From Actinomycetes bacterium (GTDB taxonomy: Bacteria; Actinomycetota; Thermoleophilia; RBG-16-64-13), in assembly GCA_024637095.1 (NCBI GenBank), contig JAGXFV010000049.1, positions 1 through 64,000 of the forward strand: a stretch of DNA of 64,000 bases. Reading direction: 5' to 3'. The translations under genes were made by a program, and so were the position numbers. The notes beneath the pieces were generated by a model. That model saw only the letters and a list, made by a program, of their open reading frames with translations, did no database searches and was not told the origin of the DNA. Of this stretch, positions 1-64,000 are shown piece after piece. Numbering within the stretch: position 1 is the stretch's first letter; each line of letters opens with the position of its first letter.

Positions 1-121
1 AGGCCGAGGGAACCTTGGAGTACTTCTTGAACGTGGAACTGACCTTCCACTGGGCATACAGCGAAAGCAGGAGGGCTGGGACCAGGAGGATCATCGTCCA
101 GTCCCAGAAGAAGAAGGGCAT
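1..121 (-). CDS. YugP-like zinc metallopeptidase, N-terminal fragment
   Basis: Only the first 40 codons are in the window; the gene runs off the left edge. The reading begins MPFFFWDWTMILLVPALLL, a hydrophobic N-terminal segment followed by a LYAQWKVSSTFKKYSKV stretch. That pattern is typical of the membrane-anchored zinc peptidase family PF04298 (YugP). The HExxH site would lie outside the window. The ATG is preceded on the minus strand by GAGAGGAG at about 8-nt spacing, which supports this start. It is divergent from the PilB-like gene. Family assignment rests on a short stretch. Confidence 0.6.
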   Translation of the reverse strand, partial: MPFFFWDWTMILLVPALLLSLYAQWKVSSTFKKYSKVPSA

Positions 122-248
122 CCTATTTGTCTCCTCTCAGGTGTAAATGCTCTTTGGGTGAAGAAGGAATCTGCCGAAAGAATATAGCAGCAGACGGTGG
201 AGTACGACGGTCCGCATTCGGGCCGTTTGCATTATACCCCCTACCGCT

Positions 249-1973
249 ATGGCTGGGGGAGACACAGCGGAGAAATTGGATGGTCCCATGTCGGTAACCC
301 GAGTCAACGGCGGCGCCAAACGGCTTGGAGACATCCTCGTCGAGCGCGAGTCGCTCAGCGAGGACGACCTGCTTCGGGCGCTCGAATATCAGAAGCAGAA
401 CGGCTCCAAGCTGGGCGAGTCTCTGCTGAAGATCGGGGCCCTCACGCACGAACAGTTGGCCGAGGGCTTGGCCGCTCAGAAGCGGCTTTCGGTCATCCCT
501 TTGAACGAGATCTACCCCAACCCGCGGGCCGTCTCGCTGCTTAGCGAGAAGTTCATCCGCAACCGGCTGGTCCTGCCTGTGGACTTCGAACAAGACTCGC
601 TGGTTCTAGCCATGGTGAACCCGCTGGACGTGGTGACCATTGACGACGTCCGGGTGATCGCCGGCTATCCAGTCCTGCCCGTAGTGGCGACTCTGCCCTC
701 CTTCGAGGGGGCTGTTGACTACTTCTTCAGCGACAAGGGCGTGCTCGATACGGCGGACGACGGCGACCTGGAACCCGGGCCCGGACAGGCGGACGAACAG
801 CGCCGCGAAGCGGAAGATGGCTCGGTCGTGACCTTGGTGAACGACATCATCGACGGTGCCATCAAGAGGCGGGCCTCGGACATCCATTTTGAGCCTCAGG
901 AGGAGCACCTGGCTGTCCGGGTGCGCATCGACGGCGTGCTGCACAATCTCACGGAAGTTCCCTCGAACCTCGCTGGGGGGCTTGTCTCGCGCATCAAAAT
1001 CATGGGGGACCTGGACATCGCCGAGCGGCGTCTTCCTCAAGATGGACGGGCCGGTTACCGCAACTCTGACCAAACGGTCGACCTGCGCATCGCCACCCTC
1101 CCCACGGTCTTCGGCGAGAACGTGACCCTGAGGATCCTGGACGAATCGATGTTCGAGATCAACCTGAAGTCCCTGGGCATGGAAGAAGAAGAGCTCGAGG
1201 TGCTTCGCCGCGCCCTCGGCCGGCCCTACGGTCAGATCTTGATCACCGGGCCGACGGGATCCGGCAAATCGACGACGCTCTACTCCGCACTCGAGGAACT
1301 CAACCGCCCCGAGGTGAAGATCTACACGGTTGAGGACCCGGTGGAGCGGAAGATCCCCGGCGTTCTGCAGAGCCAGGTGAGGCACAAGATCGGACTTACA
1401 TTCGCCCGGGTGCTGCGCTCGCTCGTGCGGAGCGATCCGGACATCATCATGCTCGGCGAGATCCGGGATCTGGAAACCGCGATGATCGCGACCGAAGCCT
1501 CCCTCACCGGCCACCTTCTGCTCTCGACGCTGCACACAAACGACGCTCCTTCGGCCATCACCCGGCTGGTGGAAATGGGCGTGCCCCCCTATCTGATCGC
1601 CTCATCTCTGGAGTGCGTGGTGGCTCAGCGGCTGGCCCGCAGGCTCTGTCCCCGCTGCTCAACGGAAACGCACCTCAGCACTAAAGACATGGCCCCAGGC
1701 GAGCGGGAACTCCTCGGGAACGGAGAATTCCTCATACGCGAACCCGTCGGCTGTCCGCGTTGCTTCGGCACCGGTTACAGCGGCAGGCTGGGGCTTTTCG
1801 AGGTCCTGCCCGTCACGCCGGAGGTCCGCAAGCAGATCCTCAAAGGAGCGGGAGACGAACAGATTCGGCGGCAGGCCCGCAAAGCGGGAATGATCCCCTT
1901 GCGCGAAGCGGGCCTGCGCCGGGTGCTCACGGGCGACACCAGCGTTGCCGAAATCCTCCGGGTCACCGCCTAG
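249..1973 (+). CDS. PilB/GspE-type secretion and pilus assembly ATPase
   Basis: A 574-residue hexameric ATPase of the type II secretion/type IV pilus assembly family, expected to power pilin polymerisation at the inner face of the membrane. An N-terminal MshEN-like domain (RLGDILVERESLSEDDLL) precedes the core. Walker A GPTGSGKSTTL lies near residue 333, the Asp box/Walker B LGEIRD near 401, the His box LLSTLHTN just after it, and a tetracysteine zinc motif (CPRC...CPRC) near 468-503. ATG at 288 (MSVTRV) is an alternative start with a GGAGA about 13 nt upstream; the ATG at 249 has no visible ribosome site. No other pilus genes are adjacent, so the partners must be elsewhere. Confidence 0.88.
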   Translation: MAGGDTAEKLDGPMSVTRVNGGAKRLGDILVERESLSEDDLLRALEYQKQNGSKLGESLLKIGALTHEQLAEGLAAQKRLSVIPLNEIYPNPRAVSLLSEKFIRNRLVLPVDFEQDSLVLAMVNPLDVVTIDDVRVIAGYPVLPVVATLPSFEGAVDYFFSDKGVLDTADDGDLEPGPGQADEQRREAEDGSVVTLVNDIIDGAIKRRASDIHFEPQEEHLAVRVRIDGVLHNLTEVPSNLAGGLVSRIKIMGDLDIAERRLPQDGRAGYRNSDQTVDLRIATLPTVFGENVTLRILDESMFEINLKSLGMEEEELEVLRRALGRPYGQILITGPTGSGKSTTLYSALEELNRPEVKIYTVEDPVERKIPGVLQSQVRHKIGLTFARVLRSLVRSDPDIIMLGEIRDLETAMIATEASLTGHLLLSTLHTNDAPSAITRLVEMGVPPYLIASSLECVVAQRLARRLCPRCSTETHLSTKDMAPGERELLGNGEFLIREPVGCPRCFGTGYSGRLGLFEVLPVTPEVRKQILKGAGDEQIRRQARKAGMIPLREAGLRRVLTGDTSVAEILRVTA

Positions 1974-2076
1974 ACCCCCGCGAGTCTGGCCCGACAGGGC
2001 CCTCCTGCGTTTCAACTCTACGCCTGAGGGGATAACCCGCCGTTCGTCGTCTGATTCACAAGCAATGGGAGGACCT

Positions 2077-2502
2077 ATGTCTCGCAAGCTACCTTATCTG
2101 CTATTGGTGATCCTGCTCGCCCTCAGCGTCGCTGTCCTGGTTGGTTGCGGGGACGACGGGGAACCCCAAGCTGTCACCGACACCACCGAAGGTGGACTCA
2201 TGGACACTGAAACCACCGAGGGCATGGGTACCGACACCACCGAGGGCATGGGAACCGAAGACACCGAAGCGAGCGGCGAAGTGTCCGGAGAAGAGGTCTT
2301 CTCACAGAACTGTGCCACCTGCCACGGCGCCGATGGCACCGGGATCGATGGTCCCGACCTGACCGCGCTCAGCCTTGATCAAGCCGCCGTAGAAGAGACC
2401 GTCCGCACCGGCCCCGGCGCCATGACTGCATTTGAAGGTCAGCTCTCGGACGAGCAGATCCAGGCAGTTGCCGACTACGTGACCAGCGAGTTCATGCAAT
2501 AG
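2077..2502 (+). CDS. Lipoprotein monoheme cytochrome c
   Basis: A 141-residue secreted electron carrier. The signal peptide (MSRKLPYLLLVILLALSVA) ends in a lipobox (VLVGC), predicting lipid anchoring outside the membrane. A low-complexity linker rich in Thr, Glu and Asp, with repeated TTEGMGT units, follows. The C-terminal domain has one CATCH heme-binding site and a distal Met (PGAMTAF), as in class I cytochromes c of the cbb3-subunit type. The ATG at 2077 is preceded by GGGAGGA at short spacing; the in-frame ATG at 2065 contains that ribosome site and is less likely. The redox partner is not evident from context. Confidence 0.85.
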   Translation: MSRKLPYLLLVILLALSVAVLVGCGDDGEPQAVTDTTEGGLMDTETTEGMGTDTTEGMGTEDTEASGEVSGEEVFSQNCATCHGADGTGIDGPDLTALSLDQAAVEETVRTGPGAMTAFEGQLSDEQIQAVADYVTSEFMQ

Positions 2503-2519
2503 GCGCCCGCGGACCTCTT

Positions 2520-2548
2520 CCGGCCGGCCGGCGGCCGGAGCCGGCCGG
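2520..2548. repeat. GC-rich inverted repeat after the cytochrome gene
   Basis: CCGGCCGGC at 2520-2528 pairs with GCCGGCCGG at 2540-2548 around an 11-nt loop. It lies 17 nt after the cytochrome stop codon and has no T-run. It may protect the mRNA 3' end or aid termination together with the hairpin at 2602-2622. Confidence 0.5.
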
Positions 2549-2593
2549 CAACCTGGCTGAGGTGATCTGACTTCCCTGCGGGCCGAGCAGGCA

Positions 2594-2627
2594 AGAAAAA
2601 AGGGGGGAGCCAGGCTCCCCCCTTTTC
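2594..2627. terminator. Bidirectional rho-independent terminator
   Basis: GGGGGGAG (2602-2609) pairs with CTCCCCCC (2615-2622) around a CCAGG loop. The stem is followed by TTTT on the plus strand and preceded by seven A residues, which give a U-run on the minus strand. It sits between convergent genes, the cytochrome (plus) and gyrA (minus), so it can serve both. Confidence 0.85.
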
Positions 2628-2654
2628 ATTCAGCTATCCATGGTTTCCCGGCGA

Positions 2655-5120
2655 CTATTCGACTTCCAGTTCTTCCTGGGTCGGCCCCGCGGGGCCGACC
2701 ACCACTCGGGCCAGACCGACCAGGTGATCGCCCTTGCGCAGGTTCATCACCCGCACACCCATGGTGTTACGCCCCGTGCTGCGCACGCCTCCCGCAGGAA
2801 TGCGGATCACAGTGCCGTCGTGGCTGACCAGTAACAGCTCATGGTTGTCGCGGATCGCCGAGATCGCGATCAGGTCACCCCGGTCCTCGGAGTCCCTGAT
2901 CGTGATCACGCCCATCCCCCCGCGATGCCGGAGGGGATAAGCCGAGATCGGCGTGCGCTTGCCGTAGCCGCCGCTGGTGACACAGAACAGATCCATGTCA
3001 TCCTCGGCCGTCGTCATCCCGACGATCTCGTGTCCCTTGGGCAGGGACATCCCTCTGACGCCCATGGTGTTGCGCCCGGTGGGACGCACGTCGCACTCGT
3101 CGAAGCGGATGGCCTTGCCCTGAGAGGACACCAGGATCAGGTGGTCGTCGCCGTTGGTCGGCCGCACGGCAACGAGCTCGTCATTGTCCTGCAGGCTGAT
3201 TGCGATGATGCCGTCCGCCTTGAGAATGGTGTCATAGTCCTTGAACCTGGTCTTCTTGACCAGCCCATTCTTGGTGGCGAAGGAGAGGTACTTGGCGTCG
3301 GTGAAGTCCTTGGTTGCGATCACCGCCTTGATCTCTTCTTCCTGCGCCAGCGGGAGCAGGTTGACCACGGCGCGGCCCTTGCTCTGCCGGCTGCCCAGGG
3401 GCAGCTCGTGCACCTTCAGGCGGTACACCTTGCCCTTGGAGGTCAGGAAGAGCAGGAAGTGGTGCGTGGTCGTGATGAAGAGATGCTCGATGTAGTCGCC
3501 GTCTTTGAGGTCCATGCCCATGACCCCGACACCGCCCCGGTGTTGGGTGCGGTAAGTGGAGACGGGCAGCCGCTTGACGTAACCCGACTTGGTGATGGAG
3601 ATGACCATCTCCTCGACCGCGATCATGTCCTCGATGTCGATATCGTCCTCGCCGGGCGCAATCTCGGTGCGACGGGGATCGTCGTACATAGCCTTGATCT
3701 CGAGAAGCTCTTCCTTGATCACGTCGTAGATCATGCTGTCGGTGGCCAAGAGTGACTCCAGGTATTCGATCCGCTCGAGCAGGTCGCGGTGCTCTTCCTC
3801 GATCTTGTGGCGCTCGAGCGCGGTCAGGTTGCGCAGGCGCAGGTCGACGATCGCCTGAGCCTGCTCCTCGGAGAGACTGAAGCGTTCCATGAGGTTGGTC
3901 CGGGCGGCTTCAGTATCCTCACTCGAACGGATCACCCGGATGACCTCGTCCAGGTTCTCGATGGCGATAAGCAGGCCTTCTAGCACATGGGCCCGCTTGC
4001 GCGCCTTCTCCAGCTCGTACTTGGTCCGACGAGCGATGACGTCGTACTGATGCGCGATGTAGTGTCCGAGCATGTCCCTGAGAGAGAGAACCCGAGGCAC
4101 GCCGTTGACCAGGGCGATCATGATCACGCCGAAGGTGCTCTGCATCGCGGTGTGCTTGTAGAGCTTGTTGAGCGCCACCTTGGGGATGGCTTCGCGCTTG
4201 AGCTCGATGACGATGCGCATGCCCGAGCGGTCGGACTCGTCGCGCAGATCGGAGATCTCAGTGATGCGCTTGTCGCGCACGAGTTCGGCGATCTTCTCGA
4301 TCATCTGCGCCTTGTTCACCTGGTAAGGGATCTCGGAGACGATGATCGCAGTTTTGCCCTGCTTGAGCTGCTCGGTGTGGACTTTTGCGCGCACCATTAT
4401 CTTGCCTCGGCCGGTCTGGTAGGCCTCTTTCATCCCTGCCCAGCCCATGATGATCCCCCCGGTGGGGAAATCCGGGCCCTTGATATGCTCCGTCAGGTCG
4501 AGCGAGCCCAGCTCGGGGTTGTCGATCAGCGCCACGGTGGCGTCGATGGCCTCGCCCAGGTTGTGCGGGGGGATGTTGGTCGCCATGCCCACGGCGATGC
4601 CCGACGCTCCGTTAACCAGCAGGTTCGGGTAACGCGCCGGGAGCACCACCGGCTCTTCCCGGCTCTCGTCGTAGTTCGGGGTCCAGTTGACCGTGTCCGC
4701 GTCGATGTCCCGGAGCATCTCCGTGGCCAGCTTGGCCAGACGGCACTCGGTGTAGCGCATGGCCGCGGCGGCATCACCGTCGACGGAGCCGAAGTTTCCG
4801 TGCCCGTCGACCAACGGGTAGCGGATGGAGAAGCTCTGCGCCATCCGCACCAGAGTGTCGTAGATGGCCGAGTCACCGTGGGGGTGGAAGCTACCCATGA
4901 CGTCACCGACGATGCGGGCGCACTTGCGGTAAGGACGGTTGGGCTGCATGCCGGAGTCGTGCATGCCGTAAAGGACGCGCCGGTGCACCGGCTTGAGGCC
5001 GTCCCTGGCGTCGGGGAGAGCCCTGCCCACGATCACGCTCATGGCGTAATCCAGGTAGGAGTTCTGCATCTCCTCCGCGATCTCTATCTGTTCGATACGA
5101 CCTTCGAGAGTTTCGAGCAC
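2655..5120 (-). CDS. gyrA: DNA gyrase subunit A
   Basis: Breakage-reunion subunit of DNA gyrase, 821 residues, acting as A2B2 with GyrB to introduce negative supercoils. The catalytic tyrosine is in RYTECR at about residue 122, the usual position. The quinolone-resistance region [17 protein letters not shown] keeps the Ser and Asp of sensitive enzymes. The C-terminal beta-pinwheel begins after a [10 protein letters not shown] segment, a variant of the GyrA box. It is the last gene of the leftward dnaA-dnaN-recF-gyrB-gyrA cluster, 72 nt after gyrB. Confidence 0.97.
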
Positions 5121-5192
5121 TCTAATGCCTTCCTTGCCTGCTACCGATGCCGGCCGTCGACCGCGCTCGAGCCGGGTTAGACCTTCAGTTTC

Positions 5193-7205
5193 CTAGACGT
5201 CCAGGTTCTTGACGTACTTGGCGTTCGCCTCGATGAACTCCCGCCGCGGTTCGACCTTGTCGCCCATGAGGATGGTGAAGGTCTCGTCGGCGATGGTGGC
5301 GTCGTCCACGGTCACCTGCAGCAGCGTGCGCCTCTCCGGGTTCATGGTGGTCTCCCAGAGTTGGTCTGGATTCATCTCGCCCAGCCCCTTGAAACGCTGG
5401 ATGGAGATGCCCTGCCTGCCCAGCCGGTCGAGCACGACCTCGAGTTGCTTGTCGTTGAACGCGTAGTAGTCGTTACGCTTCTGCGTGACCTTGTAGAGCG
5501 GGGGCTGCGCCACGTACACGAAACCCGCCTCGATCAACTCCTTCATGTTGCGGAACAGGAAGGTGAGGATCAGCGTGCGGATGTGGGACCCGTCCACGTC
5601 GGCGTCGGTCATGATGATGAGTTTGTGGTAGCGCGCCTGCTCCAGATCGAACTCGTCACCCAAACCGGTCCCCATCGCGGTCACAATCGCCTGGATCTCG
5701 ACGTTGGAGAGGATCTTGTTGAGGCGCGCCTTCTCGGCGTTGATGATCTTCCCGCGAAGCGGCAGGATGGCCTGGAAGCTGCGGTCGCGGGCCTGCTTGG
5801 CCGAACCACCTGCCGAGTCACCCTCGACCAGGTACATCTCGGTGGATTCCGCTTCCTTCATGGAACAGTCCGCCAGCTTTCCCGGGAGGGTGCTGTTCTC
5901 GAGCACACTCTTTCGGCGGGTGAGGTCGCGCGCCTTTCGGGCGGCGGACCGAGCGTGGGCGGCCTGAACCGCCTTGGTCACGATCTTCTTGCCCTCCGAG
6001 GGGTTCTCCTCGAGAAACTCCGCAAGCTTCTGATTCACGGTCTGCTCGACGAAGCTCCGCATCTCGGAGTTACCGAGCTTGGTCTTTGTCTGCCCCTCGA
6101 ACTGTGGCTCCTTGAGCTTGACGCTCAGGATGGCCACCACTCCTTCGCGGACGTCCTCCCCGGAGAGGTTTTCGTCCTTCTCCTTGAGAATGCCCTTGGA
6201 GCGGGCGTAATCGTTGATCGTGCGCGTGAGCGCGGCGCGGAATCCCGAGAGATGGGCCCCGCCCTCATGTGTGTTGATGTTGTTGGCGAACGAGAAGACG
6301 TTGTCGATGTAGCCCGCGTTCCACTGCATGGCGAGCTCCATCTGCTGGTCCTCGCCCGCGTCTGAGAAGTAGACGATCTTGTCGTGGATCGGGTCCTTCT
6401 GCTCGCTCACGTGGCGCACGAAGTCGATGATGCCACCCTCGTAGTAGAGGGTGACCGTGCGCACTTCGGCGGGGGGCTGCACCTCCTCCGCGACGGTGCG
6501 GTCCGGGCGGACCGACTCTCCGCCGTTGCCCTCGGCGAGGAGCGCGGCCACGGCCGTGTCCTCCTCACGCGGAGCAGCCGGACGTTCGTCGGCCAGGACG
6601 ATGGTGAGCGCCCGATTTAGAAAAGCCACTTCGCGCATTCGCTGAACCAAGGTGTTGAAGTTCAGATCCAGGCTCTCAAAGATCTGGGCATCCGGCAGGA
6701 AGCGGATTTTGGTTCCGGTATCCGAGCACTTGGCAACCTTCGCCACATCGCCTGCCGGCACGCCGCGCTCATAACTCTGGCGGAAGAGCTCGCCCTCGCG
6801 GCATACCTCTACCGTGAGTTCTTCCGAGAGCGCGTTGACGACCGAAACCCCGACCCCGTGCAGACCGCCGGAAACCTTGTAACCCTCGCCCCCGAATTTG
6901 CCTCCGGCGTGCAACTTGGTCATCACGATCTCGAGCGCCGACTTGCCGAACTGGGGCATGACTTTGACTGGAATCCCCCGGCCGTCGTCGGTGACAGTCA
7001 CCGAGAAGTCCGCGTGCAGGGTCAACTCGATGCGGTCGCAGTAGCCGGCGAGGGCCTCGTCAACCGAATTGTCGACCACCTCATAGACCAGGTGGTGAAG
7101 CCCGCGGGGACCGGTGGAGCCGATGTACATCCCCGGGCGTTTGCGCACCGGCTCCAGGCCTTCGAGCACCTGGATATCGGTGGCGTCATAGGTATGCTCA
7201 GTCAC
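5193..7205 (-). CDS. gyrB: DNA gyrase subunit B
   Basis: ATPase subunit of DNA gyrase, 670 residues from the chosen GTG. The GHKL ATPase domain starts with the conserved [18 protein letters not shown] and contains DDGRGIP and [15 protein letters not shown]. The TOPRIM metal site is shown by [11 protein letters not shown] and [12 protein letters not shown] chose GTG at 7205 because homology starts there and AAGGGAG lies 11 nt upstream; the open frame continues to 7343 without family similarity. The gene lies between dciA and gyrA on the same strand. Confidence 0.96.
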
Positions 7206-7431
7206 TCGCCTGAGACTCCCTTCCTGATGATCATCTCGCGGGGCGCGTCCGCTCCAACAAAGCCCGCGCCCAGCCGTGGCCGAACCACTGAAAAGGGAGT
7301 TCGCAGAGGGCCCAAATACCTCTGCGCGAGCGGGATTGCGCACCCTGTGAATAATAGCATAGAGGAAAGGCTCTCTGAGGCCGGCTCGCGCTCCGCCGAC
7401 TAACCCCAGAAGGTATGCGCGGGGTGACCTA

Positions 7432-7950
7432 TCAGGAGTCGCGGCGGGCCAAAGAAGCCCTCATAGCGGCCGCGATCACGCGTCCCAGATCGGCGTCGCA
7501 TGCGTCTCGCTCGACCGCCGCGGCGGCCGCTTCTTCCTCGGCCGCCAGCGGACGGGCCGGCGGTTTTCTCGAGCGTCCTCCGGAGGGCGCCCCCGGGGGA
7601 GCATCTCTGAGCGCCCGAGGTCCGTCCGCGCCACCTCCGGGATCCCAGCCGGCCGGCCGGAAGACGATCTCGTCGACGGCCTCTTCTCCGAGAGCCTCAT
7701 TCAGCCTCTGACGGATTCTCTCGGAAATCATCTGCAGGCTCTGCGCCCAAACCGAGGATGAAGTGGCTACCGTGAGCCTGCGCCCGCGCAGCTGCCGGGG
7801 GCCGCTGTTGCGCGCGGACTCAATCCCCACAATCTGCTCCCACAGGTTGGAGATGCGCGCAGCGCGGGATTTGGAGTTCAGGTCGATCCCGCGCGCAAGG
7901 TCGCCAACGCGCTCCAACTCTCCTCCAGCCACTCCGCCTGCCCTCCTCAC
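7432..7950 (-). CDS. DUF721/DciA family protein
   Basis: A 172-residue member of the DUF721 family, which includes the replicative helicase loader/operator DciA. The conserved part ([19 protein letters not shown], then [18 protein letters not shown]) lies at about residues 36-80. The remainder is an Ala/Pro/Gly-rich, probably disordered tail. Its ATG overlaps the recF stop by 4 nt, indicating translational coupling. The position next to recF is typical for high-GC Gram-positive bacteria. A helicase-loading role is inferred from family and context. Confidence 0.8.
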
Positions 7951-9116
7951 TCCTCGGCCGTTGAGCTGCCGGCCTCGCTGCCGCTATCGGCGGCTTCGAC
8001 GTCCGCCGCGTCCTCGGCAGCGCCCTGCTCCTCATCGCGCTCAGGACCGGGCCCGATCCGCACAACCTCCATGTTAGCGAGCTCAGCGGACGTAAAGTAA
8101 TCGGTAGTCGTGGTGCTTATCAGGGTCTGCCCTCCCTCCTCGAGCGCAGAGAAGAGGGCGCGCCTACGTTCATGGTCCAGCTCGCTCATCACGTCGTCCA
8201 GCAGCAGCAGCGGCCACCTGCCGGCCTCCTCCCTCAGCCAGCGCCGCTCTCCAAGCAGCAGGGCGAGCAGAGCCGCGCGCTGCTCGCCCTGGGAGCCGAA
8301 TTCGCGCAGGTCGCGGTCGCCAAGAAACAGCCGCACATCGTCTCTGTGCGGACCCAGCCGGGTATAGCCGCGATTGCGGTCGTCCGGGCGTTCCTCGGCC
8401 AACCGCTCCCGATACTCCTCCACCTTTAGCCCCGAGGCGTTGGTGCGATACTCGAGTCTGGCCTCCGCCGCCTCCGAAGGAGCCAGTAGGGCAAACCCGC
8501 GGGCAAATCGTGGAGAGAAGGCCTGGAGGGTCTCGGCGCGCAGACGGTTGAGCTCAAGACCGCGCTCGGCGAGGACCGACTCCCACGCGGCCTGCTCCGC
8601 GGAGCCCGCGCCTCGGCGCAAGAGATAGTTGCGCTGACGCAGGGCCTCTTCGTACTCCGCCTGGATCTCCCGGTATCCGGGATTCGCCGCGAGAGCCAAC
8701 CCGTCCGCGTAGCGGCGGCGCCGGCGGGGCCCGCCCTTGACCAGGAGAAGATGGTCGGGCAGGAAAACCCTCACAGGCACTTCCTCTTCCCACCTGGTGT
8801 AGTCGTCCAGCGACGCCCCGTCACGAGTCACTCGGCGTTCTCCCGAACGGTCATAGCCGGTGGCTCCCGAGACCATGCGGTCACCGTAGAGCATGTCGAG
8901 CTCCACCCGCAGCACCTGTTCCCCGCGGCGGACCACGTCCCGAAGACTGCGGGTGCGCGGCGACGAGCCGCGAAGCGCGATGTGCACGGCCTCGAGCACG
9001 GAGGTCTTGCCCGCGCCATTGGGGCCGACGAGTGCGTTCACCCCCGGCCCCAGCTCCAGCGAGAGCGAGACATGATTACGGACGTTCTGTAACCGAACCC
9101 GCCGAAGCACTGCCAC
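7947..9116 (-). CDS. recF: DNA replication/repair protein RecF
   Basis: A 389-residue SMC-like ATPase that loads RecA at gaps through RecOR. Walker A is GPNGAGKTS near residue 33; the ABC-type signature is in EFGSQGEQRAALLALLLGE; Walker B is LLLLDDVMSELD. The C-terminus carries an acidic Glu/Asp/Ala extension beyond the usual end. The 5' end overlaps the upstream S4-domain gene by 41 nt and the 3' end overlaps dciA by 4 nt, so all three are probably co-translated. Confidence 0.95.
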   Translation of the reverse strand: MAVLRRVRLQNVRNHVSLSLELGPGVNALVGPNGAGKTSVLEAVHIALRGSSPRTRSLRDVVRRGEQVLRVELDMLYGDRMVSGATGYDRSGERRVTRDGASLDDYTRWEEEVPVRVFLPDHLLLVKGGPRRRRRYADGLALAANPGYREIQAEYEEALRQRNYLLRRGAGSAEQAAWESVLAERGLELNRLRAETLQAFSPRFARGFALLAPSEAAEARLEYRTNASGLKVEEYRERLAEERPDDRNRGYTRLGPHRDDVRLFLGDRDLREFGSQGEQRAALLALLLGERRWLREEAGRWPLLLLDDVMSELDHERRRALFSALEEGGQTLISTTTTDYFTSAELANMEVVRIGPGPERDEEQGAAEDAADVEAADSGSEAGSSTAEE

Positions 9117-9306
9117 GCGCTACCACTTTAACCCGTTCGTCTGCGATTTCCACGACATCACCGACGGCTAGCTTCGTTCCGCGGCGGAGCTCAACCGCCC
9201 CATTAACGACGACGGCCCCCCCGAGAATCAGCACCTTGGCCTCACCGCCGGTCATGGCCAGGCCGGCCGCTTTGAGAAACTGTCCCAGGGTTATGGGCAG
9301 CTCCAC
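9076..9306 (-). CDS. S4-domain RNA-binding protein (YaaA/RlbA-like)
   Basis: A 76-residue protein made almost entirely of one S4 RNA-binding domain: LGQFLKAAGLAMTGGEAKVL then GGAVVVNGAVELRRGTKL. Small S4 proteins between dnaN and recF are common (B. subtilis YaaA) and are associated with ribosome assembly. The end of the gene lies in the recF 5' region with a 41-nt overlap, so about 13 C-terminal codons share sequence with recF. Confidence 0.85.
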   Translation of the reverse strand: MELPITLGQFLKAAGLAMTGGEAKVLILGGAVVVNGAVELRRGTKLAVGDVVEIADERVKVVARGSASAGSVTERP

Positions 9307-9325
9307 CTCCTGGTCCCGAGGTGCG

Positions 9326-10432
9326 CTAATCGTTGAGCCTGATCGGCATGATCAGGTAGAGGAAGTCATCGTCCTCTCCGGAAAGCAGCGCCGGCCGCAA
9401 GGGACTTATGAATTTCATCCTTACCTCGTCCGCTGCGACCGCCGCGATTCCAGCCTGGAGAAACTCAGGGTTGAAGCCGATCTCCAGGACGTCGCCCTGA
9501 TAGCGGACCGGCACGGCTTCGCGTGCGCGGCCGACATCCTGAGACTCCGCCGAGATGGTAAGCGTGCCTTCCTCAAAGCGCAGGCGTATGGGTGCGTTAC
9601 GTTGGGCGAGCAGCCCGACCCGCCGCACCACGTCCCCCAGTTCGTCGCGCGCCATGACCACCTCGTGGTCAAAGGAATCGGGCAACAGTTGCTGATAGTT
9701 CGGGAACTGCCCGTCGATCAGGCGCGAGCTCAGCCCAACCCCGCCGATGTCGAATAGGATCTGATTATCGGTCGCCACCACGCTGATGGTGTCGGCGTCC
9801 GAGCCCGCCCCTATCCGGGAGAGCTCCTGCAGAGAACGGGCTGGGACAATGGCCTCCAGCCTCTCCTCGACTCCGGTTTCGATCTCGGTTTCCTTGACGC
9901 TCAGACGGTAGCTGTCCGTCGCCACCATCTTCACCGAGGTCTTGGTCACGTGCATGAGGACGCCGGTCAATACCGGGCGGGTCTCGTCGCGGGACGCGCT
10001 CGAGCTCACCCGGTCGATGGTCTCCAGAAAACCCTTCTTCCCGAGCGTGAAGGCGCTTTCTTTCGGAAACACAGGCAACTGGGGGAAGTCCGCCGCCGGC
10101 AGCGACTGCAGCATGAACTGCGAATCGCCGGAACGAACTTCCACCTGGCTCTCGCCGGGCTTCTGCTCGATCACCACCTCTTCCCGAGGTAGATTACGCG
10201 CGATATCCGTCGCTATGCGTGCCGGCAGAACCACCGCCCCGGCCTCCTCGACCTTTGCATCGAGTGGCGCCTTGATCGAGATCTCCATGTCCGTGGCGGC
10301 CAAATGGCAGCCATCCGCCTTGGCTTCCAGGAAAACTCCCGAAAGCACCTGGATCGAGCTCCTCGTTGACACGGCCTTGTTGACCGTGCCGAGGGCGTTG
10401 ACCAGATCAGCCTTGCGCGCAACTACCTTCAT
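9326..10432 (-). CDS. dnaN: DNA polymerase III beta sliding clamp
   Basis: A 368-residue clamp with the three-domain arrangement, starting MKVVARKADLVNALGTVNKA and ending in the conserved LYLIMPIRL. The dimeric ring tethers replicative polymerase to DNA. An AAGGAG sits at suitable distance before the ATG at 10432. It is separated from dnaA by 270 nt and followed 19 nt later by the S4-domain gene. Confidence 0.97.
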   Translation of the reverse strand: MKVVARKADLVNALGTVNKAVSTRSSIQVLSGVFLEAKADGCHLAATDMEISIKAPLDAKVEEAGAVVLPARIATDIARNLPREEVVIEQKPGESQVEVRSGDSQFMLQSLPAADFPQLPVFPKESAFTLGKKGFLETIDRVSSSASRDETRPVLTGVLMHVTKTSVKMVATDSYRLSVKETEIETGVEERLEAIVPARSLQELSRIGAGSDADTISVVATDNQILFDIGGVGLSSRLIDGQFPNYQQLLPDSFDHEVVMARDELGDVVRRVGLLAQRNAPIRLRFEEGTLTISAESQDVGRAREAVPVRYQGDVLEIGFNPEFLQAGIAAVAADEVRMKFISPLRPALLSGEDDDFLYLIMPIRLND

Positions 10433-10702
10433 ATAGTCGCTCCTTGTCTACCGGATCCCGGTTTGCCTGCGAGGGTTTTCCCAACTACCTAAGAACTATT
10501 TAAAGAAAGAGATAGGTGTAGTCATAAGGGCTGTGGAAGCTGGGGAAAAGGCTCCTCAGCCCGGCAACCCGAACGAACCGGCCTCGGGAGGGAGGTGTGG
10601 ACCACAAGCGAAGAACACCACCCCCCTTCGTTACAAATGTTGCAATACCTGCCGCTTGTGCACAGTCTCCACTGCTCTTTCCAGGGTTGTCCCCAGGCGC
10701 GA
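10433..10702. other. dnaA-dnaN intergenic region
   Basis: A 270-nt gap without a credible gene. It contains one near-consensus DnaA box, TTGTGCACA at 10656-10664 (one mismatch to TTATNCACA), and an AT-rich stretch at 10486-10520 in an otherwise GC-rich region. It may hold the dnaN promoter and a secondary DnaA-binding site. The main box cluster is upstream of dnaA. Confidence 0.5.
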
Positions 10703-12169
10703 TCATTGCGCGCTCTTGATCATCGTAGTCAATTGTTGAATGAGGTCATACATCTGACGGTCTCCCTGCAGGAGCTTGGTGACCTTCTCCACGGCATGCA
10801 AGACGGTGGTGTGATCCCGGCCACCCATGCGCTCCCCGATTTTGGGCAGACTCAGGTCGGTGAGTTCCCGGGCTAGGTACATGGCAACGTGCCTCGCCTG
10901 AACCACATTGCGGGACCGGCGATCGCCTTTGATCTCGGCCTCGGACACGTTCAGTCGGGTGGCCACGATCTTCATGATCAATTCAATTGTGACCCTAACC
11001 TGGGGAACCTCCGGTATGTCCTTGAGCACCGCGGCGGCCACATCTCGATCGATGGGGCTGTTGGAGAATGAGGCGAAGGCGACTACGCGGGTCAGGCAGC
11101 CTTCGAGCTCACGGATGTTGTTGGGCACGCGTGAGGCGATCACCGTCAGCACCTCGGGGTCGTCCAGCCTGATGCCTTCCATCAGCACTTTCTTGCGGAG
11201 GATGGCGATGCGGGTCTCTAGGTCGGGTGGGTGGATGTCTGTGGTCAACCCATACTCAAACCGCGAGACCAGCCGATCTTCCAGAGTATGCAGCGCTTTG
11301 GGGTGACGATCTGAGGAGATGACTATCTGCTTGCCGGCTTCGTGCAGTGCGTTGAAGGTGTGGAAGAACTCCTCCTGGGTCTGCTCCTTACGCTCGAGGA
11401 ACTGGATGTCGTCGATCAGGAGAATGTCGTTGGTGCGGTAGCGTTGCTTGAAGCCCTCGATGGAATCGTCCCGCAGAGAGTTGATGAAGTCGTTGGTGAA
11501 AGTCTCGATGGTCACGAAACGCACCTTGAGGTGCGGGGAATGCTGCAGTGAGTAATGGCCGATCGCCTGTAGAAGATGGGTCTTTCCGAGGCCTACGCCG
11601 CCGTAGATGAACAGCGGGTTGTACGCGGTACCGGGCGACTCGGCTGCGGCGAGGGCGGCCGCGTGCGCAAAGCGGTTTGACGGTCCGATGACGAAGCTCT
11701 CGAACGTGTACTTGTCGTTGAGCCCCGATATCGAAGGATGGATCCGGGAGACAGGGAGAGGCGCGGCCGGCGGCGCCGAGCCGTTGCCACGTTGCTCTTG
11801 CCCCTGCTTACCGGCGGGTTGCCCGCCGTTGTCCGGGGAGTGCCCGCGGATCGGCCCTGGATCCTTGTCCGATTCTCGATCCGGGGACTCTTGCAAGTCG
11901 GGTTCCGCCGCCAACTCGGGTGACACCACCAGGCGGCAGGAGACGCGGTCGCCCAGCACCTCGCCGAGCGCTTCATGGATGATCGGTTGGAAGCGAGTCT
12001 CTATCCAGTCCTTTGCGAAGTCAGAGGCGACGCCGACCACAAACGCGTCCTCAGAGAAACCGAGACCCTTGGTGGACTCGAACCAAATGCGGTAGGTGCC
12101 CTCGTTAAGGCGCTCGCGAATGATAGCGAGGGCCTTGTCCCAGATTTCCCCGCTCTTATACGTATCCAA
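10703..12169 (-). CDS. dnaA: Chromosomal replication initiator DnaA
   Basis: A 488-residue AAA+ initiator that melts oriC and loads helicase. Domain I is at the N-terminus (IWDKALAIIRERLNEGTYRIWF), followed by a Gly/Pro/Gln-rich domain II linker. Walker A GGVGLGKTH is near residue 190 and Walker B ILLIDDIQFL follows. The C-terminal DnaA-box-binding signature is LPKIGERMGGRDHTTVLHA. It starts the leftward replication cluster, with oriC upstream beyond one gene. Confidence 0.97.
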   Translation of the reverse strand: MDTYKSGEIWDKALAIIRERLNEGTYRIWFESTKGLGFSEDAFVVGVASDFAKDWIETRFQPIIHEALGEVLGDRVSCRLVVSPELAAEPDLQESPDRESDKDPGPIRGHSPDNGGQPAGKQGQEQRGNGSAPPAAPLPVSRIHPSISGLNDKYTFESFVIGPSNRFAHAAALAAAESPGTAYNPLFIYGGVGLGKTHLLQAIGHYSLQHSPHLKVRFVTIETFTNDFINSLRDDSIEGFKQRYRTNDILLIDDIQFLERKEQTQEEFFHTFNALHEAGKQIVISSDRHPKALHTLEDRLVSRFEYGLTTDIHPPDLETRIAILRKKVLMEGIRLDDPEVLTVIASRVPNNIRELEGCLTRVVAFASFSNSPIDRDVAAAVLKDIPEVPQVRVTIELIMKIVATRLNVSEAEIKGDRRSRNVVQARHVAMYLARELTDLSLPKIGERMGGRDHTTVLHAVEKVTKLLQGDRQMYDLIQQLTTMIKSAQ

Positions 12170-12251
12170 AAAGCAACCCTCTTAGCGGGTAGGAGTGTGT
12201 GACCTACAGGTCTTCCAGGATAGGTCAGTTGGGGGGCCCTCGGCTAGTCCT

Positions 12252-12998
12252 TTAGAGTAAAGTCGTCAGGCGGGACATCCCCTTGGCGCTGATAGTGCGC
12301 CTTCCTCGAGAATTGCTCTCCACGAGACCGATGACCTCGAGCGCCTCGAGGTCACGATAAGCGGTGGATGCGGACAGGTGCATCTCCTTGGCCAAGGCGG
12401 TGGGGCCCACGGGGCCCAGCTCTACCACTAACGAAAGCATCCTCAGTTGCCGATCGTCCAGAACCGGTTCCGAAGGACGAGCGTCTTGCGTCTGGGTCTC
12501 CTGGGGGACGGGTCCGGGAACCCACAGCCGCACCACGGTGCCGCCGCCGAGGTTGTCCTCGATCTCCAGAGTCCCCCCCCGGTGTTCGACCAACCATCCG
12601 GCCCGGCTGAGACCGGCGCCCACGCCGCGAATGACCGCCCGGGTGTCAAGAGTGCCGGTGCCGAATCCCGGGAGGCGAGCCCTCACCTTGTCCGATATCC
12701 CGGGACCTTGGTCGGCCACGAGAACCAGATTGCCGAGTTCCAGGATGCTCACCGTGGGCTCACGCAGACCGGCGTGGATCAAGTTGTCGACGACTTCCTC
12801 CACGGCTTCGGAAGGAATACCGCCGCCCAGCTCTCTGGCCAGGGAATTGACCGTGTCCGCCAGAGTCGAGAGAAACAGCCTGGGATCGGAACGTGAGACC
12901 TCGTAGAGCGACGGCGCCTCGAGGTAATTGCTGTAGACGGCCACGGACCCCCGAATGGGCTGGTCGAGGCTCTTAGAAGTGCCGTCGGGCGGCGACAT
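12252..12998 (-). CDS. GHKL ATPase-HTH fusion protein beside oriC
   Basis: A 248-residue protein with a histidine-kinase-like ATPase fold followed by a winged helix. The N box is in EAVEEVVDNLIHAG, the G1 box is DQGPGIS, and the G2-type region is GVGAGLSRAGWLVEHRGG with a final GGGTVVRLWVP strand. No phospho-accepting His domain is present. The C-terminal ~70 residues (LSLVVELGPVGPTALAKEMH, STAYRDLEALEVIGLVES) resemble an ArsR/MarR-type DNA-binding helix-turn-helix. ATG at 12998 is chosen because GGAGGG lies just upstream. It is transcribed toward dnaA. Regulation of replication genes or sporulation-type anti-sigma activity are both possible; neither is shown. Confidence 0.65.
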   Translation of the reverse strand: MSPPDGTSKSLDQPIRGSVAVYSNYLEAPSLYEVSRSDPRLFLSTLADTVNSLARELGGGIPSEAVEEVVDNLIHAGLREPTVSILELGNLVLVADQGPGISDKVRARLPGFGTGTLDTRAVIRGVGAGLSRAGWLVEHRGGTLEIEDNLGGGTVVRLWVPGPVPQETQTQDARPSEPVLDDRQLRMLSLVVELGPVGPTALAKEMHLSASTAYRDLEALEVIGLVESNSRGRRTISAKGMSRLTTLL

Positions 12999-13584
12999 TG
13001 GTCCCTCCGCTCTCCCTGTCAAGAGAAACAGCTACGATCCGTTGCGAAATGGAACGACATTCTATCGATCAGTACCCGGCTTTTCCACAACTGCATTTCG
13101 TGAGAAGTGCCAAATTATCCGCAAAATGGGCGATTTCACCGAGCGCCAGTCGAGGGATTTCCACCGGCGCTGAGCACTAGTTTGCAGGGAAATCAGTCGG
13201 TTATCCCCAGGTATGGATGTGCTCTGTTGAAAAGGAGATAGAACGGTGGCACGGAAATGAGGTAGGCGGGACGTTACTTGGGGAAACTGGGGATAATTCG
13301 CTGATCACCGAGGGACAAGGCCCACCGGAAGGGCGGGCAGGCCCGGGAGAAGGCACCGCTCAAGTTGCGAGGGAGATAGGAGTCCCCACTAGGTGCACTT
13401 GGGGGAGGCAGACGTGCTCGGCGCGGGCTCTGGCGGCTGCTTCTTGAGGCGGGGCCTACGGAACTGAATGTTCCGGGTTGAGCGGTGCAGACGTGGTCGG
13501 CGCCGGGGGGATGGGCGGCCCGGACTCGGAGGGATTGGCCTGCTCTCCACAAGCGCTTTGCGCGCCCGACGCTCAGGAGGATAC

Positions 13585-13593
13585 TTATCCACA
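13585..13593 (+). promoter_or_regulatory. Perfect DnaA box
   Basis: TTATCCACA exactly matches the DnaA-binding consensus. It is the only perfect copy found in the origin and lies about 105 nt upstream of the rpmH promoter, so DnaA bound here could also affect rpmH transcription. Confidence 0.85.
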
Positions 13594-13696
13594 ACTTCCA
13601 CAGGCTTACGGCCGCCCCGGGCCCGGTCCATTGCACCGAGGCAGTTCATGTTTGCACGCTTCGCCCACCCGATCGCCGGCATGCCGTCCGGGGGGT

Positions 13697-13726
13697 TTGA
13701 CTAGTCGAGCCGGTGAAGGCTATACT
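13697..13726 (+). promoter_or_regulatory. Predicted sigma-70-type promoter for rpmH
   Basis: TTGACT (13697-13702) and TATACT (13721-13726) are separated by 18 nt. The site lies about 80 nt before the rpmH GTG and is the best promoter match in the origin region. It should drive the rpmH-rnpA-yidD-yidC-jag cluster. Confidence 0.7.
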
Positions 13727-13805
13727 GCTGCGTCCTTTCCGCTGCCGCGCAACAACGGCGAGGCGAGGACAAGAGACGGGTTCCGACCGATGAGAAAGAG
13801 GCGTC

Positions 13806-13940
13806 GTGAAGCGGACGTACCAGCCAAATAAGCGTAAGCGGAAGAAGGCGCACGGCTTTCGCAATCGGATGTCCACGCGCGCCGGCCGCGCACTCCTCAA
13901 GCGTCGGCGCGCCAAAGGGCGCAAGCGCCTTTCGACCTAG
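13806..13940 (+). CDS. rpmH: 50S ribosomal protein L34
   Basis: A 44-residue, highly basic ribosomal protein of the large subunit, starting at [23 protein letters not shown] then [20 protein letters not shown]. It matches L34 along its whole length. It is too short for most gene finders but unmistakable, and lies in its usual place between oriC and rnpA. Confidence 0.97.
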
Positions 13941-13945
13941 TCGCG

Positions 13946-14329
13946 TTGGTTAGGCGCCGCAGTCGCCTCTCCCGCTCTCAGGACTTCGATCGCGTATACC
14001 GGACGGGCCGGTCGGTTGCTAACCGATACCTGGTTCTATACTATTTCCGTCGTACTGATGCGCCACCGCCGAGCGACGGTGCGCCCTCTCGCGTCGGATT
14101 CTCGGTGTCGAAGAGACTGGGATCGGCAGTGGTGCGCAATCGCATCAAGCGCGTTTTGCGCGAAGCCTTCCGATTGAACGAACCCCGCATACAGAGCGGG
14201 TGGGATTTTGTGCTGATCGCCCGGCAACCGCTGGTGGAGTTGGCCGAGCGTGAAGGTCTTTCAGGCGTAGAGGGCCGCGTTCTCGAAGTGTTTCGCAAAT
14301 CCTCGCTGCTGCTGCCCGAGAGGCACTAA
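13946..14329 (+). CDS. rnpA: Ribonuclease P protein component
   Basis: A 127-residue basic protein that helps the RNase P RNA process tRNA 5' ends. The start is taken as TTG at 13946, six nt after rpmH, giving VRRRSRLSRSQDFDRVYRTG, the usual N-terminus. The RNR motif is in SAVVRNRIKRVLREAFR. No clear ribosome site is visible, so coupling to rpmH translation is likely. Confidence 0.93.
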   Translation: MVRRRSRLSRSQDFDRVYRTGRSVANRYLVLYYFRRTDAPPPSDGAPSRVGFSVSKRLGSAVVRNRIKRVLREAFRLNEPRIQSGWDFVLIARQPLVELAEREGLSGVEGRVLEVFRKSSLLLPERH

Positions 14330-14346
14330 GGGGCGAGTCGGGAGTA

Positions 14347-14628
14347 ATGATCAAGGGAGCCTTCATAGCAGCCATACGCCTATACCAGCGCTTTATCTCT
14401 CCGGCGCTGCCCAGAAGTTGTCGCTATCACCCGACCTGCTCCCAGTATGCCGTGGACGCGGTCAGGGGCTACGGTGTGGGCCGAGGGACCGTTCTCGCAG
14501 CCTGGCGCGTGCTCCGCTGTAACCCTTTTAGCTATGGCGGCTACGATCCCGTGGAGCGTCAGACGCTCTTCGGCCGTCTGCCTGCCAAGGCCGAGCACGC
14601 CTCGCATGACTCGGGGGTGAATCCTTGA
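14347..14628 (+). CDS. yidD: Membrane protein insertion efficiency factor YidD
   Basis: A 93-residue YidD family protein: YQRFISPALPRSCRYHPTCS, then QYAVDAVRGYGVGRG and a C-terminal NPFSYGGYDPV. It assists YidC-dependent insertion at the membrane. The stop codon overlaps the TTG start of yidC (TTGA), indicating coupling. Confidence 0.94.
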   Translation: MIKGAFIAAIRLYQRFISPALPRSCRYHPTCSQYAVDAVRGYGVGRGTVLAAWRVLRCNPFSYGGYDPVERQTLFGRLPAKAEHASHDSGVNP

Positions 14629-15410
14629 GCAGTTGGTTCGCCCCCTTGAGCGACATCTTCCTGACGATTCTGGAGTTCATCCACGAGAACTTCGGGCTCA
14701 CCTGGGGGTGGTCGATCGTCATTCTCACCATTCTGGTGCGTTTGGTCCTGCTTCCCCTGACCATCAGGCAGATGAAGAGCATGCGCTCCATGCAGGTGCT
14801 CCAGCCGCAACTCAAGGCGCTGCAGGAGAAGTACAAGCACGATCGGCAACTCCTCAATCAGAAGATGATGGAGTTCTACAAGGAGAACAAGTTCAACCCC
14901 TTCGGGTCGTGCCTTCCCCTTCTGCTTCAGATGCCGGTCTTCATTGCCCTGTTCTACATGCTCCGCGGCGCCGAGGCCGGAGGCGTCTTCGTCAGTGACA
15001 ATCAGTGGCTGTGGATTCGGGATTGGTCGGGCGCAGGCTCTGAGTTCCTAGCGGCGAACATCACCGAGTTCGACCTGCCCCTCCTTTTGCTCTACGTGGG
15101 CAGCCAGTTCTTGTCTTCCAAGATCATGATGGCGAACCGCGATTCCACCCAGGCGGCCATGATCTACGCCATGCCCATCGGCATCGGAGTCATCATGTTT
15201 ATCGGCCGTTGGCCGGCGGGTCTCTTTATTTACTGGTTCACTTCCAATATGTGGCAGATAGGCCAGCAATTCGTTATAAACCGGACCTTACCGGCTCCAG
15301 CGGCAGCGGGAGCGGCAGCGGCCGTGATCGAGGCGGAGCCTGCAGGAGGCAAAGGTGGCGGACAGCAGACAAAGCGGAAATCGTCCAAAGGCAAGCGCGG
15401 CAAGAGGTAG
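14625..15410 (+). CDS. yidC: Membrane protein insertase YidC/Oxa1
   Basis: A 261-residue Gram-positive-type YidC without the large periplasmic domain. The conserved insertase segments are NFGLTWGWSIVILTILVRLV, QPQLKALQEKYKHDRQLLN with NPFGSCLPLLLQMPVFIALF, and a late SNMWQIGQQFVI. The C-terminal tail is Lys/Arg-rich, which favours ribosome binding. The start TTG overlaps the yidD stop, and its end overlaps jag by 56 nt. Confidence 0.94.
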   Translation: MSSWFAPLSDIFLTILEFIHENFGLTWGWSIVILTILVRLVLLPLTIRQMKSMRSMQVLQPQLKALQEKYKHDRQLLNQKMMEFYKENKFNPFGSCLPLLLQMPVFIALFYMLRGAEAGGVFVSDNQWLWIRDWSGAGSEFLAANITEFDLPLLLLYVGSQFLSSKIMMANRDSTQAAMIYAMPIGIGVIMFIGRWPAGLFIYWFTSNMWQIGQQFVINRTLPAPAAAGAAAAVIEAEPAGGKGGGQQTKRKSSKGKRGKR

Positions 15411-16104
15411 CGGGCCGAGCATAGAGAAGGCGGTCGACCGGGCCATGGCCGGCTTGGGCTTCGCGCCCGGCGAGCTGGACGAGGACCAGTACGATCTGCG
15501 GGTATTGACCGAGCCGGAGGAAGGCTTCTTGGGCGTCGGTGGCGTCGACGCGGAGGTAGAAGTCACCCTTCGAGAAGATGCTCTCGATGCCCTGAGCGGG
15601 CTATCCGGGGAGGGCGAAGAAGAGACCTTGGCCGACGAGGACGATTGGCAACCGAGTGCGGGCTCGGACCGGTTGCGCGAGTACCTCGATACCGTCCTTC
15701 ACCACCTGGGTATCGACGCGCGCGTCACCATAGAGGAGACGGCGGACGCCCTGCGGGCGGAGATCACCGGCGAAGAACTGGGGATACTCATTGGCCGCCG
15801 GGGCCAGACGCTGGATTCGATCGAACATCTGGCAAGCATCATCCTCTACCCCAATCCGGATGCCCGCAAGGAGCTCGAGATCGATGCTGAAGGCTATAAG
15901 GGCCGCCGCCGTGCGGGCATCGAGAGGGTGGCAGAGCGCAAGGCGCAGGAGGCAGTCAAGCGCCGCCGCTCGGTCGAGCTCGAGTCCATGACTCCGGCGG
16001 AACGTAAGATCGTGCACTTGACTCTTCGCGAATGGAGCGACGTGAGCACCGAGAGCGTCGGCAAGGAGCCGAACCGCTACGTCGTCATTCATCCGTCGCG
16101 CTAG
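15355..16104 (+). CDS. jag: Jag/KhpB family RNA-binding protein
   Basis: A 249-residue protein with an N-terminal Jag_N domain (EEGFLGVGGVDAEVEV), a KH domain around ELGILIGRRGQTLDSIEHLA, and a C-terminal R3H domain (ERKIVHLTLRE...GKEPNRYVVIHP). It binds small RNAs/mRNA and is linked to cell-wall and division control in Gram-positive bacteria. GTG at 15355 lies within yidC with a 56-nt overlap. Confidence 0.92.
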   Translation: MADSRQSGNRPKASAARGSGPSIEKAVDRAMAGLGFAPGELDEDQYDLRVLTEPEEGFLGVGGVDAEVEVTLREDALDALSGLSGEGEEETLADEDDWQPSAGSDRLREYLDTVLHHLGIDARVTIEETADALRAEITGEELGILIGRRGQTLDSIEHLASIILYPNPDARKELEIDAEGYKGRRRAGIERVAERKAQEAVKRRRSVELESMTPAERKIVHLTLREWSDVSTESVGKEPNRYVVIHPSR

Positions 16105-16156
16105 CCGCGGACTTGGAGCACCGCACCGGCCCCTAAGACTTATCCTCGAGGAACTC

Positions 16157-17677
16157 ATGGTCCCCCGAAAGACTCCGGCATCCGAGCCTCACATAGAGCC
16201 ATCTCAGATGGTCACGCTCGAAACCATCGCCGCCATTAGCACGGCGGCCGGGCCCGGGGCCATCGGCATAGTGCGGATGAGCGGCCCACAAGCGGTCCCC
16301 ATCGCTCAAGAGGTCTTTCGCCCAGTCAGAGGCGGGGCCGACCGGGTGGGCGCGGAAAGCCATCGTCTTCTCTACGGTCACATCGTGGGCCCGGTCGATG
16401 GTGAGAATGTGGACGAAGTCCTCCTCGCGGTGATGCAGGCCCCCGCAACCTACACCAGGGAAGATGTGGTCGAGGTGCATTGTCACGGCGGCCCCGCCGC
16501 ACAGAGGGCGGTGTTGGCGATCCTCCTGCAGAAGGGGGCCCGGCCGGCCGAACCGGGGGAGTTCACCAAGCGCGCCTTCTTGAACGGGCGGATAGACCTG
16601 ACCCAGGCCGAGAGCGTGTCGTCCGTCATCCGGGCGCGCACCACCACGGCTTTGCGCGCCGCCGTGCGCCAGCTCGAAGGGGGACTGGGTGATCGGCTGC
16701 GAGACCTCCGCCGGGAGTTGGTCTCCGTGCTTGCCGAACTCGAGGCAGGAGTCGATTTCTCGGAAGAGGACATCGATGACCTCGACCGTGAAGGGTTGGC
16801 TTCGAAGGTGGCGCAGGTTTGCCGGCAGCTGGAAGGCTTGTTGGCGACGGCGTTCACAGCCCGGGCTTTGGAGGAGGGGGTGCGAACGGCGATCGTAGGA
16901 CGGCCCAATGTGGGCAAGAGCTCGCTTCTCAACGCTCTGCTGATGCGCGAGCGGGCTATCGTGTCGGAGATCCCTGGCACCACTAGAGATACGATCGAGG
17001 AAACCCTCGAGTGTGGCGGAATCCTGCTCCGTTTGGTGGACACAGCAGGCCTGCGCGAGGGGCGGGACCACATTGAGGTTCTCGGCATCGAGCGTTCTCG
17101 CGCCGCCCTCGATTCCGCCGACCTGGTTCTCGCCGTCTTCGACGCGGCTGAAGGACTTTCCGACGGGGACCGCAGCCTCTTGGCCGGGGTTGATCCAGGT
17201 CGGGCGATCCTCGTGGCCAACAAAATCGATTTGTTGCCGGCGGACGGGGACGGTCCCGCCAAAGGTGAAGACGACTGGTGGAAGAGGGGTTGGCTCACCC
17301 GCGACATTGCGCTGGTCGGTGCAAACGTTCTGGAGGGTCTCGGACGAGTTGATCAGTTCTCGCCCCCCATCCCGGTGTCTGCGACCACAGGGTATGGCAT
17401 TGACGAACTGCGCGACGCGGTGTCGAGGTTGGTCCTGGAGGGCCAAGACCTAGATCTCGAGGAGCCCTTGCTTGCGACGGAACGCCAACGCCACCTCACC
17501 GAGGAAGCCCATAATCACGGCCAGCAGGCGGTTTGCGCCTTGGAAGAGGGGCTTTCTGATGAACTGGTGTCCGAGGATCTCCGCGCAGCTATCGTGTCCC
17601 TCGGGGCCATAACCGGCGAGAGTATCGTTCCCGACCTTATCGACGAGATCTTCGCTCGGTTTTGCATCGGGAAGTAG
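16157..17677 (+). CDS. mnmE: tRNA modification GTPase MnmE
   Basis: A 506-residue GTPase that with MnmG modifies wobble uridine 34 of certain tRNAs. The N-terminal folate-binding domain contains AISTAAGPGAIGIVRMSG. The G domain has G1 GRPNVGKSSLLNALL, G2/G3 DTAGL and NKID, and the chain ends with the invariant FCIGK. The start used is ATG 16157 with GAGGAA upstream; ATG 16208 (MVTLETIAA) is possible. The tail overlaps the next gene. Confidence 0.96.
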   Translation: MVPRKTPASEPHIEPSQMVTLETIAAISTAAGPGAIGIVRMSGPQAVPIAQEVFRPVRGGADRVGAESHRLLYGHIVGPVDGENVDEVLLAVMQAPATYTREDVVEVHCHGGPAAQRAVLAILLQKGARPAEPGEFTKRAFLNGRIDLTQAESVSSVIRARTTTALRAAVRQLEGGLGDRLRDLRRELVSVLAELEAGVDFSEEDIDDLDREGLASKVAQVCRQLEGLLATAFTARALEEGVRTAIVGRPNVGKSSLLNALLMRERAIVSEIPGTTRDTIEETLECGGILLRLVDTAGLREGRDHIEVLGIERSRAALDSADLVLAVFDAAEGLSDGDRSLLAGVDPGRAILVANKIDLLPADGDGPAKGEDDWWKRGWLTRDIALVGANVLEGLGRVDQFSPPIPVSATTGYGIDELRDAVSRLVLEGQDLDLEEPLLATERQRHLTEEAHNHGQQAVCALEEGLSDELVSEDLRAAIVSLGAITGESIVPDLIDEIFARFCIGK

Positions 17678-18810
17678 TGGAAGACGGCTCCGGCGCAAAA
17701 GCGCACGCGTCTCACTCGAGCGTGCTCGTCGTGGGAGGGGGCGTATCGGGAACGGCCTGCGCCGGCACGCTGGCCTCCCGCGGTCTCGATGTGCGCCTAC
17801 TTTCGGGGGCGCTCGACAGCCTCGGAGTTGCTGAGTACTCCCCCTGCTTTTTGCCCGCTGGGGCAGGAGAGGAGCGTCTCCTTCTCGGTTCCAAAGAACC
17901 CGCTGGGCTCGGGCGGGCCTGGTTCGAGAACATGTGGGCGTTGCCAGGAGCCTCGTGGGGCGTTGTCGACCGCCGCCGGGTGTCCATCCGTCTCAAGGAA
18001 TGGGTGGAGGAGATCGGCGTCGAGTTGAGACAGGGGCTTGCAACGACGATAGCTCGGGTTCCGCAAGGCTGGCTGGTCGGGACCGCGTTTGGAGAGAGCT
18101 TCACCGCAGAGGTTGCAGTGTTGTCAGTCGGTTTGTCCTTGGGTGGCCACCATCTGATCGGTGAGCGCGAATTTCCGGGGGCGCGAATCGGTGAAGTCCC
18201 GAGCGAGGGTCTTCTGCAGGCGCTCAAGGCACATGGGGCCGTATTCGACACCGGGGAAGAAAGGGTAGGACCGCGCTTGTGGCGTCTTCCTGACTCGATT
18301 CCCCCCTTCCTTCGTCGAGTGCAGTTGAGGCCGGCGGGGACGCTCCGCGGGGGGGCGAAACCGGGGACCTCGCGCCTGGCCTTTGGCCGAGGCCCGCGTA
18401 CTGCTGGGGATCAGTACGGTGCGGAATATCTAGAAGCCTGGCTGGCGCCGACTCCCCCGCTTGCGGGTGCCGATGTGGCGGTCGGCCAAACGAGTGAGTG
18501 CCCGGTTGGCCTTTTCCCCGATGGAGCAGCCACCGGTGAGTGGTACGTATCCCCCGGACTGGAGCAACAGGTGGTGGGTGCGCCGCTTTCCCGGAGAGGT
18601 TACGTGGTTCGTGGGCTCGTGTTTGGCGGAGAACAGGCCCAAGACACCCAAGAGCGATGTGCGACTCGGGAAGTCATGGAGGGCTTGTGGGCAACGGGCT
18701 GGCTGGCTGGAGCTGGGCACACCTCGGCGAGCCTGCTCTCGGGGATCGCCTGCGCGGACGCAGTTGAACGGGTCATTCGCCAGCGAGACGGTCGCCGAGC
18801 CCCACGCTAG
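17677..18810 (+). CDS. FAD-dependent oxidoreductase, GlpB-like, unknown role
   Basis: A 377-residue protein with an N-terminal dinucleotide-binding fold (VLVVGGGVSGTACAGTLASR) and a C-terminal ATGWLAGAGHTSASLLSG segment resembling the cofactor-binding end of GlpB/FrdA-type flavoproteins. GTG at 17677 overlaps the mnmE stop (TAGTG); a TTG at 17662 is an alternative. It is co-directional between mnmE and mnmG, where no such gene is usually found. Substrate unknown. A tRNA-modification role is only suggested by position. Confidence 0.55.
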   Translation: MEDGSGAKAHASHSSVLVVGGGVSGTACAGTLASRGLDVRLLSGALDSLGVAEYSPCFLPAGAGEERLLLGSKEPAGLGRAWFENMWALPGASWGVVDRRRVSIRLKEWVEEIGVELRQGLATTIARVPQGWLVGTAFGESFTAEVAVLSVGLSLGGHHLIGEREFPGARIGEVPSEGLLQALKAHGAVFDTGEERVGPRLWRLPDSIPPFLRRVQLRPAGTLRGGAKPGTSRLAFGRGPRTAGDQYGAEYLEAWLAPTPPLAGADVAVGQTSECPVGLFPDGAATGEWYVSPGLEQQVVGAPLSRRGYVVRGLVFGGEQAQDTQERCATREVMEGLWATGWLAGAGHTSASLLSGIACADAVERVIRQRDGRRAPR

Positions 18811-18882
18811 GACCGCCCGGAGACCGGGGACGGCCCGCCCCCTGCCTCCGGGGACTGCCCGGCACCGCCCGCCGTCTGCGCC

Positions 18883-18950
18883 GCCGATAGTTCGCCACCC
18901 CTGCCGATCGTTCACCACCCGCCGGGCCTAACGCTGGGGCACGCTGGGGC
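18883..18950. repeat. Short degenerate and tandem repeats before mnmG
   Basis: GCCGATAGTTCGCCACCC (18883-18900) recurs with two changes at 18903-18920, and ACGCTGGGGC is present twice in tandem at 18931-18950. They lie in the 213-nt gap before mnmG. No function is evident. Confidence 0.5.
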
Positions 18951-19023
18951 AAACACCCTAAGGCACAGGCCCTTCCCACCCCTTCACCGCTCGAGGCGCC
19001 TCGGTTTCTGGCAGAATAGCGGG

Positions 19024-20955
19024 GTGATGAAGAAAGCTTCTAAAGAGGGACTTCAGTACGAGGTTGTCGTGGCCGGTGGAGGCCACGCGGGCGTTGAGGC
19101 CGCGTTGGCCTCGTCCCGCATGGGCAGACGCACCGCGCTGGTGACGCTCAGCGTCGACAAGATTGCCTTGATGCCGTGCAACCCTGCGATCGGAGGCGTG
19201 GGGAAGGGCCAGCTCACCCGGGAGATCGATGCACTCGGAGGCGAGCAGGGTCGCAACATCGACAAGGCCTACATCCAGATAAAGATGCTGAATACCTCGA
19301 AGGGCCCCGCGGTTAGGGCCCTTCGGGCACAGGCCGACAAACGGCTTTACGAAGACTCGATGAAGGCCGTTCTGTCGGCAACTGCGAACCTCGAGATCAT
19401 CGAAGGTGAAGTGGCACGTGTCGATGTTTCACGTGAAACACTCCGCGGTCTCTGGCTCCACGATGGTCGCTATCTGGCCACGCGGACCTTCGTGCTCGCC
19501 TCCGGCACTTTCCTGCGGGGCAAGGTCATAGTCGGTAATTGCTCTTATCCGGCGGGCCGCGTCGGCGAGCTCCCGGCCAACCACCTTTCTCGGAGCTTGG
19601 AGGAGGCGGGCATCGCTTTGGGCCGCTTCCAGTCGGCCACACCGCCGCGGGTAGATGGGCGGACGATTGACCCGAGCAAGATGATCGTCCAGCCCGGGGA
19701 GGAACTGCGCGGCGGCTTCTCACATTGGGAAACCCCGGCACCCAGGACGCAGGTACCCTGCTACTTAACCTATACCAGCGCCAACACCCACCAGACTGTG
19801 TCCGAGCATTTGCACCTCAGCCCGCTAAAAAGTGGGACCGTGAGCGGGAAAGGGCCGCGTTACTGCCCGTCAATCGACCGGAAGATCATCAACTTCCCAG
19901 AGAAAGACCGGCACCCGGTGTTTGTCGAGCCCGAGGGCGCGACAACTCATGAGGTGTACCTACAGGGGCTGACTACCAGCCTGCCCGTCCACGTTCAGGA
20001 ACTGATCATCTCTGCCACCCCGGGGCTGGAGAGAGCACGTTTGATCCGTCCGGGATACGCAGTTGAGTACGACTACCTTATCCCTGAGCAACTCACCCTT
20101 TGGCTCGAGTCTAAGACCGTTAGCGGACTGTTCTCTGCTGGTCAGGTCAATGGGACCTCGGGCTACGAAGAAGCCGCCGCCCAGGGATTGATCGCGGGCA
20201 TCAATGCGGCACTTTCCGCCCGCGGCGTGGAACCGTTCATACTCGGTCGTGATCAGGCCTACATTGGAGTGCTCATTGACGACCTGGTGACAAAGGGCGT
20301 TGATGAGCCATACCGGATGTTCACCTCGCGCGCTGAGTACCGGCTGCTGCTCCGGCACGACAATGCCGACGAGCGCCTCGCAGAGTTCGGTCAGCGCTTG
20401 GGCTTACTAGAGGAGGCCCAGTTGCAGGCGGTGGAGAACCGCCGACATCAAGTCGGCGAACTGCAGGCTTTTTTGGACTCGACAACTCTGCGCGACGACG
20501 GGCAGCTCAACGCCGAACTCGAGAGCATGGGTACATCCCCCATCAGCGAGCCGCAGACAGCCGGCCAGTTGCTTCGTCGGCCTCAAGTGGCCCTGCTCGA
20601 TTTGATGCGAATGCTTGAGGCCTCAGGGCACTCGCCGGGGCGGTACGATGAGAAGGTTCTCGAGCAGGTCGAGATCCGAGCGCGCTATGACGGGTACATT
20701 CAACGGCAACTGGCCGAGATCCGCCGTCATCGGGCCACGGAGCACAGAGCCATTCCTCCGGGTTTTGCCTTCGACTCAATCGAGGGCATCACCGTGGAAG
20801 CCCGGGATAAGCTGACTCGCTTGCGCCCGGCGACTTTAGGTCAGGCCTCGCGGATTGCGGGGGTATCTCCTGCCGACATCTCCGTCTTGTTGCTCCACCT
20901 GCACCGCGCCGGTAGTGAGGGCGCCGGCACCTCCGCGGCCATTTCTCAACCCTAG
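19024..20955 (+). CDS. mnmG: tRNA uridine-5-carboxymethylaminomethyl modification enzyme MnmG
   Basis: A 643-residue FAD enzyme that partners MnmE in making the cmnm5/nm5 group on wobble U34. The FAD motif is VVVAGGGHAGVEAALASSRM, followed by the family markers CNPAIGGVGKG and GYEEAAAQGLIAGINAA. The start is GTG 19024 or the adjacent ATG 19027. Its coding sequence contains a perfect parS palindrome at 19425-19440, encoding VSRET. Confidence 0.96.
   Translation: MMKKASKEGLQYEVVVAGGGHAGVEAALASSRMGRRTALVTLSVDKIALMPCNPAIGGVGKGQLTREIDALGGEQGRNIDKAYIQIKMLNTSKGPAVRALRAQADKRLYEDSMKAVLSATANLEIIEGEVARVDVSRETLRGLWLHDGRYLATRTFVLASGTFLRGKVIVGNCSYPAGRVGELPANHLSRSLEEAGIALGRFQSATPPRVDGRTIDPSKMIVQPGEELRGGFSHWETPAPRTQVPCYLTYTSANTHQTVSEHLHLSPLKSGTVSGKGPRYCPSIDRKIINFPEKDRHPVFVEPEGATTHEVYLQGLTTSLPVHVQELIISATPGLERARLIRPGYAVEYDYLIPEQLTLWLESKTVSGLFSAGQVNGTSGYEEAAAQGLIAGINAALSARGVEPFILGRDQAYIGVLIDDLVTKGVDEPYRMFTSRAEYRLLLRHDNADERLAEFGQRLGLLEEAQLQAVENRRHQVGELQAFLDSTTLRDDGQLNAELESMGTSPISEPQTAGQLLRRPQVALLDLMRMLEASGHSPGRYDEKVLEQVEIRARYDGYIQRQLAEIRRHRATEHRAIPPGFAFDSIEGITVEARDKLTRLRPATLGQASRIAGVSPADISVLLLHLHRAGSEGAGTSAAISQP
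19425..19440. promoter_or_regulatory. parS: parS centromere site within mnmG
   Basis: TGTTTCACGTGAAACA is a perfect 16-bp palindrome matching the universal ParB/Spo0J binding consensus. It lies about 6 kb from oriC and 3 kb upstream of parB, as expected for the ori-proximal centromere. It is the only match I found in the window. Confidence 0.95.
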
Positions 20956-20969
20956 ATGCCCGCGCTACC

Positions 20970-21695
20970 GTGCAGTTTCGCCTAACAGAGGCCTTTCGAA
21001 CGCTCGGGCTGTCCTCGTATGCGCTGAATCAGCTTTCGGAGTTCGGGGATCTCCTGCTCGGTTCGACGACCAATGTATCCGGACTCCGGACGGCGGAGGA
21101 GATCGAGGAGCTTCACTTCCTGGATTCGCTGAGCCTACTTCGGTTGCAGGTGGTCCGCGATGCGCACGAAGTTGTGGACGTGGGGTCCGGCGGCGGGCTC
21201 CCGAGCGTCGTTCTGGCCATAGCCCAGCCAAACACGAGGGTGGTTGCCCTGGACTCGGTCGGCAAGAAGTGCCGGTTCGTGGAGTTCGCCGCCTCGAAGC
21301 TAGGCCTCGGCAACCTGCAGGTGATTTGCGAGCGGGCGGAGGAGCTTGGACGGGGCGAAGGCCGGGAACGCTTCGACGTTGCCACCAGCCGCGCGCTCGC
21401 GGCGCTGCCCGTGGTTGCCGAACTTACCTTGCCCTTGGTCAAGATGGGCGGCCACATGGTTGCCATGAAAGGCGCATTGTCAGACCAAGAGCGTATCGAC
21501 GGGGAGTTTGCCCTCGGTATACTGGGCGGCGGGCAGTTGGAAGAGCTTCGGATAGTGCCTTTTCCGAGCGCCGACAATCGATGGCTCCACGTGGCCCAGA
21601 AGGAGAGTGCGACCCCGGAGAGATACCCGCGGCGGGTAGGGGTGCCGGCCAAGCAGCCGTTGAACGCCCACGAGCCAGTATCAGGAGGAAGTTGA
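20970..21695 (+). CDS. rsmG: 16S rRNA (guanine-527 N7) methyltransferase
   Basis: A 241-residue SAM-dependent methyltransferase that modifies G527 of 16S rRNA. The SAM motif is VVDVGSGGGLPSVVLA, preceded by HFLDSLSLL and followed by the FDVATSRALA motif, all RsmG hallmarks. GTG at 20970 starts 15 nt after mnmG. It lies in the conserved mnmG-rsmG-parA-parB order. Confidence 0.95.
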   Translation: MQFRLTEAFRTLGLSSYALNQLSEFGDLLLGSTTNVSGLRTAEEIEELHFLDSLSLLRLQVVRDAHEVVDVGSGGGLPSVVLAIAQPNTRVVALDSVGKKCRFVEFAASKLGLGNLQVICERAEELGRGEGRERFDVATSRALAALPVVAELTLPLVKMGGHMVAMKGALSDQERIDGEFALGILGGGQLEELRIVPFPSADNRWLHVAQKESATPERYPRRVGVPAKQPLNAHEPVSGGS

Positions 21696-21699
21696 TTTC

Positions 21700-22509
21700 G
21701 TGATCTATGCCCTGGCCAACCAGAAGGGTGGAGTGGGCAAGACCACGACCGCTATCAATCTCGCCGCGACGATTGCCCAGGCGGGGGAGCGCGTGCTCCT
21801 AATTGACTCGGACCCGCAGGCCAATGCGTCAACCGGGTTGGGGATTCGTCTGGGCCCCGATGAGGCCGGCGTCCTCGAGGTGCTTCTGGGGGAATCGGAT
21901 TTGGTCGGGATCGTCCGAGCGACGGAGGTTCCCGGTTTAGACCTGGCCCCCTCCTCCAGCCAAATGGCGGGGGCGGAAGTGATGCTGGCGCGCGTCGACA
22001 AGCGGGAGTTCCGGTTGCGAACGGCGATAGCCCAGGTGACGCCACTCGCTGCGGTAAGGGATCGCCCAGTTGAGAAGCCCGAGAATGTAGGACTCCCGCC
22101 GTACTCCTACATCTTCATTGACTGCCCCCCATCATTGGGACTGATAACCGTCAACGCGCTGGTGGCCGCCCGACAGGTGATCATCCCGGTGCAGGCGGAG
22201 TACTACGCACTCGAGGGTATGACTCAGCTCCTGGGTACGGTCGAGGCTGTCAAGGCCCGTCTGAATCCAGATCTCACCGTGTCCGGGCTGGTTCTGACCA
22301 TGGTCGATCTGCGAACCAACCTCGCCGGGCAGGTGGAAGCGGAGGTCAGGCGCCACTTCCCGGATCTTACCTACAAGACAGTCGTCCCGCGCAACGTTCG
22401 ACTTGCGGAAGCTCCCAGCCACGGGATGCCGATTTCCATGTTCGACCCTACCTGCGCGGGATCAGACGCCTACTTCGACCTGGCCAAGGAGGTAATCGAG
22501 CGTGGCTAA
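21700..22509 (+). CDS. parA: Chromosome-partitioning ATPase ParA/Soj
   Basis: A 269-residue Walker-type ATPase with the deviant Walker A KGGVGKTTTAINLAA at the N-terminus, DSDPQANASTGLG, and IDCPPSLGLITVNAL as Walker B. It forms nucleoid gradients that segregate ParB-parS complexes. The sequence is interrupted by a short insert (around VRDRPVEKPENVGLPPYS) before Walker B compared with typical Soj. GTG at 21700 follows AGGAGG. Confidence 0.95.
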   Translation: MIYALANQKGGVGKTTTAINLAATIAQAGERVLLIDSDPQANASTGLGIRLGPDEAGVLEVLLGESDLVGIVRATEVPGLDLAPSSSQMAGAEVMLARVDKREFRLRTAIAQVTPLAAVRDRPVEKPENVGLPPYSYIFIDCPPSLGLITVNALVAARQVIIPVQAEYYALEGMTQLLGTVEAVKARLNPDLTVSGLVLTMVDLRTNLAGQVEAEVRRHFPDLTYKTVVPRNVRLAEAPSHGMPISMFDPTCAGSDAYFDLAKEVIERG

Positions 22510-23530
22510 GCGCAAGAGTGGGCTCGGGCGGGGCCTTGCGGAGCTCCTGGGCGAACCCCGGGACAACGCAGACGAAAGCGTCCAGACCCCGAGCAAGGAG
22601 ACCGAGACGACTTCTCCGGCCGGTGGTGATCGCGAGCTGGAAAGGCCATCCCCAACCATCACTCCAAGAAGAGAAGCGTCGCCCGATGAGACTGCGGCGG
22701 CAGAGTATCTGGGGACCACCGAAGTCGGGACCGGTCAGCCGGCGCTGGTGGACCTGCCGGTTCGCATGATCCGGCCGAATCCCCGCCAGCCCCGGAGGGT
22801 AATCGAGGCCGAGGGGTTGGAGGAACTCGCCCGCTCCATTGCGGCGAGCGGTGTGGTCCAGCCCATCATCGTCAGGCCGATGGATGACGGGTATGAGCTG
22901 ATAGCAGGGGAAAGGCGTTGGCGCGCCGCTCAAATGGCCGGCTACACGGTGGTACCGGCGATCTTGCGCAGGGTCTCCGACACGGAGAGCCTGGAGATCT
23001 CTCTCATCGAAAACGTCGTCCGGCGGCAATTGAATCCCGTGGATGAGGCCTATGCCCTGCACGTGCTGCTCGATGACCTCGGGGTCACTCAGGAAGAGCT
23101 ATCCGAGCGGGTCGGCAAGAGCCGGTCGGCCATTGCCAACAAGCTGCGCTTGCTCGATCTGCCATCGGAGATTCAGGAGATGCTAACCGAGGGCAACCTG
23201 ACTGAGGGCCACGGCCGGGCACTTCTCGGTCTGAAATCTCGCGGCGAGCAGCTTAGAATGAGCCGGAGAGCCGTCGCTCAAGGAATGTCGGTCCGGGCGC
23301 TCGAATCCGCGGTCAAGAAGCTTGCCGAGGGTGGAAAGGCCGTGTCCGGGTCAGGGAGGCGGGCCGGGTACCAACCACCGGGCGAACTGATGGAAGAGAC
23401 TCGCGAGCGGTTCTACGGTCGCTTTGAAGTTCTGCCTCGGATCAGGGTGGGAGCGAACGGCGGCGTGATCGAGCTCCCCTTTGGCGACGAGCAGGAGCTG
23501 CGCCGGCTTCTGGCCCGGTTGGAAGGGTAG
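22502..23530 (+). CDS. parB: Chromosome-partitioning protein ParB
   Basis: A 342-residue CTP-dependent clamp that loads at parS. The N-terminus KRKSGLGRGLAELLG is the ParA-stimulating peptide. Residues ~75-165 carry the CTPase domain with LIAGERRWRAAQMAGY and IENVVRRQLNPVDEA. A helix-turn-helix (EELSERVGKSRSAIANKLRL) binds DNA and the C-terminus dimerises. An acidic, low-complexity linker follows the N-terminus. The GTG start overlaps parA by 8 nt. Confidence 0.96.
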   Translation: MAKRKSGLGRGLAELLGEPRDNADESVQTPSKETETTSPAGGDRELERPSPTITPRREASPDETAAAEYLGTTEVGTGQPALVDLPVRMIRPNPRQPRRVIEAEGLEELARSIAASGVVQPIIVRPMDDGYELIAGERRWRAAQMAGYTVVPAILRRVSDTESLEISLIENVVRRQLNPVDEAYALHVLLDDLGVTQEELSERVGKSRSAIANKLRLLDLPSEIQEMLTEGNLTEGHGRALLGLKSRGEQLRMSRRAVAQGMSVRALESAVKKLAEGGKAVSGSGRRAGYQPPGELMEETRERFYGRFEVLPRIRVGANGGVIELPFGDEQELRRLLARLEG

Positions 23531-23608
23531 AGATCACCAACCCGCGCCCTCTGCCGAGCTTTACTGACGGGATCTCACCGCTTTCGTCAACGGTACCTTT
23601 GGCCTATT

Positions 23609-23908
23609 ATGCTCTCAATGAACGTTGAGCTCCACACACACGCCGAAGAGAGTGATTGGCGGGTCACGCTACGGGTTCGCCTGGACCGGAGCGAGACTAC
23701 CGCATTGTTCATGGAGGGCGATTCATTGATCTCTTGGCCGACTGAGGGCTTGCGCTCAACCGGAGCGCCCATCGATCGGAGTAGCATGTTCCTGTCGGAA
23801 ATCGTGGCGCGGCGAGAAGGACTCGAGCTCGCTTACGGCACTCGTGAACTGGCGGAGCGGGTTTCCCAGATCCTCGGCCACCAACTGCGGACTGCTCTCC
23901 CGCGATAG
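23609..23908 (+). CDS. Hypothetical protein, 99 residues
   Basis: No family recognised. The sequence is soluble, Arg/Glu-rich, without a signal or membrane segment. It begins MLSMNVELHTHAEESDW; a second ATG at 23618 is an alternative start. It lies 11 nt before the Roadblock-domain gene on the same strand, so the two are probably co-transcribed. Confidence 0.5.
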   Translation: MLSMNVELHTHAEESDWRVTLRVRLDRSETTALFMEGDSLISWPTEGLRSTGAPIDRSSMFLSEIVARREGLELAYGTRELAERVSQILGHQLRTALPR

Positions 23909-23919
23909 GGGGAAGGATC

Positions 23920-24252
23920 ATGGCGGCCGACCCGATACTCGACCTCATGCGCAGCTACCTGGATATTCCGGGCATGGAGGCCGCGGTCCTCGTGTCCGAC
24001 CAAGGCCTGGTAATCAACAGCGCCCAGCGGGAAGGCTCGCCGCTCGACATCGAAACTATTTCCGCTTTGGTGGGCGACACCGTGGGCGCCGCACAGCGGT
24101 TCGGCAGAGATGCAGTCGTGGGCCGGCTTGACACAATGACTATCGAATTTGGGGAACTCGCGCTGTTGCTCGCGCCCTTCGAGCAGGACGTCATGCTTGC
24201 CCTCATCGCTCTCCCCGGAACATTTGCGCTGATGTCCGATATGGGAGCCTGA
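23920..24252 (+). CDS. Roadblock/LC7-domain protein
   Basis: A 110-residue single-domain protein of the Roadblock/LC7 family (pattern: IPGMEAAVLVSDQGLVINSA, then a long amphipathic helix, then MTIEFGELALLLAPF and MLALIAL). Bacterial members such as MglB regulate small Ras-like GTPases and polarity. No GTPase gene is adjacent. A ribosome site GGGGGAAGG precedes the ATG. Partner and function are unknown. Confidence 0.65.
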   Translation: MAADPILDLMRSYLDIPGMEAAVLVSDQGLVINSAQREGSPLDIETISALVGDTVGAAQRFGRDAVVGRLDTMTIEFGELALLLAPFEQDVMLALIALPGTFALMSDMGA

Positions 24253-24330
24253 GCCAGCTAGGCGATCCTGTCTGTCGGGGCACCGGTTTCGTGCGCTAGG
24301 CGTCTTTGATCGCCCATTGCGGCCCTGGAC

Positions 24331-25023
24331 TCAGTTCTGGGGTTCCCCCGCGTCCGTCGCCGGTTCGTCCAGGGTTTCGAGCACGTCGCCGGTAGCGTAG
24401 TCCAGGAAACCGATCACATCGGCTCCGTTAGCATCCGCGGTCTCGCTCCCCGTCGTCCCGTCACCTGCGCCCTCCGTCGTGCCGGTGCCTGCACCGGTGG
24501 AATCGGCGCTTTCCTCTTGCCCCCCCAGTCCGGTTGTCTCCGGAGTCGTCGGGCCGCCTGCCTCATCGCTGGTAACGGCCCCTCCGGTATCCGTCACCGA
24601 GTTCTCCCCGCCCGTGGTCGCAGCTGCGGCGGGTTGAGTCGATGCCTGGCCCTCGCCCAGTTCGCCCCAGACCTCCCAAACGAAGGAGCCTTCCTCCTGA
24701 AAGCGCATGGTCCGCCCGTCGCGGGTGGTGTACTGGTACTCCTCGTCTCCCGGGAGAAAGAGCAGTTCTACCTTGGTTGGCTGGTAGGCGGTGTCGCGGA
24801 AAACCGCCTTTGCCCTGTCGAGGGCCTCTCCTGAGGTATTCAGCTCCGAGGACGGGCTGACTCGGGCGGCGGCAAACACGAAGCGGTAAGCTCGGATCGG
24901 GTTGGTCGCGTACTGCCCGTCCTGAGTCGGGGAACTGTAACGCTCGGCGATCGGGATGGGCAGTATCAACAGGATGAGGGCGGCCACTACGAGTGCCCAG
25001 ATCCAGCGGCGGCTAAGACTCAT
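24331..25023 (-). CDS. Membrane-anchored protein with low-complexity tail
   Basis: A 230-residue protein with an N-terminal transmembrane/signal-anchor segment (WIWALVVAALILLILPIPIA), a short extracellular domain (RAYRFVFAAARVSPSSE..., VELLFLPGDEEYQYTTRDG) and a long Thr/Gly/Ala/Glu-rich tail, probably disordered. ATG at 25023 has GGAG upstream and removes a nine-residue unconserved leader. No family recognised. It is followed upstream by a protease gene on the same strand. Confidence 0.6.
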   Translation of the reverse strand: MSLSRRWIWALVVAALILLILPIPIAERYSSPTQDGQYATNPIRAYRFVFAAARVSPSSELNTSGEALDRAKAVFRDTAYQPTKVELLFLPGDEEYQYTTRDGRTMRFQEEGSFVWEVWGELGEGQASTQPAAAATTGGENSVTDTGGAVTSDEAGGPTTPETTGLGGQEESADSTGAGTGTTEGAGDGTTGSETADANGADVIGFLDYATGDVLETLDEPATDAGEPQN

Positions 25024-25120
25024 TACGACACTCCGGCCCGGATGGGCCAACGATGGGGTTCAGGATAGTGTTGTTCAGAGTGTAGGGAAGCCCGCCCGTG
25101 GGTGTCAATCAAACTTCTGC

Positions 25121-26203
25121 TCACTCCGGTTCCCCAGGAGGCAGCCCTCGGCGTTCTTCGGGCCCGGCATTCGGCTGTGGCTGCTCTGCATCGACGGCCC
25201 CGGCGCGAGAGCGCTCGGTCATACGGATGTAGTTCTCGGCCGCCCTTGCGGCTACCACCTCCTCTTCGCGGAGGCGGTCTTCTCCGGCATAGATGAGCTG
25301 AGTGCGCCGAATCAGCCAGATCGCAGCACCGATAAGGGCTAGGCCGCCGATAACCAGAGTGACGTACGCACGGAGGGCGACCGGCGAGAAGAGGCTGTAG
25401 GCGTCATCGGCATAGGCCATCCAGCGCTGGTTGAGTTCGAGGTTGGAGTAGCCAAAGGTGGAGGCCATAGCATCTTCGAAGGAGGAGGCTTCGCCCAGCC
25501 GGCCGAGCAGCTGCCACAGCCGGGTCTCGCCGAAATCCAGCGCCAAGAACTGGACTATTGCCAGCCCCTCGACAGAGGCGATCTGCCGGTTGCCGTCGTG
25601 CAGGGCGTCGACTTTCCCCAGTTCCTCGAGCGAGAGCATGTTACCTACGCTCATCTCGTAGATCAGCTGCAGCGTGGGCGCTCGCGCTCCCGATACGTAC
25701 TGGGCGAGTCCTTCATTGAACCAGTCCGGTACTTCGAGGCCGGAGCGCACTTCGTGCCCCAGGAAGATATGAGTCAGCTCGTGAGTCACGACCTCCTGAT
25801 CCACGCTGCTGCTCTTCAGATAGATGCGATGGCCTCCATAGGTGGCGAATCCCCGCGTCATGGGAGCCGGCTCGATACTGTCGTATTCGGAGTCCGCAAG
25901 GACGAAAATGATCACCTGCTCGGGAGGGGATGTCTCGAAGAGCTGCTCCACCTGGGCCCAGCCATCCTCCGCCAACCGCAGGACTTCCTCGGCGCGCGCC
26001 GCGTCTTCGGCGACAACCGTCACCTCCTGTCCGTCGACCCGCGTGTCGGCCGAGATCAGGCCGTTTGGTACTGCGGATGCAGGCTGGGTAAAAAGCGACA
26101 GCGAGAGGAGGGCAACGAGCAGCGCAAAGATCACGAAGGCTGCGCCGGGAGTGGCGGCCCGCATTCCGTCCAGGACTGGTCTTTCTTGGTCGGCTCTCAT
26201 CAT
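25121..26203 (-). CDS. Secreted, membrane-anchored gluzincin protease (peptidase MA-like)
   Basis: A 360-residue protein with an N-terminal signal segment (FVIFALLVALLSLSLF...PASA) and a zinc peptidase core: THELTHIFLGHEV supplies HExxH and WFNEGLAQYVSG supplies the third-ligand Glu, as in the peptidase MA family. A C-terminal transmembrane helix (VTLVIGGLALIGAAIWLI) near residue 280 would hold the catalytic domain outside the cell. The substrate is unknown. Confidence 0.78.
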   Translation of the reverse strand: MMRADQERPVLDGMRAATPGAAFVIFALLVALLSLSLFTQPASAVPNGLISADTRVDGQEVTVVAEDAARAEEVLRLAEDGWAQVEQLFETSPPEQVIIFVLADSEYDSIEPAPMTRGFATYGGHRIYLKSSSVDQEVVTHELTHIFLGHEVRSGLEVPDWFNEGLAQYVSGARAPTLQLIYEMSVGNMLSLEELGKVDALHDGNRQIASVEGLAIVQFLALDFGETRLWQLLGRLGEASSFEDAMASTFGYSNLELNQRWMAYADDAYSLFSPVALRAYVTLVIGGLALIGAAIWLIRRTQLIYAGEDRLREEEVVAARAAENYIRMTERSRAGAVDAEQPQPNAGPEERRGLPPGEPE

Positions 26204-26360
26204 CTCGCTGGCTTTGAAATCCGTCTTTAAGAGGTTTCCCTCGATGGTGCGCTAGTATCCTAGGTGGTGTGTAAGTGCCCAAACCTGGCCGGACGGAGCC
26301 TTCGGGTCACGTCCTTCTCTCGGGTGGGGCGTTCTTCATTTTCTCACGCGGGGGCATCGG

Positions 26361-26885
26361 GTGCCTAAGACGGGTCGGGTCATAATCAATACCGGGGACG
26401 GCAAGGGAAAGACCACTGCCGCGCTGGGGACTGCGTTTCGGGCGGCCGGCCACGGTCAGAAGGTGGCGATCGTCCAGTTCATGAAAGGCAAGTGGACCTA
26501 CGGCGAATTGGCGGCCATCGATCAGTTCCCCAACATCACTTTTGTGCGCATGGGCCGGACCGGGTTTACCTGGGAAAAGGAAGGCCCAGAGGAGGACCAC
26601 GCCCTGGCCGAGCGGATATGGGAAATCTCCATGGAGTTGGTCGATGGCGGCGAGTATGACCTGCTTGTAATGGATGAGCTCAACTACGCGCTCGACTATG
26701 GCTTTCTGGAATTGGACACTGTGCTCGACTTCTTGGAGAGCAGGCCGGATAATCTGTCGGTGATCATCACCGGGCGGCGGGCCAAGCCGGAAATCATCGC
26801 CCTAGCCGACACGGTCACAGAAATGACCGCGATCAAGCACGCCTTTGGGTCCGGAAGACGGGCCAAGAAGGGCATCGAGTACTGA
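26361..26885 (+). CDS. cobO: Cob(I)yrinic acid a,c-diamide adenosyltransferase
   Basis: A 174-residue CobA/CobO/BtuR-family ATP:corrinoid adenosyltransferase that converts cob(I)alamin to adenosylcobalamin. The P-loop is NTGDGKGKTTAALG at the N-terminus; IVQFMKGKWTYGE and LVMDELNYALDYGF are further family marks. The GTG start is at 26361. It is upstream of a GntR regulator and the corrinoid methyltransferase locus, and would also supply the adenosylcobalamin needed by methylmalonyl-CoA mutase at 50.9 kb. Confidence 0.93.
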   Translation: MPKTGRVIINTGDGKGKTTAALGTAFRAAGHGQKVAIVQFMKGKWTYGELAAIDQFPNITFVRMGRTGFTWEKEGPEEDHALAERIWEISMELVDGGEYDLLVMDELNYALDYGFLELDTVLDFLESRPDNLSVIITGRRAKPEIIALADTVTEMTAIKHAFGSGRRAKKGIEY

Positions 26886-26895
26886 CGGAGGGCCA

Positions 26896-27753
26896 ATGGC
26901 CAAAAACAACGCCGGCGAGGGCCGCTTGGTTCCTACCGCGAGGGCGCGGTCGATTCTCGAGCGCTTGGTGGAACTCAATCGTCTGAATGCCGGCGAGCAC
27001 GAGATCGGACTGGAACCGGTCGGCAAGGATGAGCCTGAGGAGGCCGGTCTGGCCCTCACGCCGGTCCGCCGCCGCCGTCTATACGAGGACGTGGTCCATC
27101 AATTGCAGGGCCTGATCTCATCAGGAAAGCTGGAGCCGGGAGACCAACTGCCCTCCGAGCGTGCCCTCGCCGATCAGTTGGCTATCAGCCGCACCAGCGT
27201 GCGCGAGGCACTTCGCATTCTCGAGGCCAGGGGTATGCTGGAAGCCAGACCGGGACAGGGGCTATTCGTGCGGGGGTGGCGTTCCGACGAGATCGTCAAC
27301 ACTCTTGCCGCAGTTCTCCTGCGGGAGAGGGAGAGCTTTCTCGAGGTTCTCGACGTTCGCGAGGCGCTCGAGAGGAAGGCGGCCGAACTTGCGGCCACGC
27401 TCGCCACGGCCAAGGACCTGGATGCTCTGAAGTCCGCCGTGATCGCCATGCAAGAAGAGGTGCTGGAGGGCAAGCCCCCCCTGGAGGCGGATGAGGACTT
27501 CCATCGGGCCCTCGCCATGGCCTCGCGCAACGAAGTGCTTCGTCAGATGCTAGAGACCGCCATGGGCTTGATGTCCCATCATCGCCGTACGGTTTTTGCC
27601 CAGAGCTACGGCAGTCTCCTGGTGCTCCATCAGCACGTCAGCATCTACCGAGCCATCAAAAGCCGCGACGCAAAGCGGGCGGGCGAGTTGGTTACGGCCC
27701 ATCTCAGAGAGATCGGTCGGTCCTACTCCCAGCGTTCCCGCCGCTCGACCTAG
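26896..27753 (+). CDS. FadR-subfamily GntR transcription regulator
   Basis: A 285-residue regulator. After an unusual ~55-residue N-terminal extension comes a GntR winged helix (LYEDVVHQLQGLISSGKLEP, QLAISRTSVREALRILEARG) and an all-helical FCD ligand domain (VREALERKAAELAATLA, FHRALAMASRNEVLRQML). ATG at 26896 follows GGAGGG. FCD regulators bind small carboxylates or metal-bound ligands. Operators of the FadR type (TGGTCnGACCA) occur just downstream at 27855 and 27887, so it probably controls the corrinoid operon that follows. Confidence 0.88.
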   Translation: MAKNNAGEGRLVPTARARSILERLVELNRLNAGEHEIGLEPVGKDEPEEAGLALTPVRRRRLYEDVVHQLQGLISSGKLEPGDQLPSERALADQLAISRTSVREALRILEARGMLEARPGQGLFVRGWRSDEIVNTLAAVLLRERESFLEVLDVREALERKAAELAATLATAKDLDALKSAVIAMQEEVLEGKPPLEADEDFHRALAMASRNEVLRQMLETAMGLMSHHRRTVFAQSYGSLLVLHQHVSIYRAIKSRDAKRAGELVTAHLREIGRSYSQRSRRST

Positions 27754-27846
27754 TCCCTTGACTTGCGCGGCGCGTCAGGAGCCGCTGAGGTTCTTGTCGT
27801 GAGCTTTGTCCTTTTGGGCGATTTGCGACTTTGCGCACAATACGTC

Positions 27847-27875
27847 TTGACACTGGTCGGACCTTCTGGGAAACT
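27847..27875 (+). promoter_or_regulatory. Predicted promoter of the corrinoid operon
   Basis: TTGACA (27847-27852) is a perfect -35; 17 nt later GAAACT (27870-27875) is a weak -10 keeping the key A and T. A FadR-type operator fills the spacer, the layout of a repressed promoter. The transcript would start near 27882 and include the riboswitch. Confidence 0.5.
27854..27864. promoter_or_regulatory. FadR-type operator 1
   Basis: TGGTCGGACCT has the GGTC-n-GACC dyad of FadR-subfamily operators and lies between the -35 and -10 boxes. The same 13-mer TGGTCGGACCTTC occurs again at 58143. Confidence 0.6.
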
Positions 27876-27886
27876 CACTCTGGTCG

Positions 27887-27899
27887 GTGGTCCGACCAC
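27887..27899. promoter_or_regulatory. FadR-type operator 2
   Basis: GTGGTCCGACCAC is a perfect 13-nt palindrome centred at 27893, 34 nt (about three helix turns) from operator 1, so two regulator dimers could bind the same DNA face. Confidence 0.65.
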
Positions 27900-27984
27900 T
27901 AGATCGCAGGATCAACGGCCCGACGAAGGTCCCAGAACCAGGGGGTTGCGGGGAGAGGCGGGACGAACTCAATATCGACGAAGC

Positions 27985-28110
27985 TTTCCGAGCTGTTCGG
28001 CGCAGAGCGCCCGCAGCTAACGAGAGGCAAGTCCGGTTAGAATCCGGCGCGGTCCCGCCACTGTAAGTGCCTCACGCACGAGCCAGAAAACTCTCCGGGA
28101 AGTCGTTTCG
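27985..28110 (+). ncRNA. Cobalamin riboswitch
   Basis: The core AAGTCCGGTTAGAATCCGG (about 28029-28047) followed by GCGGTCCCGCCACTGTAA (about 28048-28065) matches the conserved B12-box region of cobalamin riboswitches. A downstream GCCAGAAAACTCTCCGG fits the variant of the usual GCCAGGAGACCTGCC element. The 5' boundary is approximate. It lies in the leader of the RACE-MtrH-MtaA-corrinoid-protein operon. B12 binding would be expected to favour the terminator at 28117. Confidence 0.9.
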
Positions 28111-28116
28111 TATCCG

Positions 28117-28167
28117 AGCTCTTCGTGGCAGGGAGCAGATACCTTGCCAGGGAGAGCTTATTTTTTG
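28117..28167 (+). terminator. Riboswitch expression-platform terminator
   Basis: AGCTCT (28117-28122) pairs with AGAGCT (28153-28158), with an inner GGCAGG/CCTTGCC stem, and TATTTTTT follows. It lies immediately after the riboswitch, so regulation is probably by premature termination. Confidence 0.8.
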
Positions 28168-28281
28168 TTCGTCGCCTCCTAGCTCCATCAACATCTCGAG
28201 ACCGCCCCTTTGTCCGGCGGCTCTCAGGGTCCTTCCCCTGTTATGGAAAGAGCGAGTAGATGCCAGGAAGGGAGAAAGCTT

Positions 28282-30276
28282 TTGAGCGAAAAGAAGATGT
28301 TCACCGTGATTTTCCAGCCCTCGGGAAGCCGGGGCAAGGTTGAGGAGGGAACCCCGGTTCTGCAGGCAGGACGGGATCTCGGTGTCGAAATCGAAGCCAT
28401 CTGCGGCGAGAAGCGAACCTGCGGCAAGTGTAAGATCCGTGTCGAAGAAGGCTTTTTCGAGCGCTACGGAATCGAATCCGCGGCGGACCACGTCTCCAAG
28501 TGGCGGCCGGTCGAAGAGAAATTCATCAATGAAAAGCGCCGCGAAGAGGGCTACCGGCTGAGCTGTGTGGCCAAAGTCGACGGCGATCTGGTCATCTTCG
28601 TCCCCGAGGAAAGCCGCTCCGGCGGCCAGGTGGTGCGCAAGGCCGCCACCGACCGTAAGATCGAGGTCAACCCGTCGATTAACACCTACTACGTCGAGTT
28701 GGTCCCCCCCACCCTCCACGATCCGCTGGGCGACTATGAGCGCATGGTCGAGGGACTCAAGGAGCAGCACGGTCTCGAAGAGCGGCCCAGGATCGACTAT
28801 CAGGTGCTGCGTACGTTGCCCGACGTCATCCGCGAGGCTCACTGGAAGGTCTCGGTTGCCATCTGGGACGGTGACGGCTTCCCGGAGATCGTAAAAGTGA
28901 CCCCGGGTAAGGTCGAGCGCAGCCTCGGGCTTGCCGTGGACGTGGGTACTACCACGGTCGCCGCCTACCTTTGTGACCTGCACACGGGTGAGGTGCTGAA
29001 CACCGACTCCATGATGAACCCGCAGGTACCTTACGGCGAAGATGTGATGAGCCGGATCACCTACGCGATGTCCCACCCCGAGGACGGCATCAAGAAGTTG
29101 CAGGACGCCATCATCGAGGGCATCAACACGATCGCGGCCCGGGTTACTGAGGCGGTTGGCTTCACCCATCGCGACATCCTCGAGATGACGATCGTGTTCA
29201 ACACCGCCATGCACCACTGCTTCCTAGGGATCTACCCTGAGCATCTGGGTCTGGCTCCATACGCCCCGGCGTTGCACCATTCGATGAACATCAAGGCGCG
29301 AGATCTCAAGCTGGACTTCGCTCTAGGTGCCAACGTGTTCGTGCTGCCCAACGAAGCCGGCTTCGTTGGCGCGGATAACGTCGGTGTGCTTATCGCCGAA
29401 GCGCCGTACAACCAGGACGAGAAAGTGCTGATCATCGACATCGGCACCAACGGCGAGCTCATCATGGGCAACCGGCAAGAGCTGATCTCCTCGTCCTGCG
29501 CTACGGGTCCCGCGCTCGAAGGCGCGCACATCAAGTACGGGATGCGGGCGGCTCCGGGAGCGATCGAGAGGATCTACATCAATCCGGAGACCAAAGAGCC
29601 GCGCTACAAGGTGATCGGCAAGGAAGAATGGTCCGATCAGATTCCGCAGGGAGAAATCGGCACCAAGGGCATCTGCGGCTCGGGCATCATCGATGCCATC
29701 GCCGAACTCTTCAAGGCCGGCATCATCGACAAGACCGGCAAGTTCGTCAAGGGTATGGACGAGCAGTACGAGCGGATCCGCAGAGGCGACGACGGCATGG
29801 AATACGTGCTGGCCTGGGCCGATGAGACCTCGATCCACCAAGACGTGGTCATCACTATCAAGGACGTCCGTTCGGTACAGCTTGCCAAGGGCGCGCTCTA
29901 CGCCGGCGCCAAGATCATGATGCAGAAGCTCGGGTACGAGTCGCTGGACAAGGTCATTCTGGCCGGCGCCTTCGGTTCGTTCATCGACCGGGAGGAATCC
30001 CTTGTAATCGGGATGTTCCCCGACGTGCCTATCGCCAAAGCCTACGCGGTCGGTAACGCGGCCGGCGACGGTGCCCGGATGGCTCTGCTCGACAAGAGCA
30101 AGCGTGCCGAAGCCGACGAATGGGCCCGCAAGGTCGAATACATCGAGCTCTCGGTGGAGCCGAAGTTCGAGAAGGAATTCATGATGGCGATGCATCTGCC
30201 GCACATGAAGGACAAGTTCGGACACTTGGCGGAAGGTCTGGAAGGCGAAGGCCTCGACGGACTCGTCAAGGCTTAA
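28282..30276 (+). CDS. Reductive activator of corrinoid proteins (RACE)
   Basis: A 664-residue ASKHA-type activator that uses ATP to return inactive cob(II)alamin in corrinoid proteins to cob(I)alamin. An N-terminal [2Fe-2S] ferredoxin-like domain has Cys in ICGEKRTCGKCKIRV and a later LSCVAKVDGDLVIF. The ATPase part carries LAVDVGTTTVAAYLCDL, IDIGTNGELIMG and ILAGAFGSFIDREES. TTG at 28282 is chosen because GGGAG lies 8 nt upstream; ATG 28297 is possible. First gene after the cobalamin riboswitch and 14 nt before the MtrH-like gene. Confidence 0.93.
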   Translation: MSEKKMFTVIFQPSGSRGKVEEGTPVLQAGRDLGVEIEAICGEKRTCGKCKIRVEEGFFERYGIESAADHVSKWRPVEEKFINEKRREEGYRLSCVAKVDGDLVIFVPEESRSGGQVVRKAATDRKIEVNPSINTYYVELVPPTLHDPLGDYERMVEGLKEQHGLEERPRIDYQVLRTLPDVIREAHWKVSVAIWDGDGFPEIVKVTPGKVERSLGLAVDVGTTTVAAYLCDLHTGEVLNTDSMMNPQVPYGEDVMSRITYAMSHPEDGIKKLQDAIIEGINTIAARVTEAVGFTHRDILEMTIVFNTAMHHCFLGIYPEHLGLAPYAPALHHSMNIKARDLKLDFALGANVFVLPNEAGFVGADNVGVLIAEAPYNQDEKVLIIDIGTNGELIMGNRQELISSSCATGPALEGAHIKYGMRAAPGAIERIYINPETKEPRYKVIGKEEWSDQIPQGEIGTKGICGSGIIDAIAELFKAGIIDKTGKFVKGMDEQYERIRRGDDGMEYVLAWADETSIHQDVVITIKDVRSVQLAKGALYAGAKIMMQKLGYESLDKVILAGAFGSFIDREESLVIGMFPDVPIAKAYAVGNAAGDGARMALLDKSKRAEADEWARKVEYIELSVEPKFEKEFMMAMHLPHMKDKFGHLAEGLEGEGLDGLVKA

Positions 30277-30290
30277 GGGGGGTTCAACAA

Positions 30291-31280
30291 ATGGCAGATG
30301 CTACAGGCTCAGGATCCAAGATGTTCAACTTCGACACAGAGCAGAAGGTGTTCGAGATCGCAGGGATCAAGGTGGGCGGGCAGCCGGGGGTCAATCCTCC
30401 CCTGCTCATTCCCTCCATGTTCCAGAAGGGCGATCCGGCCATCGAAAGTCGCCGGCAGCGCAAGTTCAATAAGCAGTTGGCCGGGGACAACATCAAGCGG
30501 ATGGAAGAACTGTCCGAGATGACCGGCATGCCCGCACTGGTGGCGATGGTGGCCAATCAGGGCGAAGAGATGAAGAACTACATCGACTTCTACGTGGAGG
30601 CCACTGATCTTCCTTTCGCTATCGACATGTGGAACCTGGATCCTCGGATGGAGGCCACCAAGTACGTGGCCGAGCAGGGACTGCAGGACCGACTCCTCTA
30701 CAACTCCGTTACGGTGTGGAGCCCGGACGTACCTGCCGAGGTCGAGCTGATCAAGGAACTCGGCGTGAAGCACGTGGTCACAGTGGTCATGGACATGGTC
30801 AACCAGACCCCCAGCGGTCGCCTGAGCTCTCTCGACGATATGTTGGACAAGATGAAGCCCGGTGAGTTCGAGAGCATCCTGGTAGACACCTCGGTCATGA
30901 ACCTGCCGGCCACCGGCATATGTGCCCTGGCCAACCGGTTGGTCAAGGAGAAGTACGGGCTACCCGCCGGTGCAGCATCGGCCAACGGCACTTATATGTG
31001 GCAGAAGTCGACCTACCGGGACAATAGGGAGAAGTGGGGCGAGAACGCATTCGTCGGCCTCGACGCCGGCACGCACGCCGCCTCGGTAGCCCTTTGGGGC
31101 GACTTCATCTTCAGCGGCCCGATGTGGGGCATTGACTCGGTCTTCCCGGCCGTGGCCGCCGCGCACTCGATGGTCAGCCTGATGAACTGGGCGGAGACGG
31201 GTGAACTGACTCAAAACGAGTCGACGCCCCTACACAAGTTGTGGCCGGATTATGTCAAGACACTCAAGGGTGAAGAGTAA
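30291..31280 (+). CDS. MtrH-family methyltransferase (corrinoid to pterin)
   Basis: A 329-residue protein related to tetrahydromethanopterin S-methyltransferase subunit H. It starts MFNFDTEQKVFEIAGIKVGG after a short leader, the family N-terminus, and keeps ELSEMTGMPALVAMVANQGEE and the TIM-barrel pattern. In bacterial corrinoid systems these enzymes move the methyl group from methyl-corrinoid protein to tetrahydrofolate. Spacing to RACE is 14 nt. The pterin acceptor (tetrahydrofolate) is inferred. Confidence 0.88.
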   Translation: MADATGSGSKMFNFDTEQKVFEIAGIKVGGQPGVNPPLLIPSMFQKGDPAIESRRQRKFNKQLAGDNIKRMEELSEMTGMPALVAMVANQGEEMKNYIDFYVEATDLPFAIDMWNLDPRMEATKYVAEQGLQDRLLYNSVTVWSPDVPAEVELIKELGVKHVVTVVMDMVNQTPSGRLSSLDDMLDKMKPGEFESILVDTSVMNLPATGICALANRLVKEKYGLPAGAASANGTYMWQKSTYRDNREKWGENAFVGLDAGTHAASVALWGDFIFSGPMWGIDSVFPAVAAAHSMVSLMNWAETGELTQNESTPLHKLWPDYVKTLKGEE

Positions 31281-31317
31281 ACCCGGCCAAACGAGCGAAA
31301 AGGAGCAGGACGAACAC

Positions 31318-32361
31318 ATGACTATGACGCACAAGGAACGGGTTCTCAAGACGATCAAAGGGGAGCCGGTCGATAAGATGCCGGCGTTCACCGGGTTCGG
31401 CGCGGTCCTCGTCGAGGGGCTGGAGAAGTACGGTCTGCGCTTTGCCCATGTCCACCTGGACGCGGACGAAATGGCCAAGGCTGCAGCGGCGACGAGCGAG
31501 TTGGCCGGCCTCGAGGCAATCGTGGTGCCGTTCGACATGGGCGTGGAGGCCGAAGCTCTGGGCGCTACGCTCAACACCTACCCGCACTCCGAGGACCTTC
31601 TCTACCCCACGCTGCGCGACAAGTTCGTGCATACGGCGGATGACATCAACCTGCCCGCGGACATCGCGAACGCGGGTCGCGTGCCCCTGGTGACAGAGGC
31701 CATCAAGAAGCTCAAAGAGCAGTACGGCGAAGAATACGCCGTGGCGTCCTGGGTGCTCGGTCCCTTCACCTTGGCCGGCCAGGTGATGGACCTGAACGAA
31801 CTGCTGAAAATGAGCTTCAAGGAGCCGGAAAAGGCTAACGCCATCCTCGACAAGCTGAGCGACATGATCATCGGTGTGGGTAAGGCCTATATCGCCGCCG
31901 GTGCGGACTACCTCTCGCTCCGCGAGATGGGAGCCACCTCCGACGTGCTCTCGCCTCGGGCCTACAAGAAGCAAATCAAGGGCTTCTCGCAACGCATCGT
32001 CGAGGAACTGAAGGCAACGGGCGTGCCCATCGTCTACCATATCTGTGGCGACACCAACATGATCATCGAGGATATGGCGGAACTCGGTGCCGACGCGGTC
32101 TCTGTGGACCAAAAGAACGACCTCAAGGCCAGCCGGGAGAAGCTGGGCGACGAGGTGGTCCTTCTCGGCAACATAAATCCCTGGGATGTTTTCACCCAAG
32201 GGAGCAAGGAAGACGTTCAGCGCGAGGTTAGGGCGTCAGTGGAGGCGGGCGCGGACGCGGTCTGGCCCGGCTGCGACATCTGGCCGACCACTTCGACCGC
32301 GAACATCAAGACCTGGGTGGAAACCAGCCACGAGCTGACACCTCGGCGGAACGGCGCCTAG
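31318..32361 (+). CDS. MtaA/UroD-family corrinoid methyltransferase (Cys form)
   Basis: A 347-residue uroporphyrinogen-decarboxylase-fold methyltransferase. The zinc ligands of the MtaA/MtbA type are present: His and Cys in YHICGD near residue 241, and the C-terminal Cys in WPGCDIWPTTSTANIK near 322. Such enzymes activate a thiol or transfer methyl groups to or from a corrinoid protein. It lies between the MtrH-like gene and the corrinoid protein. It is the internal control for the Sec-containing relative at 34140, where the C-terminal Cys position is TGA. Confidence 0.88.
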   Translation: MTMTHKERVLKTIKGEPVDKMPAFTGFGAVLVEGLEKYGLRFAHVHLDADEMAKAAAATSELAGLEAIVVPFDMGVEAEALGATLNTYPHSEDLLYPTLRDKFVHTADDINLPADIANAGRVPLVTEAIKKLKEQYGEEYAVASWVLGPFTLAGQVMDLNELLKMSFKEPEKANAILDKLSDMIIGVGKAYIAAGADYLSLREMGATSDVLSPRAYKKQIKGFSQRIVEELKATGVPIVYHICGDTNMIIEDMAELGADAVSVDQKNDLKASREKLGDEVVLLGNINPWDVFTQGSKEDVQREVRASVEAGADAVWPGCDIWPTTSTANIKTWVETSHELTPRRNGA

Positions 32362-32373
32362 AGATAGACTATC

Positions 32374-32396
32374 GGCCCCGGCCTCAGGCCGGGGCC
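32374..32396. repeat. Intercistronic hairpin before the corrinoid-protein gene
   Basis: GGCCCCGGCC and GGCCGGGGCC form a perfect 10-bp stem around a TCA loop. There is no T-run. It may stabilise or attenuate the mRNA between the MtaA-like gene and the corrinoid protein gene. Confidence 0.6.
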
Positions 32397-32433
32397 CCGG
32401 TATCCAAGAGAACACGTAAAGGGAGAACAACAC

Positions 32434-33099
32434 ATGGGATCCGACGAGCGCAAGCAGGAACTTTTCGGCAAGATGAAGGAAGGCGTCATCGAGTACGACG
32501 AAGACCAAGTCGTCGAGGCCGCCAATGCCCTGGTCGACGAAGGCTTCGATGCCTACGAGGGCATCATGGACGGCCTGGCCGCCGGCATGGAAGTCGTCGG
32601 CGAACTGTTTGATAGTCAAGAGTACTTCGTTCCCGAAGTCCTGATGTGCGCCGACGCCCTGTACGCCGGCCTCGATATCCTGCGTCCCAGAGTGGACATG
32701 ACAGGCCGCGAGGCTGTCAAGGGCGAGGTAGTGATCGGTGTGGTCGAGGGCGACGTGCACGACATCGGCAAGAACCTCGTGAAGATGATGTTCGAGGTCG
32801 CCGGCTTCACCGTACACGACCTGGGCGCGGACGTGCCGATCGACGAGTTCGTAGAGAAGCAGATCAACACCAACTCGGACATCGTGGCCTTGTCCGCCAT
32901 GATGACCACCACCATGATGGGTATGAAGAAAGCCATCGTGAAGCTGAAGGAAAAGAACCCGGACGTCATGATCATGCTGGGCGGCGCCCCGGTTACCGGC
33001 GAGATCGCCGACATGTTCGGTGCGGATGGCTACTCCGAGAACGCCTCCAACGCGGTTTCCGAGGCGATCAAGATGGTGGCTGCACTCCGCAAGATGTAG
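32434..33099 (+). CDS. Methyl-accepting corrinoid protein (MtbC/MttC-like)
   Basis: A 221-residue B12-binding protein. The N-terminal helical cap domain spans about residues 1-90. The Rossmann-like cobalamin domain starts KGEVVIGVVEGDVHDIGKNL, with the lower-axial-ligand His in DxHxxG, followed by LSAMMTTTMMGMKKAI and MLGGAPVTGEIADMFGADGY. It shuttles the methyl group between the methyltransferases and is reactivated by RACE. Strong hairpins lie on both sides of the gene. Confidence 0.95.
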   Translation: MGSDERKQELFGKMKEGVIEYDEDQVVEAANALVDEGFDAYEGIMDGLAAGMEVVGELFDSQEYFVPEVLMCADALYAGLDILRPRVDMTGREAVKGEVVIGVVEGDVHDIGKNLVKMMFEVAGFTVHDLGADVPIDEFVEKQINTNSDIVALSAMMTTTMMGMKKAIVKLKEKNPDVMIMLGGAPVTGEIADMFGADGYSENASNAVSEAIKMVAALRKM

Positions 33100-33113
33100 T
33101 AGCTCTAAGAGCA

Positions 33114-33144
33114 GGCGGCCGGCGGACAAAAGCCGCCGGCCGCC
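33114..33144. repeat. Intercistronic hairpin after the corrinoid-protein gene
   Basis: GGCGGCCGGCGG and CCGCCGGCCGCC form a perfect 12-bp stem around ACAAAAG, 15 nt after the stop codon. No T-run follows; it may protect the upstream mRNA. Confidence 0.65.
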
Positions 33145-33179
33145 GCGAACGGGGGGGCTGTTTAATCAGACACGGGCCT

Positions 33180-33914
33180 TTGGCACTCGTAGACCGTCGG
33201 ACCGGACTGGTCGAGACGATAGAGGAACTCGCACTGGATTGCGGCGTGGATGTCTTGGGCTTTGGGGACGTGAGCGAGGCCCTCCCCCCGGGTTTCGCTC
33301 ATCTTCCCGTTGGAGTCTCGGTCGGAGTGGCCCTCGGGCAGAGCCCTGGTGGCCCTGCCCGTTACGATCACCGCGACGCCCAGATACAGAGCATTCTGGA
33401 TGAGGCCCTTAGGGAGATCGCTGCCTTCCTCCGCTTGCGAGCGTACCGGTATTTCTGCTGTCCCGCCGAGTGCGACCCCATGGAATCACCGTTCACCGCC
33501 CGGATGGCGCATCGGTTCTCTCACAAGGCTGCGGCGACTTGCGCGGGCCTCGGCTGGGTTGGACGCAACGGGCTGTTGATCCACCCCGAGCTCGGTCCCT
33601 ACGTGTCCTGGGCCACGGTTGTCACGAACGCGCCCTTGCCTCTGGGGGACCCGTGGATCGAAGGACAGTGTGGCAGTTGCACGGCCTGTGCCGAGGCCTG
33701 TCCCGCGGGGGCAATCAGCGGGAGGGTTTGGCGGAGGAGCCATGGCATGCGCCGATTGGTTGACGCCGACCGCTGCCGGGGCTCTTTGGACGTTGTGGAA
33801 AGGGAAACGGGCTCTCGCGTCTGCGGTCGGTGCGTAGTTGCCTGTGCGTCCGTCTATCGGGAGAAGAGCGCCGTTGGACGTACGGGCCTTGAGTTAGATT
33901 GGTCTAACCTATAA
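33180..33914 (+). CDS. QueG-like iron-sulfur protein
   Basis: A 244-residue protein similar to epoxyqueuosine reductase. It has the RFSHKAAATCAGLGWVGRNG and LLIHPELGPYVSWATVVTN segments and a ferredoxin-like cluster site CGSCTACAEACPAGAI plus CGRCVVACAS, enough for about two [4Fe-4S] clusters. QueG enzymes bind cobalamin, and QueG-like proteins occur in other corrinoid loci. The start is uncertain: TTG 33180 is the best placed, but no ribosome site is clear. It may donate electrons to corrinoid factors rather than make queuosine. Confidence 0.72.
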   Translation: MALVDRRTGLVETIEELALDCGVDVLGFGDVSEALPPGFAHLPVGVSVGVALGQSPGGPARYDHRDAQIQSILDEALREIAAFLRLRAYRYFCCPAECDPMESPFTARMAHRFSHKAAATCAGLGWVGRNGLLIHPELGPYVSWATVVTNAPLPLGDPWIEGQCGSCTACAEACPAGAISGRVWRRSHGMRRLVDADRCRGSLDVVERETGSRVCGRCVVACASVYREKSAVGRTGLELDWSNL

Positions 33915-33915
33915 A
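33889..33915 (+). promoter_or_regulatory. Predicted promoter with third FadR-type site before the selenoprotein block
   Basis: TTGAGT (33889-33894) and TATAAA (33910-33915) flank a 15-nt spacer containing TGGTCTAACCT (33900-33910), which fits the TnGTnnnACnA pattern of FadR-type operators. The site overlaps the end of the QueG-like gene and precedes a 225-nt leader to the Sec methyltransferase. The short spacer lowers confidence. Confidence 0.4.
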
Positions 33916-34139
33916 CAAGATGGGGAGCTGTATAGACTGGGGCCTTTCCGGCCTTTGAGTATCGGCTCTCTAGAACTTTGTTGGACAATGCGGGTGTGAT
34001 CGCCGACCCGCGGTCTCGCGTGCTCAATGGTTGAGCGAGCCAATAGAGCGCGCATTGGACGGAGAGGAGGTGAAGCCTCGGCGAGCGTGATCAAGGGGCG
34101 CGTCTTTGCGCTCCAGATCCTATCGAGCGAAGGAGGACA

Positions 34140-35225
34140 ATGGGTAAGCAAGCTGTCTTGGATGCATACCAAGGCAAGTACACGCCAGTAGTGCCTTGGG
34201 TGCCGTATGTGGGTGTCCATGCGGGCTATCTGATCGGAGAGCCGGCGGACAAGCTCCTGCAGGACGCCGACCTGCTGGCCAAGGGCGTCCTGAACGCCGC
34301 CGAGCGCTACAATGCCGACGGCATTCCCCTCGCCTTTGACCTCGCCATCGAGGCCATGTCGATGGGTATCGAGGCGAAGTGGTTCCCGGACAATCCGCCG
34401 ACGGTGATCGACCATCCGCTGCAGCATAAGACCATGGCGGAAGCCGATCTGAAGGTGCCGGGCCCGAAAGATGGTCGCTGGCCGTTGATTATCGAGGCCG
34501 GCAAGAAGGTGAAGGAGCAACTCGGGGACCGTGCCCTGATCGGGTTGACCTGTGGTCCTCTGACCCTCGCCTCTCACCTGCGCGGCGCCAAATTCTTCAC
34601 GGACATGGTGAAGAAGCCCGAGTTGGCTGCCGAGATCATGGAGTTCGCGGCTCTCGTGACCAAAGAGTCGGCGCGAATCTACGCGGAAGAAATCGGCTGT
34701 GACATCGTCGCTTTGGTGGAACCCGTGGGTAGCCAGGTGCGCCCGGAGACGTACGACAAGTTCGTGATTCCCGCGTGCCAGCCGGCTCTCGAAACGATTC
34801 ACGCGGCCGACAAGGTCTCCGCCTTGTACATCTGCGGCGACGCCACCAAGATCGTCGAGAACATGATGTACACCGGCGCGCACGCCGTGTGCGTGGACGA
34901 GCAGCTCAACATGAACTACATCCGCGATTGCGCCCTCAAGTATGGTCGCGGTTTCGCCGGCAACCTCAAGCTGACCCTCGCCCTCTCCCTGGGTCTCGTC
35001 GACCCGCGTGAAGACGCTATCGTCAGCTTGGCGGCCGGTGGGAAGATCGGGTTCACCTTCTCCCCTGGCTGAGACATGCCTTACGACGTTCCAGTTGAGA
35101 ACGTGGATAAGGTTCTGGAAGCCAAGACCTGGTACGAGCAGTACTACGCCCATTACCCGAACGTGCCCTACCCGTCGATCGAGCCCAAGAAGACGCCGGC
35201 GGAACCGATCGTGGAGGTGAGCTAG
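34140..35225 (+). CDS. Selenocysteine-containing UroD/MtaA-family methyltransferase
   Basis: Read to the first TGA (35070-35072) this gives 310 residues ending GKIGFTFSPG. Read through the TGA as Sec it continues DMPYDVPVENVDKVLEAKTW and ends at TAG 35223, for 361 residues. SPG-U-D...P.ENV is the family's C-terminal zinc-ligand motif, with Cys replaced by Sec at residue 311; the relative at 31318 has PGCD there. The other ligand region is LYICGD: Cys is kept but the usual His is Tyr. AAGGAGG precedes ATG 34140. It is likely the substrate-facing methyltransferase of the locus; the substrate is unknown. No selenocysteine machinery genes are in the window. Confidence 0.88.
35070..35120 (+). promoter_or_regulatory. 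Sec TGA codon and candidate SECIS of the UroD-family gene
   Basis: TGA 35070-35072 is followed by AGAAC (35098-35102) pairing with GTTCT (35112-35116) around GTGGATAAG. The loop begins with G, 30 nt after the codon, inside the range used for bacterial SECIS models. A competing stem ACGTT/AACGT (35086/35100) exists. This is the weakest of the five SECIS candidates; the protein-level evidence is stronger. Confidence 0.5.
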
Positions 35226-35573
35226 TTGGCTGAAAACGACAAGATTGTTGTTGAAGTCCTGACACTAGACTCTCTGCAGTGACCGGCGTGCGGGTACATG
35301 GTCGATGTACTTAATTCACTGTCGCCGGAAGTCAAGGACATAATCGATTACAAAGAGTGGTCCATCAAGAACGCCGAAGGTATCGGCATGTTCATGGAAC
35401 GCAAAGGCCGCGTCCTGCCCACTCTTTGCATCGGGGAACAGCTCTGCTACGAGAGCGTCATCCCCACGATCGACGAGCTCTACGAGACGTTGATCGACAA
35501 CGCCAAGAGCGAAGAGCAGAAGACGATTCTCAAGACCTCGTACGACGAGTTCCTGGAGGAGTACAACAAGTAG
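35226..35573 (+). CDS. Thioredoxin-like selenoprotein 1 (UPAC motif)
   Basis: A 115-residue protein starting at TTG 35226, directly after the TAG of the previous gene, with GGAGGTGA five nt upstream. In-frame TGA at 35280 gives VVEVLTLDSLQ-U-PACGYMV, a UxxC redox site after the first beta strand, followed by LPTLCIGEQLCYESVIPT with the cis-Pro position of the thioredoxin fold. Without read-through only a start-less downstream fragment from 35298 remains. A textbook SECIS follows the TGA. Likely a thiol/selenol reductant or metal(loid)-handling protein for the neighbouring enzymes. Confidence 0.88.
35280..35310 (+). promoter_or_regulatory. Sec TGA codon and SECIS of thioredoxin-like selenoprotein 1
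   Basis: TGA 35280-35282 is followed by GTACAT (35294-35299), loop GGTCG (35300-35304) and ATGTAC (35305-35310), a perfect 6-bp stem. The loop starts 18 nt after the codon. Both loop sequence and spacing closely resemble the E. coli fdhF SECIS, whose loop is GGUCU. Confidence 0.88.
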
Positions 35574-35592
35574 CTTCTGCTTCGGGCCTGCA

Positions 35593-35635
35593 GCGGCGGG
35601 TGGCGCCCATCATCGGGCGCCTCCCGCCGTATTTT
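35593..35635 (+). terminator. Predicted terminator or attenuator between the two thioredoxin-like genes
   Basis: GGCGGGTGGCGCCC (35595-35608) pairs with GGGCGCCTCCCGCC (35615-35628), with one mismatch and loop ATCATC, followed by GTATTTTG. The T-run is short, so read-through is likely. The genes after it overlap or abut tightly. Confidence 0.6.
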
Positions 35636-35660
35636 GAGCAGTTCACGTGTGGGAGGCCCC

Positions 35661-35774
35661 ATGCAGGACATCCTGATCGAAGTATTGACCCTCGACTCCA
35701 AGCAATGACCATGTTGCTGGTACTTGGTCGATGTACTCGAGTTCAACGAGCGGCGCATACCGATGAGCAGTTGA
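35661..35774 (+). CDS. Thioredoxin-like selenoprotein 2 (UPCC motif), short or degenerate
   Basis: ATG 35661 has GGGAGG just upstream. Reading TGA 35706-35708 as Sec gives MQDILIEVLTLDSKQ-U-PCCWYLVDVLEFNE, closely parallel to the first 30 residues of the copy at 35226. The frame then stops at TGA 35772 after 37 residues. In the +2 frame a protein-like tail (RAAHTDEQLTVREGARQHVL) runs to TGA 35822-35824, which overlaps the ATG of the next gene. A frameshift in a full-length ancestor would join them. Alternatives: a real short selenopeptide, a programmed frameshift, or a second Sec. The SECIS is conserved. Confidence 0.6.
35706..35736 (+). promoter_or_regulatory. Sec TGA codon and SECIS of thioredoxin-like selenoprotein 2
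   Basis: TGA 35706-35708, then GTACTT (35720-35725), loop GGTCG (35726-35730) and ATGTAC (35731-35736). The stem has one T-T mismatch. Loop sequence and the 17-nt gap to the codon are identical to the copy at 35280. Confidence 0.78.
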
Positions 35775-35823
35775 CGGTGCGCGAGGGGGCTCGGCAGCAT
35801 GTGCTTCGAGAGTACGAGGGCTG

Positions 35824-36390
35824 ATGGCGGTTCGGCGCGTAGCGCTGCACGCCTGCGGGGGAATTACCCGCCCCGGCTCCACGGTCGCGCGGCTGGCGGT
35901 CTATTACGTCGCCGAGGAGTTGCTCCCCGAGAAGGCGCTGGTTTCCTGCGCTCCCGCCTTTCTCCGCGGAGTCGAGGAAGACGTTCTCATGGTGCAGAAG
36001 AGCCCCTCCATCGCCCTCGACGGTTGCGAATGGAGTTGCGGCACGAATCTGCTCTATCTGGCCGGCATCATCCCGGCCGCCCGCATCCTCATACCCGAAT
36101 ACGCGGAGGCTTGCGGGTACGATTTGACCCAGGTGAATCTGCGCTTCCCCACGGGAGTGGGCCGCGATCTGGCGTGGGCAGTCGCGGAGAGGATAGCCGC
36201 GATCGGCAGGGGTATGCTCGAACGGGGGAGCGACTATCGCTTCGAGCGGCCGGGGATCGTCCGCCGCCAGGGGGAGTGGTTCCGTCCGGCGCCCAATATG
36301 GAGGGGGCCTTGGAGTTCGTTCGTCTGGAGCCGGGAGTCTACCGGCCCGTGGGGATGCCGCCTCTTCCCGAAGAGTCAAGGGAGGCCTGA
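35824..36390 (+). CDS. DGC-domain putative metal-binding protein 1
   Basis: A 188-residue protein with the DGC-type putative zinc-binding pattern: an early ALHACGGITRPGSTVARLA, a Cys at LVSCAPAF, and ALDGCEWSCGTNLL near residue 65, plus Cys in EACGYDL. Its ATG overlaps the TGA of the preceding frame (tgATG). It is paralogous to the next gene. DGC proteins are of unknown function but have conserved cysteines suited to metal or thiol chemistry; context suggests handling of a metal(loid) or selenol intermediate. Confidence 0.78.
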   Translation: MAVRRVALHACGGITRPGSTVARLAVYYVAEELLPEKALVSCAPAFLRGVEEDVLMVQKSPSIALDGCEWSCGTNLLYLAGIIPAARILIPEYAEACGYDLTQVNLRFPTGVGRDLAWAVAERIAAIGRGMLERGSDYRFERPGIVRRQGEWFRPAPNMEGALEFVRLEPGVYRPVGMPPLPEESREA

Positions 36391-36395
36391 GCGCT

Positions 36396-37013
36396 GTGGT
36401 GGAGAAGGTCACTGTCTTTCCGTGTGGCGGAATCGGGGACCCGGTTTCCTCGGTGACCCGGCTGGCCGGTTATCTGCTGGCCGAGGATCTGCTGCCGGGC
36501 CGGGTGGAGTTGGTATCCATACCGCCGGTAGTAACCGGCGTCCCCGACGAACTGCGGTTGGTGCAGGAGTATCCGGTGATCGTTCTCGACGGCTGCTCGC
36601 ACCGGTGCGGGTCGAACGCGCTCAACCTGGTTGGGATTCGCCCCGCGGCGCGACTGCTGACTCCGCGCATTCGCAGCCAGACGAAGCACGCGGTCGGCCG
36701 ACGCCGTCCGTATCCGGAGACCTCGGGTCAAAAGCTGGCCAAGGCCCTGGCGGAGAAGGCCGCGGCTGTGGCTCTCGGTATGCTCGAGGATGAGTCCTAC
36801 GCCTTCGAGACTCAGCGGGTGAGCCCAAACCCCGAAGGGTTGATCGACGACACCTTCGACATCGAACGGGGCCTTGGCTATGAGGAAGTGCAGGTCGGCT
36901 GCTTCCATTGCAGCGGCATGTGCGCGTTCAAGCTCAAGGACGATCCGGAGTTGCGGCGCAGGTTGGAAGAAGAGGTCGCGGAGTTCGAGCGCCTGGAGGA
37001 TATCGAATGCTAG
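36396..37013 (+). CDS. DGC-domain putative metal-binding protein 2
   Basis: A 205-residue paralogue of the preceding gene: VFPCGGIGDPVSSVTRLAGY, LDGCSHRCGSNALNLVG, and an additional C-terminal VGCFHCSGMCAFKL cysteine cluster absent from the first copy. GTG 36396 (or 36399) follows GGGAGG. The last 7 nt overlap the following selenoprotein gene, so translation is coupled. Function unknown; the extra CxxCxxxC suggests a second metal or Fe-S site. Confidence 0.78.
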   Translation: MVEKVTVFPCGGIGDPVSSVTRLAGYLLAEDLLPGRVELVSIPPVVTGVPDELRLVQEYPVIVLDGCSHRCGSNALNLVGIRPAARLLTPRIRSQTKHAVGRRRPYPETSGQKLAKALAEKAAAVALGMLEDESYAFETQRVSPNPEGLIDDTFDIERGLGYEEVQVGCFHCSGMCAFKLKDDPELRRRLEEEVAEFERLEDIEC

Positions 37014-37243
37014 ACGAAGGTCCCCAAGGCCCTTTCAAACTACGGCTGATGGGTTGAGTGACCTGCGGGCCGGCCGTGCGCCGGGTTCTCGAGGATTCGC
37101 TCGAGGTCGAGTTGGTCGAGATGGTCTGGGAGGAGCACTGGGCCGACGTCCGTTTTGCCTCGCCGGAGTTCGGCGTGGAGGAATTGCGGATGCGGCTCGT
37201 GCCCGCGGGCGCCTGGTGCGGCCCCTGGCCGGAAGAGGCCTAA
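37007..37243 (+). CDS. Small selenoprotein with UVTC motif
   Basis: A 78-residue protein. ATG 37007 lies inside the end of the DGC gene with GGAGG at 8-9 nt. In-frame TGA 37055-37057 read as Sec gives FKLRLMG-U-VTCGPAVRRVLED, a UxxC site at the start of a helix as in redox-active folds, then ends with RLVPAGAWCGPWPEEA. Codon use around the TGA is continuous. A SECIS-like stem follows at the same spacing as in the thioredoxin-like genes. I do not recognise the family beyond this. Confidence 0.78.
37055..37084 (+). promoter_or_regulatory. Sec TGA codon and SECIS of the UVTC protein
   Basis: TGA 37055-37057 is followed by CCGGC (37070-37074), loop CGTGC (37075-37079) and GCCGG (37080-37084). 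The loop begins 18 nt after the codon, exactly as in the 35280 and 35706 elements. G is the second loop base. Confidence 0.68.
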
Positions 37244-37272
37244 GCCTATGCTGAAGGGAAAGGTCTAATTCG

Positions 37273-37569
37273 ATGCTGACGGTCCAGGTTATTTCCGAGG
37301 GCGGGCACTGCGTTCCCTGAATCATGGCGATCGAGGCCACCAGGGAGGTGGCTGCGGAATTCGGCCAGGCGGCCGTGAAGGTGGAGGTGGTCACCCTCAA
37401 GGAAGCCGAGGGAGCCGCGCGCTACCGTGAGCTTCGGCGCCAGGCCGGCGAACACCTGCCGGTTCCCAGCGTGCTGGTGGAGGGGGCTCTGGCCTTTTCC
37501 GCCATCCCCGAGCCGGATGAGTTGCGTGAGGTTTTCCAGCGGGCGCTCTTCAAGCAAGGCGGCGACTAG
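37273..37569 (+). CDS. Thioredoxin-like selenoprotein 3 (CVPU motif)
   Basis: A 98-residue protein from ATG 37273. In-frame TGA 37318-37320 read as Sec gives TVQVISEGGHCVP-U-IMAIEA, a CxxU site after beta strand 1 and before a helix. Later HLPVPSVLVEGALAFSAIPE has the cis-Pro strand of a thioredoxin fold. Only a downstream fragment is visible if the TGA is taken as stop. The end overlaps the GTG of the next gene by one base (TAGTG). The reversed order (CxxU against UxxC in the other copies) suggests a distinct redox role. Confidence 0.85.
37318..37352 (+). promoter_or_regulatory. Sec TGA codon and SECIS of the CVPU protein
   Basis: TGA 37318-37320, then GCCACC (37336-37341), loop AGGGA (37342-37346) and GGTGGC (37347-37352), a perfect 6-bp stem. 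The loop starts 22 nt after the codon and has G at position two. Confidence 0.72.
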
Positions 37570-38786
37570 TGCTCTACCTCGAAGGCTTCTACGGGCAGCG
37601 CGTGCGTGTGCCTGAGGACCGCCGCTACGATCCTGAGCGCGAACTCTGGCTGCTCGAGGGGGACGGCCGGGTGGTTCTGGGACTCACCCACGCAGGCGTT
37701 GTGTTGTCCGGGGGAATCGAGGACCTCATGCTCGAGGCGGAGGTCGGCCAGGACATCACTGTTGGCGAGCGACTGCTATCGGTCGAAGCGTACAAGGCAG
37801 CCCAGGAAATCACGTCACCGCTGGCCGGACGTCTGGTGGCGGTGAACCGGGAAGTACTGGACAACCCGGAATTGCTGGACGAAGATCCTTATGGAGTCGG
37901 CTGGCTTATGGAATTGAAGCCGAAGCCCGTGAGCGGCGCCACACTGGCCGGATTTCCCACCGCGAACGACTATCTGCGCGCGCTGGAGTCCTCCTGCGCG
38001 GCGACTGACGAGGGGGGCGTCACCGGGGAGTCGGATCTGGGAAACGCCTCGGGGGCTGGGGTCGAGAGCGTGGCCGGCGCTTCGCCCAAGGACGGCCTGT
38101 GCGCCGAGGTCAAACGTGCCACAGTCGCGGACTGCAGCGTCCCTGTTGCTCTCGCTCGCCTGGCTCCGGGAATGAAGGTGATCAATCTGGGGGCACGGGC
38201 CGGGGAAGACGCCGTACTCACCGGCGCGCGGGTAGGCCCGGAAGGGCGCGTCCTGGGAATCGTCCCGACCGACTCCATGCTCGAACGGGATCGGTTGGCG
38301 GCGACGGACGCCGGGCTCGAGAACGTGGAGTTTCGGTCGGGGGAGATCGAGCAGATCCCCGTAGTGGACGGGTGGGCGGATATGGTTATCGCCGGTTGCG
38401 CTGTTAACCTCTCGGCGCGTAAGGACCGGGCATTCGCCGAGGTCTTCCGGGTTCTCGGAGATGGCGGTCTGCTGGCGATCTCTGACATGGTTGTCATCAA
38501 ACCGCTTCCCCCTTTTCTCTCGCGAAATCGTGCGGCCCGCTCCAGTCTCTTAGCACACGCCGTCTCCTTGGAAAAGTATCTGGCGCTCATCGAGCGGGCG
38601 GGATTCATGCGCCCCAAGGTCGAGCAGCTCATCGAGTATTCGAGCGAGCAGTTGGAGACCCTGATGGGCATGGACCTGCGGTCCTTGGAATCGGAGGGCC
38701 GAATGGCAAAGGAGGACCTGGCGCTACTCGAGGGGCGTGTGGCGAGCGCCCACATTTTGGCGCTCAAGGTTCGCTGCAACTGCTAG
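37569..38786 (+). CDS. GcvH-like lipoyl domain fused to ArsM-like methyltransferase
   Basis: A 405-residue two-domain protein. Residues ~1-125 resemble glycine-cleavage H protein, with a candidate lipoyl Lys76 in SVEAYKAAQEITSPLAGRLV and the NPELLDEDPYGVGWL motif. After a linker, residues ~175-400 resemble arsenite methyltransferase: LAPGMKVINLGARAGEDAVL, VEFRSGEIEQIPVVDGWADM, IAGCAVNLSARKDRAFAEVF. The acidic SAM-ribose residue after motif I is replaced (GIVPTDSML), so catalytic competence is uncertain. The chain ends CNC. GTG 37569 overlaps the previous stop, and its stop shares CTAG with convergent rlmN. It may present a dithiol arm to a metal(loid) methyl intermediate. Confidence 0.82.
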   Translation: MLYLEGFYGQRVRVPEDRRYDPERELWLLEGDGRVVLGLTHAGVVLSGGIEDLMLEAEVGQDITVGERLLSVEAYKAAQEITSPLAGRLVAVNREVLDNPELLDEDPYGVGWLMELKPKPVSGATLAGFPTANDYLRALESSCAATDEGGVTGESDLGNASGAGVESVAGASPKDGLCAEVKRATVADCSVPVALARLAPGMKVINLGARAGEDAVLTGARVGPEGRVLGIVPTDSMLERDRLAATDAGLENVEFRSGEIEQIPVVDGWADMVIAGCAVNLSARKDRAFAEVFRVLGDGGLLAISDMVVIKPLPPFLSRNRAARSSLLAHAVSLEKYLALIERAGFMRPKVEQLIEYSSEQLETLMGMDLRSLESEGRMAKEDLALLEGRVASAHILALKVRCNC

Positions 38787-39853
38787 CGGCGCCGTTGCCG
38801 CTTGGGTTTGTCCACTTCCTCTCCGGCCAGCTGCCCGCAGGCGGCGGCGATGGTCCAGCCGCGGCTTTCACGCACGGTGACCTCGATTCCGCGCTGCTTG
38901 AGGGTCTCCACGAAACGGGCCGTATCTTGACGGCTCGAGGCGCGGAAGTCGCCGCAGGCAGCGTTCCAGGGGATGAGGTTGACCGTGACCACGCGTCCGC
39001 GCATCAGGTCCGCCAGCGCCCGCGCGTGCGCGCCCGTGTCGTTGACGCCGCCGAGCATAAGGTATTCCACGAACAGTTTGCGGTGAGTAACGCGGAAGTG
39101 ATCCTCAACTGCGGAGAGCACCTCGGCTAGGGAGAAACGTCTGCCCGCCGGAATGAGCTGGTTGCGCAAGACCTCGTCAGGAGCGTGCAGCGAGAGGGCC
39201 AGGTTGACCTGCGGTTCTTCCTTGGCCAACCGGCGGATACCCTTGGGCACCCCGACTGTCGAGACCGATATCGCCCGCCGCGCCAGGTTCAATCCGCCCT
39301 CGTCGTGAAGAACGGCCAGGGAAGGGAGGACGGCTTCCAGGTTGAGCAAGGGCTCGCCCATGCCCATGTAGACCACGTTGGTGAGGCGGCGCTCCTCGTC
39401 GGCGAGGAGCGGCAGCACGCTCCTGACCTGATCCACGATCTCGGCGGTGGTGAGGTTGCGCCGAAAACCCATCGCCCCGGTGGCGCAGAACGTACAGGCA
39501 AGGGAGCAGCCGATCTGGCTCGAGACGCAGACGGTGCTTCCCTGCCGATGGCGCATGAGAACCGTTTCGAAGGCCTGTCCGTCGTGGCCCCGGAGAAGCA
39601 GCTTGGTGGTGCCGTCAGGGTCGTCCTGGCGACGGACGCTCTCGACTACCGAGGCTCCGGCCTCATCCAGCCGGGCGCGCAGTCCCTTGGGCAGATTTGA
39701 AGCCTCCGAGAAGGGAATTTGGGGCCGATGCATCAAATGCTCGTAAACCTGGACGCAGCGGAAACGGGGAGCGGATTCTTCCCGCAGAATCGCGGCCAGA
39801 TCGGGGCGATAGGCGAGTAGCACCTCCTCCGGGTTCAGGCCGTCCGAACTCAT
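38783..39853 (-). CDS. rlmN: 23S rRNA/tRNA adenine-C2 methyltransferase RlmN
   Basis: A 356-residue radical-SAM enzyme that methylates A2503 of 23S rRNA and A37 of tRNAs. The CxxxCxxC cluster motif is CSLACTFCATGAMGF; YMGMGEPLLN and the later SLHAPDE are family marks, with the resolving Cys near the C-terminus (AAACGQLAG). ATG 39853 is chosen because it overlaps the upstream stop (ATGA) and follows GGAGGAG; GTG 39859 is possible. Its stop shares CTAG with the convergent lipoyl-methyltransferase gene. Confidence 0.95.
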   Translation of the reverse strand: MSSDGLNPEEVLLAYRPDLAAILREESAPRFRCVQVYEHLMHRPQIPFSEASNLPKGLRARLDEAGASVVESVRRQDDPDGTTKLLLRGHDGQAFETVLMRHRQGSTVCVSSQIGCSLACTFCATGAMGFRRNLTTAEIVDQVRSVLPLLADEERRLTNVVYMGMGEPLLNLEAVLPSLAVLHDEGGLNLARRAISVSTVGVPKGIRRLAKEEPQVNLALSLHAPDEVLRNQLIPAGRRFSLAEVLSAVEDHFRVTHRKLFVEYLMLGGVNDTGAHARALADLMRGRVVTVNLIPWNAACGDFRASSRQDTARFVETLKQRGIEVTVRESRGWTIAAACGQLAGEEVDKPKRQRRR

Positions 39854-40758
39854 TCCCACTCCTCCGGGAAACTCTGGCTCCGATGGACTTCCTCGTCCTC
39901 CGGGAGCGGCGGCGGCCTCCGCGCGCCGCGGTCAAGGGTCAGGACGGAGCCTTCTTCAACGCCGAGGACCTCGTCCGCGGGTTCCGCATTGATGACCAGG
40001 GCCACCCTTCCCCACGAGTCAGAAAGCACGCCCAGCTCGCCGCCCAGCAGTTCGTGAAAGGAGCGAACCCGGCGGGCGGTGTGGCAGTCGCCCAAGCCTC
40101 CGGCTGTGCGGACCTCCAGGTTGCCGGTTTCCAAGAGGCCTCGTTCCTCCAGCTCCGGAAAAGGCGCGGCCAGCGCGACGTTCCCAAAGCGGTCGATTTC
40201 GACGACTTCGGTTGCCAGGCGTCCGTCCACCCATTCGACGCGGTCGCCTTCGGTGGAGAGCAGTTCCTCCAGGGTGACGGGCTCTCCGAGGAGGGATCCG
40301 GGCAACTCGCCGGTCAGAAGTGCGGCGGCAGGCGAGAAGAGATCGCGCCCATCGAAGGTGCGGGAGCCAAAGGGAGAATCGCCGAGCTCCGCCTGTCGGC
40401 GCACCCGCTCGGCGTCCAGCGACCAGGCCGCGCTGACGCCTCCCAGCTCCTGCGCTGCAGGCAGGAGGAGACCGTTGTCGGGTCCCACGAGGAAGTCTCC
40501 CCGCTTGGTGTGAAGGGCGACCGCGAGCCTGCCGCTGCCCACGCCGGGATCGACCACGGCGAGATGAACAGCGACCGGTCCGAGTGGGGCCAAGTGGGCG
40601 AGCACCCGGGCGCCGGCCCGAACGTCTCCGGGAGCGATTTGGTGATCTAGATGGAGTATTCTCGCGGAGGGCGCCAGGCGGGCCATCACCAGCTCGCAGG
40701 CGGCGACGTTGCCCCCGGAAAGGCCGTAGTCGCTGAGAAATGTGATGGTGTTGGACAC
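39850..40758 (-). CDS. SAM hydroxide adenosyltransferase (DUF62)
   Basis: A 302-residue enzyme of the fluorinase-like DUF62 family, which hydrolyses S-adenosylmethionine to adenosine and methionine. Motifs: ITFLSDYG at the start, VVDPGVGS, VGPDNG, TFDGRDLFSPAAALL and the second-domain IDRFGNVAL. It is coupled to rlmN by a 4-nt overlap. The physiological purpose of SAM hydrolysis is not settled. Confidence 0.88.
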   Translation of the reverse strand: MSNTITFLSDYGLSGGNVAACELVMARLAPSARILHLDHQIAPGDVRAGARVLAHLAPLGPVAVHLAVVDPGVGSGRLAVALHTKRGDFLVGPDNGLLLPAAQELGGVSAAWSLDAERVRRQAELGDSPFGSRTFDGRDLFSPAAALLTGELPGSLLGEPVTLEELLSTEGDRVEWVDGRLATEVVEIDRFGNVALAAPFPELEERGLLETGNLEVRTAGGLGDCHTARRVRSFHELLGGELGVLSDSWGRVALVINAEPADEVLGVEEGSVLTLDRGARRPPPLPEDEEVHRSQSFPEEWE

Positions 40759-40831
40759 TGGGGGATTCTAACACCGGGTGTTGCCCAACGGATGGAGGCG
40801 CGGCCAGGCAAAAGGCGTCGGGGAGAAAGTC

Positions 40832-41344
40832 ATGCCAGAACGGACCATTCAGGTAACGGTCGAGATTCCCAAGGGGAGCCGCAACAAGTACGAACTGGAC
40901 CACGAGACCGGTCGCTTTAAATTGGATCGCATGCTGTTTTCCTCGATGCACTACCCCTCGGATTACGGCTTTATCGAAGACACCTGGGGTGAGGACGGGG
41001 ATCCTCTGGACGCCATGGTGCTGGTGGGCGAATCTACCTTCACCGGCTGCCTGATCGAGGCCAAACCGGTGGGTTTGTTCCTGATGTTCGACGAGAAGGG
41101 GCCCGATCAGAAGGTGCTGAGCGTGCCCATCAGCGATCCCCAATGGAACTGGGTGAACCGCCTCGACCAGCTTCCCAGCCGACTGCTGGACGAGATCGAG
41201 CACTTCTTCATGGTCTATAAGGACCTGGAAATGAAAAAGACCAAGACCCGGGGCTTCCAGGGTGTCACGGAGGCCTGGGAATGCATTGAAGAGGCGAGGG
41301 TGCGTTTTCAGGAACGCCTGCGGCGAGGAGAGCACGGGGCGTGA
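40832..41344 (+). CDS. ppa: Inorganic pyrophosphatase
   Basis: A 170-residue family I soluble pyrophosphatase that hydrolyses PPi and drives biosynthetic reactions. Motifs: VEIPKGSRNKYELDHETG, MHYPSDYGFIEDTWGEDGD and DPLDAMVLV, including the acidic metal-binding cluster. ATG 40832 is preceded by GGGGAGAAAG. It is followed by a large inverted repeat shared with the convergent trkH end. Confidence 0.95.
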   Translation: MPERTIQVTVEIPKGSRNKYELDHETGRFKLDRMLFSSMHYPSDYGFIEDTWGEDGDPLDAMVLVGESTFTGCLIEAKPVGLFLMFDEKGPDQKVLSVPISDPQWNWVNRLDQLPSRLLDEIEHFFMVYKDLEMKKTKTRGFQGVTEAWECIEEARVRFQERLRRGEHGA

Positions 41345-41355
41345 ACAGAGTCCGG

Positions 41356-41399
41356 GGCGCTAATTCGGCGCCGATAGGGCCGAGCGCCGAATTAGCGCC
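41356..41399. terminator. Perfect 16-bp inverted repeat between ppa and trkH
   Basis: GGCGCTAATTCGGCGC (41356-41371) pairs exactly with GCGCCGAATTAGCGCC (41384-41399) around a 12-nt loop. It lies between convergent genes and includes the trkH stop codon. There is no T-run; it may act as a bidirectional 3' end element. Confidence 0.6.
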
Positions 41400-42837
41400 G
41401 CCAGAAACCCCGAGTCAGGGGCAGCAACACGGGCAGCAACTCCAGGCGGCCCATCACCATCAGCACGATCATGGAGCCTTTGGCGAAGGAGTCGACCGGG
41501 GCATAGTTGAGAGTGGCCCCCACCAGATCGAGACCCGGACCGATGTTGTTTAGGGTGGCCGCGGTCGCCGACACCGTGGTCAGGAGGCCCAGATTCGAAG
41601 TGGAGATGAGCAGGGCGCCCACGAGGAAGGTCATCACGTAGAGGAAGAAGTAACCCAGGATCGTCGTGCGCACGCTCTCCTGCACGGGGCGGCCGCCAAT
41701 TTTCACGGGTAGCACGGCCTGAGGATGGACCTGCCGGGTGAGGTCGTGGCGTGCGTTCTTGCTCAGCACCAGCAGCCGGGCGACCTTGAAGCCCCCGGCC
41801 GTCGAGCCCGCCGAGCCGCCCACGAACATCAGGATGATGAGGATGGTCTTCGCGAAGCTGTTCCAGGTGTCGAAGTCGTGCGAGATGTAGCCGGTCGTGG
41901 TCTGCAGCGAGACCACCTGGAAGGCCGCGTCCCGCAGCGCCTGCAGCGGGGCGTCGTGGGAACCCGCCCAGAGCAGGCTGATGGTGACCAGCAGCACGCT
42001 CGCCGACATGATGGCCAGATAGAAACGGAATTCCGCGTCCTTGTAGAGCCTCGTGCCGCCCCCCCAGACCAGGGCGAAGTACAGGGCGAAGTTGCCCCCC
42101 GCGAGGATCATAAAGAGGATGATCGCCAGTTCGATGGCCCAACTGTCGTAGGCGGCGATTGAGGTGGCGAGCGGCGAGAACCCCCCGGTGGCCATGGTGC
42201 CGAAGGTATGCGTCACCGAATCGTAGAGAGGCATTCCCAGAATCAAGAGTACGACGATCTCGAGAGCGCTGAGGCCAAGGTAGATGTACCAGAGCCCCCG
42301 GGCGGTGTCTCGGATCTTGGGCGTCAGGCGGCCGGGAACGGGCCCGGGTGATTCTGCCGCGAAGAGCCGGATGGCGCCACCGCCCAGAGGAGGGAGAATG
42401 GCGATGAAGAGGACGATGATTCCCATGCCCCCGTACCAGTGGGTCAAGCTGCGCCAGAAAAGGATTCCGTGCGGTTGGTCGTAGTCGGTGAGCACGCTGG
42501 CGCCTGTGGTGGTGAAGCCCGACATGCTTTCAAAGAGGGCGTCGAGCGGACCGAACATGCCGTAGATCATGTAAGGAAGCGCGCCGAAAAACATCGCCAC
42601 GAACCAGGAGGTGCCGACGACGATGAAGCCCTCGCGATAGTTTATGTAGGCGCGTTCGGCCAGGGGCGTGAAGCGGTACAGAGGGATGCCGATCGCCAGC
42701 GAGATCCCGGCCGAGATCAGGAGGGCGTTGACGTCGTCCTCACCGTAGAGAGCGGCCACTCCGGCCGAGACGAGAATGCCCAGCCCAATGGCGACGACGA
42801 CCAGGGCCAGCAGGTGGAAGATGAAGCGGTAGTTCAT
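41392..42837 (-). CDS. trkH: Trk potassium uptake channel subunit TrkH
   Basis: A 481-residue multi-spanning membrane protein forming the K+ path. The four pore loops are seen as SGFTTTGASVL, TMATGGFS, SLQTTTGYIS and ATLNNIGPGL. It pairs with the NAD-binding regulator TrkA encoded immediately upstream on the same strand. The stop codon lies within the inverted repeat shared with ppa. Confidence 0.94.
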   Translation of the reverse strand: MNYRFIFHLLALVVVAIGLGILVSAGVAALYGEDDVNALLISAGISLAIGIPLYRFTPLAERAYINYREGFIVVGTSWFVAMFFGALPYMIYGMFGPLDALFESMSGFTTTGASVLTDYDQPHGILFWRSLTHWYGGMGIIVLFIAILPPLGGGAIRLFAAESPGPVPGRLTPKIRDTARGLWYIYLGLSALEIVVLLILGMPLYDSVTHTFGTMATGGFSPLATSIAAYDSWAIELAIILFMILAGGNFALYFALVWGGGTRLYKDAEFRFYLAIMSASVLLVTISLLWAGSHDAPLQALRDAAFQVVSLQTTTGYISHDFDTWNSFAKTILIILMFVGGSAGSTAGGFKVARLLVLSKNARHDLTRQVHPQAVLPVKIGGRPVQESVRTTILGYFFLYVMTFLVGALLISTSNLGLLTTVSATAATLNNIGPGLDLVGATLNYAPVDSFAKGSMIVLMVMGRLELLPVLLPLTRGFWRR

Positions 42838-42850
42838 CGAGCCCAGGAAT

Positions 42851-44191
42851 CTACTTGCCGGCGAACAGCCGCTCTACCCCCGCGACTGCTTCGGTCCTGG
42901 TGAAAACTATGGCGATGTCTCCCGGCCGGGGGATGGAGTTGCCATGGGCTATATGCACTCCGTCCTTCTGGACCAGCACGCCGACGATCGCGTCTTTGGG
43001 AAATTCCACGTCTTGGAGCGCCCGGTTCGCGATCCGGCTCTTCTCGGTCACCACCAGTTCGATCACCTCTCCCGCCGACTTGTCCAGCAAGGCGGCGCTC
43101 AAGACTTCGCCTGCCCGGATGAAGCGCAGCACGGCGGAGGCGAGAATACGGCGGGGACTGATGGCGACGTCCACCCCGACGCTCTCGAGGATGGTCGAGA
43201 ATTCGGGCCTTTCGATGATGGAAATCGTGCGTTTGGCTCCCAATCGCTTGGCCAACAGGGAGGCCAGGATGTTGAGGCGATCGTCTCCGGTGGCGGCGAT
43301 GAAAAGATCGGTCTCGCGTACGCCCTCCTGAATGAGACTGGTTTCGCTCAGCCCCTCATCGTGGAGCACCAGTGATTTTTGGAGGACGCCTGCGGCCTCC
43401 ACGGAGCGCTCGTAATCCTTCTCGAAGATGGTGAGCTTCATGTCGCGCGCTTCAAGGGCTTTGGCGATGCGCAGCCCCATGTCTCCGCAGCCCAGCAGGA
43501 TGCCGGTCCGCGATGACCGGGATTGAGGGTTGAGCAAAGCGGCAGCCTCCATCACCCCCTCGCGTTTACCCGCCAGGAAGACCCGGTCCCCCTCGTGCAG
43601 CACCGTCTTGCCCGTGGGGATCATCATGTTGTCGCCTTGGAGCACCGCGGTGACCAGCACGTTTCGCGGCAGGCCGATCGAAAGCAGGCTGTGCTCGGCG
43701 CCCACCGTGCCCGAGGCCACCTGGACCTCCAGCATGAAGACCTGGCCGTCGGCGAAAATCTCCACATCGAGCGCGCCCGGTATCTCCGCGAGCTTGGCGA
43801 TCTCGTGGGCCACGGCCGACTCGGGCTGGATTACGTAGTCGATGTCGGTGAACTCGGTCGAAACTGAGTCCTCGTAGTCCAGATAATCCTGGTTGCGCAC
43901 CCGGGCGATGGTCGTGCCCACGCCAACGTGTTTGGCTGCCATGCAGGCAATCATATTGACCTCGTCGGAGTCGGTCACTGCGATGAGGATTTCGGCACGG
44001 GCGATTTGGGCTTCGCGCAGAACCTTCTTGCTGGCGCCGTTGCCAACGATCCCCATCACATCGAGCTCTTGGGTGGCGCGCCGGATCTGTTCGGCGTCGC
44101 GGTCGATCAGGACGACGTCGTGGCCCTCCTGGGTCAGGATGTTCGTGATGTGGAAGCCGACCTCGCCCGCTCCCACCACTACGAGGTACAT
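42851..44191 (-). CDS. trkA: Trk potassium system regulatory subunit TrkA
   Basis: A 446-residue protein with two RCK repeats: each has an NAD-binding Rossmann fold (YLVVVGAGEVGFHITNILTQ and GILLGCGDMGLRIAKALEA) and a TrkA-C domain. It gates TrkH by nucleotide binding. The 13-nt gap to trkH indicates an operon. Confidence 0.94.
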   Translation of the reverse strand: MYLVVVGAGEVGFHITNILTQEGHDVVLIDRDAEQIRRATQELDVMGIVGNGASKKVLREAQIARAEILIAVTDSDEVNMIACMAAKHVGVGTTIARVRNQDYLDYEDSVSTEFTDIDYVIQPESAVAHEIAKLAEIPGALDVEIFADGQVFMLEVQVASGTVGAEHSLLSIGLPRNVLVTAVLQGDNMMIPTGKTVLHEGDRVFLAGKREGVMEAAALLNPQSRSSRTGILLGCGDMGLRIAKALEARDMKLTIFEKDYERSVEAAGVLQKSLVLHDEGLSETSLIQEGVRETDLFIAATGDDRLNILASLLAKRLGAKRTISIIERPEFSTILESVGVDVAISPRRILASAVLRFIRAGEVLSAALLDKSAGEVIELVVTEKSRIANRALQDVEFPKDAIVGVLVQKDGVHIAHGNSIPRPGDIAIVFTRTEAVAGVERLFAGK

Positions 44192-44210
44192 GGGGCTCCA
44201 GTCAAGGCCA

Positions 44211-45512
44211 TCAGGGCCGGTCTCCGTTGCCCGCCTGCAGGGCCGCCACGTACTCCAGCTTGGTGATCAGGATGTCGTCGATGACGCTGCGCCAGGTGAA
44301 GCGCTTCGCTGTGGCCCGCGCTTCTTTGCGTATCCGCTCCCTTGCCTTGGGATGATCGCGCAGGTAGTGGACGGCGATGGCGATCTCCGCGGGATCGTCG
44401 CTGTCGAGCACCACCGAGTTCAGATAGGGAATGGCGTAGTCCTCACCCGTCGAGCCGACGTAGGGGATGCCGCCCGCGGCCATCACTTCGAGGCCCACCA
44501 GACCAAAAGGCTCGTGTCCGGAATTGGCCAGGACTCCGTCGGCGGCGCGATAGAAGAGGGACACGGTCTCGTCGGAGAGGAAGGTGCGGATGTTGTAGAT
44601 GTCCGCCTGCGGCAGCTTTTCGCAGGCCTCCACCACATCCTTGGTCAGACGGGGCAGTTTGACGTCCTCGACCACCAGGCCCATGCGCCGGGCATTCGTC
44701 AGGACCTCCTCGGCGTGGGGCTCGATCCCGCCGCGCACTGCCAGGCGGACGTCCGCACCGTCCGCCTTGAGACGTGCTACAGCATGCACGGCCATGTTCC
44801 AGCGCTTGTCCGGGCTCCAGCGGCCTATCTTGAAGAGCAGGGTGTCCGCGGCGAGGGCCTGCCGCAGCCGACGGACTCTCTGCAGGGGAACGGCCTTCAG
44901 CCGCTGCTCGGGTATGCCGTTGGGGATTACCACCGGATTCACTCCCTGCGCCCACATCAGGTGCTTCATATAGCGGGAGACGGTGGCTACCTGGCTACAG
45001 AAGTTCAACCGGGGCCAATCGATCCGGTCGAAGCCCATCACGTTGTTGGCGGTCCACAGAAGAATGCTGCGTTGTCGCTGTCCCCGGGCCCAGAGCAGGT
45101 CGGAAAGGTCACATACGGAGTGGGCGGTGTGCCATTCTTCGGCCATTACGGCCGTGTAGATGCCGGCTTCGGCGGCGGGTCCAATCAGCTGGTCGACTAC
45201 GTAGCTGGGGACCGTCCCGTTCCAGTCGGCCAGCTTGGCTTCCTCGCCGGCGTAGACGCCCGCAGGGTGGTACTCGGATAGCCACTGTCCCCAGCGGTGC
45301 AGGATCAGGTTGTTCTCAGGTCGGCTGCACGGCGGTTCCTTGGGGTCGCCAATGAACACATGATGCGTGCGGAAGCCGCCACGGGCGAGCTCCAGCCCGA
45401 GCTCCTTCATGCGCATGCCCAAGCCGCCGGCCATGGCGTACTCATCCGGGCCTTCGAAGCTCAGCAGGACGAACTGCAGGTTATCCGGCGTCAGGGTTGG
45501 CAGCTCAGCCAC
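44211..45512 (-). CDS. Family 4 glycosyltransferase (glycogen synthase-like)
   Basis: A 433-residue GT-B enzyme. The N-terminal half contains a GGLGMRMKELGLELARGG loop similar to glycogen synthases; the C-terminal half has VVIPNGIPEQRL, FKIGRWSPDKRW and GHEPFGLVGLEVMAAGGIP, the nucleotide-sugar binding region with EX7E. It lies 19 nt upstream of trkA on the same strand. Donor and acceptor cannot be told from sequence. Confidence 0.82.
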   Translation of the reverse strand: MAELPTLTPDNLQFVLLSFEGPDEYAMAGGLGMRMKELGLELARGGFRTHHVFIGDPKEPPCSRPENNLILHRWGQWLSEYHPAGVYAGEEAKLADWNGTVPSYVVDQLIGPAAEAGIYTAVMAEEWHTAHSVCDLSDLLWARGQRQRSILLWTANNVMGFDRIDWPRLNFCSQVATVSRYMKHLMWAQGVNPVVIPNGIPEQRLKAVPLQRVRRLRQALAADTLLFKIGRWSPDKRWNMAVHAVARLKADGADVRLAVRGGIEPHAEEVLTNARRMGLVVEDVKLPRLTKDVVEACEKLPQADIYNIRTFLSDETVSLFYRAADGVLANSGHEPFGLVGLEVMAAGGIPYVGSTGEDYAIPYLNSVVLDSDDPAEIAIAVHYLRDHPKARERIRKEARATAKRFTWRSVIDDILITKLEYVAALQAGNGDRP

Positions 45513-45622
45513 AACGGCTTCCTTTTCCGATAACTGTGCGTGGAGCGACTGCCCTTAGGGCGGATTCACTTCCCGTGTGGTAGTTTGAGGCCCTTCTGAC
45601 TTTATACCTAGGGGGGAGTCCC

Positions 45623-46978
45623 ATGGCGACCAAATACCTGCTCCCAGAAGATCGCTTGCCCACTGCATGGTACAACATTGTGCCCGATCTTCCGGAACCA
45701 CCCGCGCCGCCCTTAAGCCCGGCCACCGGCCAACCGGCCGGCCCCGAGGATCTTGCCGCGATCTTCCCGATGGACCTGATCCTGCAGGAGGTCTCGGGGG
45801 AGCCTCGGATCGAGATTCCGGAGGAGATCCAGGAGATCTACAAACTATGGCGGCCGACGCCGATGCTGCGGGCCTACCGCTGGGAGAAAGCTCTGGGTAC
45901 GCCGGCCAAGATCTTCTACAAGTACGAAGGCGTCAGCCCGGCCGGCTCCCATAAGCCGAACACCTCGGTCCCCCAGGCCTGGTACAACAAGAAGGCCGGA
46001 ATCAACAAGCTCTCGACCGAGACCGGTGCCGGCCAGTGGGGAAGCGCCTTGGCCCTGGCCACCCAGTTCTTCGACATGGAATGTCTGGTCTATATGGTCA
46101 AGGTCAGCTATCACCAGAAGCCTTACCGCCGCAGCATGATCCACCTCTGGGGCGCCGAAGTCATCCCCAGTCCCTCCGACACCACCGCTTCCGGGCGGGC
46201 GATCCTTGCGGGAGACCCCGAGAGCCCGGGCTCATTGGGGATCGCCATCAGCGAAGCGGTGGAGATCGCAGCTACGCGTGACGACACCAATTACTCGCTG
46301 GGGAGCGTGCTCAACCACGTGCTCCTGCACCAGACCGTCATTGGGCAGGAATGCCTGGCCCAGATGGAGATGGCCGATTCCTACCCGGACGTGGTCATCG
46401 CCTGCGTGGGCGGCGGGTCCAATTTCGCCGGCATCGCCTTCCCCTTCATCGGCGAGAAGGTGAAGCACGGCAAGGACGTGCGCATCATCGCTTCCGAGCC
46501 GGCGGCCTGCCCGACTCTGACCCGCGGCATCTACGCCTTTGACTACGGCGACACGGCGAAGCTCACGCCCATCGTGAAGATGCACACGCTCGGCCATGAC
46601 TTCGTGCCGCCGGGAATCCATGCCGGCGGACTGCGCTACCACGGCGTGTCCCCGCTGGTATCCCTGGCGCTCGAGCACGGTCTGATCGAAGCGGAGGCCC
46701 TTCCCCAGACCGAGTGCTTCGAGGCGGCGGTGCAGTTCGCCCGCACGGAGGGCATCATCCCGGCTCCGGAATCGAGCCACGCGCTCGCTTCGGCCGTACG
46801 GGTCGCCAACGAGTGCAAGGAATCGGGCGATGAGAAGACCATCCTCTTCAATCTCTCGGGCCATGGGCACTTCGACATGTCTGCCTATGATGCCTATCTG
46901 AGCGGCAACCTAGAGGACTACGCGTACCCTGAGGAGAAGATCAAAGAGGCCATGAAGAACCTGCCCAAGGTGGGCTAG
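45623..46978 (+). CDS. Tryptophan synthase beta chain, TrpB2 type
   Basis: A 451-residue PLP enzyme of the TrpB2 class, longer than TrpB1 and often encoded apart from trpA. Lys of the PLP Schiff base is in [11 protein letters not shown], and GGGSNFAG binds the cofactor phosphate. No other trp genes are nearby. It may salvage indole and serine to tryptophan. A GGGGGGAG ribosome site precedes the ATG. Its stop shares CTAG with the convergent DUF72 gene. Confidence 0.9.
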
Positions 46979-47868
46979 GCCGAGGCTGCGAGCAGTGCCT
47001 TGAGCTGGTCGGCGTTGCGCGGGGCGTAGTCTCGATAGCAGTTATTGAACATGGCGTAGGTGGTCTCGGTCTCTTCCACCAACTCGTGCAGCGGCTCGAC
47101 CCACTCTTGGAGTTCCTCCTCGGCGTAGAGGTACTTGAAGCGTTCCGCGGCGGAGCTCACCCGGGCATTCCAGGTCTCTGCATTACGGCCGGATAGGCGC
47201 ACGTAGCCGATATTAGCCGTCGCTGCGGTTAGGGGCGGCAGGGCGTTCTTCGCCTCGACCCGGGGCACGTCGACACCCACGTAGCTCAATCCGTGGTCGG
47301 CGAGCAGGTTGAGCGTGCGCGGCCATTGCTCGGGCTCCACCCAGGAGAAGTGCCGGAACTCGATGGCCACCGGGTCGGGCCGGAGCCTCTCCGCGGCCCA
47401 GACCAGGTAGTCGCGGTTCTGCCGGTTGGCGACGAAGTACGGAGGGAACTGCAGCAGCACGACGCCGAGCTTCCCCGCCCGACGAAGCGGCGCGAGGGCG
47501 CTGGAGAACCAGTCGAACACAGCTTGCCGCAGCGCGCCCTTCGGATGCTTCACCCGCCCGTATCGGTCGAGCTCGAGTTCGTGGGATTCCCGGAGTGCTG
47601 CCGGGAGCTGCTGGGGACGGACCGCGTGGCGGGTCATCATGGCAAAAGCCTTCACGTGAAAAACGAAGCCGGCCGGGGTGCGCTCGACCCAGAGCTGCGC
47701 GTTCCGCTCGGAGGGCAGGCCGTAAGAGCTCGAGTCCACCTCGGCGGTATCGAAGTGGGCCGCGTAGTAGCCCAGCCTTTCGGCGGCGTTCTTGAGGCCT
47801 GTTGGATACCAGGCTTCGATCATGGTCTCGTCGGCCCAGGAGCAGGTGCCCACGCGGATATTGCCCAT
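46975..47868 (-). CDS. DUF72 family protein
   Basis: A 297-residue TIM-barrel protein of the DUF72 (YecE) family: starts [20 protein letters not shown] and keeps [18 protein letters not shown] and [15 protein letters not shown] 47868 is the family start; the open frame extends further upstream without similarity. Function unknown; family members bind a conserved pocket. Convergent overlap of 4 nt with trpB. Confidence 0.85.
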
Positions 47869-47943
47869 GCCCGCATTGTATCCTCGGGGTGTTCGAGAGA
47901 ATCGCGTCGCACGCGCGGAGGCGGTGCGGCATAGGAGTGATTC

Positions 47944-48945
47944 ATGATTGAAGAACAGGTCTGCTTCCTTACCCGGTTGGTACCGGAACCCGGTCCGCGC
48001 CTGCTGAAGGAAGCCTTTGCCGAGGTGAGGGGCAACTTCGAGGAGCGCAACCTCGACCGCACCGAGTTGCTCGCGGGCGTGCGGGAAGCGGACGCTCTCT
48101 ATTGCATGCTGACCGACACCATCGACGCGGAGGTCCTCGACGCGGCGGGCCCCCGGCTGCGCGTGGTTTCCAACATGGCTGTCGGTTATGACAACGTGGA
48201 TGTGTCCGCCGCCACGGCCCGCGGAGTCTTGGTCACGAATACGCCGGGAGTCCTCACCGAAACCACGGCCGACCTCGCCTGGGCACTGTTGCTTGCCGCG
48301 GCGCGCCGAGTGGTCGAGGGTGACCGCCTGGTCCGCGACGGAGGTTTCCACATGTGGAGCCCGACGATGCTCCTGGGCGGGGACGTCAGCGGAAAAACCC
48401 TGGGCATCGTGGGCATGGGACGGATCGGTCAGGCAGTCGCTCGGCGGTCCACCGGTTTCGGGATGAAGGTGCTCTACACGCGGCCTTCGGGTCCGCTGGA
48501 CAACGGCAGTGTGCCGGCGGGGGCCGATTGGCTGCACGTGGATTCGTTGGAAGAGCTCCTACGCAACTCGGACTTTGTCAGCCTTCACGTTCCGCTCAGC
48601 GAGGAGACCAGGCACCTGCTCGGGCGACGCGAGTTCGAACTGATGGGCCCGCACGGGGTGTTGGTCAATACCTCCCGCGGTCCGGTGGTTGACGAAGCGG
48701 CGCTCGTCGAAGCGCTCGCCGCCGGCACCCTGGGCGCGGCGGCGCTCGATGTCTATGAGCGAGAACCGGAACTGGCTCCCGGGTTGTCTGCGCTCACCAA
48801 TGCCGTTCTTCTGCCCCACCTGGGGAGCGCCACCCGGCAGACGCGCGCGCGAATGGCCGAGATGGCGGCGCGGAACGCCATAGCCGCGGTGCGGGGAGAA
48901 TCCGTCCCGCATCCGGTGAACCCGGAGGTTCTGGGTGCGGGCTAG
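47944..48945 (+). CDS. D-isomer 2-hydroxyacid dehydrogenase (glyoxylate reductase-like)
   Basis: A 333-residue NAD(P)-dependent dehydrogenase. NAD site: GKTLGIVGMGRIGQAVARR. Catalytic Arg is in VNTSRGPVVDEAAL, Glu in DVYEREPEL and His in LLPHLGSAT. The N-terminal KEAFAEV... and SNMAVGYDNVDVSAA suggest glyoxylate/hydroxypyruvate reductase. The exact substrate is unverified. Confidence 0.88.
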   Translation: MIEEQVCFLTRLVPEPGPRLLKEAFAEVRGNFEERNLDRTELLAGVREADALYCMLTDTIDAEVLDAAGPRLRVVSNMAVGYDNVDVSAATARGVLVTNTPGVLTETTADLAWALLLAAARRVVEGDRLVRDGGFHMWSPTMLLGGDVSGKTLGIVGMGRIGQAVARRSTGFGMKVLYTRPSGPLDNGSVPAGADWLHVDSLEELLRNSDFVSLHVPLSEETRHLLGRREFELMGPHGVLVNTSRGPVVDEAALVEALAAGTLGAAALDVYEREPELAPGLSALTNAVLLPHLGSATRQTRARMAEMAARNAIAAVRGESVPHPVNPEVLGAG

Positions 48946-49046
48946 CGCGACGCCGGCCAGATAGCTTGCGGCGACAGTGATCGTGACCGCTGCGAGGCCT
49001 GCCACGGACCCAGTTTCAGGCTTGCAGTAGGGTAGTATTGCGCGCT

Positions 49047-49916
49047 ATGGATGACAGACCGTCAGAGCAAGGATCGTTCCCCGAGGAGTGGGACCCCGAG
49101 GAATACGAGCGCGCGCGGCAGGAGCGTCTGGCCCGCAGGCAGCAGCGAAAGCGGCCGCGGCGGACCGGACCGGGCGGAGTGCCGCCCATCTTTGTGCTCG
49201 CGGCGGTTGTGGTTCTTCTCCTGATCGCGCTCTTCGCACTGTTTTCTTCGTGCGGGGAGGAGGAGCCAGCCTCGGGGCCGGGGGAGACCTCGTCATCACC
49301 TGATTCCACCGACCCGGGCACGGCCGAGGGAACCGCACCCACGGGGGAAGAGACCACCTCGGCGACGGCAGAGAGCGAGGCGGCCGAGCCGGGAGACACG
49401 ACGGCTGAGTCGCCGGATGCAACCGCCGAAATCACAGCGGCCGAGAGCGGGGATGTGGCCGCCGGCGTCGGCGAGCCGGTTATGCTTGGCTCCGTGCGCG
49501 TCAATGTGACCTCATTGTCCACCACCTCCCGACCCACCACCCCCCATCGATCGGTGGACGAAGCCGCTGCGGTGCCCAGCAGCGGCGACTTCGTGCAGGC
49601 ATTCGTGTACGTCCAAAACCGCAGCGCGGACGCGGTTAGGGTCGAGCCGTTTGACTTCATGCTGGTCGCCGAGGGCCACGGCTCTAAGCCGGTTTCCGGG
49701 CTCACGGGCCCGCCCGCCCGCACCCTGTTGCCCGGAGCCTCGCTCGACCTGATCGTGACCTTCGCGGCGCCTGAGGGGGAGATTTCGGGGCTGGTTTACT
49801 CACCCCGCTGGTTCCCCGGAAGCCTCTCGGTGACGGGCGAACTGACCCCGTCGGGAATGAGCGGCGGTAGCGGCTCCGCCGTCCCTGAGGGTGGCGCGGA
49901 GGCCGACGGCGAGTGA
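49047..49916 (+). CDS. Single-pass membrane protein with DUF4352-like domain
   Basis: A 289-residue protein: a basic cytoplasmic N-terminus (RQERLARRQQRKRPRR), a transmembrane helix (IFVLAAVVVLLLIALFALF), a long Thr/Glu/Ala-rich extracellular linker and a C-terminal beta domain (VMLGSVRVNVTSL..., FVQAFVYVQNRSADAVRVEP) resembling DUF4352-like immunoglobulin folds. ATG 49047 is preferred over the TTG at 49038. The next gene starts inside its last codons. Function unknown. Confidence 0.68.
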   Translation: MDDRPSEQGSFPEEWDPEEYERARQERLARRQQRKRPRRTGPGGVPPIFVLAAVVVLLLIALFALFSSCGEEEPASGPGETSSSPDSTDPGTAEGTAPTGEETTSATAESEAAEPGDTTAESPDATAEITAAESGDVAAGVGEPVMLGSVRVNVTSLSTTSRPTTPHRSVDEAAAVPSSGDFVQAFVYVQNRSADAVRVEPFDFMLVAEGHGSKPVSGLTGPPARTLLPGASLDLIVTFAAPEGEISGLVYSPRWFPGSLSVTGELTPSGMSGGSGSAVPEGGAEADGE

Positions 49917-50341
49917 AACGCGATCTCTGGGCGGTGGCCGTCCTCGCGCTCTTGGCCGGGCTGGCCGCCTACTTCTACTACTTCTCCTGGAGCGAGCCCC
50001 TGCTCGAAGGCGATCGCATCGGGAGCTGGGCCTACGGGATCGAGGGACAGAACCTGCGCGACTTCGAGACGGTGGAACGCGGGGACGGTCGTCTCGAGTG
50101 GATGATCGATTTGATCAACGACGCTCCGTTGTCCTCGGACCGGACGTCTCTCGCTGAAGGCGAGCTGCTCGTGGTGCTCTACCGGGAGGACGGACTGCAG
50201 TTCCACGTGTTCCGCGGGGGAACGGATCAGGTGGGGATCTCCGAGGGAGATCGGAGTTACGTGGGGACGCTCGTCTCCGCTGAACTCGCGGAGATCCTGG
50301 ACGGTTTGGCGGAAGAGGTAAGCGCCTCGCCCCCGGGTTAA
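49913..50341 (+). CDS. Hypothetical membrane-anchored protein
   Basis: A 142-residue protein with one N-terminal transmembrane helix (LWAVAVLALLAGLAAYFYYF) and an extracellular domain rich in Glu, Asp and Gly. GTG 49913 overlaps the upstream stop by 4 nt, so it is coupled to the preceding membrane protein. No family recognised. Confidence 0.65.
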   Translation: MKRDLWAVAVLALLAGLAAYFYYFSWSEPLLEGDRIGSWAYGIEGQNLRDFETVERGDGRLEWMIDLINDAPLSSDRTSLAEGELLVVLYREDGLQFHVFRGGTDQVGISEGDRSYVGTLVSAELAEILDGLAEEVSASPPG

Positions 50342-50459
50342 ACCGCTTGTCCCCCAGGGGCACCCCCTCATCCCACACCGTCTTGTTGGCCGCCCTTTTG
50401 GTCTGACATAATCAGCGGCCCGGTCAATAGACCGAGCGGCGAAGCCTTTTGGGGGGAAG

Positions 50460-50888
50460 ATGCTGGGCAAGATCGATCATCTGGGCATAGCGGTCGATGA
50501 TCTGGATTCGGCGCTGGCGGTGTACTCGACCACCCTGGGCTTGACCGTGAAGAGGCGTGAGGTGGTCGAAGAGCAGGGGGTCGAGCTGGCGGCGCTGATC
50601 GTGGGTGAGACCCTGATCGAGTTGCTCCACCCGTTGAGCGGAGAGACCCCCGTGGGGCGCTTCTTGTCCAAGAGAGGCCCGGGCCTTCACCATGTGGCCT
50701 ACCGGGTGGAAGACATCGAGGCCGCCCTGGGCGCGCTTCGCGAAGCAGGTGCCCGCCTGATCGACGAGGTCCCGCGCCGCGGAATGGGAGGCTCGCGGAT
50801 CGCTTTCGTGCACCCGTCCGCTACGGCAGGAGTGCTGACCGAACTGGTCGAGCCGCCGCGGGCGACCGATGCGACAGTGGCCGAGTAG
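50460..50888 (+). CDS. mce: Methylmalonyl-CoA epimerase
   Basis: A 142-residue glyoxalase-fold enzyme interconverting (S)- and (R)-methylmalonyl-CoA. It keeps IDHLGIAVDDLDSALAVY, ETLIELLHPLSGETPVGRFL with a metal-binding Glu, and GPGLHHVAYRVEDI with the metal His. It is followed 61 nt later by the mutase, and the two form the propionyl-CoA route together with sucCD. GGGGGGAAG precedes the ATG. Confidence 0.93.
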   Translation: MLGKIDHLGIAVDDLDSALAVYSTTLGLTVKRREVVEEQGVELAALIVGETLIELLHPLSGETPVGRFLSKRGPGLHHVAYRVEDIEAALGALREAGARLIDEVPRRGMGGSRIAFVHPSATAGVLTELVEPPRATDATVAE

Positions 50889-50949
50889 AGCGGTCCGGTT
50901 CGGGCCAAAACACCGGCAGTAGGAGTCCACCGCGCAGTAGGGGGCGTGC

Positions 50950-52542
50950 ATGACCGACGCACACGTAACTGATTCGGGGATCGAACTCCCGGTCTACTAC
51001 GATCACAAAGACGTCGAGGACAAGAACTGGCAGCAGGAGCTGGGTTCGCCGGGGCAGTACCCTTACACGCGCGGAGTCTATCCCCGCATGTATCGCGACC
51101 GCTTCTGGACGATGCGCCAGTACGCCGGCTTCGCCTCGGCGGAAGAGACCAATCAGCGTTTCCACTACCTGCTGGATTGCGGGCAGACCGGGCTCTCCGT
51201 GGCCTTCGACCTGCCCACCCAGATGGGCTACGACTCCGACCATCCGCTTTCTGAGGGCGAGGTCGGCCGGGTGGGCGTGGCCATCGACTCGCTCGCGGAC
51301 ATGGAGCTTCTCTTCGACCGGATTCCCCTGGATCAGGTTTCGACTTCGATGACCATCAACGCTCCCGCCTGCGTGCTGCTGCTGCTTTACGAGTTGGTGG
51401 CAGAGGAGCAGGGAGCGGACACCCGGGAGCTCCGCGGCACCATCCAGAATGACATCCTCAAGGAGTACGTGGCCCGGGGGACCTACATCTTTCCCCCTCG
51501 GCCGTCCATGCGCTTGGTGACAGACACCTTTGCCTATTGCAACGAGCACCTGCCCAACTGGAATTCCATCTCGATATCGGGCTACCACATCCGCGAAGCG
51601 GGCTCAACGGCGGCCCAGGAGCTGGCTTTCACCCTAGCGGACGGCATAGCCTACGTGGAGGCGGGCCTGGCCGCGGGCCTGGAGGTGGACCAGTTCGGAC
51701 CCCGGCTGAGCTTCTTCTTCAACGCCCACAACAACCTGCTGGAAGAAGTTGCCAAGTTCCGGGCGGCGCGGCGCATGTGGGCGCGGATCATGGAGGACCG
51801 GTTCGCGGCACAGGACCCCAACAGCCTGAAGTTGCGCTTCCATACGCAGACCGGGGGCTCTACCCTAACGGCCCAGCAGCCGCACAACAACATCGTGCGG
51901 GTGGCGGTTCAGGCGCTGGCGGCGGTGCTCGGAGGCACTCAGTCACTGCACACAAATTCCTTCGACGAAGCCCTGGCACTGCCCTCGGACGAATCGGTGA
52001 CGGTGGCGCTGCGCACGCAACAGATCATCGCCCACGAGAGCGGGGTGACCGACACGGTGGATCCCTTTGGGGGCTCCTTTGCCATCGAGAGTCTGACCGA
52101 TGAGTTGGAGGCCAAGGCGGAAGAACTGATGGCCGAGGTCGACCGAATAGGCGGCGCGGTGGCCGCCATCGAGGAAGGCTATATCCAAAGGCAGATCGAG
52201 GACGCGGCCTACGCCTATCAGTTGGCGATCGAGCGCGAGGAGAAGATCGTGGTGGGGGTCAATCGCCACACGAGCGACGAGCGCCCGGAGATGCGTCTAC
52301 ACCGCGTGAATCCCGCCGTCCAGGAGGGGCAACTCGAGCGGCTGGCGAAGATCCGCGGCCACCGCGACCAGGATGAGGTGGACCGGGCCCTTGCCCGAGT
52401 GCGCGCAGCGGCCAAGGGCACCGACAACCTGCTGCCGCCGATGAAGGAGGCCCTCGCGGCATACGCCACGCTGGGCGAGGTTATTGGAGTGTTGCGCGAG
52501 GAGATGGGGGAGTTCAAGGCGCGGTTGGCCATTCAGGTCTAG
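50950..52542 (+). CDS. Methylmalonyl-CoA mutase, catalytic subunit
   Basis: A 530-residue catalytic-domain protein: [40 protein letters not shown] and [20 protein letters not shown]. The C-terminal B12-binding domain is absent, so a separate cobalamin-binding subunit is needed; none is in the window. Adenosylcobalamin could come from cobO at 26361. Context with mce and sucCD supports methylmalonyl-CoA over other acyl-CoA mutase substrates. Confidence 0.92.
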
Positions 52543-52563
52543 TCAAGGTCTAGGAGGCGGTCG

Positions 52564-53706
52564 GTGGATCTCTACGAGCACCAGGGCAAGGAGTTACTGG
52601 GCTGCATGGGCGTGCCGGTACCCGCCGGCCGGGTGGCCTTCAGCGTCGAGGAGGCGGTCGCGGCGGCCGAGGAGTTGGGCGGCCCCGTGGTGGTAAAGGC
52701 CCAGGTCCACACCGGAGGCCGGGGCAAGGCCGGCGGCATTAGGGTGGTGGACGACGCTGCCGGCGCGTCCCGCGCGGCCGCGGACATCCTGGGCATGGAC
52801 ATAAAGGGCCACACGGTCGGGCGGGTCTACGTCGAGGAAGCCTCCGACATAGCGCGCGAACTCTACGCCGCCATCGTGCTGGACCGGGCCGAGAAACGCC
52901 CGCTTGCCATGCTCTCTTCGATGGGGGGCATGGACGTGGAAGAGATCGCCCGGGAACACCCCGGCGCGATCGCACGGGTGCACATTGACCCGCTCCTGGG
53001 CTGGAGCGACTATCTCGGCCGGCGACTGGCCTTCGAGTCGGGATTGGCGGCGGATATGGGGCCGGCGGTTTCGGAGGTGATGGCTCGCCTGTTCGAGGCC
53101 TTTGTGATCTACGAGGCCACCCTGGTGGAGGTGAACCCGCTTGCCGTGCTGGCCGATGGGCGGGTGGTGGCCCTCGACTGCAAGCTGACCGCGGACGACA
53201 ACGCCCTCTTTCGGCATGCCGACATCGCGGGCATGCGAGACGTGAGCGCGGCCGATCCCCAGGAGCAGATGGCGCGCGAACGGGGGGTCACCTACGTCAA
53301 GCTGGATGGCGAGGTCGGCGTGCTGGGGAATGGGGCCGGACTGGTGATGAGCACGCTGGACGTGGTGGCCAACGCCGGCGGCCGGCCTGCGAACTTCCTG
53401 GACGTGGGCGGCGGGGCCAAGGCGGAAGAGATCGTCCATGCGTTGGAAGTGATCACATCAGACGAGAAGGTTCGGGTGATCTTCTTCAACATTTTTGGAG
53501 GTATCACCCGCTGCGACGAGGTTGCCCGGGGCATTCTTACCGCCGTCGATCAACTGCGGATCATGCTGCCCATCGTCGTCCGGTTGGATGGTACCAACCA
53601 GGAGGAGGGCCGTAGCCTGATCGCCGAAGCCGGACTCGAGAACGTGTACTCCGAACCGACCATGACCGCGGCCGCCGAGCGCGCGGTCGCGCTGGCGGGG
53701 GCTTAG
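52564..53706 (+). CDS. sucC: Succinyl-CoA synthetase beta subunit
   Basis: A 380-residue ATP-grasp subunit. It starts [20 protein letters not shown] at GTG 52564 with AGGAGGCGG upstream. The ATP-grasp segment [18 protein letters not shown] and the C-terminal [17 protein letters not shown]-type motif (here [11 protein letters not shown]) are clear. With SucD it makes ATP or GTP from succinyl-CoA. Spacing to sucD is 2 nt. Confidence 0.95.
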
Positions 53707-53708
53707 CC

Positions 53709-54578
53709 ATGGCCATTTTGATCGACGAGAGCAGCCGCGTGGTGGTGCAGGGGATCACCGGCCGAGAGGGCTCGTTTCACGCCCTGCGCAACCGCGATTA
53801 CGGAACTCAGGTGGTGGCCGGCGTCACCCCGGGCAAGGGGGGCCGGCAGGTCGAGGGGATACCGGTGTTCGATACCGTGCGCGGGGCGGTCGAGGCCGAA
53901 GGGGTCGACACTTCGCTGATCTTCGTGCCCGCGCGGTTTGCGGCGGACGCAATGTACGAGGCGATCGATGCGGGGGTGGGCGTCGTCGTCACCATCACCG
54001 AAGGCATTCCGGTGCACGACATGCTGCGCGCCTACCATCACGCCCGGGCGCAAGGCGTCACGCTGATCGGCCCCAACTGCCCGGGACTTATTTCTCCAGG
54101 CCGCGCCAACGTGGGCATCATCCCGACCTCGGTGTTCAAGCAGGGAGGCGTGGGCCTCGTGAGCCGTTCCGGCACTCTCACCTACCAGATCGCCCACGAA
54201 CTAACCCGGCGGGGGATCGGTCAGTCGACCGCGGTGGGGATTGGTGGCGACCCGATCGTGGGATCTTCCTTCATCGACGTCCTGGAGAGATTCGGGGCAG
54301 ACGAACAGACCGAGGCCGTGGTGCTGGTCGGTGAGATCGGCGGCAGCGAGGAGGAGGCGGCGGCTGCTTGGGCTCAGGAGCACCTTGACAAGCCTGTGGT
54401 GGCCTACGTCGCCGGCTTCACCGCGCCGCCCGGAAAGCAGATGGGCCACGCCGGGGCGATCATCTCCGGTTCGGCGGGCACCGCGCAGGCGAAGCAACAG
54501 GCACTGGAGGCTGCGGGCATCCGCGTGGGTAAGGATCCGAGCGAGGTGGGAGAACTGGTCGCCGGGGCCCTTTGCTAG
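53709..54578 (+). CDS. sucD: Succinyl-CoA synthetase alpha subunit
   Basis: A 289-residue CoA-binding subunit. [20 protein letters not shown] binds CoA; the phosphohistidine loop is [16 protein letters not shown], with His in [16 protein letters not shown] is a further mark. Its stop shares CTAG with the convergent hypothetical gene. Confidence 0.95.
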
Positions 54579-54904
54579 AGCAGCGTGAGCCGGGCCAGGA
54601 GGGCGAAGACGTAACCCTCGAGGGCGAAGGAGACGAGTATCAGGGCGAACCCGACGGCCAGGAGCATTAGGCCGTTGCTTTCCCGGTTTACGTCGCCCCT
54701 CGCCCCCTCGTCCGCCCGGGAGGCGGAGTCGAAGCCCGAGTTGTTCACGGGAGCGAGCACCGATAGGCGCGCTAGGCAGCCCACGCCCTGCAGGGTGGCT
54801 GCGCCAAAAAGCGCGGTGAAGTACCCGGCCAGCCCGAGCACGATTCCCAGGACCAGCGACGAGAGAATGAGGTCCAAAGCGTTGGAGCCGGGTAGCACTT
54901 CCAT
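54575..54904 (-). CDS. Hypothetical two-span membrane protein
   Basis: A 109-residue protein with an N-terminal hydrophobic segment ([20 protein letters not shown]) and a C-terminal one ([20 protein letters not shown]) separated by a polar loop of about 40 residues. No family recognised. It overlaps sucD convergently by 4 nt. Its start is opposite the DUF2284 gene. Confidence 0.6.
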
Positions 54905-54954
54905 GAAGTTACCTTAGCACCGGCGGCGGAGACTGTAACCCGAAAAGCGGATGG

Positions 54955-55566
54955 ATGAAAATGAGCGAGGACGCGGAAAAGTTTTCCTTCTTATTGACGG
55001 CGGCCAGAGAGCTGGGCGCGGACGGCGTGGCGATCATCGAGGCCGGCCAGGTCGTGGTGGACGAGCGCGTGCGCCTGAAGTGCGCCGTTCCTCGCTGTCA
55101 CGGCTACGGCCGCTATCTCAACTGCCCCCCGAACACTCTTTCGGTGGCAGAGTTTCGAGAGGTGCTGGCCCGATACTCCAGCGCGATGATCGTTCAGGTG
55201 GAATCGAGCCACTCTTCCCTGGACCTGGACGATGAGGGACTCGCGGGCAAGGATCTGGCCGCGCTCGAAGAAGAAATGCACGGCGATCAGACCCGGTTGC
55301 TCGGCAGGATCCTGGGCGGTCTCGAAGCGGCGGCGCTCAAGGCAGAGTACTACTACGCCACCGGCTTCACTGGGGGTCTCTGTTCGCTTTGCCCGGATTG
55401 CGTGGGAATTGCCGGCGGCGAGCCGTGCCGCCATCCTTTTGAGGCGCGCCCGGCCATGGAAGGTGTGGGCATTGACGTTTTCCGCACGGCGGCGAATGCC
55501 GGGCTGCCGATTGCCCTCTCCTCGGACCAGCCTGTGCGCTGGACCGGCCTGCTGCTGATCGACTGA
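54955..55566 (+). CDS. DUF2284 cysteine-rich predicted metal-binding protein
   Basis: A 203-residue protein with the DUF2284 pattern: KCAVPRCHGYGRYLNCPPNT near residue 40 and GGLCSLCPDCVG...EPCRHP near 140, followed by GVGIDVFRTAANAGLPI. At least eight cysteines are suited to Fe-S or zinc binding. DUF2284 genes are common in methanogens and anaerobes and often lie near corrinoid genes. ATG 54955 or 54961 may be the start. Function unknown. Confidence 0.8.
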   Translation: MKMSEDAEKFSFLLTAARELGADGVAIIEAGQVVVDERVRLKCAVPRCHGYGRYLNCPPNTLSVAEFREVLARYSSAMIVQVESSHSSLDLDDEGLAGKDLAALEEEMHGDQTRLLGRILGGLEAAALKAEYYYATGFTGGLCSLCPDCVGIAGGEPCRHPFEARPAMEGVGIDVFRTAANAGLPIALSSDQPVRWTGLLLID

Positions 55567-55567
55567 A

Positions 55568-55613
55568 CAGGGTTACCGGGCGGGGCTACTCAGGGTTACC
55601 GGGCGGGGCTACT
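55568..55613. repeat. Perfect 23-nt tandem duplication
   Basis: A 23-nt unit beginning CAGGGTTACCGGGCGGGG occurs twice in direct tandem at 55568-55590 and 55591-55613, in the gap between convergent DUF2284 and DUF6951 genes; the second copy covers the DUF6951 stop codon. Confidence 0.85.
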
Positions 55614-55977
55614 CTTTCTCGAGCTTGATGCTGACGTCGCGGGGCAGCGCAAGCCCGGCGGCCGCCTCGCATGCCTTGAGTATCCCGGAGCCGACCGGAC
55701 AGGTGACGTGCCTCACGCATTCGGACAGCGCTCCGTAGACCTGGCCTTGGCCCAGGCCGGACCGGGTTTCCTCGAGCATGTCCACCTCGGGCAGACGATC
55801 CGCGGCTTTCTGGATGGCGGCGCAGTCGCTGGTGATCTCGAGCTTGACCTTGCGCATGGATTCCGCCTCGGCCAAGATATCGGCGTGGAAACCGCAGACT
55901 CCGGGATCCACCCTCGCGCGCACTCGTCCGGTCTTCGCGCCGCTGGTTTTGGGGCTTATCTTTTTTGAAGTGCTCAT
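55609..55977 (-). CDS. DUF6951-like cysteine-containing small protein
   Basis: A 122-residue protein: a basic N-terminus, then VDPGVCGFHADILAEAES, VKLEITSDCAAIQKAAD and VRHVTCPVGSGILKACEAAA. Four conserved-looking cysteines at strand ends suggest metal binding. I link it to the DUF6951 family from this pattern. It converges with DUF2284 and could be functionally paired with it. Confidence 0.65.
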   Translation of the reverse strand: MSTSKKISPKTSGAKTGRVRARVDPGVCGFHADILAEAESMRKVKLEITSDCAAIQKAADRLPEVDMLEETRSGLGQGQVYGALSECVRHVTCPVGSGILKACEAAAGLALPRDVSIKLEKE

Positions 55978-56125
55978 GGTGACATCATACCCTAGGTGGT
56001 ATTAGAGGAAAGCGATCGAGGGATAAGCGGAAGGGATGTTCGACAAACAGCCGTTCCAAACGAAGTGCGGTCGGTTAGAGTGCATGGCATTGTATGCTGT
56101 GGCAACACGGGCTAGAGGGGGGCGA

Positions 56126-56452
56126 GTGGGTTTTAATCTATCGTGGACCGGACTTGCCGGCAGCGTTCTGGGGATTATCGCCGGTCTTGTGATCTTGGGG
56201 TTCGACGTGAGCAGGTTGACCGTGGCCGGTTCCGAGGAAACCGCCGCCACCATAGGGGTGATCACGATTGGCCTAGGCGTGATCGGTTTGGTCATGGCTT
56301 TCCTTTCCGAGTCATCACCGCGCTTTGCCCGCGCGGTCTTTCTCGTGCTTGGGATAGCCGGTTTTCTCGTGGCCGCGATGCTCTGGATTCCTGCGGGCCT
56401 TCTCATGCTATTCGAGGGCCTTTCCGGGTTATTCGTACAGGAAGACAGCTAG
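56126..56452 (+). CDS. Small membrane protein, unknown
   Basis: A 108-residue protein with about three to four hydrophobic helices (LAGSVLGIIAGLVILGF, TIGVITIGLGVIGLVMAF, AVFLVLGIAGFLVAAML). GTG 56126 with AGAGGGGGG upstream is preferred to the ATG at 56036, whose leader lacks membrane character. No family recognised. Confidence 0.6.
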   Translation: MGFNLSWTGLAGSVLGIIAGLVILGFDVSRLTVAGSEETAATIGVITIGLGVIGLVMAFLSESSPRFARAVFLVLGIAGFLVAAMLWIPAGLLMLFEGLSGLFVQEDS

Positions 56453-56472
56453 GCGTTACCCTGGCCGGCGGC

Positions 56473-56811
56473 CTAGCCGTTCCCGCCCCGGTGCAGGGTC
56501 AAGAGGAAGACCATCTTGTCCGGGGCATCCACGGCGTGCTTGAGCTCTGCGGGCATGTAGACATAGGTGCCGGGACCGGCGTCGTGCCGCTCGTCGCCGA
56601 GCGTTATGGATGCGGTCCCGTCGAGGACGTGGATCGAAGCCGGGACACTGGCGGTATGCTCTGAGAGGCACTGCCCGGGGCTGAACGCGAAGAGGACTAT
56701 CTTGGTCTCCGGAGTGTCGACGATGGTCTTGCTAACGATCCCGTCCTTGGCGTACTCGATCATCTCATCGAGGTTTCCCACCCAGCGTGAAGTGCCTTCC
56801 GTCTCGGCCAT
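56473..56811 (-). CDS. Cupin-domain protein
   Basis: A 112-residue single cupin barrel: SPGQCLSEHTASVPASIHVL contains one metal-ligand set and PGTYVYMPAELKHAVDA the second. Small cupins of this type bind a metal and act as sensors, isomerases or dioxygenases. The role cannot be assigned. Confidence 0.8.
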   Translation of the reverse strand: MAETEGTSRWVGNLDEMIEYAKDGIVSKTIVDTPETKIVLFAFSPGQCLSEHTASVPASIHVLDGTASITLGDERHDAGPGTYVYMPAELKHAVDAPDKMVFLLTLHRGGNG

Positions 56812-57055
56812 GAACCGCTCCTCTGCAGTCGTTCCTCAGTTGCGCCCGTCCACCCTAGGCCGCAAGCCCGGTGGTTAGCCCTTCAGTCTATGCGCTATGG
56901 GCAGAGCTCCTGGCTTTCCGCCGCCTTGGGGGGGCGTCGCCGGGCCGCGGGCATGGGCAAAACTGCCCCGGCCGCAGACCTATCTAAACCTCGGGGAACG
57001 GGTCGCACTCAAGAACCGGCGGGGGGCCGGAAGCGCCTCCTGCCTGCCGCGGAGG

Positions 57056-58051
57056 CTAGCCGGTGAAGCGCTTGTCCGGAGCGTAGCCTATCTGCAGACC
57101 GGTGGCCTCGCGCACTCGCTCCATCACAGGCTCAGCCACGGCGCGGGCTCGACGCCCACCTTCCACCAGGACTTCCTCGACGTAAGCCGGATTGTCCGCG
57201 AGTTCCTTGCGCCGCTCGCGGTAGGGTCCAAAGTTCTCGTCGATCAACTCGAGCAGGCGCTTCTTGGCTTCGCCGTAGCCCATGCCGCCGGCGCGGTAGC
57301 GCGTCTCCCACTCGGCCGTCTCGGCGGAGTCGGCCATTAGGCGGAGCAGCAGAAACGGGGTCGAAGTCTCGGGGTCTTTGGGCTCCTCGACCGGCGTGGG
57401 ATCGGTGACGATCCCCATCACCTTCTTTTTCAGAGGTTTGCCCTCCTCGAAGATGCCGATCTGGTTGTCGTAGCTCTTGGACATCTTGCGACCGTCGACG
57501 CCGGGGACCACTGCGGTGCTCTCCAGGATGCGCGCCTCGGGAACCACGAAGGTCTTTCCGAACTCGTTGTTGAACTTAACGGCGATGTCGCGGGTCATCT
57601 CGATATGCTGTTTTTGGTCCTGGCCCACCGGGACGAGCTCGGAGAGATAGATGAGGATATCGGCCGCCTGCAGCACCGGATAGGCGAAGAGCCCGTGGTT
57701 GGGAGACAGGCCCTGAGCTACCTTGTCCTTGTAGCTCACCGCCCGCTCGAGCATCCCCATGGGAGTAACACACGAGAGAATCCAGCAGAGCTCGGTAACC
57801 TGAGGCACGTCGGCCTGGCGGAACAGAGTGGTCTTCTCCGGATCCAGGCCGAGGGCCAGGTAATCCAGGGCCACGGCGTTGGTCAGATCGCGGAGCTCAA
57901 TTGCGTCGTGGATGGTGGTCAGCGCGTGATAGCTGGCGATAAAGTAGAAAGCCTCGTTCTCCCGCTGCAGCTCGAGATGCTGCCGCAGAGCGCCGAAGTA
58001 ATTGCCGAGATGCAGTCGGCCCGAAGGTTGAATGCCGGATAACACGCGCAT
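57056..58051 (-). CDS. trpS: Tryptophanyl-tRNA synthetase
   Basis: A 331-residue class I synthetase. The HIGH-type motif is PSGRLHLGNYFG and the KMSKS loop is GRKMSKSYDNQ; YPVLQAADILIY and VPVGQDQKQHIE are family marks. It lies opposite the fumarase operon, with a 376-nt region between. Confidence 0.96.
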   Translation of the reverse strand: MRVLSGIQPSGRLHLGNYFGALRQHLELQRENEAFYFIASYHALTTIHDAIELRDLTNAVALDYLALGLDPEKTTLFRQADVPQVTELCWILSCVTPMGMLERAVSYKDKVAQGLSPNHGLFAYPVLQAADILIYLSELVPVGQDQKQHIEMTRDIAVKFNNEFGKTFVVPEARILESTAVVPGVDGRKMSKSYDNQIGIFEEGKPLKKKVMGIVTDPTPVEEPKDPETSTPFLLLRLMADSAETAEWETRYRAGGMGYGEAKKRLLELIDENFGPYRERRKELADNPAYVEEVLVEGGRRARAVAEPVMERVREATGLQIGYAPDKRFTG

Positions 58052-58427
58052 GGCCTAGAACCATAGCGCAACCATGGCGGGGCGCCAATACGGTCGAGCC
58101 TCGGCGCCCGTTCGCGCTCGCTAATGCCAATCGGCACCTGTTTGGTCGGACCTTCCATCTAACGGATGACTATGCTAAAACTAGCGCAAGCGTCCGAACG
58201 GGCGTCGTAGGGCTGTTGCTACAGCGACCGTGCCCCGCTCGAGGGTAACCCCCAGGGCAGTCGGTACGGTGGAAAGCTCTAGCGATCCAGTGACCTCTCC
58301 GTCTCGCGGGGTGGCTGCTGGATTTTTTCGTTGGGGGGTTTTGGATTCTTGGCTTCGCCGGGCGCGATTCCGCTTTGCCTTTGCCTGCGGACCTGCCCAA
58401 CGCTAGAGTTGAGCTGAAGGAGGGAGC
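58052..58427. other. trpS-fumarase intergenic region
   Basis: A 376-nt gap between divergent genes. It contains a FadR-type site at 58143-58153. No RNA gene or credible open frame was seen, and no promoter with good -35/-10 spacing stands out. Confidence 0.5.
58143..58153. promoter_or_regulatory. FadR-type operator near the fumarase operon
   Basis: TGGTCGGACCT is identical to operator 1 of the corrinoid operon at 27854, and the following TC extends the match to 13 nt. It lies upstream of the fumarase-SdhCDAB genes, so the same or a related GntR regulator may act here. Confidence 0.45.
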
Positions 58428-59273
58428 ATGAGGGAGCTGCAAGCCGCCGCAATCACGGACGCCGTCTCCAGGCTGGCCAAGGAGGCCTGCTACTTCTTGC
58501 CCAAGGACGTGGTCGACAAGTTCGACAGCGCCCTGGAGAGCGAGGAGTCCGAGACCGGCAGGGATATTCTGCGCCAGCTTCGGGAGAACGTGAGCATCGC
58601 CGACGCCGAGGAAGTCCCCCTCTGCCAGGACACCGGCTTTACCGTGGTCTTCATGGAGATCGGTCAGGATGTGCACGTGACCGGTGGCGACCTCAACGAG
58701 GCCGTCAATGAGGGAGTAAAACGCGGCTACGAAGAAGGTTATCTGCGCAAGTCGATGGTCACGCAGCCCTTCGGCGAACGCAAGAATACCGGTGACAACA
58801 CCCCGGCCATCATCCACAGCAGCATCGTCCCCGGGGAGCAGGTGAAGATCACCTTGCTGCCCAAAGGCGGGGGCGCGGAGAACATGAGCGCCCTGGCGAT
58901 GCTGAAACCCAGCCAGGGCCGACAGGGAGTCGTCGACTTCGTGCTCAACACCATCAGCAATGCCGGCCCGAACGCCTGCCCTCCGCTGATTATCGGCGTG
59001 GGCGTGGGCGGAAGCTTCGACAAGGTCACCTATCTGGCGAAGAAGGCGATTCTGCGCGACGTCGGGTCACGGAACCCCGAACCCCACCTGGCCGAACTGG
59101 AGGACGAACTCGAGCGCCGGGCCAATGACCTGGGCATCGGTCCCATGGGGATGGGCGGTCGCACCACGGTGATGGATGTGTTCGTCGAGGAGTACCCTAC
59201 GCATATCGCGGCGCTGCCGGTGGGCGTCAATATCCAGTGCCACTCGGCCCGGCACAAGGAGGTGGTCCTGTGA
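58428..59273 (+). CDS. Class I fumarate hydratase, alpha subunit
   Basis: A 281-residue N-terminal-domain subunit of two-component class I fumarase, a [4Fe-4S] hydro-lyase. PLCQDTGFTVVFMEIG, GERKNTGDNTPAIIHSSIVP and NACPPLIIGVGVGGSFD contain the cluster cysteines. Class I fumarases are oxygen-sensitive, in line with an anaerobic habit. A GGAGGGAG site precedes the ATG and the stop overlaps the beta gene. Confidence 0.93.
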   Translation: MRELQAAAITDAVSRLAKEACYFLPKDVVDKFDSALESEESETGRDILRQLRENVSIADAEEVPLCQDTGFTVVFMEIGQDVHVTGGDLNEAVNEGVKRGYEEGYLRKSMVTQPFGERKNTGDNTPAIIHSSIVPGEQVKITLLPKGGGAENMSALAMLKPSQGRQGVVDFVLNTISNAGPNACPPLIIGVGVGGSFDKVTYLAKKAILRDVGSRNPEPHLAELEDELERRANDLGIGPMGMGGRTTVMDVFVEEYPTHIAALPVGVNIQCHSARHKEVVL

Positions 59274-59839
59274 GCGAGAAGCGCATCACCACGCCCCTAA
59301 CCGAAGAGGCAATCGCGGATCTGCACAGCGGGGACCGCGTGCTCATTTCGGGCAAGATCCTCACCGGCCGCGACGCGGCGCACAAGCGACTGGTCGAGCT
59401 CGTGGAAAAGGGTGAGCCACTCCCGGTCGCGCTGGGGGGGCAGATCATCTACTTCGTGGGTCCCTCGCCGGCAAAGCCGGGGCAGGTCATCGGCTCTGCC
59501 GGACCAACCACCTCGGGGCGCATGGACTCTTACTCTCCGGTCCTGCTGGAATTGGGGCTCAAAGGCATGATCGGGAAGGGCTATCGCAACCAAGAGGTCC
59601 GCGACGCCCTGATCAAGCACAAGGCAGTTTATTTCGGAGCGATCGGAGGTGCGGCCGCCCTGATCGCCAGGCGAATCTCCTCCGCCAAGGTCATCGCCTA
59701 TGAGGATCTTGGCGCGGAGGCCATCCGCGAACTCGAGGTGGAGGATTTTCCCGCCGTGGTGGTGAACGACATCTACGGCGGCGACGCCTATCAGGAGGGC
59801 CGGGCCAAATTCGAGCGGAAGGAGGCGACGGGCACATGA
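59270..59839 (+). CDS. Class I fumarate hydratase, beta subunit
   Basis: A 189-residue C-terminal-domain subunit. RVLISGKILTGRDAAHKRL, FVGPSPAKPGQVIGSAGPTT and GAIGGAAALIA are typical. GTG 59270 overlaps the alpha stop (GTGA) and follows AAGGAGG. The subunit is co-translated with the alpha subunit, and its end overlaps sdhC by 4 nt. Confidence 0.92.
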   Translation: MSEKRITTPLTEEAIADLHSGDRVLISGKILTGRDAAHKRLVELVEKGEPLPVALGGQIIYFVGPSPAKPGQVIGSAGPTTSGRMDSYSPVLLELGLKGMIGKGYRNQEVRDALIKHKAVYFGAIGGAAALIARRISSAKVIAYEDLGAEAIRELEVEDFPAVVVNDIYGGDAYQEGRAKFERKEATGT

Positions 59840-60237
59840 TCGCCGAGAAGACACGGCGCAATGAGAACGTCGGCGCCGGAAATTGGAAGGGCTGGGGGAT
59901 GTGGGCGTGGATCCTCCACCGCGTCAGCGGGCTGGCCCTCGTCCTCTACCTCTTCATGCACATCAGCGTAATCGCCGCCTCCTCGCGTGGTGGGGCTGAT
60001 GAGAACATCTTCGAGACCTTCGAGCAGGACATCTTCGTCGCGCTCGATCTGCTGCTGACGGCGGCGGTGGTCTTTCACGGTCTCAACGGCCTGCGCATCC
60101 TGCTGTTTGACCTGGGCATCGGCACCTACCGCCACAAGAGCCTCTTCTACGGGGTCATGGCGGCGACGGCGGTGGTCCTGGCGGTGTTCGCCTACGCTTC
60201 CTTCTATTACATCTCGAACGGGGAGGGTCCCTGGTGA
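59836..60237 (+). CDS. sdhC: Succinate dehydrogenase cytochrome b subunit SdhC
   Basis: A 133-residue membrane subunit with three helices: WILHRVSGLALVLYLFMHI (the RxSG signature and heme-ligand His), LLLTAAVVFHGLNGLRILLF, and AATAVVLAVFAYASFYYI. It anchors SdhAB and carries heme b and the quinone site with SdhD. Four-nt overlap with sdhD. Confidence 0.9.
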   Translation: MIAEKTRRNENVGAGNWKGWGMWAWILHRVSGLALVLYLFMHISVIAASSRGGADENIFETFEQDIFVALDLLLTAAVVFHGLNGLRILLFDLGIGTYRHKSLFYGVMAATAVVLAVFAYASFYYISNGEGPW

Positions 60238-60596
60238 GACAAGAAGTCTTGCGCAAAGGTGAGGGCGGCGTTTGGCCTTGGTTTCTGCAGCGGATAACCG
60301 CGGTGCTCCTGCTCTACGGGTTGACGGTTCACTTGGTTGTACTGCACGTCCTCAACATCGGCCGACTTACTTTTGACAACATCGGCGACCGGCTGGGCTC
60401 TGGATTCTTTGTCTTCACCGATTTCCTGCTCCTTTTCGCCGTAGTCTTCCACGGCCTGAACGGAGTGCGGATGGTATTGCTGGACTACGGCTTTCAGGGC
60501 TCTAAGCGCACCGCGCTCGACGCGGCGCTTGTAGTCATCGGGGTCGCGGCGATCGCCTACGGCATCTGGGCGTTCTGGCCCTGGCTGACGGACTAG
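60234..60596 (+). CDS. sdhD: Succinate dehydrogenase membrane anchor SdhD
   Basis: A 120-residue three-helix membrane protein (FLQRITAVLLLYGLTVHLVV, LLLFAVVFHGLNGVRMVLLD, a third helix near the C-terminus). It resembles SdhC and forms the second anchor subunit; the His in TVHL and VVFHGLNG can ligate heme. Confidence 0.85.
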   Translation: MRQEVLRKGEGGVWPWFLQRITAVLLLYGLTVHLVVLHVLNIGRLTFDNIGDRLGSGFFVFTDFLLLFAVVFHGLNGVRMVLLDYGFQGSKRTALDAALVVIGVAAIAYGIWAFWPWLTD

Positions 60597-60607
60597 TAGG
60601 GGGGCGG

Positions 60608-62317
60608 ATGATCTACCACGAGCTAATCATTGTCGGAGGCGGCCTTGCGGGGCTGCGGGCAGCCATCGAGGCCAAGCGGGCCGGAGTGGATGTTGCCGTC
60701 CTCTCCCAGGTCTATCCCGCGCGCAGCCATTCCGGGGCCGCGCAGGGCGGTATCAACTCGGCGTTGGCCAATCACCCCGATTCCGCGGACGACACTCCAG
60801 AGAAGCACACCTTCGATACGGTCAAGGGGTCCGACTACCTGGCCGACCAGGACGCCGCCAAGCAGATGTGTGAGGACGCGATCCCCATCCTCTACCAGAT
60901 GGAGCACTGGGGATGTCCCTTCAGCCGCTTTGACGACGGGCGCATCGCCCAGCGCCCCTTCGGGGGCGCGGGATACCCGCGCACCTGCTACGGCACCGAC
61001 AAGACCGGCCACTATCTGCTGCATACCTGCAACAACGAGGCGATCAAGGCGGGGGTGCCTTTCTACACCGAGTGGTTCGTCACCGACATCGTGAGCGACT
61101 CCGACGGGCGCGCCTGCGGGGTCATAGCTTATGACATGACCGCCGGTGGGTTCGAGGGCTTCCAGGCCGAAGCCGTGGTTATCGCAACCGGTGGCGCCGG
61201 CCGCACCTACTCCAACTCGACGAACGCCATCATCTCGACAGGCTTCGGGGCGAGTCTCGCCTACCGGGCGGGGGTTCCCCTGAAGGACATGGAGTTCATC
61301 CAATTCCATCCCACCGGCCTTCTTACGACGAACATCCTAATGACCGAGGGTGCCCGTGGGGAAGGCGGCTATCTGATCAACGGCGAGGGCGAGCGTTTCA
61401 TGGCCAAATACGCGCCCAAGGCCATGGAATTGGCTCCGCGCGACATCACCTCGCGGTCGATCTGGACCGAGATTCTCGAGGGCCGGGGCATCGGGGGCAA
61501 GCAGTTCGTCCATCTGGATCTACGCCACCTTGGCCGCGAGAAGATCATGGAGCGGCTGCCGGGCATCCGCGATCTGTCCATTCACTTCGAGGGAGTGGAT
61601 CCGATCGACGAGCCCATCCCCATCGTTCCCAGCCAGCACTACACCATGGGCGGAATCGACACCGACGTGGACGGCCGCACCGAGCTACCGGGGCTCTTCG
61701 CAGCCGGCGAGTGCGCCTGTGTTTCGGTGCACGGCGCCAACCGTTTGGGCGGGAACTCCCTGCTCGAAACCTTGGTTTTCGGCCGCCGCAGCGGAGCGGC
61801 GGCGTCTGAGTACGTCAGCGGACTGGCGCAGCGTCGGCGCGGCGCGCCGGAGGTCGAGAAGGCTCTGCAGCGGATGGACGAAAAGCTGGCGGCGCTCACC
61901 TCGCGGTCCGACGGGGAAGACCCCTACGCCATCCGCGCCGAGATGACCGAAACCATGAAAGAGAGCTTCGGCATCTATCGTGAAGAGCAGATCATGCAGA
62001 CGGGGCTGGACAAGCTGTTGGCGCTGAACGAACGCGTGCACGACGTCTATCTTCGCCACACCGGCCGCGTGTTCAACCTGGACATGATCCGCACCTACGA
62101 GCTGCAGGGCATGGTGGAAGTGGCATTGACCACGGCCGCCGGTGCCCTGAATCGAACCGAATCTCGAGGCTCGCACTCGCGCACCGACTATCTCGCGCGA
62201 GACGACGAGAATTGGCTGGCCCATACTCTCGCCTACCGCGAGCCGTACGGCCGTCCGAGGCTGGACCGCAAGCCGGTGACTCTGGGCCTCTACGAACCGC
62301 AAGAGCGTAAGTACTAG
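60608..62317 (+). CDS. sdhA: Succinate dehydrogenase/fumarate reductase flavoprotein subunit
   Basis: A 569-residue flavoprotein with covalent FAD expected at His in RSHSGAAQGGI. FAD fold: LIIVGGGLAGLRAAIEA. Active-site region: QFHPTG, GARGEGGYLI, and HGANRLGGNSLLE. It oxidises succinate or reduces fumarate in the SdhCDAB complex. It links methylmalonyl-CoA-derived succinate to the quinone pool. Confidence 0.95.
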   Translation: MIYHELIIVGGGLAGLRAAIEAKRAGVDVAVLSQVYPARSHSGAAQGGINSALANHPDSADDTPEKHTFDTVKGSDYLADQDAAKQMCEDAIPILYQMEHWGCPFSRFDDGRIAQRPFGGAGYPRTCYGTDKTGHYLLHTCNNEAIKAGVPFYTEWFVTDIVSDSDGRACGVIAYDMTAGGFEGFQAEAVVIATGGAGRTYSNSTNAIISTGFGASLAYRAGVPLKDMEFIQFHPTGLLTTNILMTEGARGEGGYLINGEGERFMAKYAPKAMELAPRDITSRSIWTEILEGRGIGGKQFVHLDLRHLGREKIMERLPGIRDLSIHFEGVDPIDEPIPIVPSQHYTMGGIDTDVDGRTELPGLFAAGECACVSVHGANRLGGNSLLETLVFGRRSGAAASEYVSGLAQRRRGAPEVEKALQRMDEKLAALTSRSDGEDPYAIRAEMTETMKESFGIYREEQIMQTGLDKLLALNERVHDVYLRHTGRVFNLDMIRTYELQGMVEVALTTAAGALNRTESRGSHSRTDYLARDDENWLAHTLAYREPYGRPRLDRKPVTLGLYEPQERKY

Positions 62318-62329
62318 GGAGGAGCGCAG

Positions 62330-63049
62330 ATGCCGGAAGCCACCTTCCGCATTCACAGGTACGACCCGGAGCGCGACGGCGACCGCCGCTGGCAGGAATT
62401 CACCGTTCCGTACGAGAGCAGCCTCACCGTGTTGGAAGGCCTCTTCTACATCCAGGAGAGTCTGGACGGCTCTCTATCTTTTCGCTACTGCTGCCGTGCG
62501 GCGGTTTGCGGTTCCTGCGCCATGTACATCAATGGGCGCTACCGTCTTGCCTGTCAGACGAATGTCAAGAATCTGGAGGACGCTCCCATAACGGTGGAGC
62601 CGCTGCCACATATGCCGCTGGTCAAGGACCTGGTGTGCGACATGACCGACTTCTTTGCCAAGTATGAGTACGTCAAGCCGTACATCATGCATGACTCAAA
62701 GTACCCGGAGAAGGAGACCCTTCAAAGCCCGGAAGACCGGCGCAAGCTGGACAACCCGGTTGACTGCATCCTCTGCGGCTCATGCTACAGTTCCTGCCCA
62801 AGTGTGTGGGGAGAAGACAACTATCTCGGTCCCGCCGCGCTGCTCTGGGCTTACCGCTTCGAGGCCGACACCCGAGACGAGGCACGCAAGGCCCGTGTGT
62901 CGAGTTTCGACAACGAGCGCGGGGTTTACCGCTGCCACACCATCACCAACTGCGTCGAGGCCTGCCCCAAGGAGTTGAACCCGACAGAGGCGGTTCAATG
63001 GCTCAAGGGAGCAGCCGTTCGCAGGCGGATTTTTGGGCGCTGGAAGTAG
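62330..63049 (+). CDS. sdhB: Succinate dehydrogenase iron-sulfur subunit
   Basis: A 239-residue electron-transfer subunit. N-terminal [2Fe-2S] motif: CRAAVCGSCAMYINGRYRLAC. C-terminal ferredoxin domain: CILCGSCYSSCPS and a later CVEACPKELNP for the [4Fe-4S] and [3Fe-4S] centres. GGAGG precedes the ATG 62330. It completes the sdhCDAB operon. Confidence 0.95.
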   Translation: MPEATFRIHRYDPERDGDRRWQEFTVPYESSLTVLEGLFYIQESLDGSLSFRYCCRAAVCGSCAMYINGRYRLACQTNVKNLEDAPITVEPLPHMPLVKDLVCDMTDFFAKYEYVKPYIMHDSKYPEKETLQSPEDRRKLDNPVDCILCGSCYSSCPSVWGEDNYLGPAALLWAYRFEADTRDEARKARVSSFDNERGVYRCHTITNCVEACPKELNPTEAVQWLKGAAVRRRIFGRWK

Positions 63050-63299
63050 TCCTTCCAGGAGGGAATGCTCCGGCTCTGGTGATCAGGGTGCTGGGGTTCG
63101 CCGCCGGAGAAGAGGGCGAAGCGGGCTTCGGCGAGAAGTCAGGCGCTGCCCAAGCGGTTCGTTGCCCTTCGTCCGCAGCGTGATTATCGAATAGGTTAGT
63201 GTGGGAAGTCATTTCAGCCTGCGCATCGCCGCGCGGGCGAACCCGCACGGGCAGGATCCGTCCCGCGCTCGCGACACCGGCCAATAGGAGGTTCCTGCC

Positions 63300-64000
63300 A
63301 TGGACGCCGTGATTCTCGCCCGCATTCAGTTCGCCTTCACCATCGGCTTCCACTTCCTCTTCGTGCCGCTGAGCCTGGGATTGTCACTGTTTCTTGTCAT
63401 GGCGGAACGGCGCTACTATCGGACGCGGTCCGAAGCCGACCGCAACGCGGCCCACTTCTGGCTCAAGCTCTTCACCGCGACCTTTGCCATTGGGGTGGCG
63501 ACGGGAATAACCATGGAGTTCGCCTTCGGCACCAACTGGGCCGCCTACTCCCGCTTCGTGGGCGACATCTTCGGAGCTCCTCTCGCGGCCGAGGCGCTCT
63601 TCAGCTTCTTCTTGGAATCGACCTTCCTCGGAGTGTTGCTCTTCGGGAGGAAGAAGGTGTCTCCGCGCTTCTATTACGTGTCGGCCATTTTGGTGACCTT
63701 CGGCGCTCACCTGTCGGCTTTGTGGATCCTCATCGCTAACTCGTGGCAGCAGACCCCCGCCGGCTACGAGATCCAGGATGGCCGCGCAGTGCTGACCGAC
63801 TTCTTCGCCGCCGCCCTCAACGACTCCACGATTCCCCGATTCCTGCATACGGTCTCGGCGACCTGGGCCGCCGGGGCATTCATGGCTGCGGGCATCGCAG
63901 CCTACTACCTGCTAAAAGGCAGGCATCTGCCATTCGCCCGTCGGACCATGGGGGCGGCACTGGTCTTTGGCCTTGCGGTAACCGCGGTCATACCGGTTAT
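63300..64000 (+). CDS. cydA: Cytochrome bd ubiquinol oxidase subunit I, N-terminal part
   Basis: The first 233 codons of CydA, cut by the window edge. The hydrophobic start MDAVILARIQFAFTIGFHFL has the conserved heme-b595 His in IGFH; GITMEFAFGTNWAAYSRFVG, FFLESTFLGVLLFG and HTVSATWAAGAFMAAGI are typical. A GGAGG precedes the ATG at 63300. High-affinity oxygen reduction gives a microaerobic branch to the respiratory chain. Confidence 0.93.
   Translation, partial: MDAVILARIQFAFTIGFHFLFVPLSLGLSLFLVMAERRYYRTRSEADRNAAHFWLKLFTATFAIGVATGITMEFAFGTNWAAYSRFVGDIFGAPLAAEALFSFFLESTFLGVLLFGRKKVSPRFYYVSAILVTFGAHLSALWILIANSWQQTPAGYEIQDGRAVLTDFFAAALNDSTIPRFLHTVSATWAAGAFMAAGIAAYYLLKGRHLPFARRTMGAALVFGLAVTAVIPV

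Follow-up and report, generated by a model that had tools for sequence, protein, structure and literature searches.

A selenocysteine-rich corrinoid methyl-transfer locus with a candidate UroD-superfamily selenoprotein in an Actinomycetota genome

Gene content of the locus

The window analyzed here comprises 64,000 nucleotides (positions 1-64,000, forward strand) of contig JAGXFV010000049.1 in assembly GCA_024637095.1, from an Actinomycetes bacterium (GTDB Bacteria; Actinomycetota; Thermoleophilia; RBG-16-64-13). Between positions 28282 and 38786, it carries a run of genes, all on the + strand, that begins with a corrinoid reductive activase (RACE), MtrH-like and MtaA-like methyltransferases, a corrinoid protein, and an Fe-S protein, and continues with four selenoprotein genes, two genes for DGC-domain proteins, and a GcvH-ArsM fusion gene (Table 1). 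Profile matches were obtained for each family named in a first-pass annotation (RACE, MtrH, MtaA, corrinoid protein, QueG-like protein, URO-D, both DGC proteins, and GcvH plus methyltransferase), and the gene content upholds its description of a selenocysteine (Sec)-rich corrinoid methyl-transfer locus. The genes are co-directional, as it had stated, but they abut or overlap only in part, with intergenic gaps of 225 and 250 bases.

Table 1. Features of the locus, with their positions in the window and supporting matches.
Feature	Position	Strand	Evidence
Cobalamin riboswitch, just upstream of RACE	27971..28114	+	RF00174, 31.7 bits vs gathering score 31.5
RACE/RACo-type corrinoid reductive activase	28282..30276	+	PF14574 320 bits, PF17651, PF17650, Fer2; NF040756 497 bits, cut-off 800
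MtrH/MtgA-family methyltransferase	30291..31280	+	PF02007 170 bits; NF002142 301 bits, above cut-off
MtaA-like methyltransferase, HxC...C zinc motif intact	31318..32361	+	TIGR01463 265.9 bits, above cut-off; YHICGD, PGCD motifs
Methyltransferase corrinoid protein	32434..33099	+	TIGR02370 206 bits; PF02310, PF02607
QueG/RdhA-like double [4Fe-4S] protein	33180..33914	+	PF13484; TIGR00276 across 67 residues
Sec-UroD, UroD/MtaA-superfamily methyltransferase, Sec311 (TGA 35070-35072)	34140..35225	+	PF01208 153 bits
U1, thioredoxin-like selenoprotein, QUPAC (TGA 35280-35282)	35226..35573	+	NF047660 29 bits
Decayed partial U1 copy (fifth selenoprotein of the first-pass annotation)	35661..35774	+	Resembles U1 5' end; disrupted in congener
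DGC-domain protein 1	35824..36390	+	PF08859 37 bits; Cys11, Asp66, Cys72 conserved
DGC-domain protein 2	36396..37013	+	PF08859 42 bits
UVTC, GUVTC selenoprotein, HMA/metallochaperone-like fold (TGA 37055-37057)	37007..37243	+	Sec in 6/6 Actinomycetota copies; predicted model
CVPU, HCVPU thioredoxin-like selenoprotein, HUIPC group (TGA 37318-37320)	37273..37569	+	NF047660 92.9 bits, cut-off 105
GcvH-like lipoyl-carrier domain fused to ArsM-like domain	37569..38786	+	PF01597, NF045810 98 bits, NF008823 168 bits

The MtrH/MtgA-family enzyme is probably a methyl-corrinoid:tetrahydrofolate methyltransferase. The corrinoid protein shares 99% identity with its copy in the congener, and homologues of the QueG/RdhA-like protein occur in homologous loci of Actinomycetota and Clostridia.

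Selenocysteine and the small redox proteins

The first-pass annotation had predicted five selenoproteins from in-frame TGAs. The host genome contains selA (555 bits), selD (397 bits), and tRNA-Sec (75 bits), and a further open reading frame (ORF), which overlaps the terminal part of selA, reads, by position and sequence, as selB. Across genomes, selB scored above its cut-off in 12 of the 12 with homologous loci, as against 2 of 14 controls. Four of the in-frame TGAs are retained in the congener, and the frame downstream of each is under purifying selection (dN/dS beyond the TGA of 0.10 for Sec-UroD, 0.26 for U1, 0.32 for UVTC, and 0.15 for CVPU). The TGA column shows exchange between Sec and Cys in Sec-UroD, U1 (QCAAC in Clostridia and Desulfobacterota), and CVPU (HCVPC in locus L039, HUIPC in L040), and it holds Sec in all six copies of UVTC. 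Judged by sequence, Sec in these four conserved genes is real, because the sel genes, the selection past the TGAs, and the exchange in homologues all point to it. The same evidence, with exchange at identical columns across phyla, makes it extremely improbable that the TGAs are ordinary stops followed by pseudogenes, a reading that does hold for the small fifth candidate. That ORF (TGA at about 35706) duplicates, in part, the 5' end of the U1 (UPAC) gene and is frameshifted in the congener; the other Actinomycetota loci showed no such copy in the interval from U1 to DGC1. We rejected it as a selenoprotein, and it is probably non-functional.

Stem-loops downstream of the TGAs had also been offered as evidence for Sec. 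A hairpin with its apical loop 20 nt past the TGA is present in most Sec forms, and four of the five Cys forms fail to produce it. In a background test, however, the bacterial SECIS model was also satisfied at 65 of 96 codons chosen arbitrarily within this GC-rich locus, and the stem-loops are therefore not diagnostic and were set aside as proof.

Among the small proteins, U1 has a counterpart in L075, where a Cys-form UroD and a U1-like domain form one polypeptide. CVPU resembles the HUIPC thioredoxin-like selenoproteins (NF047660), and its L040 homologue itself carries the HUIPC motif, but the CVPU score lies under the curated cut-off, and its Sec occupies the second redox position, not the first. 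Membership in the Tso or HUIPC families was rejected, with no match or a score under the cut-off. The predicted model of UVTC (pLDDT 87) gave HMA domains and MerP as its top Foldseek matches; this protein is restricted to Actinomycetota. A literature search on DGC proteins found nothing relevant.

The fusion of a lipoyl carrier to a methyltransferase, which the first-pass annotation took as a defining part, did not keep that standing. Its GcvH part is constrained (dN/dS 0.24) and its ArsM part is not (0.96); the latter scored 168.5 bits against the 263 expected of ArsM arsenite methyltransferases and is missing one expected As-binding Cys. The ArsM half is present in this genus only, and elsewhere, GcvH stands alone. 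The ArsM-like domain is without constraint and degenerating, and we rejected it as the key to function.

Sec-UroD and the MtaA zinc-site position

Sec-UroD matches the URO-D profile and has the MtaA fold; its predicted model (pLDDT 88) found MtaA (4ay8) as its best PDB match in Foldseek, with a TM score of 0.83. In an alignment to 4ay7, Sec311 pairs with the cysteine of APGC and Cys232 with that of HxC, and by this alignment, Sec311 is homologous to the third zinc ligand of MtaA. The His-Cys-Cys zinc site of MtaA is not retained, the His being replaced in all homologues and the last Cys by Sec in 23 of 29. Read from the secondary structure of the model only, Cys138, Cys232, and Sec311 would lie at the active end of the barrel. 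Cys138 may not be a ligand, because it is Thr in two homologues (L070 and L072). The linked corrinoid protein, RACE, and MtrH genes suggest that Sec-UroD is a corrinoid methyltransferase.

The 29 homologues, mostly from metagenome-assembled genomes, have Sec (23), Cys (5), or neither (1) at the Sec311 column. A strict-threshold search of the host phylum gave matches confined to the genus, and the wider set came from further searches. The family is monophyletic and forms a clade separate from MtaA-type enzymes (support 100), with Cys forms nested within Sec clades at two or more points in the tree. These natural Cys forms provide a built-in comparison for the contribution of selenium.

To our knowledge, the catalytic metal partners of Sec have so far been Mo, W, and Ni; here, Sec takes the position of a residue with an established role in zinc binding. 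Ordinary annotation truncates the Sec-UroD gene at the TGA, losing this putative ligand. A literature search for a UroD or MtaA protein containing Sec found nothing relevant. Nor is Sec-UroD listed in a 2026 catalogue of 119 prokaryotic selenoprotein families (PMC13188914), and it is a candidate new selenoprotein family in the UroD/MtaA superfamily. We tentatively suggest, with rather less than full conviction, that it could be the first methyltransferase in which Sec ligates a catalytic soft-metal (zinc) site, anchoring a so far undescribed anaerobic pathway, dependent on Sec and lipoyl groups, from metalloid- or chalcogen-bound methyl groups into the Wood-Ljungdahl pathway.

Proposed pathway and relation to known systems

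The MtrH, MtaA, corrinoid protein, and RACE genes recur beside Sec-UroD in Actinomycetota, Clostridia, and Desulfobacterota, a gene set common to anaerobic bacteria of at least three phyla. In two outlying Desulfobacterota loci, L069 and L070, the full set is not nearby. LipA, LplA, dihydrolipoyl dehydrogenase (DLDH), and GcvH genes adjoin Sec-UroD in Clostridia, and the first three strengthen the proposal of redox support by lipoyl and selenol groups.

The locus probably encodes a Sec-dependent corrinoid pathway that moves a methyl group from a soft atom (S, Se, or a metalloid) to tetrahydrofolate, with a lipoyl/selenol relay. The direction of methyl flow, the bound metal, the redox relay, and the substrate are what we infer, and the gene content, including the MtrH/MtgA-family enzyme, supports the methyl flow to corrinoid and tetrahydrofolate that had been suggested. 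Where MtaA has His-Cys-Cys, Sec-UroD would have a soft site formed by Cys232 and Sec311, probably joined by Cys138, and would bind there the heteroatom that carries the methyl group of the substrate, be it S, Se, or a metalloid (As, for example). Sec-UroD would then hand the methyl group on to the corrinoid protein, at Co(I). Onward transfer to tetrahydrofolate would be the task of the MtrH-like enzyme, with entry into the Wood-Ljungdahl pathway possible, while the MtaA-like enzyme may serve a second methyl donor or acceptor and RACE would restore oxidized corrinoid. Reduction of the substrate, or of the Cys/Sec site, may fall to the lipoyl GcvH-like protein, supplied by DLDH in those loci that encode it, and to both Sec thioredoxin-like proteins; soft metal(loid) or thiol species may be held or delivered by the HMA-fold selenoprotein and the DGC pair. 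The substrate could be a methylated metalloid or, with equal plausibility, a methylated sulfur or selenium compound; something else is unlikely. Should the pathway act on a methylated arsenical or on a methylated selenide, the locus would supply genes for anaerobic demethylation steps to which no enzyme has been assigned.

One possible, if doubtful, reading is that the pathway demethylates compounds of arsenic or another metalloid: lipoyl, DGC, and selenol groups would reduce and hold a pentavalent methylated compound while its methyl group passes to Co(I). The soft Cys/Cys/Sec site, the large dithiol/selenol reducing set, the HMA-fold selenoprotein, the DUF2284 metal-binding proteins of Desulfobacterota loci, and, next to the Sec-UroD loci of some Clostridia, the aquaporin-family (MIP) channels whose tails carry CxC or CC all fit it, and anaerobic demethylation of dimethylarsenate is a known process with no enzyme assigned to it (PMC10579292). 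MIP channels, however, transport many solutes, the lineage-specific ArsM domain shows no constraint, and no other arsenic-resistance gene was recognized in the loci examined. The metalloid hints are each weak, with ArsM unconstrained, UVTC limited to Actinomycetota, and the channel limited to some Clostridia.

Catabolism of S-methyl compounds (a thioether, a methylthio-carboxylate, or dimethyl sulfide/disulfide) as a methyl source for acetogenesis or respiration is likewise possible, if doubtful. The closest solved relative of Sec-UroD is the thiol methyltransferase MtaA, tris-Cys zinc sites in MetH bind thiolates (PMC539065), and the hosts have CODH/ACS, with CdhC (acetyl-CoA synthase) in 18 of 20. 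A carboxylate-type MFS gene in L033 agrees, but it occurs in that one locus only. Because simple thioether demethylation requires no reductant, the lipoyl, Sec-thioredoxin, and DGC parts would be unexplained unless the substrate were a disulfide or sulfoxide.

Selenium scavenging or recycling is an unlikely account; in it, methyl-selenide demethylation would free selenide, the role put forward for Sdm and for type 1 mlp clusters. UroD-type methyltransferases of mlp clusters use methyl-selenides with a corrinoid protein and RACE, in keeping with Sec machinery (PMC10418091), selenium-starved M. maripaludis upregulates Sdm-like genes (PMC11097638), and all hosts tested use Sec. Against this, the mlp clusters first examined were without an H4folate methylase and type 1 Mlps are His-Cys-Cys (PMC10418091), whereas an MtrH-like gene is present here and Sec-UroD has lost the His. 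Neither selD nor any other sel gene was recognized within homologous loci, and a selenium-requiring enzyme for gathering selenium would be awkward under starvation.

HgcA methylates mercury from a corrinoid, and the MtrH and corrinoid steps are in principle reversible, but methylation of a metal(loid) or thiol from methyl-tetrahydrofolate is quite improbable, as MtrH, MtaA, and RACE together, with ACS in the hosts, form the usual layout of methyl catabolism.

Several known systems share parts with the Sec-dependent pathway proposed here. The selenocysteine-assisted organometal (SAO) operon likewise has several selenoproteins, including thioredoxin-like ones, and an overlap with it had been raised; we rejected membership because no locus protein tested matched SaoL, SaoT, SaoB, SaoC, SaoX, or SaoP, with the small selenoproteins scanned to E 10. 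The GcvH part resembles the glycine cleavage H protein in being a lipoyl carrier with a conserved Lys context, and clostridial loci add DLDH with LipA and LplA. A role in glycine cleavage is unlikely, with no P- or T-protein recognized in the loci and no P-protein match in 8 of 20 hosts.

Niess and Klein reportedly described the Sdm methyl-selenide system in 2004. Like Sdm and the type 1 mlp gene clusters of Kountz and Balskus (PMC10418091), the locus combines several UroD-superfamily methyltransferases with one corrinoid protein and one RACE, in selenium-using anaerobes. Type 1 mlp clusters hold at least one Mlp2 and one Mlp3 with a corrinoid protein and RACE, and a corrinoid protein and RACE are present here. 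By published description, the locus is set apart from type 1 mlp clusters by its MtrH-like tetrahydrofolate-type methyltransferase (NF002142 above cut-off), by the lost zinc His and the Sec of Sec-UroD, and by GcvH, DGC, DLDH, LipA, and LplA, which are not among the described mlp core parts. Sec-UroD is closest in fold, and in its HxC and PGC positions, to the soluble coenzyme M methyltransferases MtaA, MtbA, and MtsA, from which it differs in having Tyr, Phe, or a Leu/Thr-type residue for His, Sec for Cys, and the extra Cys138 and Cys187; the window also carries an MtaA-like gene with the intact zinc motif of those enzymes.

Locus layout and selenocysteine codons

The window forms contig 24 of a 2.47-Mb genome that is 96.6% complete, and the gene families listed by the first-pass annotation match the genes of the locus, all of which lie on the forward strand. 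The cobalamin riboswitch directly upstream scores only just above the gathering score. Gene spacing is close, as first described, but the genes do not abut throughout, with 225 and 250 bases preceding Sec-UroD, a predicted UroD/MtaA-superfamily methyltransferase, and DGC1, a DGC-domain protein, respectively.

In the host genome, selA, selD and tRNA-Sec score above curated cut-offs, selD contains an in-frame TGA, and the selA 3' end overlaps an ORF that can be read as selB; selB was above cut-off in 12 of 12 tested hosts of homologous loci. A congener, G043, holds a syntenic locus that keeps the TGAs of Sec-UroD, U1 (QUPAC thioredoxin-like), UVTC (GUVTC) and CVPU (HCVPU thioredoxin-like). The frame beyond them is conserved, with dN/dS values after the TGA, between the window and G043, of 0.10, 0.26, 0.32 and 0.15. 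The fifth selenoprotein initially proposed did not survive this comparison: its counterpart in G043 is broken by a frameshift, and no copy was detected between U1 and DGC1 in the other Actinomycetota loci. The ORF duplicates the opening codons of U1, QUPC among them, and then stops; it is a relic.

Hairpins 3' of the TGAs had also been taken as evidence of selenocysteine (Sec), but a bacterial SECIS model (PMC13188914) was satisfied by 65 of 96 arbitrary codons drawn from the non-selenoprotein genes of the locus. Sec-UroD homologues from lower-GC hosts are more informative: most Sec forms share a hairpin whose apical loop lies exactly 20 nt past the TGA, and four of five Cys forms have no passing hairpin. 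Given the high background and the relatedness of the sequences, this pattern lends the Sec reading weak support. The reported GcvH-ArsM fusion is present but limited to the window's genus. Comparison of two congeners gives its ArsM half a dN/dS of 0.96, the value of an unconstrained sequence, and one of the arsenic-binding Cys residues expected there is missing; for these reasons, we do not infer arsenic methylation from it.

Features of the window and of homologous loci (L numbers) in other genomes
Source	Positions	Strand	Feature
Window	26361-27753	+	CobA/BtuR-like ATP:corrinoid adenosyltransferase and GntR-type regulator (sequence reading), upstream of riboswitch
Window	27971-28114		Cobalamin riboswitch
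Window	28282-38786	+	Locus
Window	34140-35225	+	Sec-UroD; Sec311 at third zinc-ligand position
Window	35661-35774	+	Partial decayed duplicate of U1 5' end
Window	37007	+	ATG start of GUVTC gene, overlapping DGC2
Window	38111-38783	+	ArsM half; C-terminal CxC tail kept in both congeners
L028; L030; L031	3-3658; 387-3796; 4693-7301		CbbQ-type AAA and VWA-domain genes between corrinoid protein and QueG-like genes (related Actinomycetota)
L033; L063; L074	16481-17317; 14662-15513; 4532-5368		MIP channels beside Sec-UroD loci; C-terminal tails CDC, CSC, CC
L061	16008-19768		Class II tRNA-synthetase and ATP-grasp genes, pyrrolysine-gene-like, beside Sec-UroD locus
L070	10272-11654	-	MtmB-family methylamine methyltransferase beside another Sec-UroD locus
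L063; L071	13562-15513; 8704-12406		Second, Cys-type (APGCN) Sec-UroD paralogue, Clostridia; adjoins MIP channel in one genome, OsmC, DUF302 and CdhD-like protein in another
L072	9579-10601	-	Homologue without Sec/Cys (ATATD) or Cys138, in second corrinoid locus; genome also has Sec form
L075	1191-2555	-	UroD-U1 fusion; NifS-like and IscU-like ORFs nearby (sequence reading)

Distribution and predicted active site of Sec-UroD

Scanning 84,980 genomes yielded 13 Sec-UroD loci, spread over the Actinomycetota, the Clostridia and deltaproteobacterial lineages. Profile searches were positive in 6 of 98 genomes from the clostridial host's class, including two that the scan had already given, and in 10 of 395 from the phylum of the Desulfomonilaceae host. 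At a strict threshold, 396 genomes of the window's phylum gave no match outside the genus; the family is therefore rare and patchy. In a tree, 29 Sec-UroD sequences form a group apart from 24 of MtaA type, and this split has full support. The TGA column reads PGU in 23 of the 29, PGC in five and neither in one, and Sec/Cys exchange occurred at least twice, since Cys forms nest inside Sec clades in both the deltaproteobacterial and clostridial parts.

Aligned with the solved MtaA 4ay7, the Sec column corresponds to the APGC zinc-ligand cysteine and Cys232 to the HxC cysteine, while the zinc His is replaced, mostly with Tyr or Phe. Among full-length homologues, only two lack Cys138 and only one lacks Cys187. 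MtaA is the nearest match to the predicted fold (pLDDT 88), whose secondary structure would place Cys138, Cys232 and Sec311 at strand C-termini on the active-site side of the barrel, and Cys187 on the opposite side. In MetE crystals, a disulfide is possible between the two homologous zinc cysteines, and MetH has a tris-Cys zinc site (PMC539065), making a redox-sensitive Cys/Sec zinc site in Sec-UroD plausible by analogy.

Partner genes and proposed mechanism

MtrH, MtaA, corrinoid protein and corrinoid reductive activase (RACE) genes recur beside Sec-UroD in Actinomycetota, Clostridia and deltaproteobacterial lineages, and U1 follows it in nearly all homologous loci. A 454-aa ORF in L075 joins a distant Cys-type UroD to a U1-like thioredoxin domain (TCAAC), and this single polypeptide is direct evidence for joint action of UroD and U1. 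The DGC pair and GcvH are common to Actinomycetota, Clostridia and two Desulfobacterota loci. Clostridial loci add a lipoyl synthase that clears the TIGR00510 cut-off, proteins resembling lipoate ligase and dihydrolipoyl dehydrogenase (the latter at 394 bits, below the cut-off of 409) and, in some, a second GcvH and a MIP channel with a Cys-rich tail. Such C-terminal tails are unusual among aquaporins. Deltaproteobacterial loci add DUF2284, DUF6951 and CobW proteins. For UVTC, a selenoprotein of Actinomycetota loci, an HMA metallochaperone fold is predicted; CVPU groups with HUIPC, with homologues carrying HCVPU, HCVPC or HUIPC. In L061 and L070, methyl-transfer genes of Sec and, possibly, pyrrolysine type lie side by side.

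CdhC (acetyl-CoA synthase) occurs in 18 of 20 hosts versus 2 of 14 control genomes, which fits methyl delivery into the Wood-Ljungdahl pathway. The lipoyl carrier probably does not serve glycine cleavage, as the P-protein had no match in 8 of 20 hosts, some of those genomes being incomplete. Most likely, Sec-UroD would move a methyl from a soft-atom-bound group to Co(I), the MtrH-like enzyme would pass it to tetrahydrofolate, and the lipoyl, Sec-thioredoxin and DGC parts would hold or reduce the substrate or active site. No reductant is needed to move a methyl off a simple thioether, so the large reducing set suggests an oxidised or dithiol-bound substrate, such as a methylated pentavalent metalloid, a disulfide or a diselenide.

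Relation to known systems

Family tests on the locus proteins ruled out identity with the SAO operon. Neither a UroD nor an MtaA family is among the 119 selenoprotein families tabulated in 2026 (PMC13188914), and text searches found no Sec-type one, although most subscription papers lay outside the search and absence is not proven. A new selenoprotein family central to the locus is well supported, and the locus is a real, conserved Sec-dependent variant of corrinoid methyl transfer, apparently undescribed so far. The nearest described system is the type 1 mlp cluster, of which the described examples are without an H4folate methylase and the Mlps have His-Cys-Cys sites (PMC10418091). Unlike those examples, the Sec-UroD locus includes an MtrH-like gene, and the zinc His of its central methyltransferase is replaced.

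Follow-up and report, generated by a model that had tools for sequence, protein, structure and literature searches.

The window, the whole stretch of 64,000 nucleotides analysed here (positions 1 to 64,000 of contig JAGXFV010000049.1), comes from an actinomycete genome assembled at 2.47 Mb in 49 contigs. On its forward strand lies an operon in which a corrinoid protein and a reductive activase (28210-33099) accompany a gene for a UroD/MtaA-fold protein with a single in-frame TGA, an arrangement that fits a corrinoid methyltransferase system (Table 1). The frame opens at ATG 34140, runs through 310 codons to TGA 35070-35072 (residue 311) and continues for 50 codons to TAG 35223-35225, which is directly abutted by the TTG start of the next gene at 35226. 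The initial annotation had carried the frame past the TGA to this stop and had stated that the relative encoded at 31318 has Cys at the same column (PGCDIWP); its coordinates, its reading and the Cys were all found to be correct. A candidate cobalamin riboswitch just upstream of the operon (27971-28114) scored 31.7 bits, barely over the 31.5-bit threshold, and no such riboswitch was found in six related loci.

Table 1. Genes and sequence features of the operon carrying the UroD/MtaA-fold selenoprotein gene (window coordinates)
Feature	Position	Strand	Evidence or remark
RACo-type corrinoid protein reductive activator	28210..30276	+	PF14574, PF17651, PF17650
MtrH/MtgA-like methyltransferase	30120..31280	+	PF02007; NF002142 above cut-off; true start probably near 30300
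Classical MtaA-like methyltransferase	31318..32361	+	HxC ... PGC motif; NF004889, TIGR01463 above cut-off
Corrinoid (B12-binding) protein	32434..33099	+	PF02310, PF02607
4Fe-4S protein	33138..33914	+	PF13484 and related models near or below cut-off; start uncertain
UroD/MtaA-fold protein with Sec311, 361 aa	34140..35222	+	TAG stop 35223-35225; PF01208 E 1.1e-44; structure match 4ay8/4ay7, Z 41
In-frame TGA read as selenocysteine	35070..35072	+	U 57, C 22, missing 3 in 82 aligned rows
SECIS-like hairpin ACGUUC-CAGUUGA-GAACGU	35086..35104	+	Loop begins 22 nt after U of UGA
Thioredoxin-like partner with UxxC (UPAC)	35226..35573	+	Own TGA 35280-35282; homologue present in 54 of 55 Sec loci
DGC-domain protein	35824..36390	+	PF08859; ordinary TGA stop
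Second DGC-domain protein	36390..37013	+	PF08859; start uncertain
GcvH-like/ArsM-like methyltransferase fusion, operon end	37569..38786	+	PF01597, PF13847; NF045810, NF008823 below cut-off

Homologues were collected by scanning a genome collection with a three-sequence alignment, which gave 518 relatives among at least 593 matched stretches. The best 80 of the 518 were kept and joined by one plasmid locus (L012), so that the locus set comprised 81 members and the alignment, with the window, 82 rows. TGA was present in 56 of the 81 loci and a Cys codon in 22, and three were cut by contig ends; all 78 loci that reach the Sec position have either TGA or Cys there and no other residue. Aligned with the window, these best 80 of 518 and L012 give U in 57 rows and C in 22, with 3 missing, so the Cys/Sec pairs that the initial annotation proposed to look for are indeed found at this column, although ratios drawn from the best 80 of 518 relatives are no census of the two forms. 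L018 (evidently the same species as G043) and the loci cut by contig ends (L067-L069) were excluded from the tree and from the folding and hairpin counts, and the neighbour counts (55 Sec and 22 Cys loci) do not include them either; L010, L011 and L013 were translated and left out of the comparisons. Among these best 80 of 518, the carriers are labelled as Actinomycetota, Bacillota, Thermodesulfobacteriota and other proteobacterial groups. They include the cultured species Desulfofundulus australicus and Desulfospira joergensenii. A phylum search of 396 genomes with P0001 returned one ortholog beyond the window's own genome and two weak relatives. In a quick tree of 79 rows, to which long-branch warnings apply, two Sec/Cys changes were needed, one of them in the group made up of L085 (Sec) and the Cys loci L072 and L077. 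Two of these three, L072 and L085, are records of one Clostridia genome, which thus holds one copy of each form, a natural pair for comparing the Cys with the Sec residue.

A standard ORF listing closes the frame at 35072, as would be expected if TGA 35070 were a normal stop, the product had 310 residues and the similarity further on were leftover sequence. We consider this extremely improbable, since none of the 79 rows that extend to the column has anything but TGA or Cys there, the Cys homologues run through in one frame, and protein-level conservation persists 3′ of the TGA. A genome of the same genus encodes a protein that is 97% identical and has its TGA at the corresponding codon, and the 50 codons that follow differ between the two species by three synonymous changes and one non-synonymous change. 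In an ungapped comparison with the window, the 28 codons 3′ of the TGA were protein-like in 12 of 13 Sec loci, L085 being too distant to judge. Homologues ending at SPG with no conservation beyond it, which the initial annotation had named as grounds for abandoning the idea, are contradicted by this coding-type conservation. Sequencing error at the TGA is ruled out by the same TGA in 57 of the 82 aligned rows. Decoding of the TGA as another amino acid such as Trp, through a code change or leaky readthrough, gained no supporting point and seems just as remote: the homologues have Cys and never Trp, tRNA-Sec, SelA and SelB are present, and TGA 36388-36390 is the ordinary stop of a DGC gene of the same operon, so that there is no genome-wide change of the code.

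In the window's genome, tRNA-Sec, SelB and SelA were matched above their cut-offs. In a comparison covering 49 of the 80 scan loci (best 80 of 518), genomes with the Sec form passed the SelA cut-off in 28 of 29 cases and those with the Cys form in 3 of 20 (Fisher p 2.9e-9). In bacterial SECIS hairpins a G occupies one of the first two loop bases. Our strict rule demanded this G, an unbroken stem of 5 bp or more and a loop 16-37 nt from the UGA, and expected counts were obtained by exchanging codons synonymously. Among the best 80 of 518, with the window and L012, such a hairpin was found in 52 of the 56 Sec genes, where 11.5 would be expected, and in 1 of the 22 Cys genes, where 1.0 would be expected; because the rows are related, the 56 are not independent events. 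Folding energy behaves similarly, with a mean z of −0.91 in the 56 Sec genes and +0.31 in the 22 Cys genes. The window's own gene narrowly fails the strict rule, as do L014, L016 and L020; by eye all four have the hairpin at the same position and with the same type of stem, the G standing third in the loop, and in the minimum-energy fold of the window one extra bulged pair places the G second in an AGUU loop. Judged from sequence, the in-frame TGA pattern is far beyond chance, and 34140-35222 encodes a genuine selenoprotein, as indicated by the in-frame TGA facing Cys in homologues, the Sec machinery and the SECIS-like hairpin of most members.

The Sec protein belongs to the UroD superfamily, PF01208 matching it with 153.3 bits against a cut-off of 23.9. 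Its predicted structure (mean pLDDT 91.7) is closest to MtaA (4ay8/4ay7, Z 41 over 323 residues) and matches UroD with Z 36. It scores below the NCBI cut-offs for the MtaA families, including TIGR01463 (MtaA/CmuA; 120.8 versus 235.4 bits), and no model of NCBIfam release 20 claims it above cut-off. In the alignment with Methanosarcina mazei MtaA (4AY7), Sec311 falls on the Cys of PGC and Glu254 on the Glu of the VEE/VDE motif, while residues 230-232 align with HIC, reading YIC in the window and FIC in most members. The His of the zinc motif is thus replaced in 81 of 81 rows (Phe 75, Tyr 6), and Cys232, Glu254 and the 22-residue spacing between them are invariant in 81 of 81 (alignment based on the best 80 of 518). 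His27, His92 and His146 are also invariant in the Sec/Cys family and are absent from the window's classical MtaA-like protein.

The protein therefore departs from the MtaA-type His-x-Cys...Cys ligand set in that the His is lost, Cys232 is kept and the last Cys is Sec or Cys; His-Cys-Cys is the zinc set of the S-methyltransferases of the superfamily according to PMC10418091. A parallel is offered by MetE and the core methionine synthases, which share the ligand order H-C-E-C: the zinc ligands of the E. coli enzyme are His641, Cys643, Glu665 and Cys726, with the same spacing of 22 from Cys643 to Glu665 (PMC7857596). They differ from the present family, in which the His is replaced, the last Cys is Sec and the operon is corrinoid-linked. 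Since Cys232 and Glu254 match the MetE spacing and the His is gone, three of the four MetE-type ligands would persist, one of them as Sec. Via the PGC alignment with 4AY7, Sec311 corresponds to the position that holds the C-terminal zinc ligand in enzymes of the MetE/MtaA type. The placement of Sec at the C-terminal zinc-ligand Cys in the initial annotation is therefore sustained by the alignment, but its further idea of Sec as a zinc ligand was weakened, because the loss of the His argues against a normal zinc site; the retention of Cys232 and Glu254 leaves an altered Cys/Glu/Sec metal site possible.

A near-constant element of these loci is the thioredoxin-like partner, which the initial annotation had not noticed. 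Among the best 80 of 518 and L012, 54 of the 55 Sec loci have a thioredoxin-like gene 3′ of the Sec gene, and 21 of the 22 Cys loci have a homologous thioredoxin stretch at that place, in 20 of the 22 as an in-frame fusion with the UroD domain. No such partner was found around classical MtaA-like genes of the same phylum (0 of 30 control loci, with up to 1.5 kb of flank on each side). Of 56 Sec loci, 49 have a partner with CxxC and 5, all from Actinomycetota, one with UxxC, as the window also does; in the other 2 the motif pattern gave no match. The motifs seen are UPAC, CAAC and CAPC. This sets the partner apart from the HUIPC-motif thioredoxin-like selenoproteins (NF047660), whose model matches it only weakly (29.1 bits, cut-off 105 bits). 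Thioredoxin reductase occurs in 23 of the 55 Sec loci and two further thioredoxin-like genes in 26 and 27 of them.

Within 9 kb of the gene in the 55 Sec loci, we found a CobW-type GTPase in at least 45, RACo in at least 33, a corrinoid protein in at least 32, DUF2284 in at least 30, DUF6951 in at least 29, thioredoxin reductase in at least 23, an MtaA-like gene in at least 21 and an MtrH-like gene in at least 18; these counts are lower bounds because many contigs are short, and they come from related rows, not from 55 independent events. In the 24 Sec loci with long flanks, CobW was present in 22 and the corrinoid protein in 20. The 22 Cys loci have CobW in at least 19, a corrinoid protein in at least 18 and a homocysteine-methyltransferase-like gene in at least 12, and RACo, MtrH and classical MtaA were found in none of them. 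The CobW-type metal-chaperone family also adjoins mtaA-type genes according to PMC2770081. A search for CobW genes within 9 kb of the window's Sec gene gave no match, and the genome has eight matches elsewhere. In the related actinobacterial loci L014, L016 and L017 a CobW-type gene was matched upstream of the Sec gene, at a distance of about 2.7-2.8 kb.

Taken together, the best explanation is that the gene encodes a UroD/MtaA-fold, corrinoid-dependent methyltransferase selenoprotein in which Sec311 replaces the C-terminal metal-ligand Cys, a reading to which we assign a probability of roughly 0.75. We read it as an MtaA-like methyltransferase that may be kept reduced, or turned over, by its dedicated thioredoxin. 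The protein in its Sec or Cys form (UroD-U/C) would be the substrate-side enzyme (MT1), because it recurs across loci together with the corrinoid protein, whereas the second methyltransferase varies, being MtrH-like and MtaA-like in Sec loci and resembling homocysteine methyltransferases in Bacteroidota. UroD-U would then transfer methyl between its neighbour, the corrinoid protein, and a soft substrate (S, Se or metalloid); from the corrinoid protein the methyl might move on to folate or, in Bacteroidota, to homocysteine. The site is suited to soft atoms, and the substrate would be methylated sulfur, selenium or a metalloid. An acetyl-CoA synthase is present in the window's genome and is a possible use for methyl-THF.

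For the action of Sec311 we tentatively favour, at somewhat less than even odds, an altered three-ligand metal site without His formed by Cys232, Glu254 and Sec311, in which the partner thioredoxin might reduce an oxidation-prone Cys/Sec pair so that the metal and the substrate can bind. The main rival, to which we give a lower but still substantial chance, is a metal-free selenoprotein with a redox-active selenenylsulfide pair made up of Cys232 and Sec311; the enzyme's chemistry could be a reductive methyl or C-S/C-Se cleavage or involve a Se-methyl intermediate, with thioredoxin supplying electrons in every turnover in the manner of glycine reductase. Because the thioredoxin-like partner is near-constant, and fused in the Cys forms, a redox role of the Cys/Sec pair has to be taken seriously as an alternative, and the thioredoxin reductase and further thioredoxin-like genes in many Sec loci as well as the loss of the His ligand in all rows point in the same direction; CdmB, another methyltransferase of the UroD superfamily, works without zinc (PMC13222342). 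Metal-free catalysis would, however, have to account for the invariance of Glu254 and Cys232, which belong to a metal set of the MetE/MtaA type, and for the CobW-type metal-chaperone gene of most loci. It is also conceivable, if somewhat unlikely, that methyl transfer is obligatorily coupled to the Cys/Sec pair and the dedicated, often fused thioredoxin, as a reductive methyl transfer at a site derived from a His-less zinc centre, possibly via Se-methyl-selenocysteine; if true, this would give the UroD superfamily a catalytic mode new to it.

Methyl flow in the opposite direction, from methyl-THF through the corrinoid to UroD-U, would serve to methylate a toxic chalcogen or metalloid. In its favour, MtrH-type transfer is reversible in principle, and the DUF2284 neighbours, like the DGC and ArsM-like ones, hint at a handling of metals or metalloids. 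We consider this reverse flow unlikely, as the dedicated corrinoid activase and the acetyl-CoA synthase fit the use of methyl groups at least as well. A role in methanol use was not adopted: no MtaB was recognised among the ORFs listed around the D. australicus Sec gene (L027), which were read by eye. The Desulfofundulus methanol operon described in PMC11206085 includes a uroporphyrinogen decarboxylase and a P47K/CobW-type gene.

Among known systems, MtaA (4AY7/4AY8) is nearest in fold, and the positions of its Cys, its VEE/VDE Glu and its C-terminal PGC are equivalent to those of the Sec protein, which differs in having Phe/Tyr for the His of HxC, Sec for the C-terminal Cys and a thioredoxin partner. 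Glycine reductase is not known to share the UroD/MtaA fold. Its selenoproteins offer a parallel as a Sec enzyme fed by thioredoxin, in an unrelated reaction (PMC13188914). The type 1 mlp clusters likewise bring together MtaA-like proteins, a corrinoid protein and a reductive activase; they occur mostly in Sec-using anaerobes, and S/Se methyl chemistry has been proposed for them (Kountz and Balskus, PMC10418091). Their Mlps, however, are His-Cys-Cys (except several Mlps1), and Sec in Mlps is not noted in the available text of PMC10418091. Membership of the present operon in type 1 was rejected, as the definition given there bars a tetrahydrofolate methylase homologue within 20 kb and the MtrH/MtgA-like gene lies in the operon.

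We did not find a UroD/MtaA selenoprotein in the literature searched. It is absent from the May 2026 inventory of 119 prokaryotic selenoprotein families in section 7 of PMC13188914, whose table cites the families of Haft and Gwadz 2023, Haft and Tolstoy 2025 and Zhang and Gladyshev 2007, and a term search of the deep-Sep paper (PMC12013277) did not find one of UroD/MtaA type. The present gene thus adds a selenoprotein family to the UroD/MtaA methyltransferases, one that ordinary ORF listing truncates at the very residue of interest. By linking methyl-corrinoid chemistry to a thioredoxin, it makes selenium as metal ligand, nucleophile or redox group directly testable. With sulfate reducers and subsurface bacteria as carriers, the family may bear on the turnover of methylated sulfur, selenium or metalloids in anoxic sediments.

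It is worth adding that the surroundings hold further candidate selenoprotein genes and another UroD homologue. A small ORF of the same operon (37007-37243) has an in-frame TGA at 37055-37057 (MGUVTC) that is kept in L018 of the same genus. A thioredoxin-like ORF at 37273-37569 has CVPU with its TGA at 37318-37320, kept in L015 and L018; its apparent homologue in Desulfofundulus (L027:12738) has HCIPC, so this is probably another Cys/Sec pair, and the NCBI family name HUIPC places Sec at the first of the two positions, as against CVPU here. Past the end of the window, at G000:C24 67313-69740 in the same genome, lies another UroD homologue beside two CobW-type genes, one of them with an in-frame TGA.

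Follow-up and report, generated by a model that had tools for sequence, protein, structure and literature searches.

Organization of the locus

The window, that is, the whole stretch of 64,000 nucleotides that was analysed, contains an operon in which genes of corrinoid-dependent methyl transfer lie together with genes carrying in-frame TGA codons (Table 1). An earlier note on this DNA had drawn attention to one gene of the latter kind, encoding a thioredoxin-like protein (Trx); the operon holds several, and the URO-D/MtaA-type gene directly upstream, here called URO-D(Sec), is the more widespread. The QueG-like gene, the two DGC genes and the genes of the U-V-T-C, C-V-P-U and GcvH-like proteins are shared by the window and the related Actinomycetota loci (loci are designated by L numbers). 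DGC proteins are zinc-binding. The GcvH-ArsM-like protein has 405 residues, and L023-L026 match it over 117-179 residues only.

Table 1. Genes and predicted recoding features of the operon, with positions in the window.
Feature	Position	Strand	Basis
RACo-type corrinoid reductive activase	28210..30276	+	Pfam RACo domains
MtrH-type methyltransferase, methyl-corrinoid to tetrahydrofolate by homology	30303..31280	+	domain matches
Companion MtaA/MtbA-type protein, intact His-Cys-Cys	31297..32361	+	domain matches, alignment
Corrinoid protein	32434..33099	+	domain matches
QueG-like 4Fe-4S protein	33240..33914	+	homology
URO-D/MtaA-type methyltransferase homologue, one TGA read through, 361 aa	34140..35225	+	Pfam, relatives, 4ay7 alignment, model
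In-frame TGA (predicted Sec) where MtaA has its last Cys, the third Zn ligand	35070..35072	+	relatives, 4ay7 alignment
SECIS-like hairpin of URO-D(Sec), Actinomycetota form ACGTTC/GAACGT	35086..35104	+	comparison of loci
Thioredoxin-like selenoprotein (predicted), 115 aa, TTG start, U-P-A-C	35226..35573	+	sequence, relatives, structure model
In-frame TGA, predicted Sec, residue 19	35280..35282	+	TGA in window and 5 of 80 relatives, Cys in 75
SECIS-like hairpin of Trx, GTACAT-GGTCG-ATGTAC, 6 bp, loop GGTCG	35294..35310	+	identical in 6 of 6 Actinomycetota; energy alone not significant
DGC-domain protein 1	35824..36390	+	domain match
DGC-domain protein 2	36396..37013	+	domain match
Small U-V-T-C protein, TGA 37055	37007..37243	+	TGA and UVTC retained in L022-L026
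Thioredoxin-like C-V-P-U protein, TGA 37318, HUIPC-related	37273..37569	+	NF047660, 92.9 bits (cut-off 105)
GcvH-like domain fused to ArsM-like methyltransferase	37569..38786	+	domain matches

The thioredoxin-like gene and its relatives

The Trx gene starts at a TTG (35226) that abuts the TAG (35223-35225) of the upstream gene and is preceded by a ribosome-binding sequence (GGAGGTGA, 35214-35221), and it runs to the TAG at 35571-35573. Its translation reads LAENDKIVVEVLTLDSLQ-U-PACGYM...EEYNK, with the TGA falling inside the UxxC site. The call under table 11 gives only ATG 35298-35573 (91 aa), and a gene finder that treats TGA as a stop thus loses the 24 N-terminal residues, including the active site. 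The earlier note had described the TTG start directly after a TAG, the TGA in a UxxC site and the loss of 24 residues with the active site, and these points were upheld. In the alignment, the TTG start lines up with the Met starts of L023-L026.

Structure models of Trx and URO-D(Sec) were built with Cys replacing Sec. The Trx model (pLDDT 91.9) has a helix at residues 20-30, directly after U19, and shows the fold and the CxxC-type motif at the first helix that define the thioredoxin superfamily. Among the 50 PDB matches listed for the model, most were thioredoxins (TM about 0.6, best E 4.4e-03), while a PDB sequence search with Trx gave no match below E 0.3. The score of Trx against NF047660, the HUIPC family, was 29.1 bits, below the cut-off of 105. 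The U-P-A-C site is the predicted redox centre of the protein, the fold being that of the model.

A contig scan with a four-row alignment retrieved 361 relatives, and the analysis continued with the best 80. The earlier note had asked for Cys or Sec homologues that include the upstream part, and these are present in other genomes: among the best 80 of 361, the Sec position is TGA in five (L022-L026, all Actinomycetota, L022 being a contig of the window's sister species) and Cys in 75, mostly in a C-A-A-C motif. In an alignment of 37 rows, the first Cys/Sec never varies and the second Cys is present in 36. Among 396 sampled genomes of the window's phylum, Trx was found in the window's genome and the sister species only, and it is thus rare and patchy there. 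No relative was seen in viral contigs, and the plasmid search gave one match, a Subdoligranulum fusion. Since the Actinomycetota loci number only six and group in a single clade of the URO-D tree, Sec in Trx may go back to one event.

The hairpin downstream of the Trx TGA

The earlier note had described a textbook SECIS. The GTACAT-GGTCG-ATGTAC hairpin that it placed 12 nt past the TGA does begin at the 12th base after that codon and is conserved, but its energy alone is not significant: the folding energy gave z = -1.60 over 61 nt (11 of 200 shuffles equally good) and z = -0.41 over 41 nt (54 of 200 equally good). Hairpin energy, being ordinary, was rejected as proof of a SECIS in Trx. A scan for a TGA in a UxxC or CxxU motif with an open frame and a 6-bp hairpin found two sites in the window (35280 and 37318, in the same operon), and the same scan of 15 Markov replicas found six, about 0.4 per window. 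Because the energy is not unusual and similar sites occur in the replicas, the claim of Sec in Trx rests on comparison. The TGA and the entire hairpin are identical in the six Actinomycetota sequences (the window and L022-L026), among which protein identity falls to 69-73%. Of the 62 codons with an invariant amino acid in these sequences, 27 are codon-invariant: 8 of 10 within the first ten codons after the TGA as compared to 19 of 52 elsewhere.

The upstream URO-D/MtaA homologue

The frame that opens at 34140 meets a TGA at 35070 and continues to the TAG at 35223. The part before the TGA scored 131 bits with PF01208, the URO-D superfamily (gathering cut-off 23.9). Scores remained below the curated cut-offs of TIGR01463 (120.8/235.4), NF040654 (100/400) and NF041608 (86.8/600), and no model of NCBIfam, June 2026, was above cut-off for URO-D(Sec) or Trx. 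The TGA occurs in 77 of the 80 loci and in the window, at the same place within (A/S)PG-U-D-x-P. Cys takes this position in L073 and L095, and also in L021, the Subdoligranulum fusion; in L081, no URO-D gene of that type was found within 1.5 kb.

Comparison of the loci revealed a second conserved hairpin, ATGTTCC-(3 nt)-GGAACAT, after the URO-D TGA in the 72 TGA loci outside Actinomycetota. Pairing held in 488 of 504 cells (96.8%) and fell to 80-282 of 504 (16-56%) when one side was slid by 1-3 positions, and the inner six pairs were intact in 70 of the 72 loci. Double compensations occur in L072 and L089, and L050 has one double compensation plus a broken adjoining pair. At one Val position within the hairpin all 70 Val codons of these 72 loci are GTT, as compared to 24.5% of the 1590 other Val codons. 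In the Actinomycetota form, ACGTTC/GAACGT, the 3' side is displaced by two bases relative to the ATGTTCC/GGAACAT form. The Cys forms L073, L095 and L021 are without the hairpin.

In a tree of 75 rows (63 of the family and 12 companion MtaA), the split between the family and the companion MtaA had support of 100/100, at a point where long branches meet, as the program warned. Mapping Sec on the 63 family rows required at least five Sec/Cys changes. Sampling of the phylum to which the Olavius-symbiont locus belongs placed the family in 7 of 297 genomes (8 places, of which 7 have TGA); for the phylum of the Desulfofundulus locus, the figure was 20 of 398 sampled genomes (27 places, 8 of them with TGA). 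Among cultivated hosts, Desulfofundulus thermosubterraneus and Desulfatitalea alkaliphila both carry the TGA form of URO-D.

Recoding of the in-frame TGA codons

Bacterial selenoproteins are expected to have an in-frame TGA aligned with Cys of homologues, a SECIS-like hairpin just downstream, and a genome encoding SelA, SelB, SelD and tRNA-Sec. The alignment of TGA with Cys was found for both Trx and URO-D(Sec), and both TGAs are followed by conserved hairpins, the energy of the Trx hairpin alone not being significant. The window's genome, which is 96.55% complete, contains a tRNA-Sec (74.9 bits, above cut-off) together with SelA, SelB and SelD, all above their family cut-offs. The selD gene, located outside the window (C40:12598-13521, -), has one in-frame TGA of its own, and SelD is therefore probably itself a selenoprotein.

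The ATGs just past both TGAs, and the ordinary energy of the Trx hairpin region, would fit an arrangement in which the TGAs are plain stops and the tails separate small ORFs (from ATG 35076 after URO-D and ATG 35298 in Trx). Such an arrangement is extremely improbable and was rejected, because Cys relatives and fusions have the residues on either side of the TGA in a single domain, 361 relatives were found, the conserved hairpin is absent from the Cys forms, and the Sec machinery is complete. The earlier note had read 35226-35573 as a thioredoxin-like UxxC selenoprotein, and the Sec and Cys relatives, the codon conservation at the hairpin, the fold model and the complete Sec machinery bear this out. 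Judged from sequence comparison, this gene very probably encodes a genuine selenoprotein, recoding of the TGA to Sec is nearly certain, and the URO-D/MtaA homologue upstream is a selenoprotein itself.

The zinc site of URO-D(Sec)

UroD-type S-methyltransferases bind zinc through His-Cys-Cys ligands, as described in PMC10418091. In the alignment of URO-D(Sec) with MtaA 4ay7 (8.3e-21), Sec is placed at the Cys of the final PGC motif and Tyr at the position of the His in H-I-C, so that the window's protein has Tyr-Cys-Sec in place of the His-Cys-Cys of MtaA/MtbA. The URO-D(Sec) model, built from 42 rows (pLDDT 89.7), had MtaA 4ay8 as its best PDB match (TM 0.82/0.87). The count covered 79 rows (78 TGA forms including the window, and L073), three of which were too short. 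The His position of the 76 long rows is occupied by Phe in 68, Tyr in six and Leu in two, and by His in none; the last zinc-site column was unaligned in three of the 76. The companion MtaA proteins of these loci have His-Cys-Cys in 30 of 30 matches (28 loci). The alignments thus indicate that the His-Cys-Cys zinc site of MtaA became Phe/Tyr-Cys-Sec in URO-D(Sec).

Partnership of URO-D(Sec) and Trx and their neighbours

The two genes are adjacent in 79 of the 80 loci. In addition, 20 URO-D regions were fetched, of which 18 short ones (L113-L130) gave 19 rows. Seventeen URO-D-Trx fusions were identified, comprising L021, L105 and 15 of these 19 rows; the latter 15 have the Trx motif C-A-A-C or C-P-P-C. 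Such fusions are frequent in Bacillota and mostly have Cys, L113 being the only one with a TGA, and hence predicted Sec, in its URO-D part. Fusion of proteins that are adjacent elsewhere is strong evidence that URO-D and Trx work together. In L105 (3118-7556, -), the fusion adjoins an MtmB-type methylamine methyltransferase, another URO-D and a CobW GTPase.

Neighbours were surveyed by tblastn of chosen proteins against the 80 whole loci, which are of unequal length. CobW was found in 70 loci, the corrinoid protein in 48, RACo in 44, DUF2284 in 33, thioredoxin reductase (TrxR)-like genes in 28 and MtrH in 24; the MtaA count was set aside, as its matches include URO-D(Sec) itself. In L083, the order is MtrH-MtaA-corrinoid-RACo-DUF2284-URO-D(Sec)-Trx-CobW-TrxR. 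Two GcvH-like proteins are encoded in the L131 cluster along with a lipoyl synthase (311.1 bits against a cut-off of 310.25) and a dihydrolipoyl dehydrogenase (427.3 against 408.8), so that some versions of the system may include a lipoyl carrier; tblastn with this lipoyl synthase and dihydrolipoyl dehydrogenase matched none of the 80 loci. In the same contig (L131, 1-17001), URO-D(Sec) lies 6.5 kb from a second URO-D without an in-frame TGA.

Further genes with in-frame TGA codons

No Cys homologue of the U-V-T-C protein was seen; it gave a weak match to NF041115, a metal-binding (seleno)protein family (E 0.0042). In the C-V-P-U protein, the HC(V/L)PU motif is retained in L022-L026, Cys and Sec being swapped (HCVPU) in Actinomycetota loci relative to the HUIPC or HCIPC of its relatives. 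Loci of Desulfobacterota and Bacillota contain more thioredoxin-like paralogues with TGA, of the types Q-U-x-A-C, Q-U-A-S-G and the known H-U-I-P-C; the H-U-I-P-C protein of L030 scored 128.5 bits, above the NF047660 cut-off. A Q-U-A-S-G-P-Y-M paralogue, with predicted Sec and without a resolving Cys, was observed in L069 (11958-12215) and other Bacillota loci.

Downstream of Trx, a second copy at 35661-35774 (+) reads MQDILIEVLTLDSKQ-U-PCCWYLVDVLEF..., with U-P-C-C. It was rejected as a working gene because it stops after 37 codons and is further decayed in the sister species, and is probably a dying duplicate. When the window was compared with the sister species for conserved TGAs, six cases were listed, of which only 35070 lies in sense in a known gene. 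The strict filter missed the known TGAs at 35280, 37055 and 37318, so this comparison is compatible with further cases.

Comparison with known systems

URO-D(Sec) resembles the methylcobamide:thiol methyltransferases MtaA/MtbA (PDB 4ay7/4ay8) in fold, in sequence and in its operon with a corrinoid protein and activase. It differs from them in that the last Cys is replaced by Sec and the His by Phe, Tyr or Leu, in being paired or fused with a thioredoxin, and in scoring below every curated cut-off. Compared to the HUIPC protein of NF047660, Trx is likewise a small thioredoxin-like selenoprotein, and true members occur in the same neighbourhoods; Trx, however, is without the H-U-I-P-C motif, and in the 37318 protein Sec occupies the opposite end of the motif (C-V-P-U).

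The Type 1 mlp clusters of Kountz and Balskus (PMC10418091), compared here by description, share MtaA-like proteins, a corrinoid protein, an activase and a link to selenium with the present loci. As described in the available text, however, Mlp proteins have His-Cys-Cys except several Mlp1, the original clusters are without a folate methyltransferase, and no Sec is named in Mlps, whereas the loci studied here have Phe/Tyr-Cys-Sec and MtrH. The SAO and Tso operons (Haft and co-workers, via the review PMC13188914) also have several selenoprotein genes per operon, but the table of that review lists no URO-D selenoprotein for them. Its available text (May 2026, 119 families) likewise has no URO-D or MtaA selenoprotein. 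Neither a URO-D selenoprotein nor a URO-D-thioredoxin pair was found in the available text of the literature searched, including PMC9312934, PMC12013277, PMC2398784, PMC5029168, PMC8318568 and PMC9768040; an earlier mention is possible in Haft and Gwadz 2023 and in Haft and Tolstoy 2025. A thioredoxin-like UxxC selenoprotein alone is of a familiar kind, and what is new is the combination of a dedicated thioredoxin with a corrinoid-methyltransferase homologue that contains Sec.

Proposed function

The best explanation of these results, which we consider probable, is that Trx serves a Sec-containing homologue of corrinoid methyltransferases as its dedicated reductant. The UGA at 35280 would be decoded as Sec by SelB and tRNA-Sec, aided by the downstream hairpin, as the comparison suggests. 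The Cys-Sec pair of URO-D(Sec) would no longer be a plain zinc site and may become oxidised in turnover with the corrinoid protein of the operon, either to a selenenylsulfide or to a selenol adduct, which Trx would then reduce. Electrons for Trx might come from the thioredoxin reductase encoded nearby in some Desulfobacterota. Methyl groups would be exchanged among the substrate, the corrinoid protein, which RACo keeps active, and tetrahydrofolate, the last via MtrH. Homology fixes neither the substrate nor the direction of methyl transfer, and soft methylated S, Se or As compounds are the best guess.

Some observations count against a dedicated reductant. TrxR-like genes were found in 28 of the 80 loci only, in a search that covered these loci; the frequency of CobW is easier to reconcile with a metal site than with a redox pair free of metal; and the Q-U-A-S-G paralogues without the second Cys make two-residue redox chemistry unfit for the whole family. 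The CobW association and the single-Cys paralogues keep two other models alive.

In one, which is somewhat unlikely, both proteins are selenoproteins and the Cys-Sec of URO-D binds a metal or metalloid. Sec would be a soft ligand, either for zinc or for a methylated compound of Se, As or Hg whose methyl group is passed to the corrinoid protein, with Trx keeping the site reduced or delivering the substrate and CobW loading the metal. CobW-type GTPases, also found adjoining the fusions L021 and L105, point in this direction, as do the nearby DGC proteins and DUF2284 (predicted by Pfam to be metal-binding), the downstream ArsM-like domain, the retention of Cys and Sec while His was lost, and the existence of a known multi-selenoprotein system described as 'Sec-assisted organometallic' (PMC13188914). 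The His ligand, however, is gone in every long URO-D row, no metal appeared in any computed result, and the Trx fusions suggest a redox need.

In the other model, which appears improbable, Trx is the acceptor of a methyl group (or of sulfur or selenium), its Cys/Sec taking the role that coenzyme M has for MtaA. MtaA-type enzymes methylate a thiol (PMC10418091), a fusion would hold the acceptor next to the enzyme, and the first Cys/Sec of Trx is invariant while the second is missing in the Q-U-A-S-G paralogues. Against this stand the near-universal second Cys (36 of 37 rows), the ordinary thioredoxin fold of Trx and the altered zinc site, which would have to activate the thiol.

The system may tentatively represent an undescribed type of enzyme, with the zinc-thiolate site of a corrinoid thiol methyltransferase converted to a Cys-Sec centre and a dedicated thioredoxin, in many cases fused, serving that centre. 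Such an enzyme would carry out redox-coupled methyl transfer, e.g., the reductive removal of methyl groups from methylated Se, As or S compounds, its hosts being sulfate reducers, other Bacillota and subsurface Actinomycetota. Gene callers routinely truncate selenoproteins, and a whole selenoprotein module is split in this way in many genomes. If true, Sec at a former zinc-ligand position, together with the loss of His and the presence of a thioredoxin, would connect methyl transfer via corrinoids with the redox chemistry of thiols and selenols, a connection that the natural Cys fusions and the cultivated relatives make directly testable.

Follow-up and report, generated by a model that had tools for sequence, protein, structure and literature searches.

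Known HMA proteins and corrinoid gene clusters

HMA proteins such as MerP, CopZ and Atx1 hold one soft ion between the two thiolates of loop 1 and hand it on by ligand exchange. The family described here, found in the window (the whole 64,000-nucleotide stretch of DNA that was analysed), resembles this class (PF00403) in its predicted beta-alpha-beta-beta-alpha-beta fold, in its length of about 70 residues and in having the metal loop in register. It differs in a predicted selenocysteine (Sec) for the first Cys, with (L/M)xGUVTCG in place of GMxCxxC, and in additional invariant WxxHW and AWCxxW segments, and it remains below the Pfam cut-off. A second relative is NF041115, a UxxU metal-binding (seleno)protein of the 'putative mercuric reductase' family and likewise a small HMA-like selenoprotein. 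The window family has one Sec (UxxC, with UVTC in all six members) instead of the two of UxxU, and the window protein reached E 0.0053 and 16.9 bits against this model, whose cut-off is 95.

Passages of PMC13188914 and PMC2398784 give Sec-containing HMA-like proteins as earlier predictions, namely the UxxU protein NF041115, a 'MerP' and a cation-transporting P-type ATPase. According to the descriptions in these passages, the selenoprotein 'MerP' of marine metagenomes (PMC2398784) and the Sec-containing ATPase (PMC13188914) resemble the window family as carriers of the mercury or heavy-metal kind. The ATPase is a membrane pump, whereas the window family is a free-standing domain.

For the operon, the nearest described systems are the type 1 mlp clusters of Kountz and Balskus, which were proposed to handle methyl-sulfur or methyl-selenium compounds (PMC10418091). 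Both have a corrinoid protein, a reductive activase, several MtaA-like (UroD superfamily) proteins and a link to Sec-using genomes (PMC10418091), a comparison made at the level of gene classes. Unlike these clusters, the window operon also contains MtrH-type, GcvH-related, HMA and thioredoxin-like selenoprotein genes and two DGC genes. Its features, apart from the HMA gene, are as follows.

28210..33914, + strand: upstream corrinoid methyl-transfer genes (RACo-type activase, MtrH-type, MtaA-type, MtaC-type corrinoid protein, QueG-like ferredoxin)
34140..35225, + strand: MtaA/CmuA-type (UroD superfamily) methyltransferase, UroD2, with in-frame TGA 35070-35072 (SPGUDMP) conserved in 6/6 genomes
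35226..35573, + strand: thioredoxin-like predicted selenoprotein (LDSLQUPACGYM), TGA 35280 conserved in 6/6, weak NF047660 match
35824..36390, + strand: DGC-domain protein 1 (DGC1, PF08859), ending in a true TGA stop
36399..37013, + strand: DGC-domain protein 2 (DGC2, PF08859), co-occurring with the HMA gene
37273..37569, + strand: HUIPC-type thioredoxin-like predicted selenoprotein (GGHCVPU), TGA 37318 conserved in 6/6
37569..38786, + strand: GcvH-related protein fused to an ArsM-like methyltransferase domain

The upstream genes are parts of a corrinoid methyl-transfer pathway. Judged from sequence, what appears to be new is a single-Sec UxxC HMA protein, far below the NF041115 cut-off, encoded in a corrinoid methyltransferase operon alongside three further genes with an in-frame TGA. 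Part of the operon may already be covered in the selenoprotein-neighbourhood work of Haft and colleagues.

The in-frame TGA of the HMA gene

The HMA gene at 37007-37243 is real, and its elements are listed below.

36995..36999, + strand: Shine-Dalgarno-like sequence GGAGG, 7 nt upstream of ATG 37007
37007..37243, + strand: predicted HMA-domain selenoprotein gene, 78 aa, start ATG, stop TAA 37241-37243
37055..37066, + strand: UVTC codons, from in-frame TGA 37055-37057 (predicted Sec17) to Cys20, where HMA proteins have the CxxC metal loop
37070..37084, + strand: candidate bSECIS hairpin CCGGC-CGTGC-GCCGG, 5 bp, G at loop position 2
37211..37228, + strand: A69-W70-C71-x-x-W74 codons, after helix 2 (alignment of six proteins)

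With TGA read as U, the translation is MLDEGPQGPFKLRLMGUVTCGPAVRRVLEDSLEVELVEMVWEEHWADVRFASPEFGVEELRMRLVPAGAWCGPWPEEA. The ATG at 37007 precedes, and the gene overlaps, the stop TAG 37011-37013 of the DGC gene; with GGAGG 7 nt upstream, this agrees with the start inside the DGC gene and the strong ribosome site noted in the initial annotation.

A search of relatives recovered the same gene from five other genomes of the same family, all Actinomycetota MAGs, with products 56-78% identical to the window protein. Each of the six genes contains exactly one in-frame TGA, at the same place before VTC, and neither TAA nor TAG occupies this position in any of the six genomes. Around it, the six-protein alignment is conserved as LxL(R/M)GUVTCG(P/S)AVRR. 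The late AWCGPW segment that had been picked out from the single sequence recurs in 6/6 proteins as A-W-C-x-x-W (A69, W70, C71 and W74 invariant in the alignment), and WxxHW, including His44 and Trp45, is equally invariant. One weak TGA-bearing match (L007) was rejected as chance.

We compared the nucleotide changes on the two sides of the TGA. The seven codons before it had changes of 42/29/62 by codon position (39 synonymous, 42 non-synonymous), and the codons after it 173/143/352 (224 synonymous, 246 non-synonymous). Codons -16 to -8 had 79/94/97 (13 synonymous, 114 non-synonymous) and look unconstrained. Because the third-position excess occurs on both sides of the TGA and is absent farther upstream, the reading frame continues across the TGA, with constraint setting in at approximately the first strand. 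The initial annotation had let its reading depend on conservation of the 16 residues upstream of the TGA; the first nine or so vary and the seven before the TGA form the conserved first strand, which leaves the reading standing.

TGA is also a plain stop within the operon: it ends DGC1 in the window, and the HMA gene itself stops at TGA in three relatives (L003, L004, L006). General reassignment of TGA is therefore unlikely. The window's own genome encodes tRNA-Sec (74.9 bits) and SelB (over cut-off); SelB exceeded its cut-off in 6/6 carriers and tRNA-Sec was found in 5/6.

The candidate hairpin has its loop beginning on the 18th nt after TGA 37055-37057 and is paired in 97% of cells over the six genomes. 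By a simple score, 102 of the 1633 TGAs of the window are followed by a hairpin that equals or betters it, the folding z-scores (-1.3 to -0.3) are weak, and the single compensatory change was often matched by shuffles, covariation not rising above them. By itself the hairpin is weak, statistically undistinctive evidence for Sec. The 18-nt spacing had been described as common to both thioredoxin-like genes; it was recovered for the gene at 35226 but not for the gene at 37273, whose loop begins at nt 22 in the fold.

Could the TGA instead be a real stop that closes a 16-residue leader, with a separate start at GTG 37058? The use of TGA to end another gene of the operon and the unexceptional hairpin would fit. 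Against this stand a position that is TGA in 6/6 genomes and never TAA or TAG, in-frame coding constraint upstream of it, the loss of the first strand of the HMA fold that a start at 37058 would entail, the Sec machinery, and the same conserved TGA pattern in three neighbour genes. We consider a real stop extremely improbable. From the conserved TGA, the two-sided coding constraint, the Sec machinery and the use of TGA as a stop in the same operon, we conclude that TGA 37055-37057 almost certainly encodes selenocysteine, in line with the small UVTC selenoprotein that had been proposed.

Family assignment and predicted fold

The window protein alone had no Pfam match, and the initial annotation had left its family unrecognized. 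NF041115 was matched by 5/6 members (best E 2e-4) and was the only family model matched by most of them; PF00403 (HMA) matched 3/6 (best E 0.062) without reaching the curated Pfam cut-off, and the MerTP and CopZ models matched some of the six. All HMA-model matches are weak (E 2e-4 to 0.06) and all lie under the curated cut-offs. When the six-protein profile was compared with the PDB, MerP was the best chain (E 0.016), aligned without gaps over residues 15-68 and with UVTC on CAAC.

The profile was also run over ~800 genomes of the class and phylum. The few matches other than orthologues included HMA domains at the N-terminus of P-type ATPases, their GMxCxxC in register, and UVTC aligned gap-free with the CPSC of a CopA-type ATPase. 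Stretches of SecA and homoserine dehydrogenase among the matches were set aside as chance.

AlphaFold, given the six-sequence alignment, predicted a beta-alpha-beta-beta-alpha-beta fold with a mean pLDDT of 84. HMA domains made up 49 of the best 50 Foldseek matches and also dominated the VIA-align list, in which MerP 1osd had a Z of 8.5 over 70 residues at 2.3 A; a Z near 8 is by itself middling. Despite the missed Pfam cut-off, sequence, motif register and predicted fold agree, and for this reason we assign the protein to the HMA domain. By profile, predicted structure and the register of UxxC with the CxxC of MerP and CopA, it is an HMA domain whose first metal-site Cys is predicted to be replaced by Sec (UxxC for CxxC). 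A NifU-like scaffold domain, guessed from GxUxxCxxA, was abandoned in view of the profile and fold results.

A Cys version (GCVTCG), suggested as a check on the Sec reading, was found neither in a scan of the species collection nor in the profile search of ~800 genomes; the sixth locus of that scan (L036) was a chance match. Cys at the Sec position occurred only in distant HMA proteins (MerP, CopA-type), and no close Cys orthologue was found. In these searches the UxxC HMA gene was confined to one family. The named records that carry it are metagenome-assembled Actinomycetota, one of them labelled Thermoleophilia.

Operon context and possible function

The gene order corrinoid protein, QueG-like, UroD2, thioredoxin-like, DGC1, DGC2, HMA, HUIPC-type thioredoxin and GcvH-related is kept in all five relatives' loci; in some of them, additional genes separate the corrinoid protein from the QueG-like gene. 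UroD2, both thioredoxin-like genes and the HMA gene have one TGA each in 6/6 loci. The RACo-type activase, MtrH-type methyltransferase and MtaA-type protein lie upstream in the window and in L031; these two loci also have the GcvH-ArsM-like fusion, and the GcvH-related protein stands alone in L032. Of 18 family genomes, 6 have the HMA gene, and exactly these 6 have DGC2; the chance of this would be 1 in 18,564 if the genes were independent, a value overstated given shared ancestry. A CobW-related protein is encoded just upstream of the operon in L032 (3786-4433), L033 and L035; it resembles the selenoprotein family NF041053 (129 bits, cut-off 180) and has no TGA inside the listed frame.

In the alignment with MtaA 4AY7, the predicted Sec of UroD2 falls on the Cys of LAPGC, a residue that serves MtaA as a zinc ligand. 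UroD2 may represent a new selenoprotein family, being absent from the portion of the PMC13188914 selenoprotein table that was available. Behind the first thioredoxin-like gene, 35661-35771 holds a truncated copy of its 5' part, TGA included (LTLDSKQUPCCWYLVDVL), which then runs out of frame and, from its sequence, looks like a decayed copy. The HUIPC-type gene at 37273 matched NF047660 with E 1e-26 and 92.9 bits against a cut-off of 105. Elsewhere in the window's own genome (L068, G000:C2:162329-162586) and in its sister genome (L069) lies another HUIPC-like gene that contains an in-frame TGA. At the HMA-HUIPC junction of L005/L035, the HUIPC start and Sec motif are in different frames across a G run, pointing to either a genuine frameshift or an error of one base in the sequence. 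The phylum was also sampled for further HUIPC-type genes that might mark an operon holding a more distant HMA gene, and the genomes covered had none.

We propose that the product is probably a small single-domain HMA protein (MerP/CopZ/Atx1-type) that uses its UxxC loop as a carrier for a soft metal or metalloid. Sec in the first position would give a selenolate-thiolate pair, favouring soft metals and metalloids, and Sec17 and Cys20 would together hold one soft ion, organometal or metalloid. The cargo would be passed by ligand exchange to or from an operon partner, for which the Sec-containing MtaA-like methyltransferase and the DGC proteins are the likeliest candidates, and the two thioredoxin-like selenoproteins may keep the UxxC site reduced. 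Loops 3 and 5 of HMA domains lie on the same side as the metal loop. On loop 3, the turn that joins strands 2 and 3, fall the invariant His44 and Trp45; Ala69-Trp70-Cys71, also invariant, follows helix 2 on loop 5.

None of the operon genes was recognized as a metal transporter or metal resistance gene, and the carriers do not have mercury genes in common, so the proposed carrier function rests on fold and motif. A mercury-specific role was not supported, with HgcA over cut-off in 1/6 carriers and MerA in 1/6; the MerB search was silent in carriers and in all control genomes alike. The HgcA-type mercury methylation corrinoid protein of the one carrier is encoded at L082 (G004:C26:127315-128280).

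The same HMA fold and Sec would also be compatible with UxxC as a redox pair, a selenenylsulfide/dithiol switch that reduces the Sec methyltransferase or a methyl-sulfur or methyl-selenium intermediate of the operon. The invariant Cys71 could point to such chemistry and might take part in the switch. According to PMC13188914, selenoproteins usually have UxxC as their redox motif; the two thioredoxin-like neighbours, and the lack of a metal resistance gene that consistently accompanies the HMA gene, fit as well. The fold and the nearest relatives, however, are those of metal carriers and not of thiol oxidoreductases, and two thioredoxin-like proteins are already encoded in the operon. We regard a redox function as rather unlikely, though it is the chief alternative to the carrier function.

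Also rather unlikely is a specific form of the carrier function, a dedicated Sec metallochaperone for corrinoid chemistry in which the UxxC HMA protein would deliver to, or take from, the Sec-liganded metal site of UroD2. The cargo would then be a soft metal, a metalloid or its methyl compound, and the genes would form a four-selenoprotein pathway not described before.

We know of no HMA protein that acts as a selenide carrier, and the likeness of the operon to type 1 mlp clusters is at gene-class level; a carrier of selenide, persulfide or methylselenol for a type 1 mlp-like methyl-selenium/methyl-sulfur pathway is improbable. What speaks for it are the corrinoid protein, the activase and two MtaA-like proteins nearby, and the proposal that related clusters act on methyl-sulfur and methyl-selenium compounds (PMC10418091).

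With the predicted soft-metal or metalloid carrier, uncultured Actinomycetota would have a free-standing metal-carrier domain whose metal loop contains Sec and which current family models do not reach. The same protein would also link a selenium HMA domain with a corrinoid methyl-transfer pathway, through a conserved operon in which four genes contain a TGA. Whether Sec acts as a metal ligand or as a redox residue has seldom been tested. The 78-residue protein offers a compact test case, and the operon a physiological setting for asking whether Sec serves as a metal ligand.
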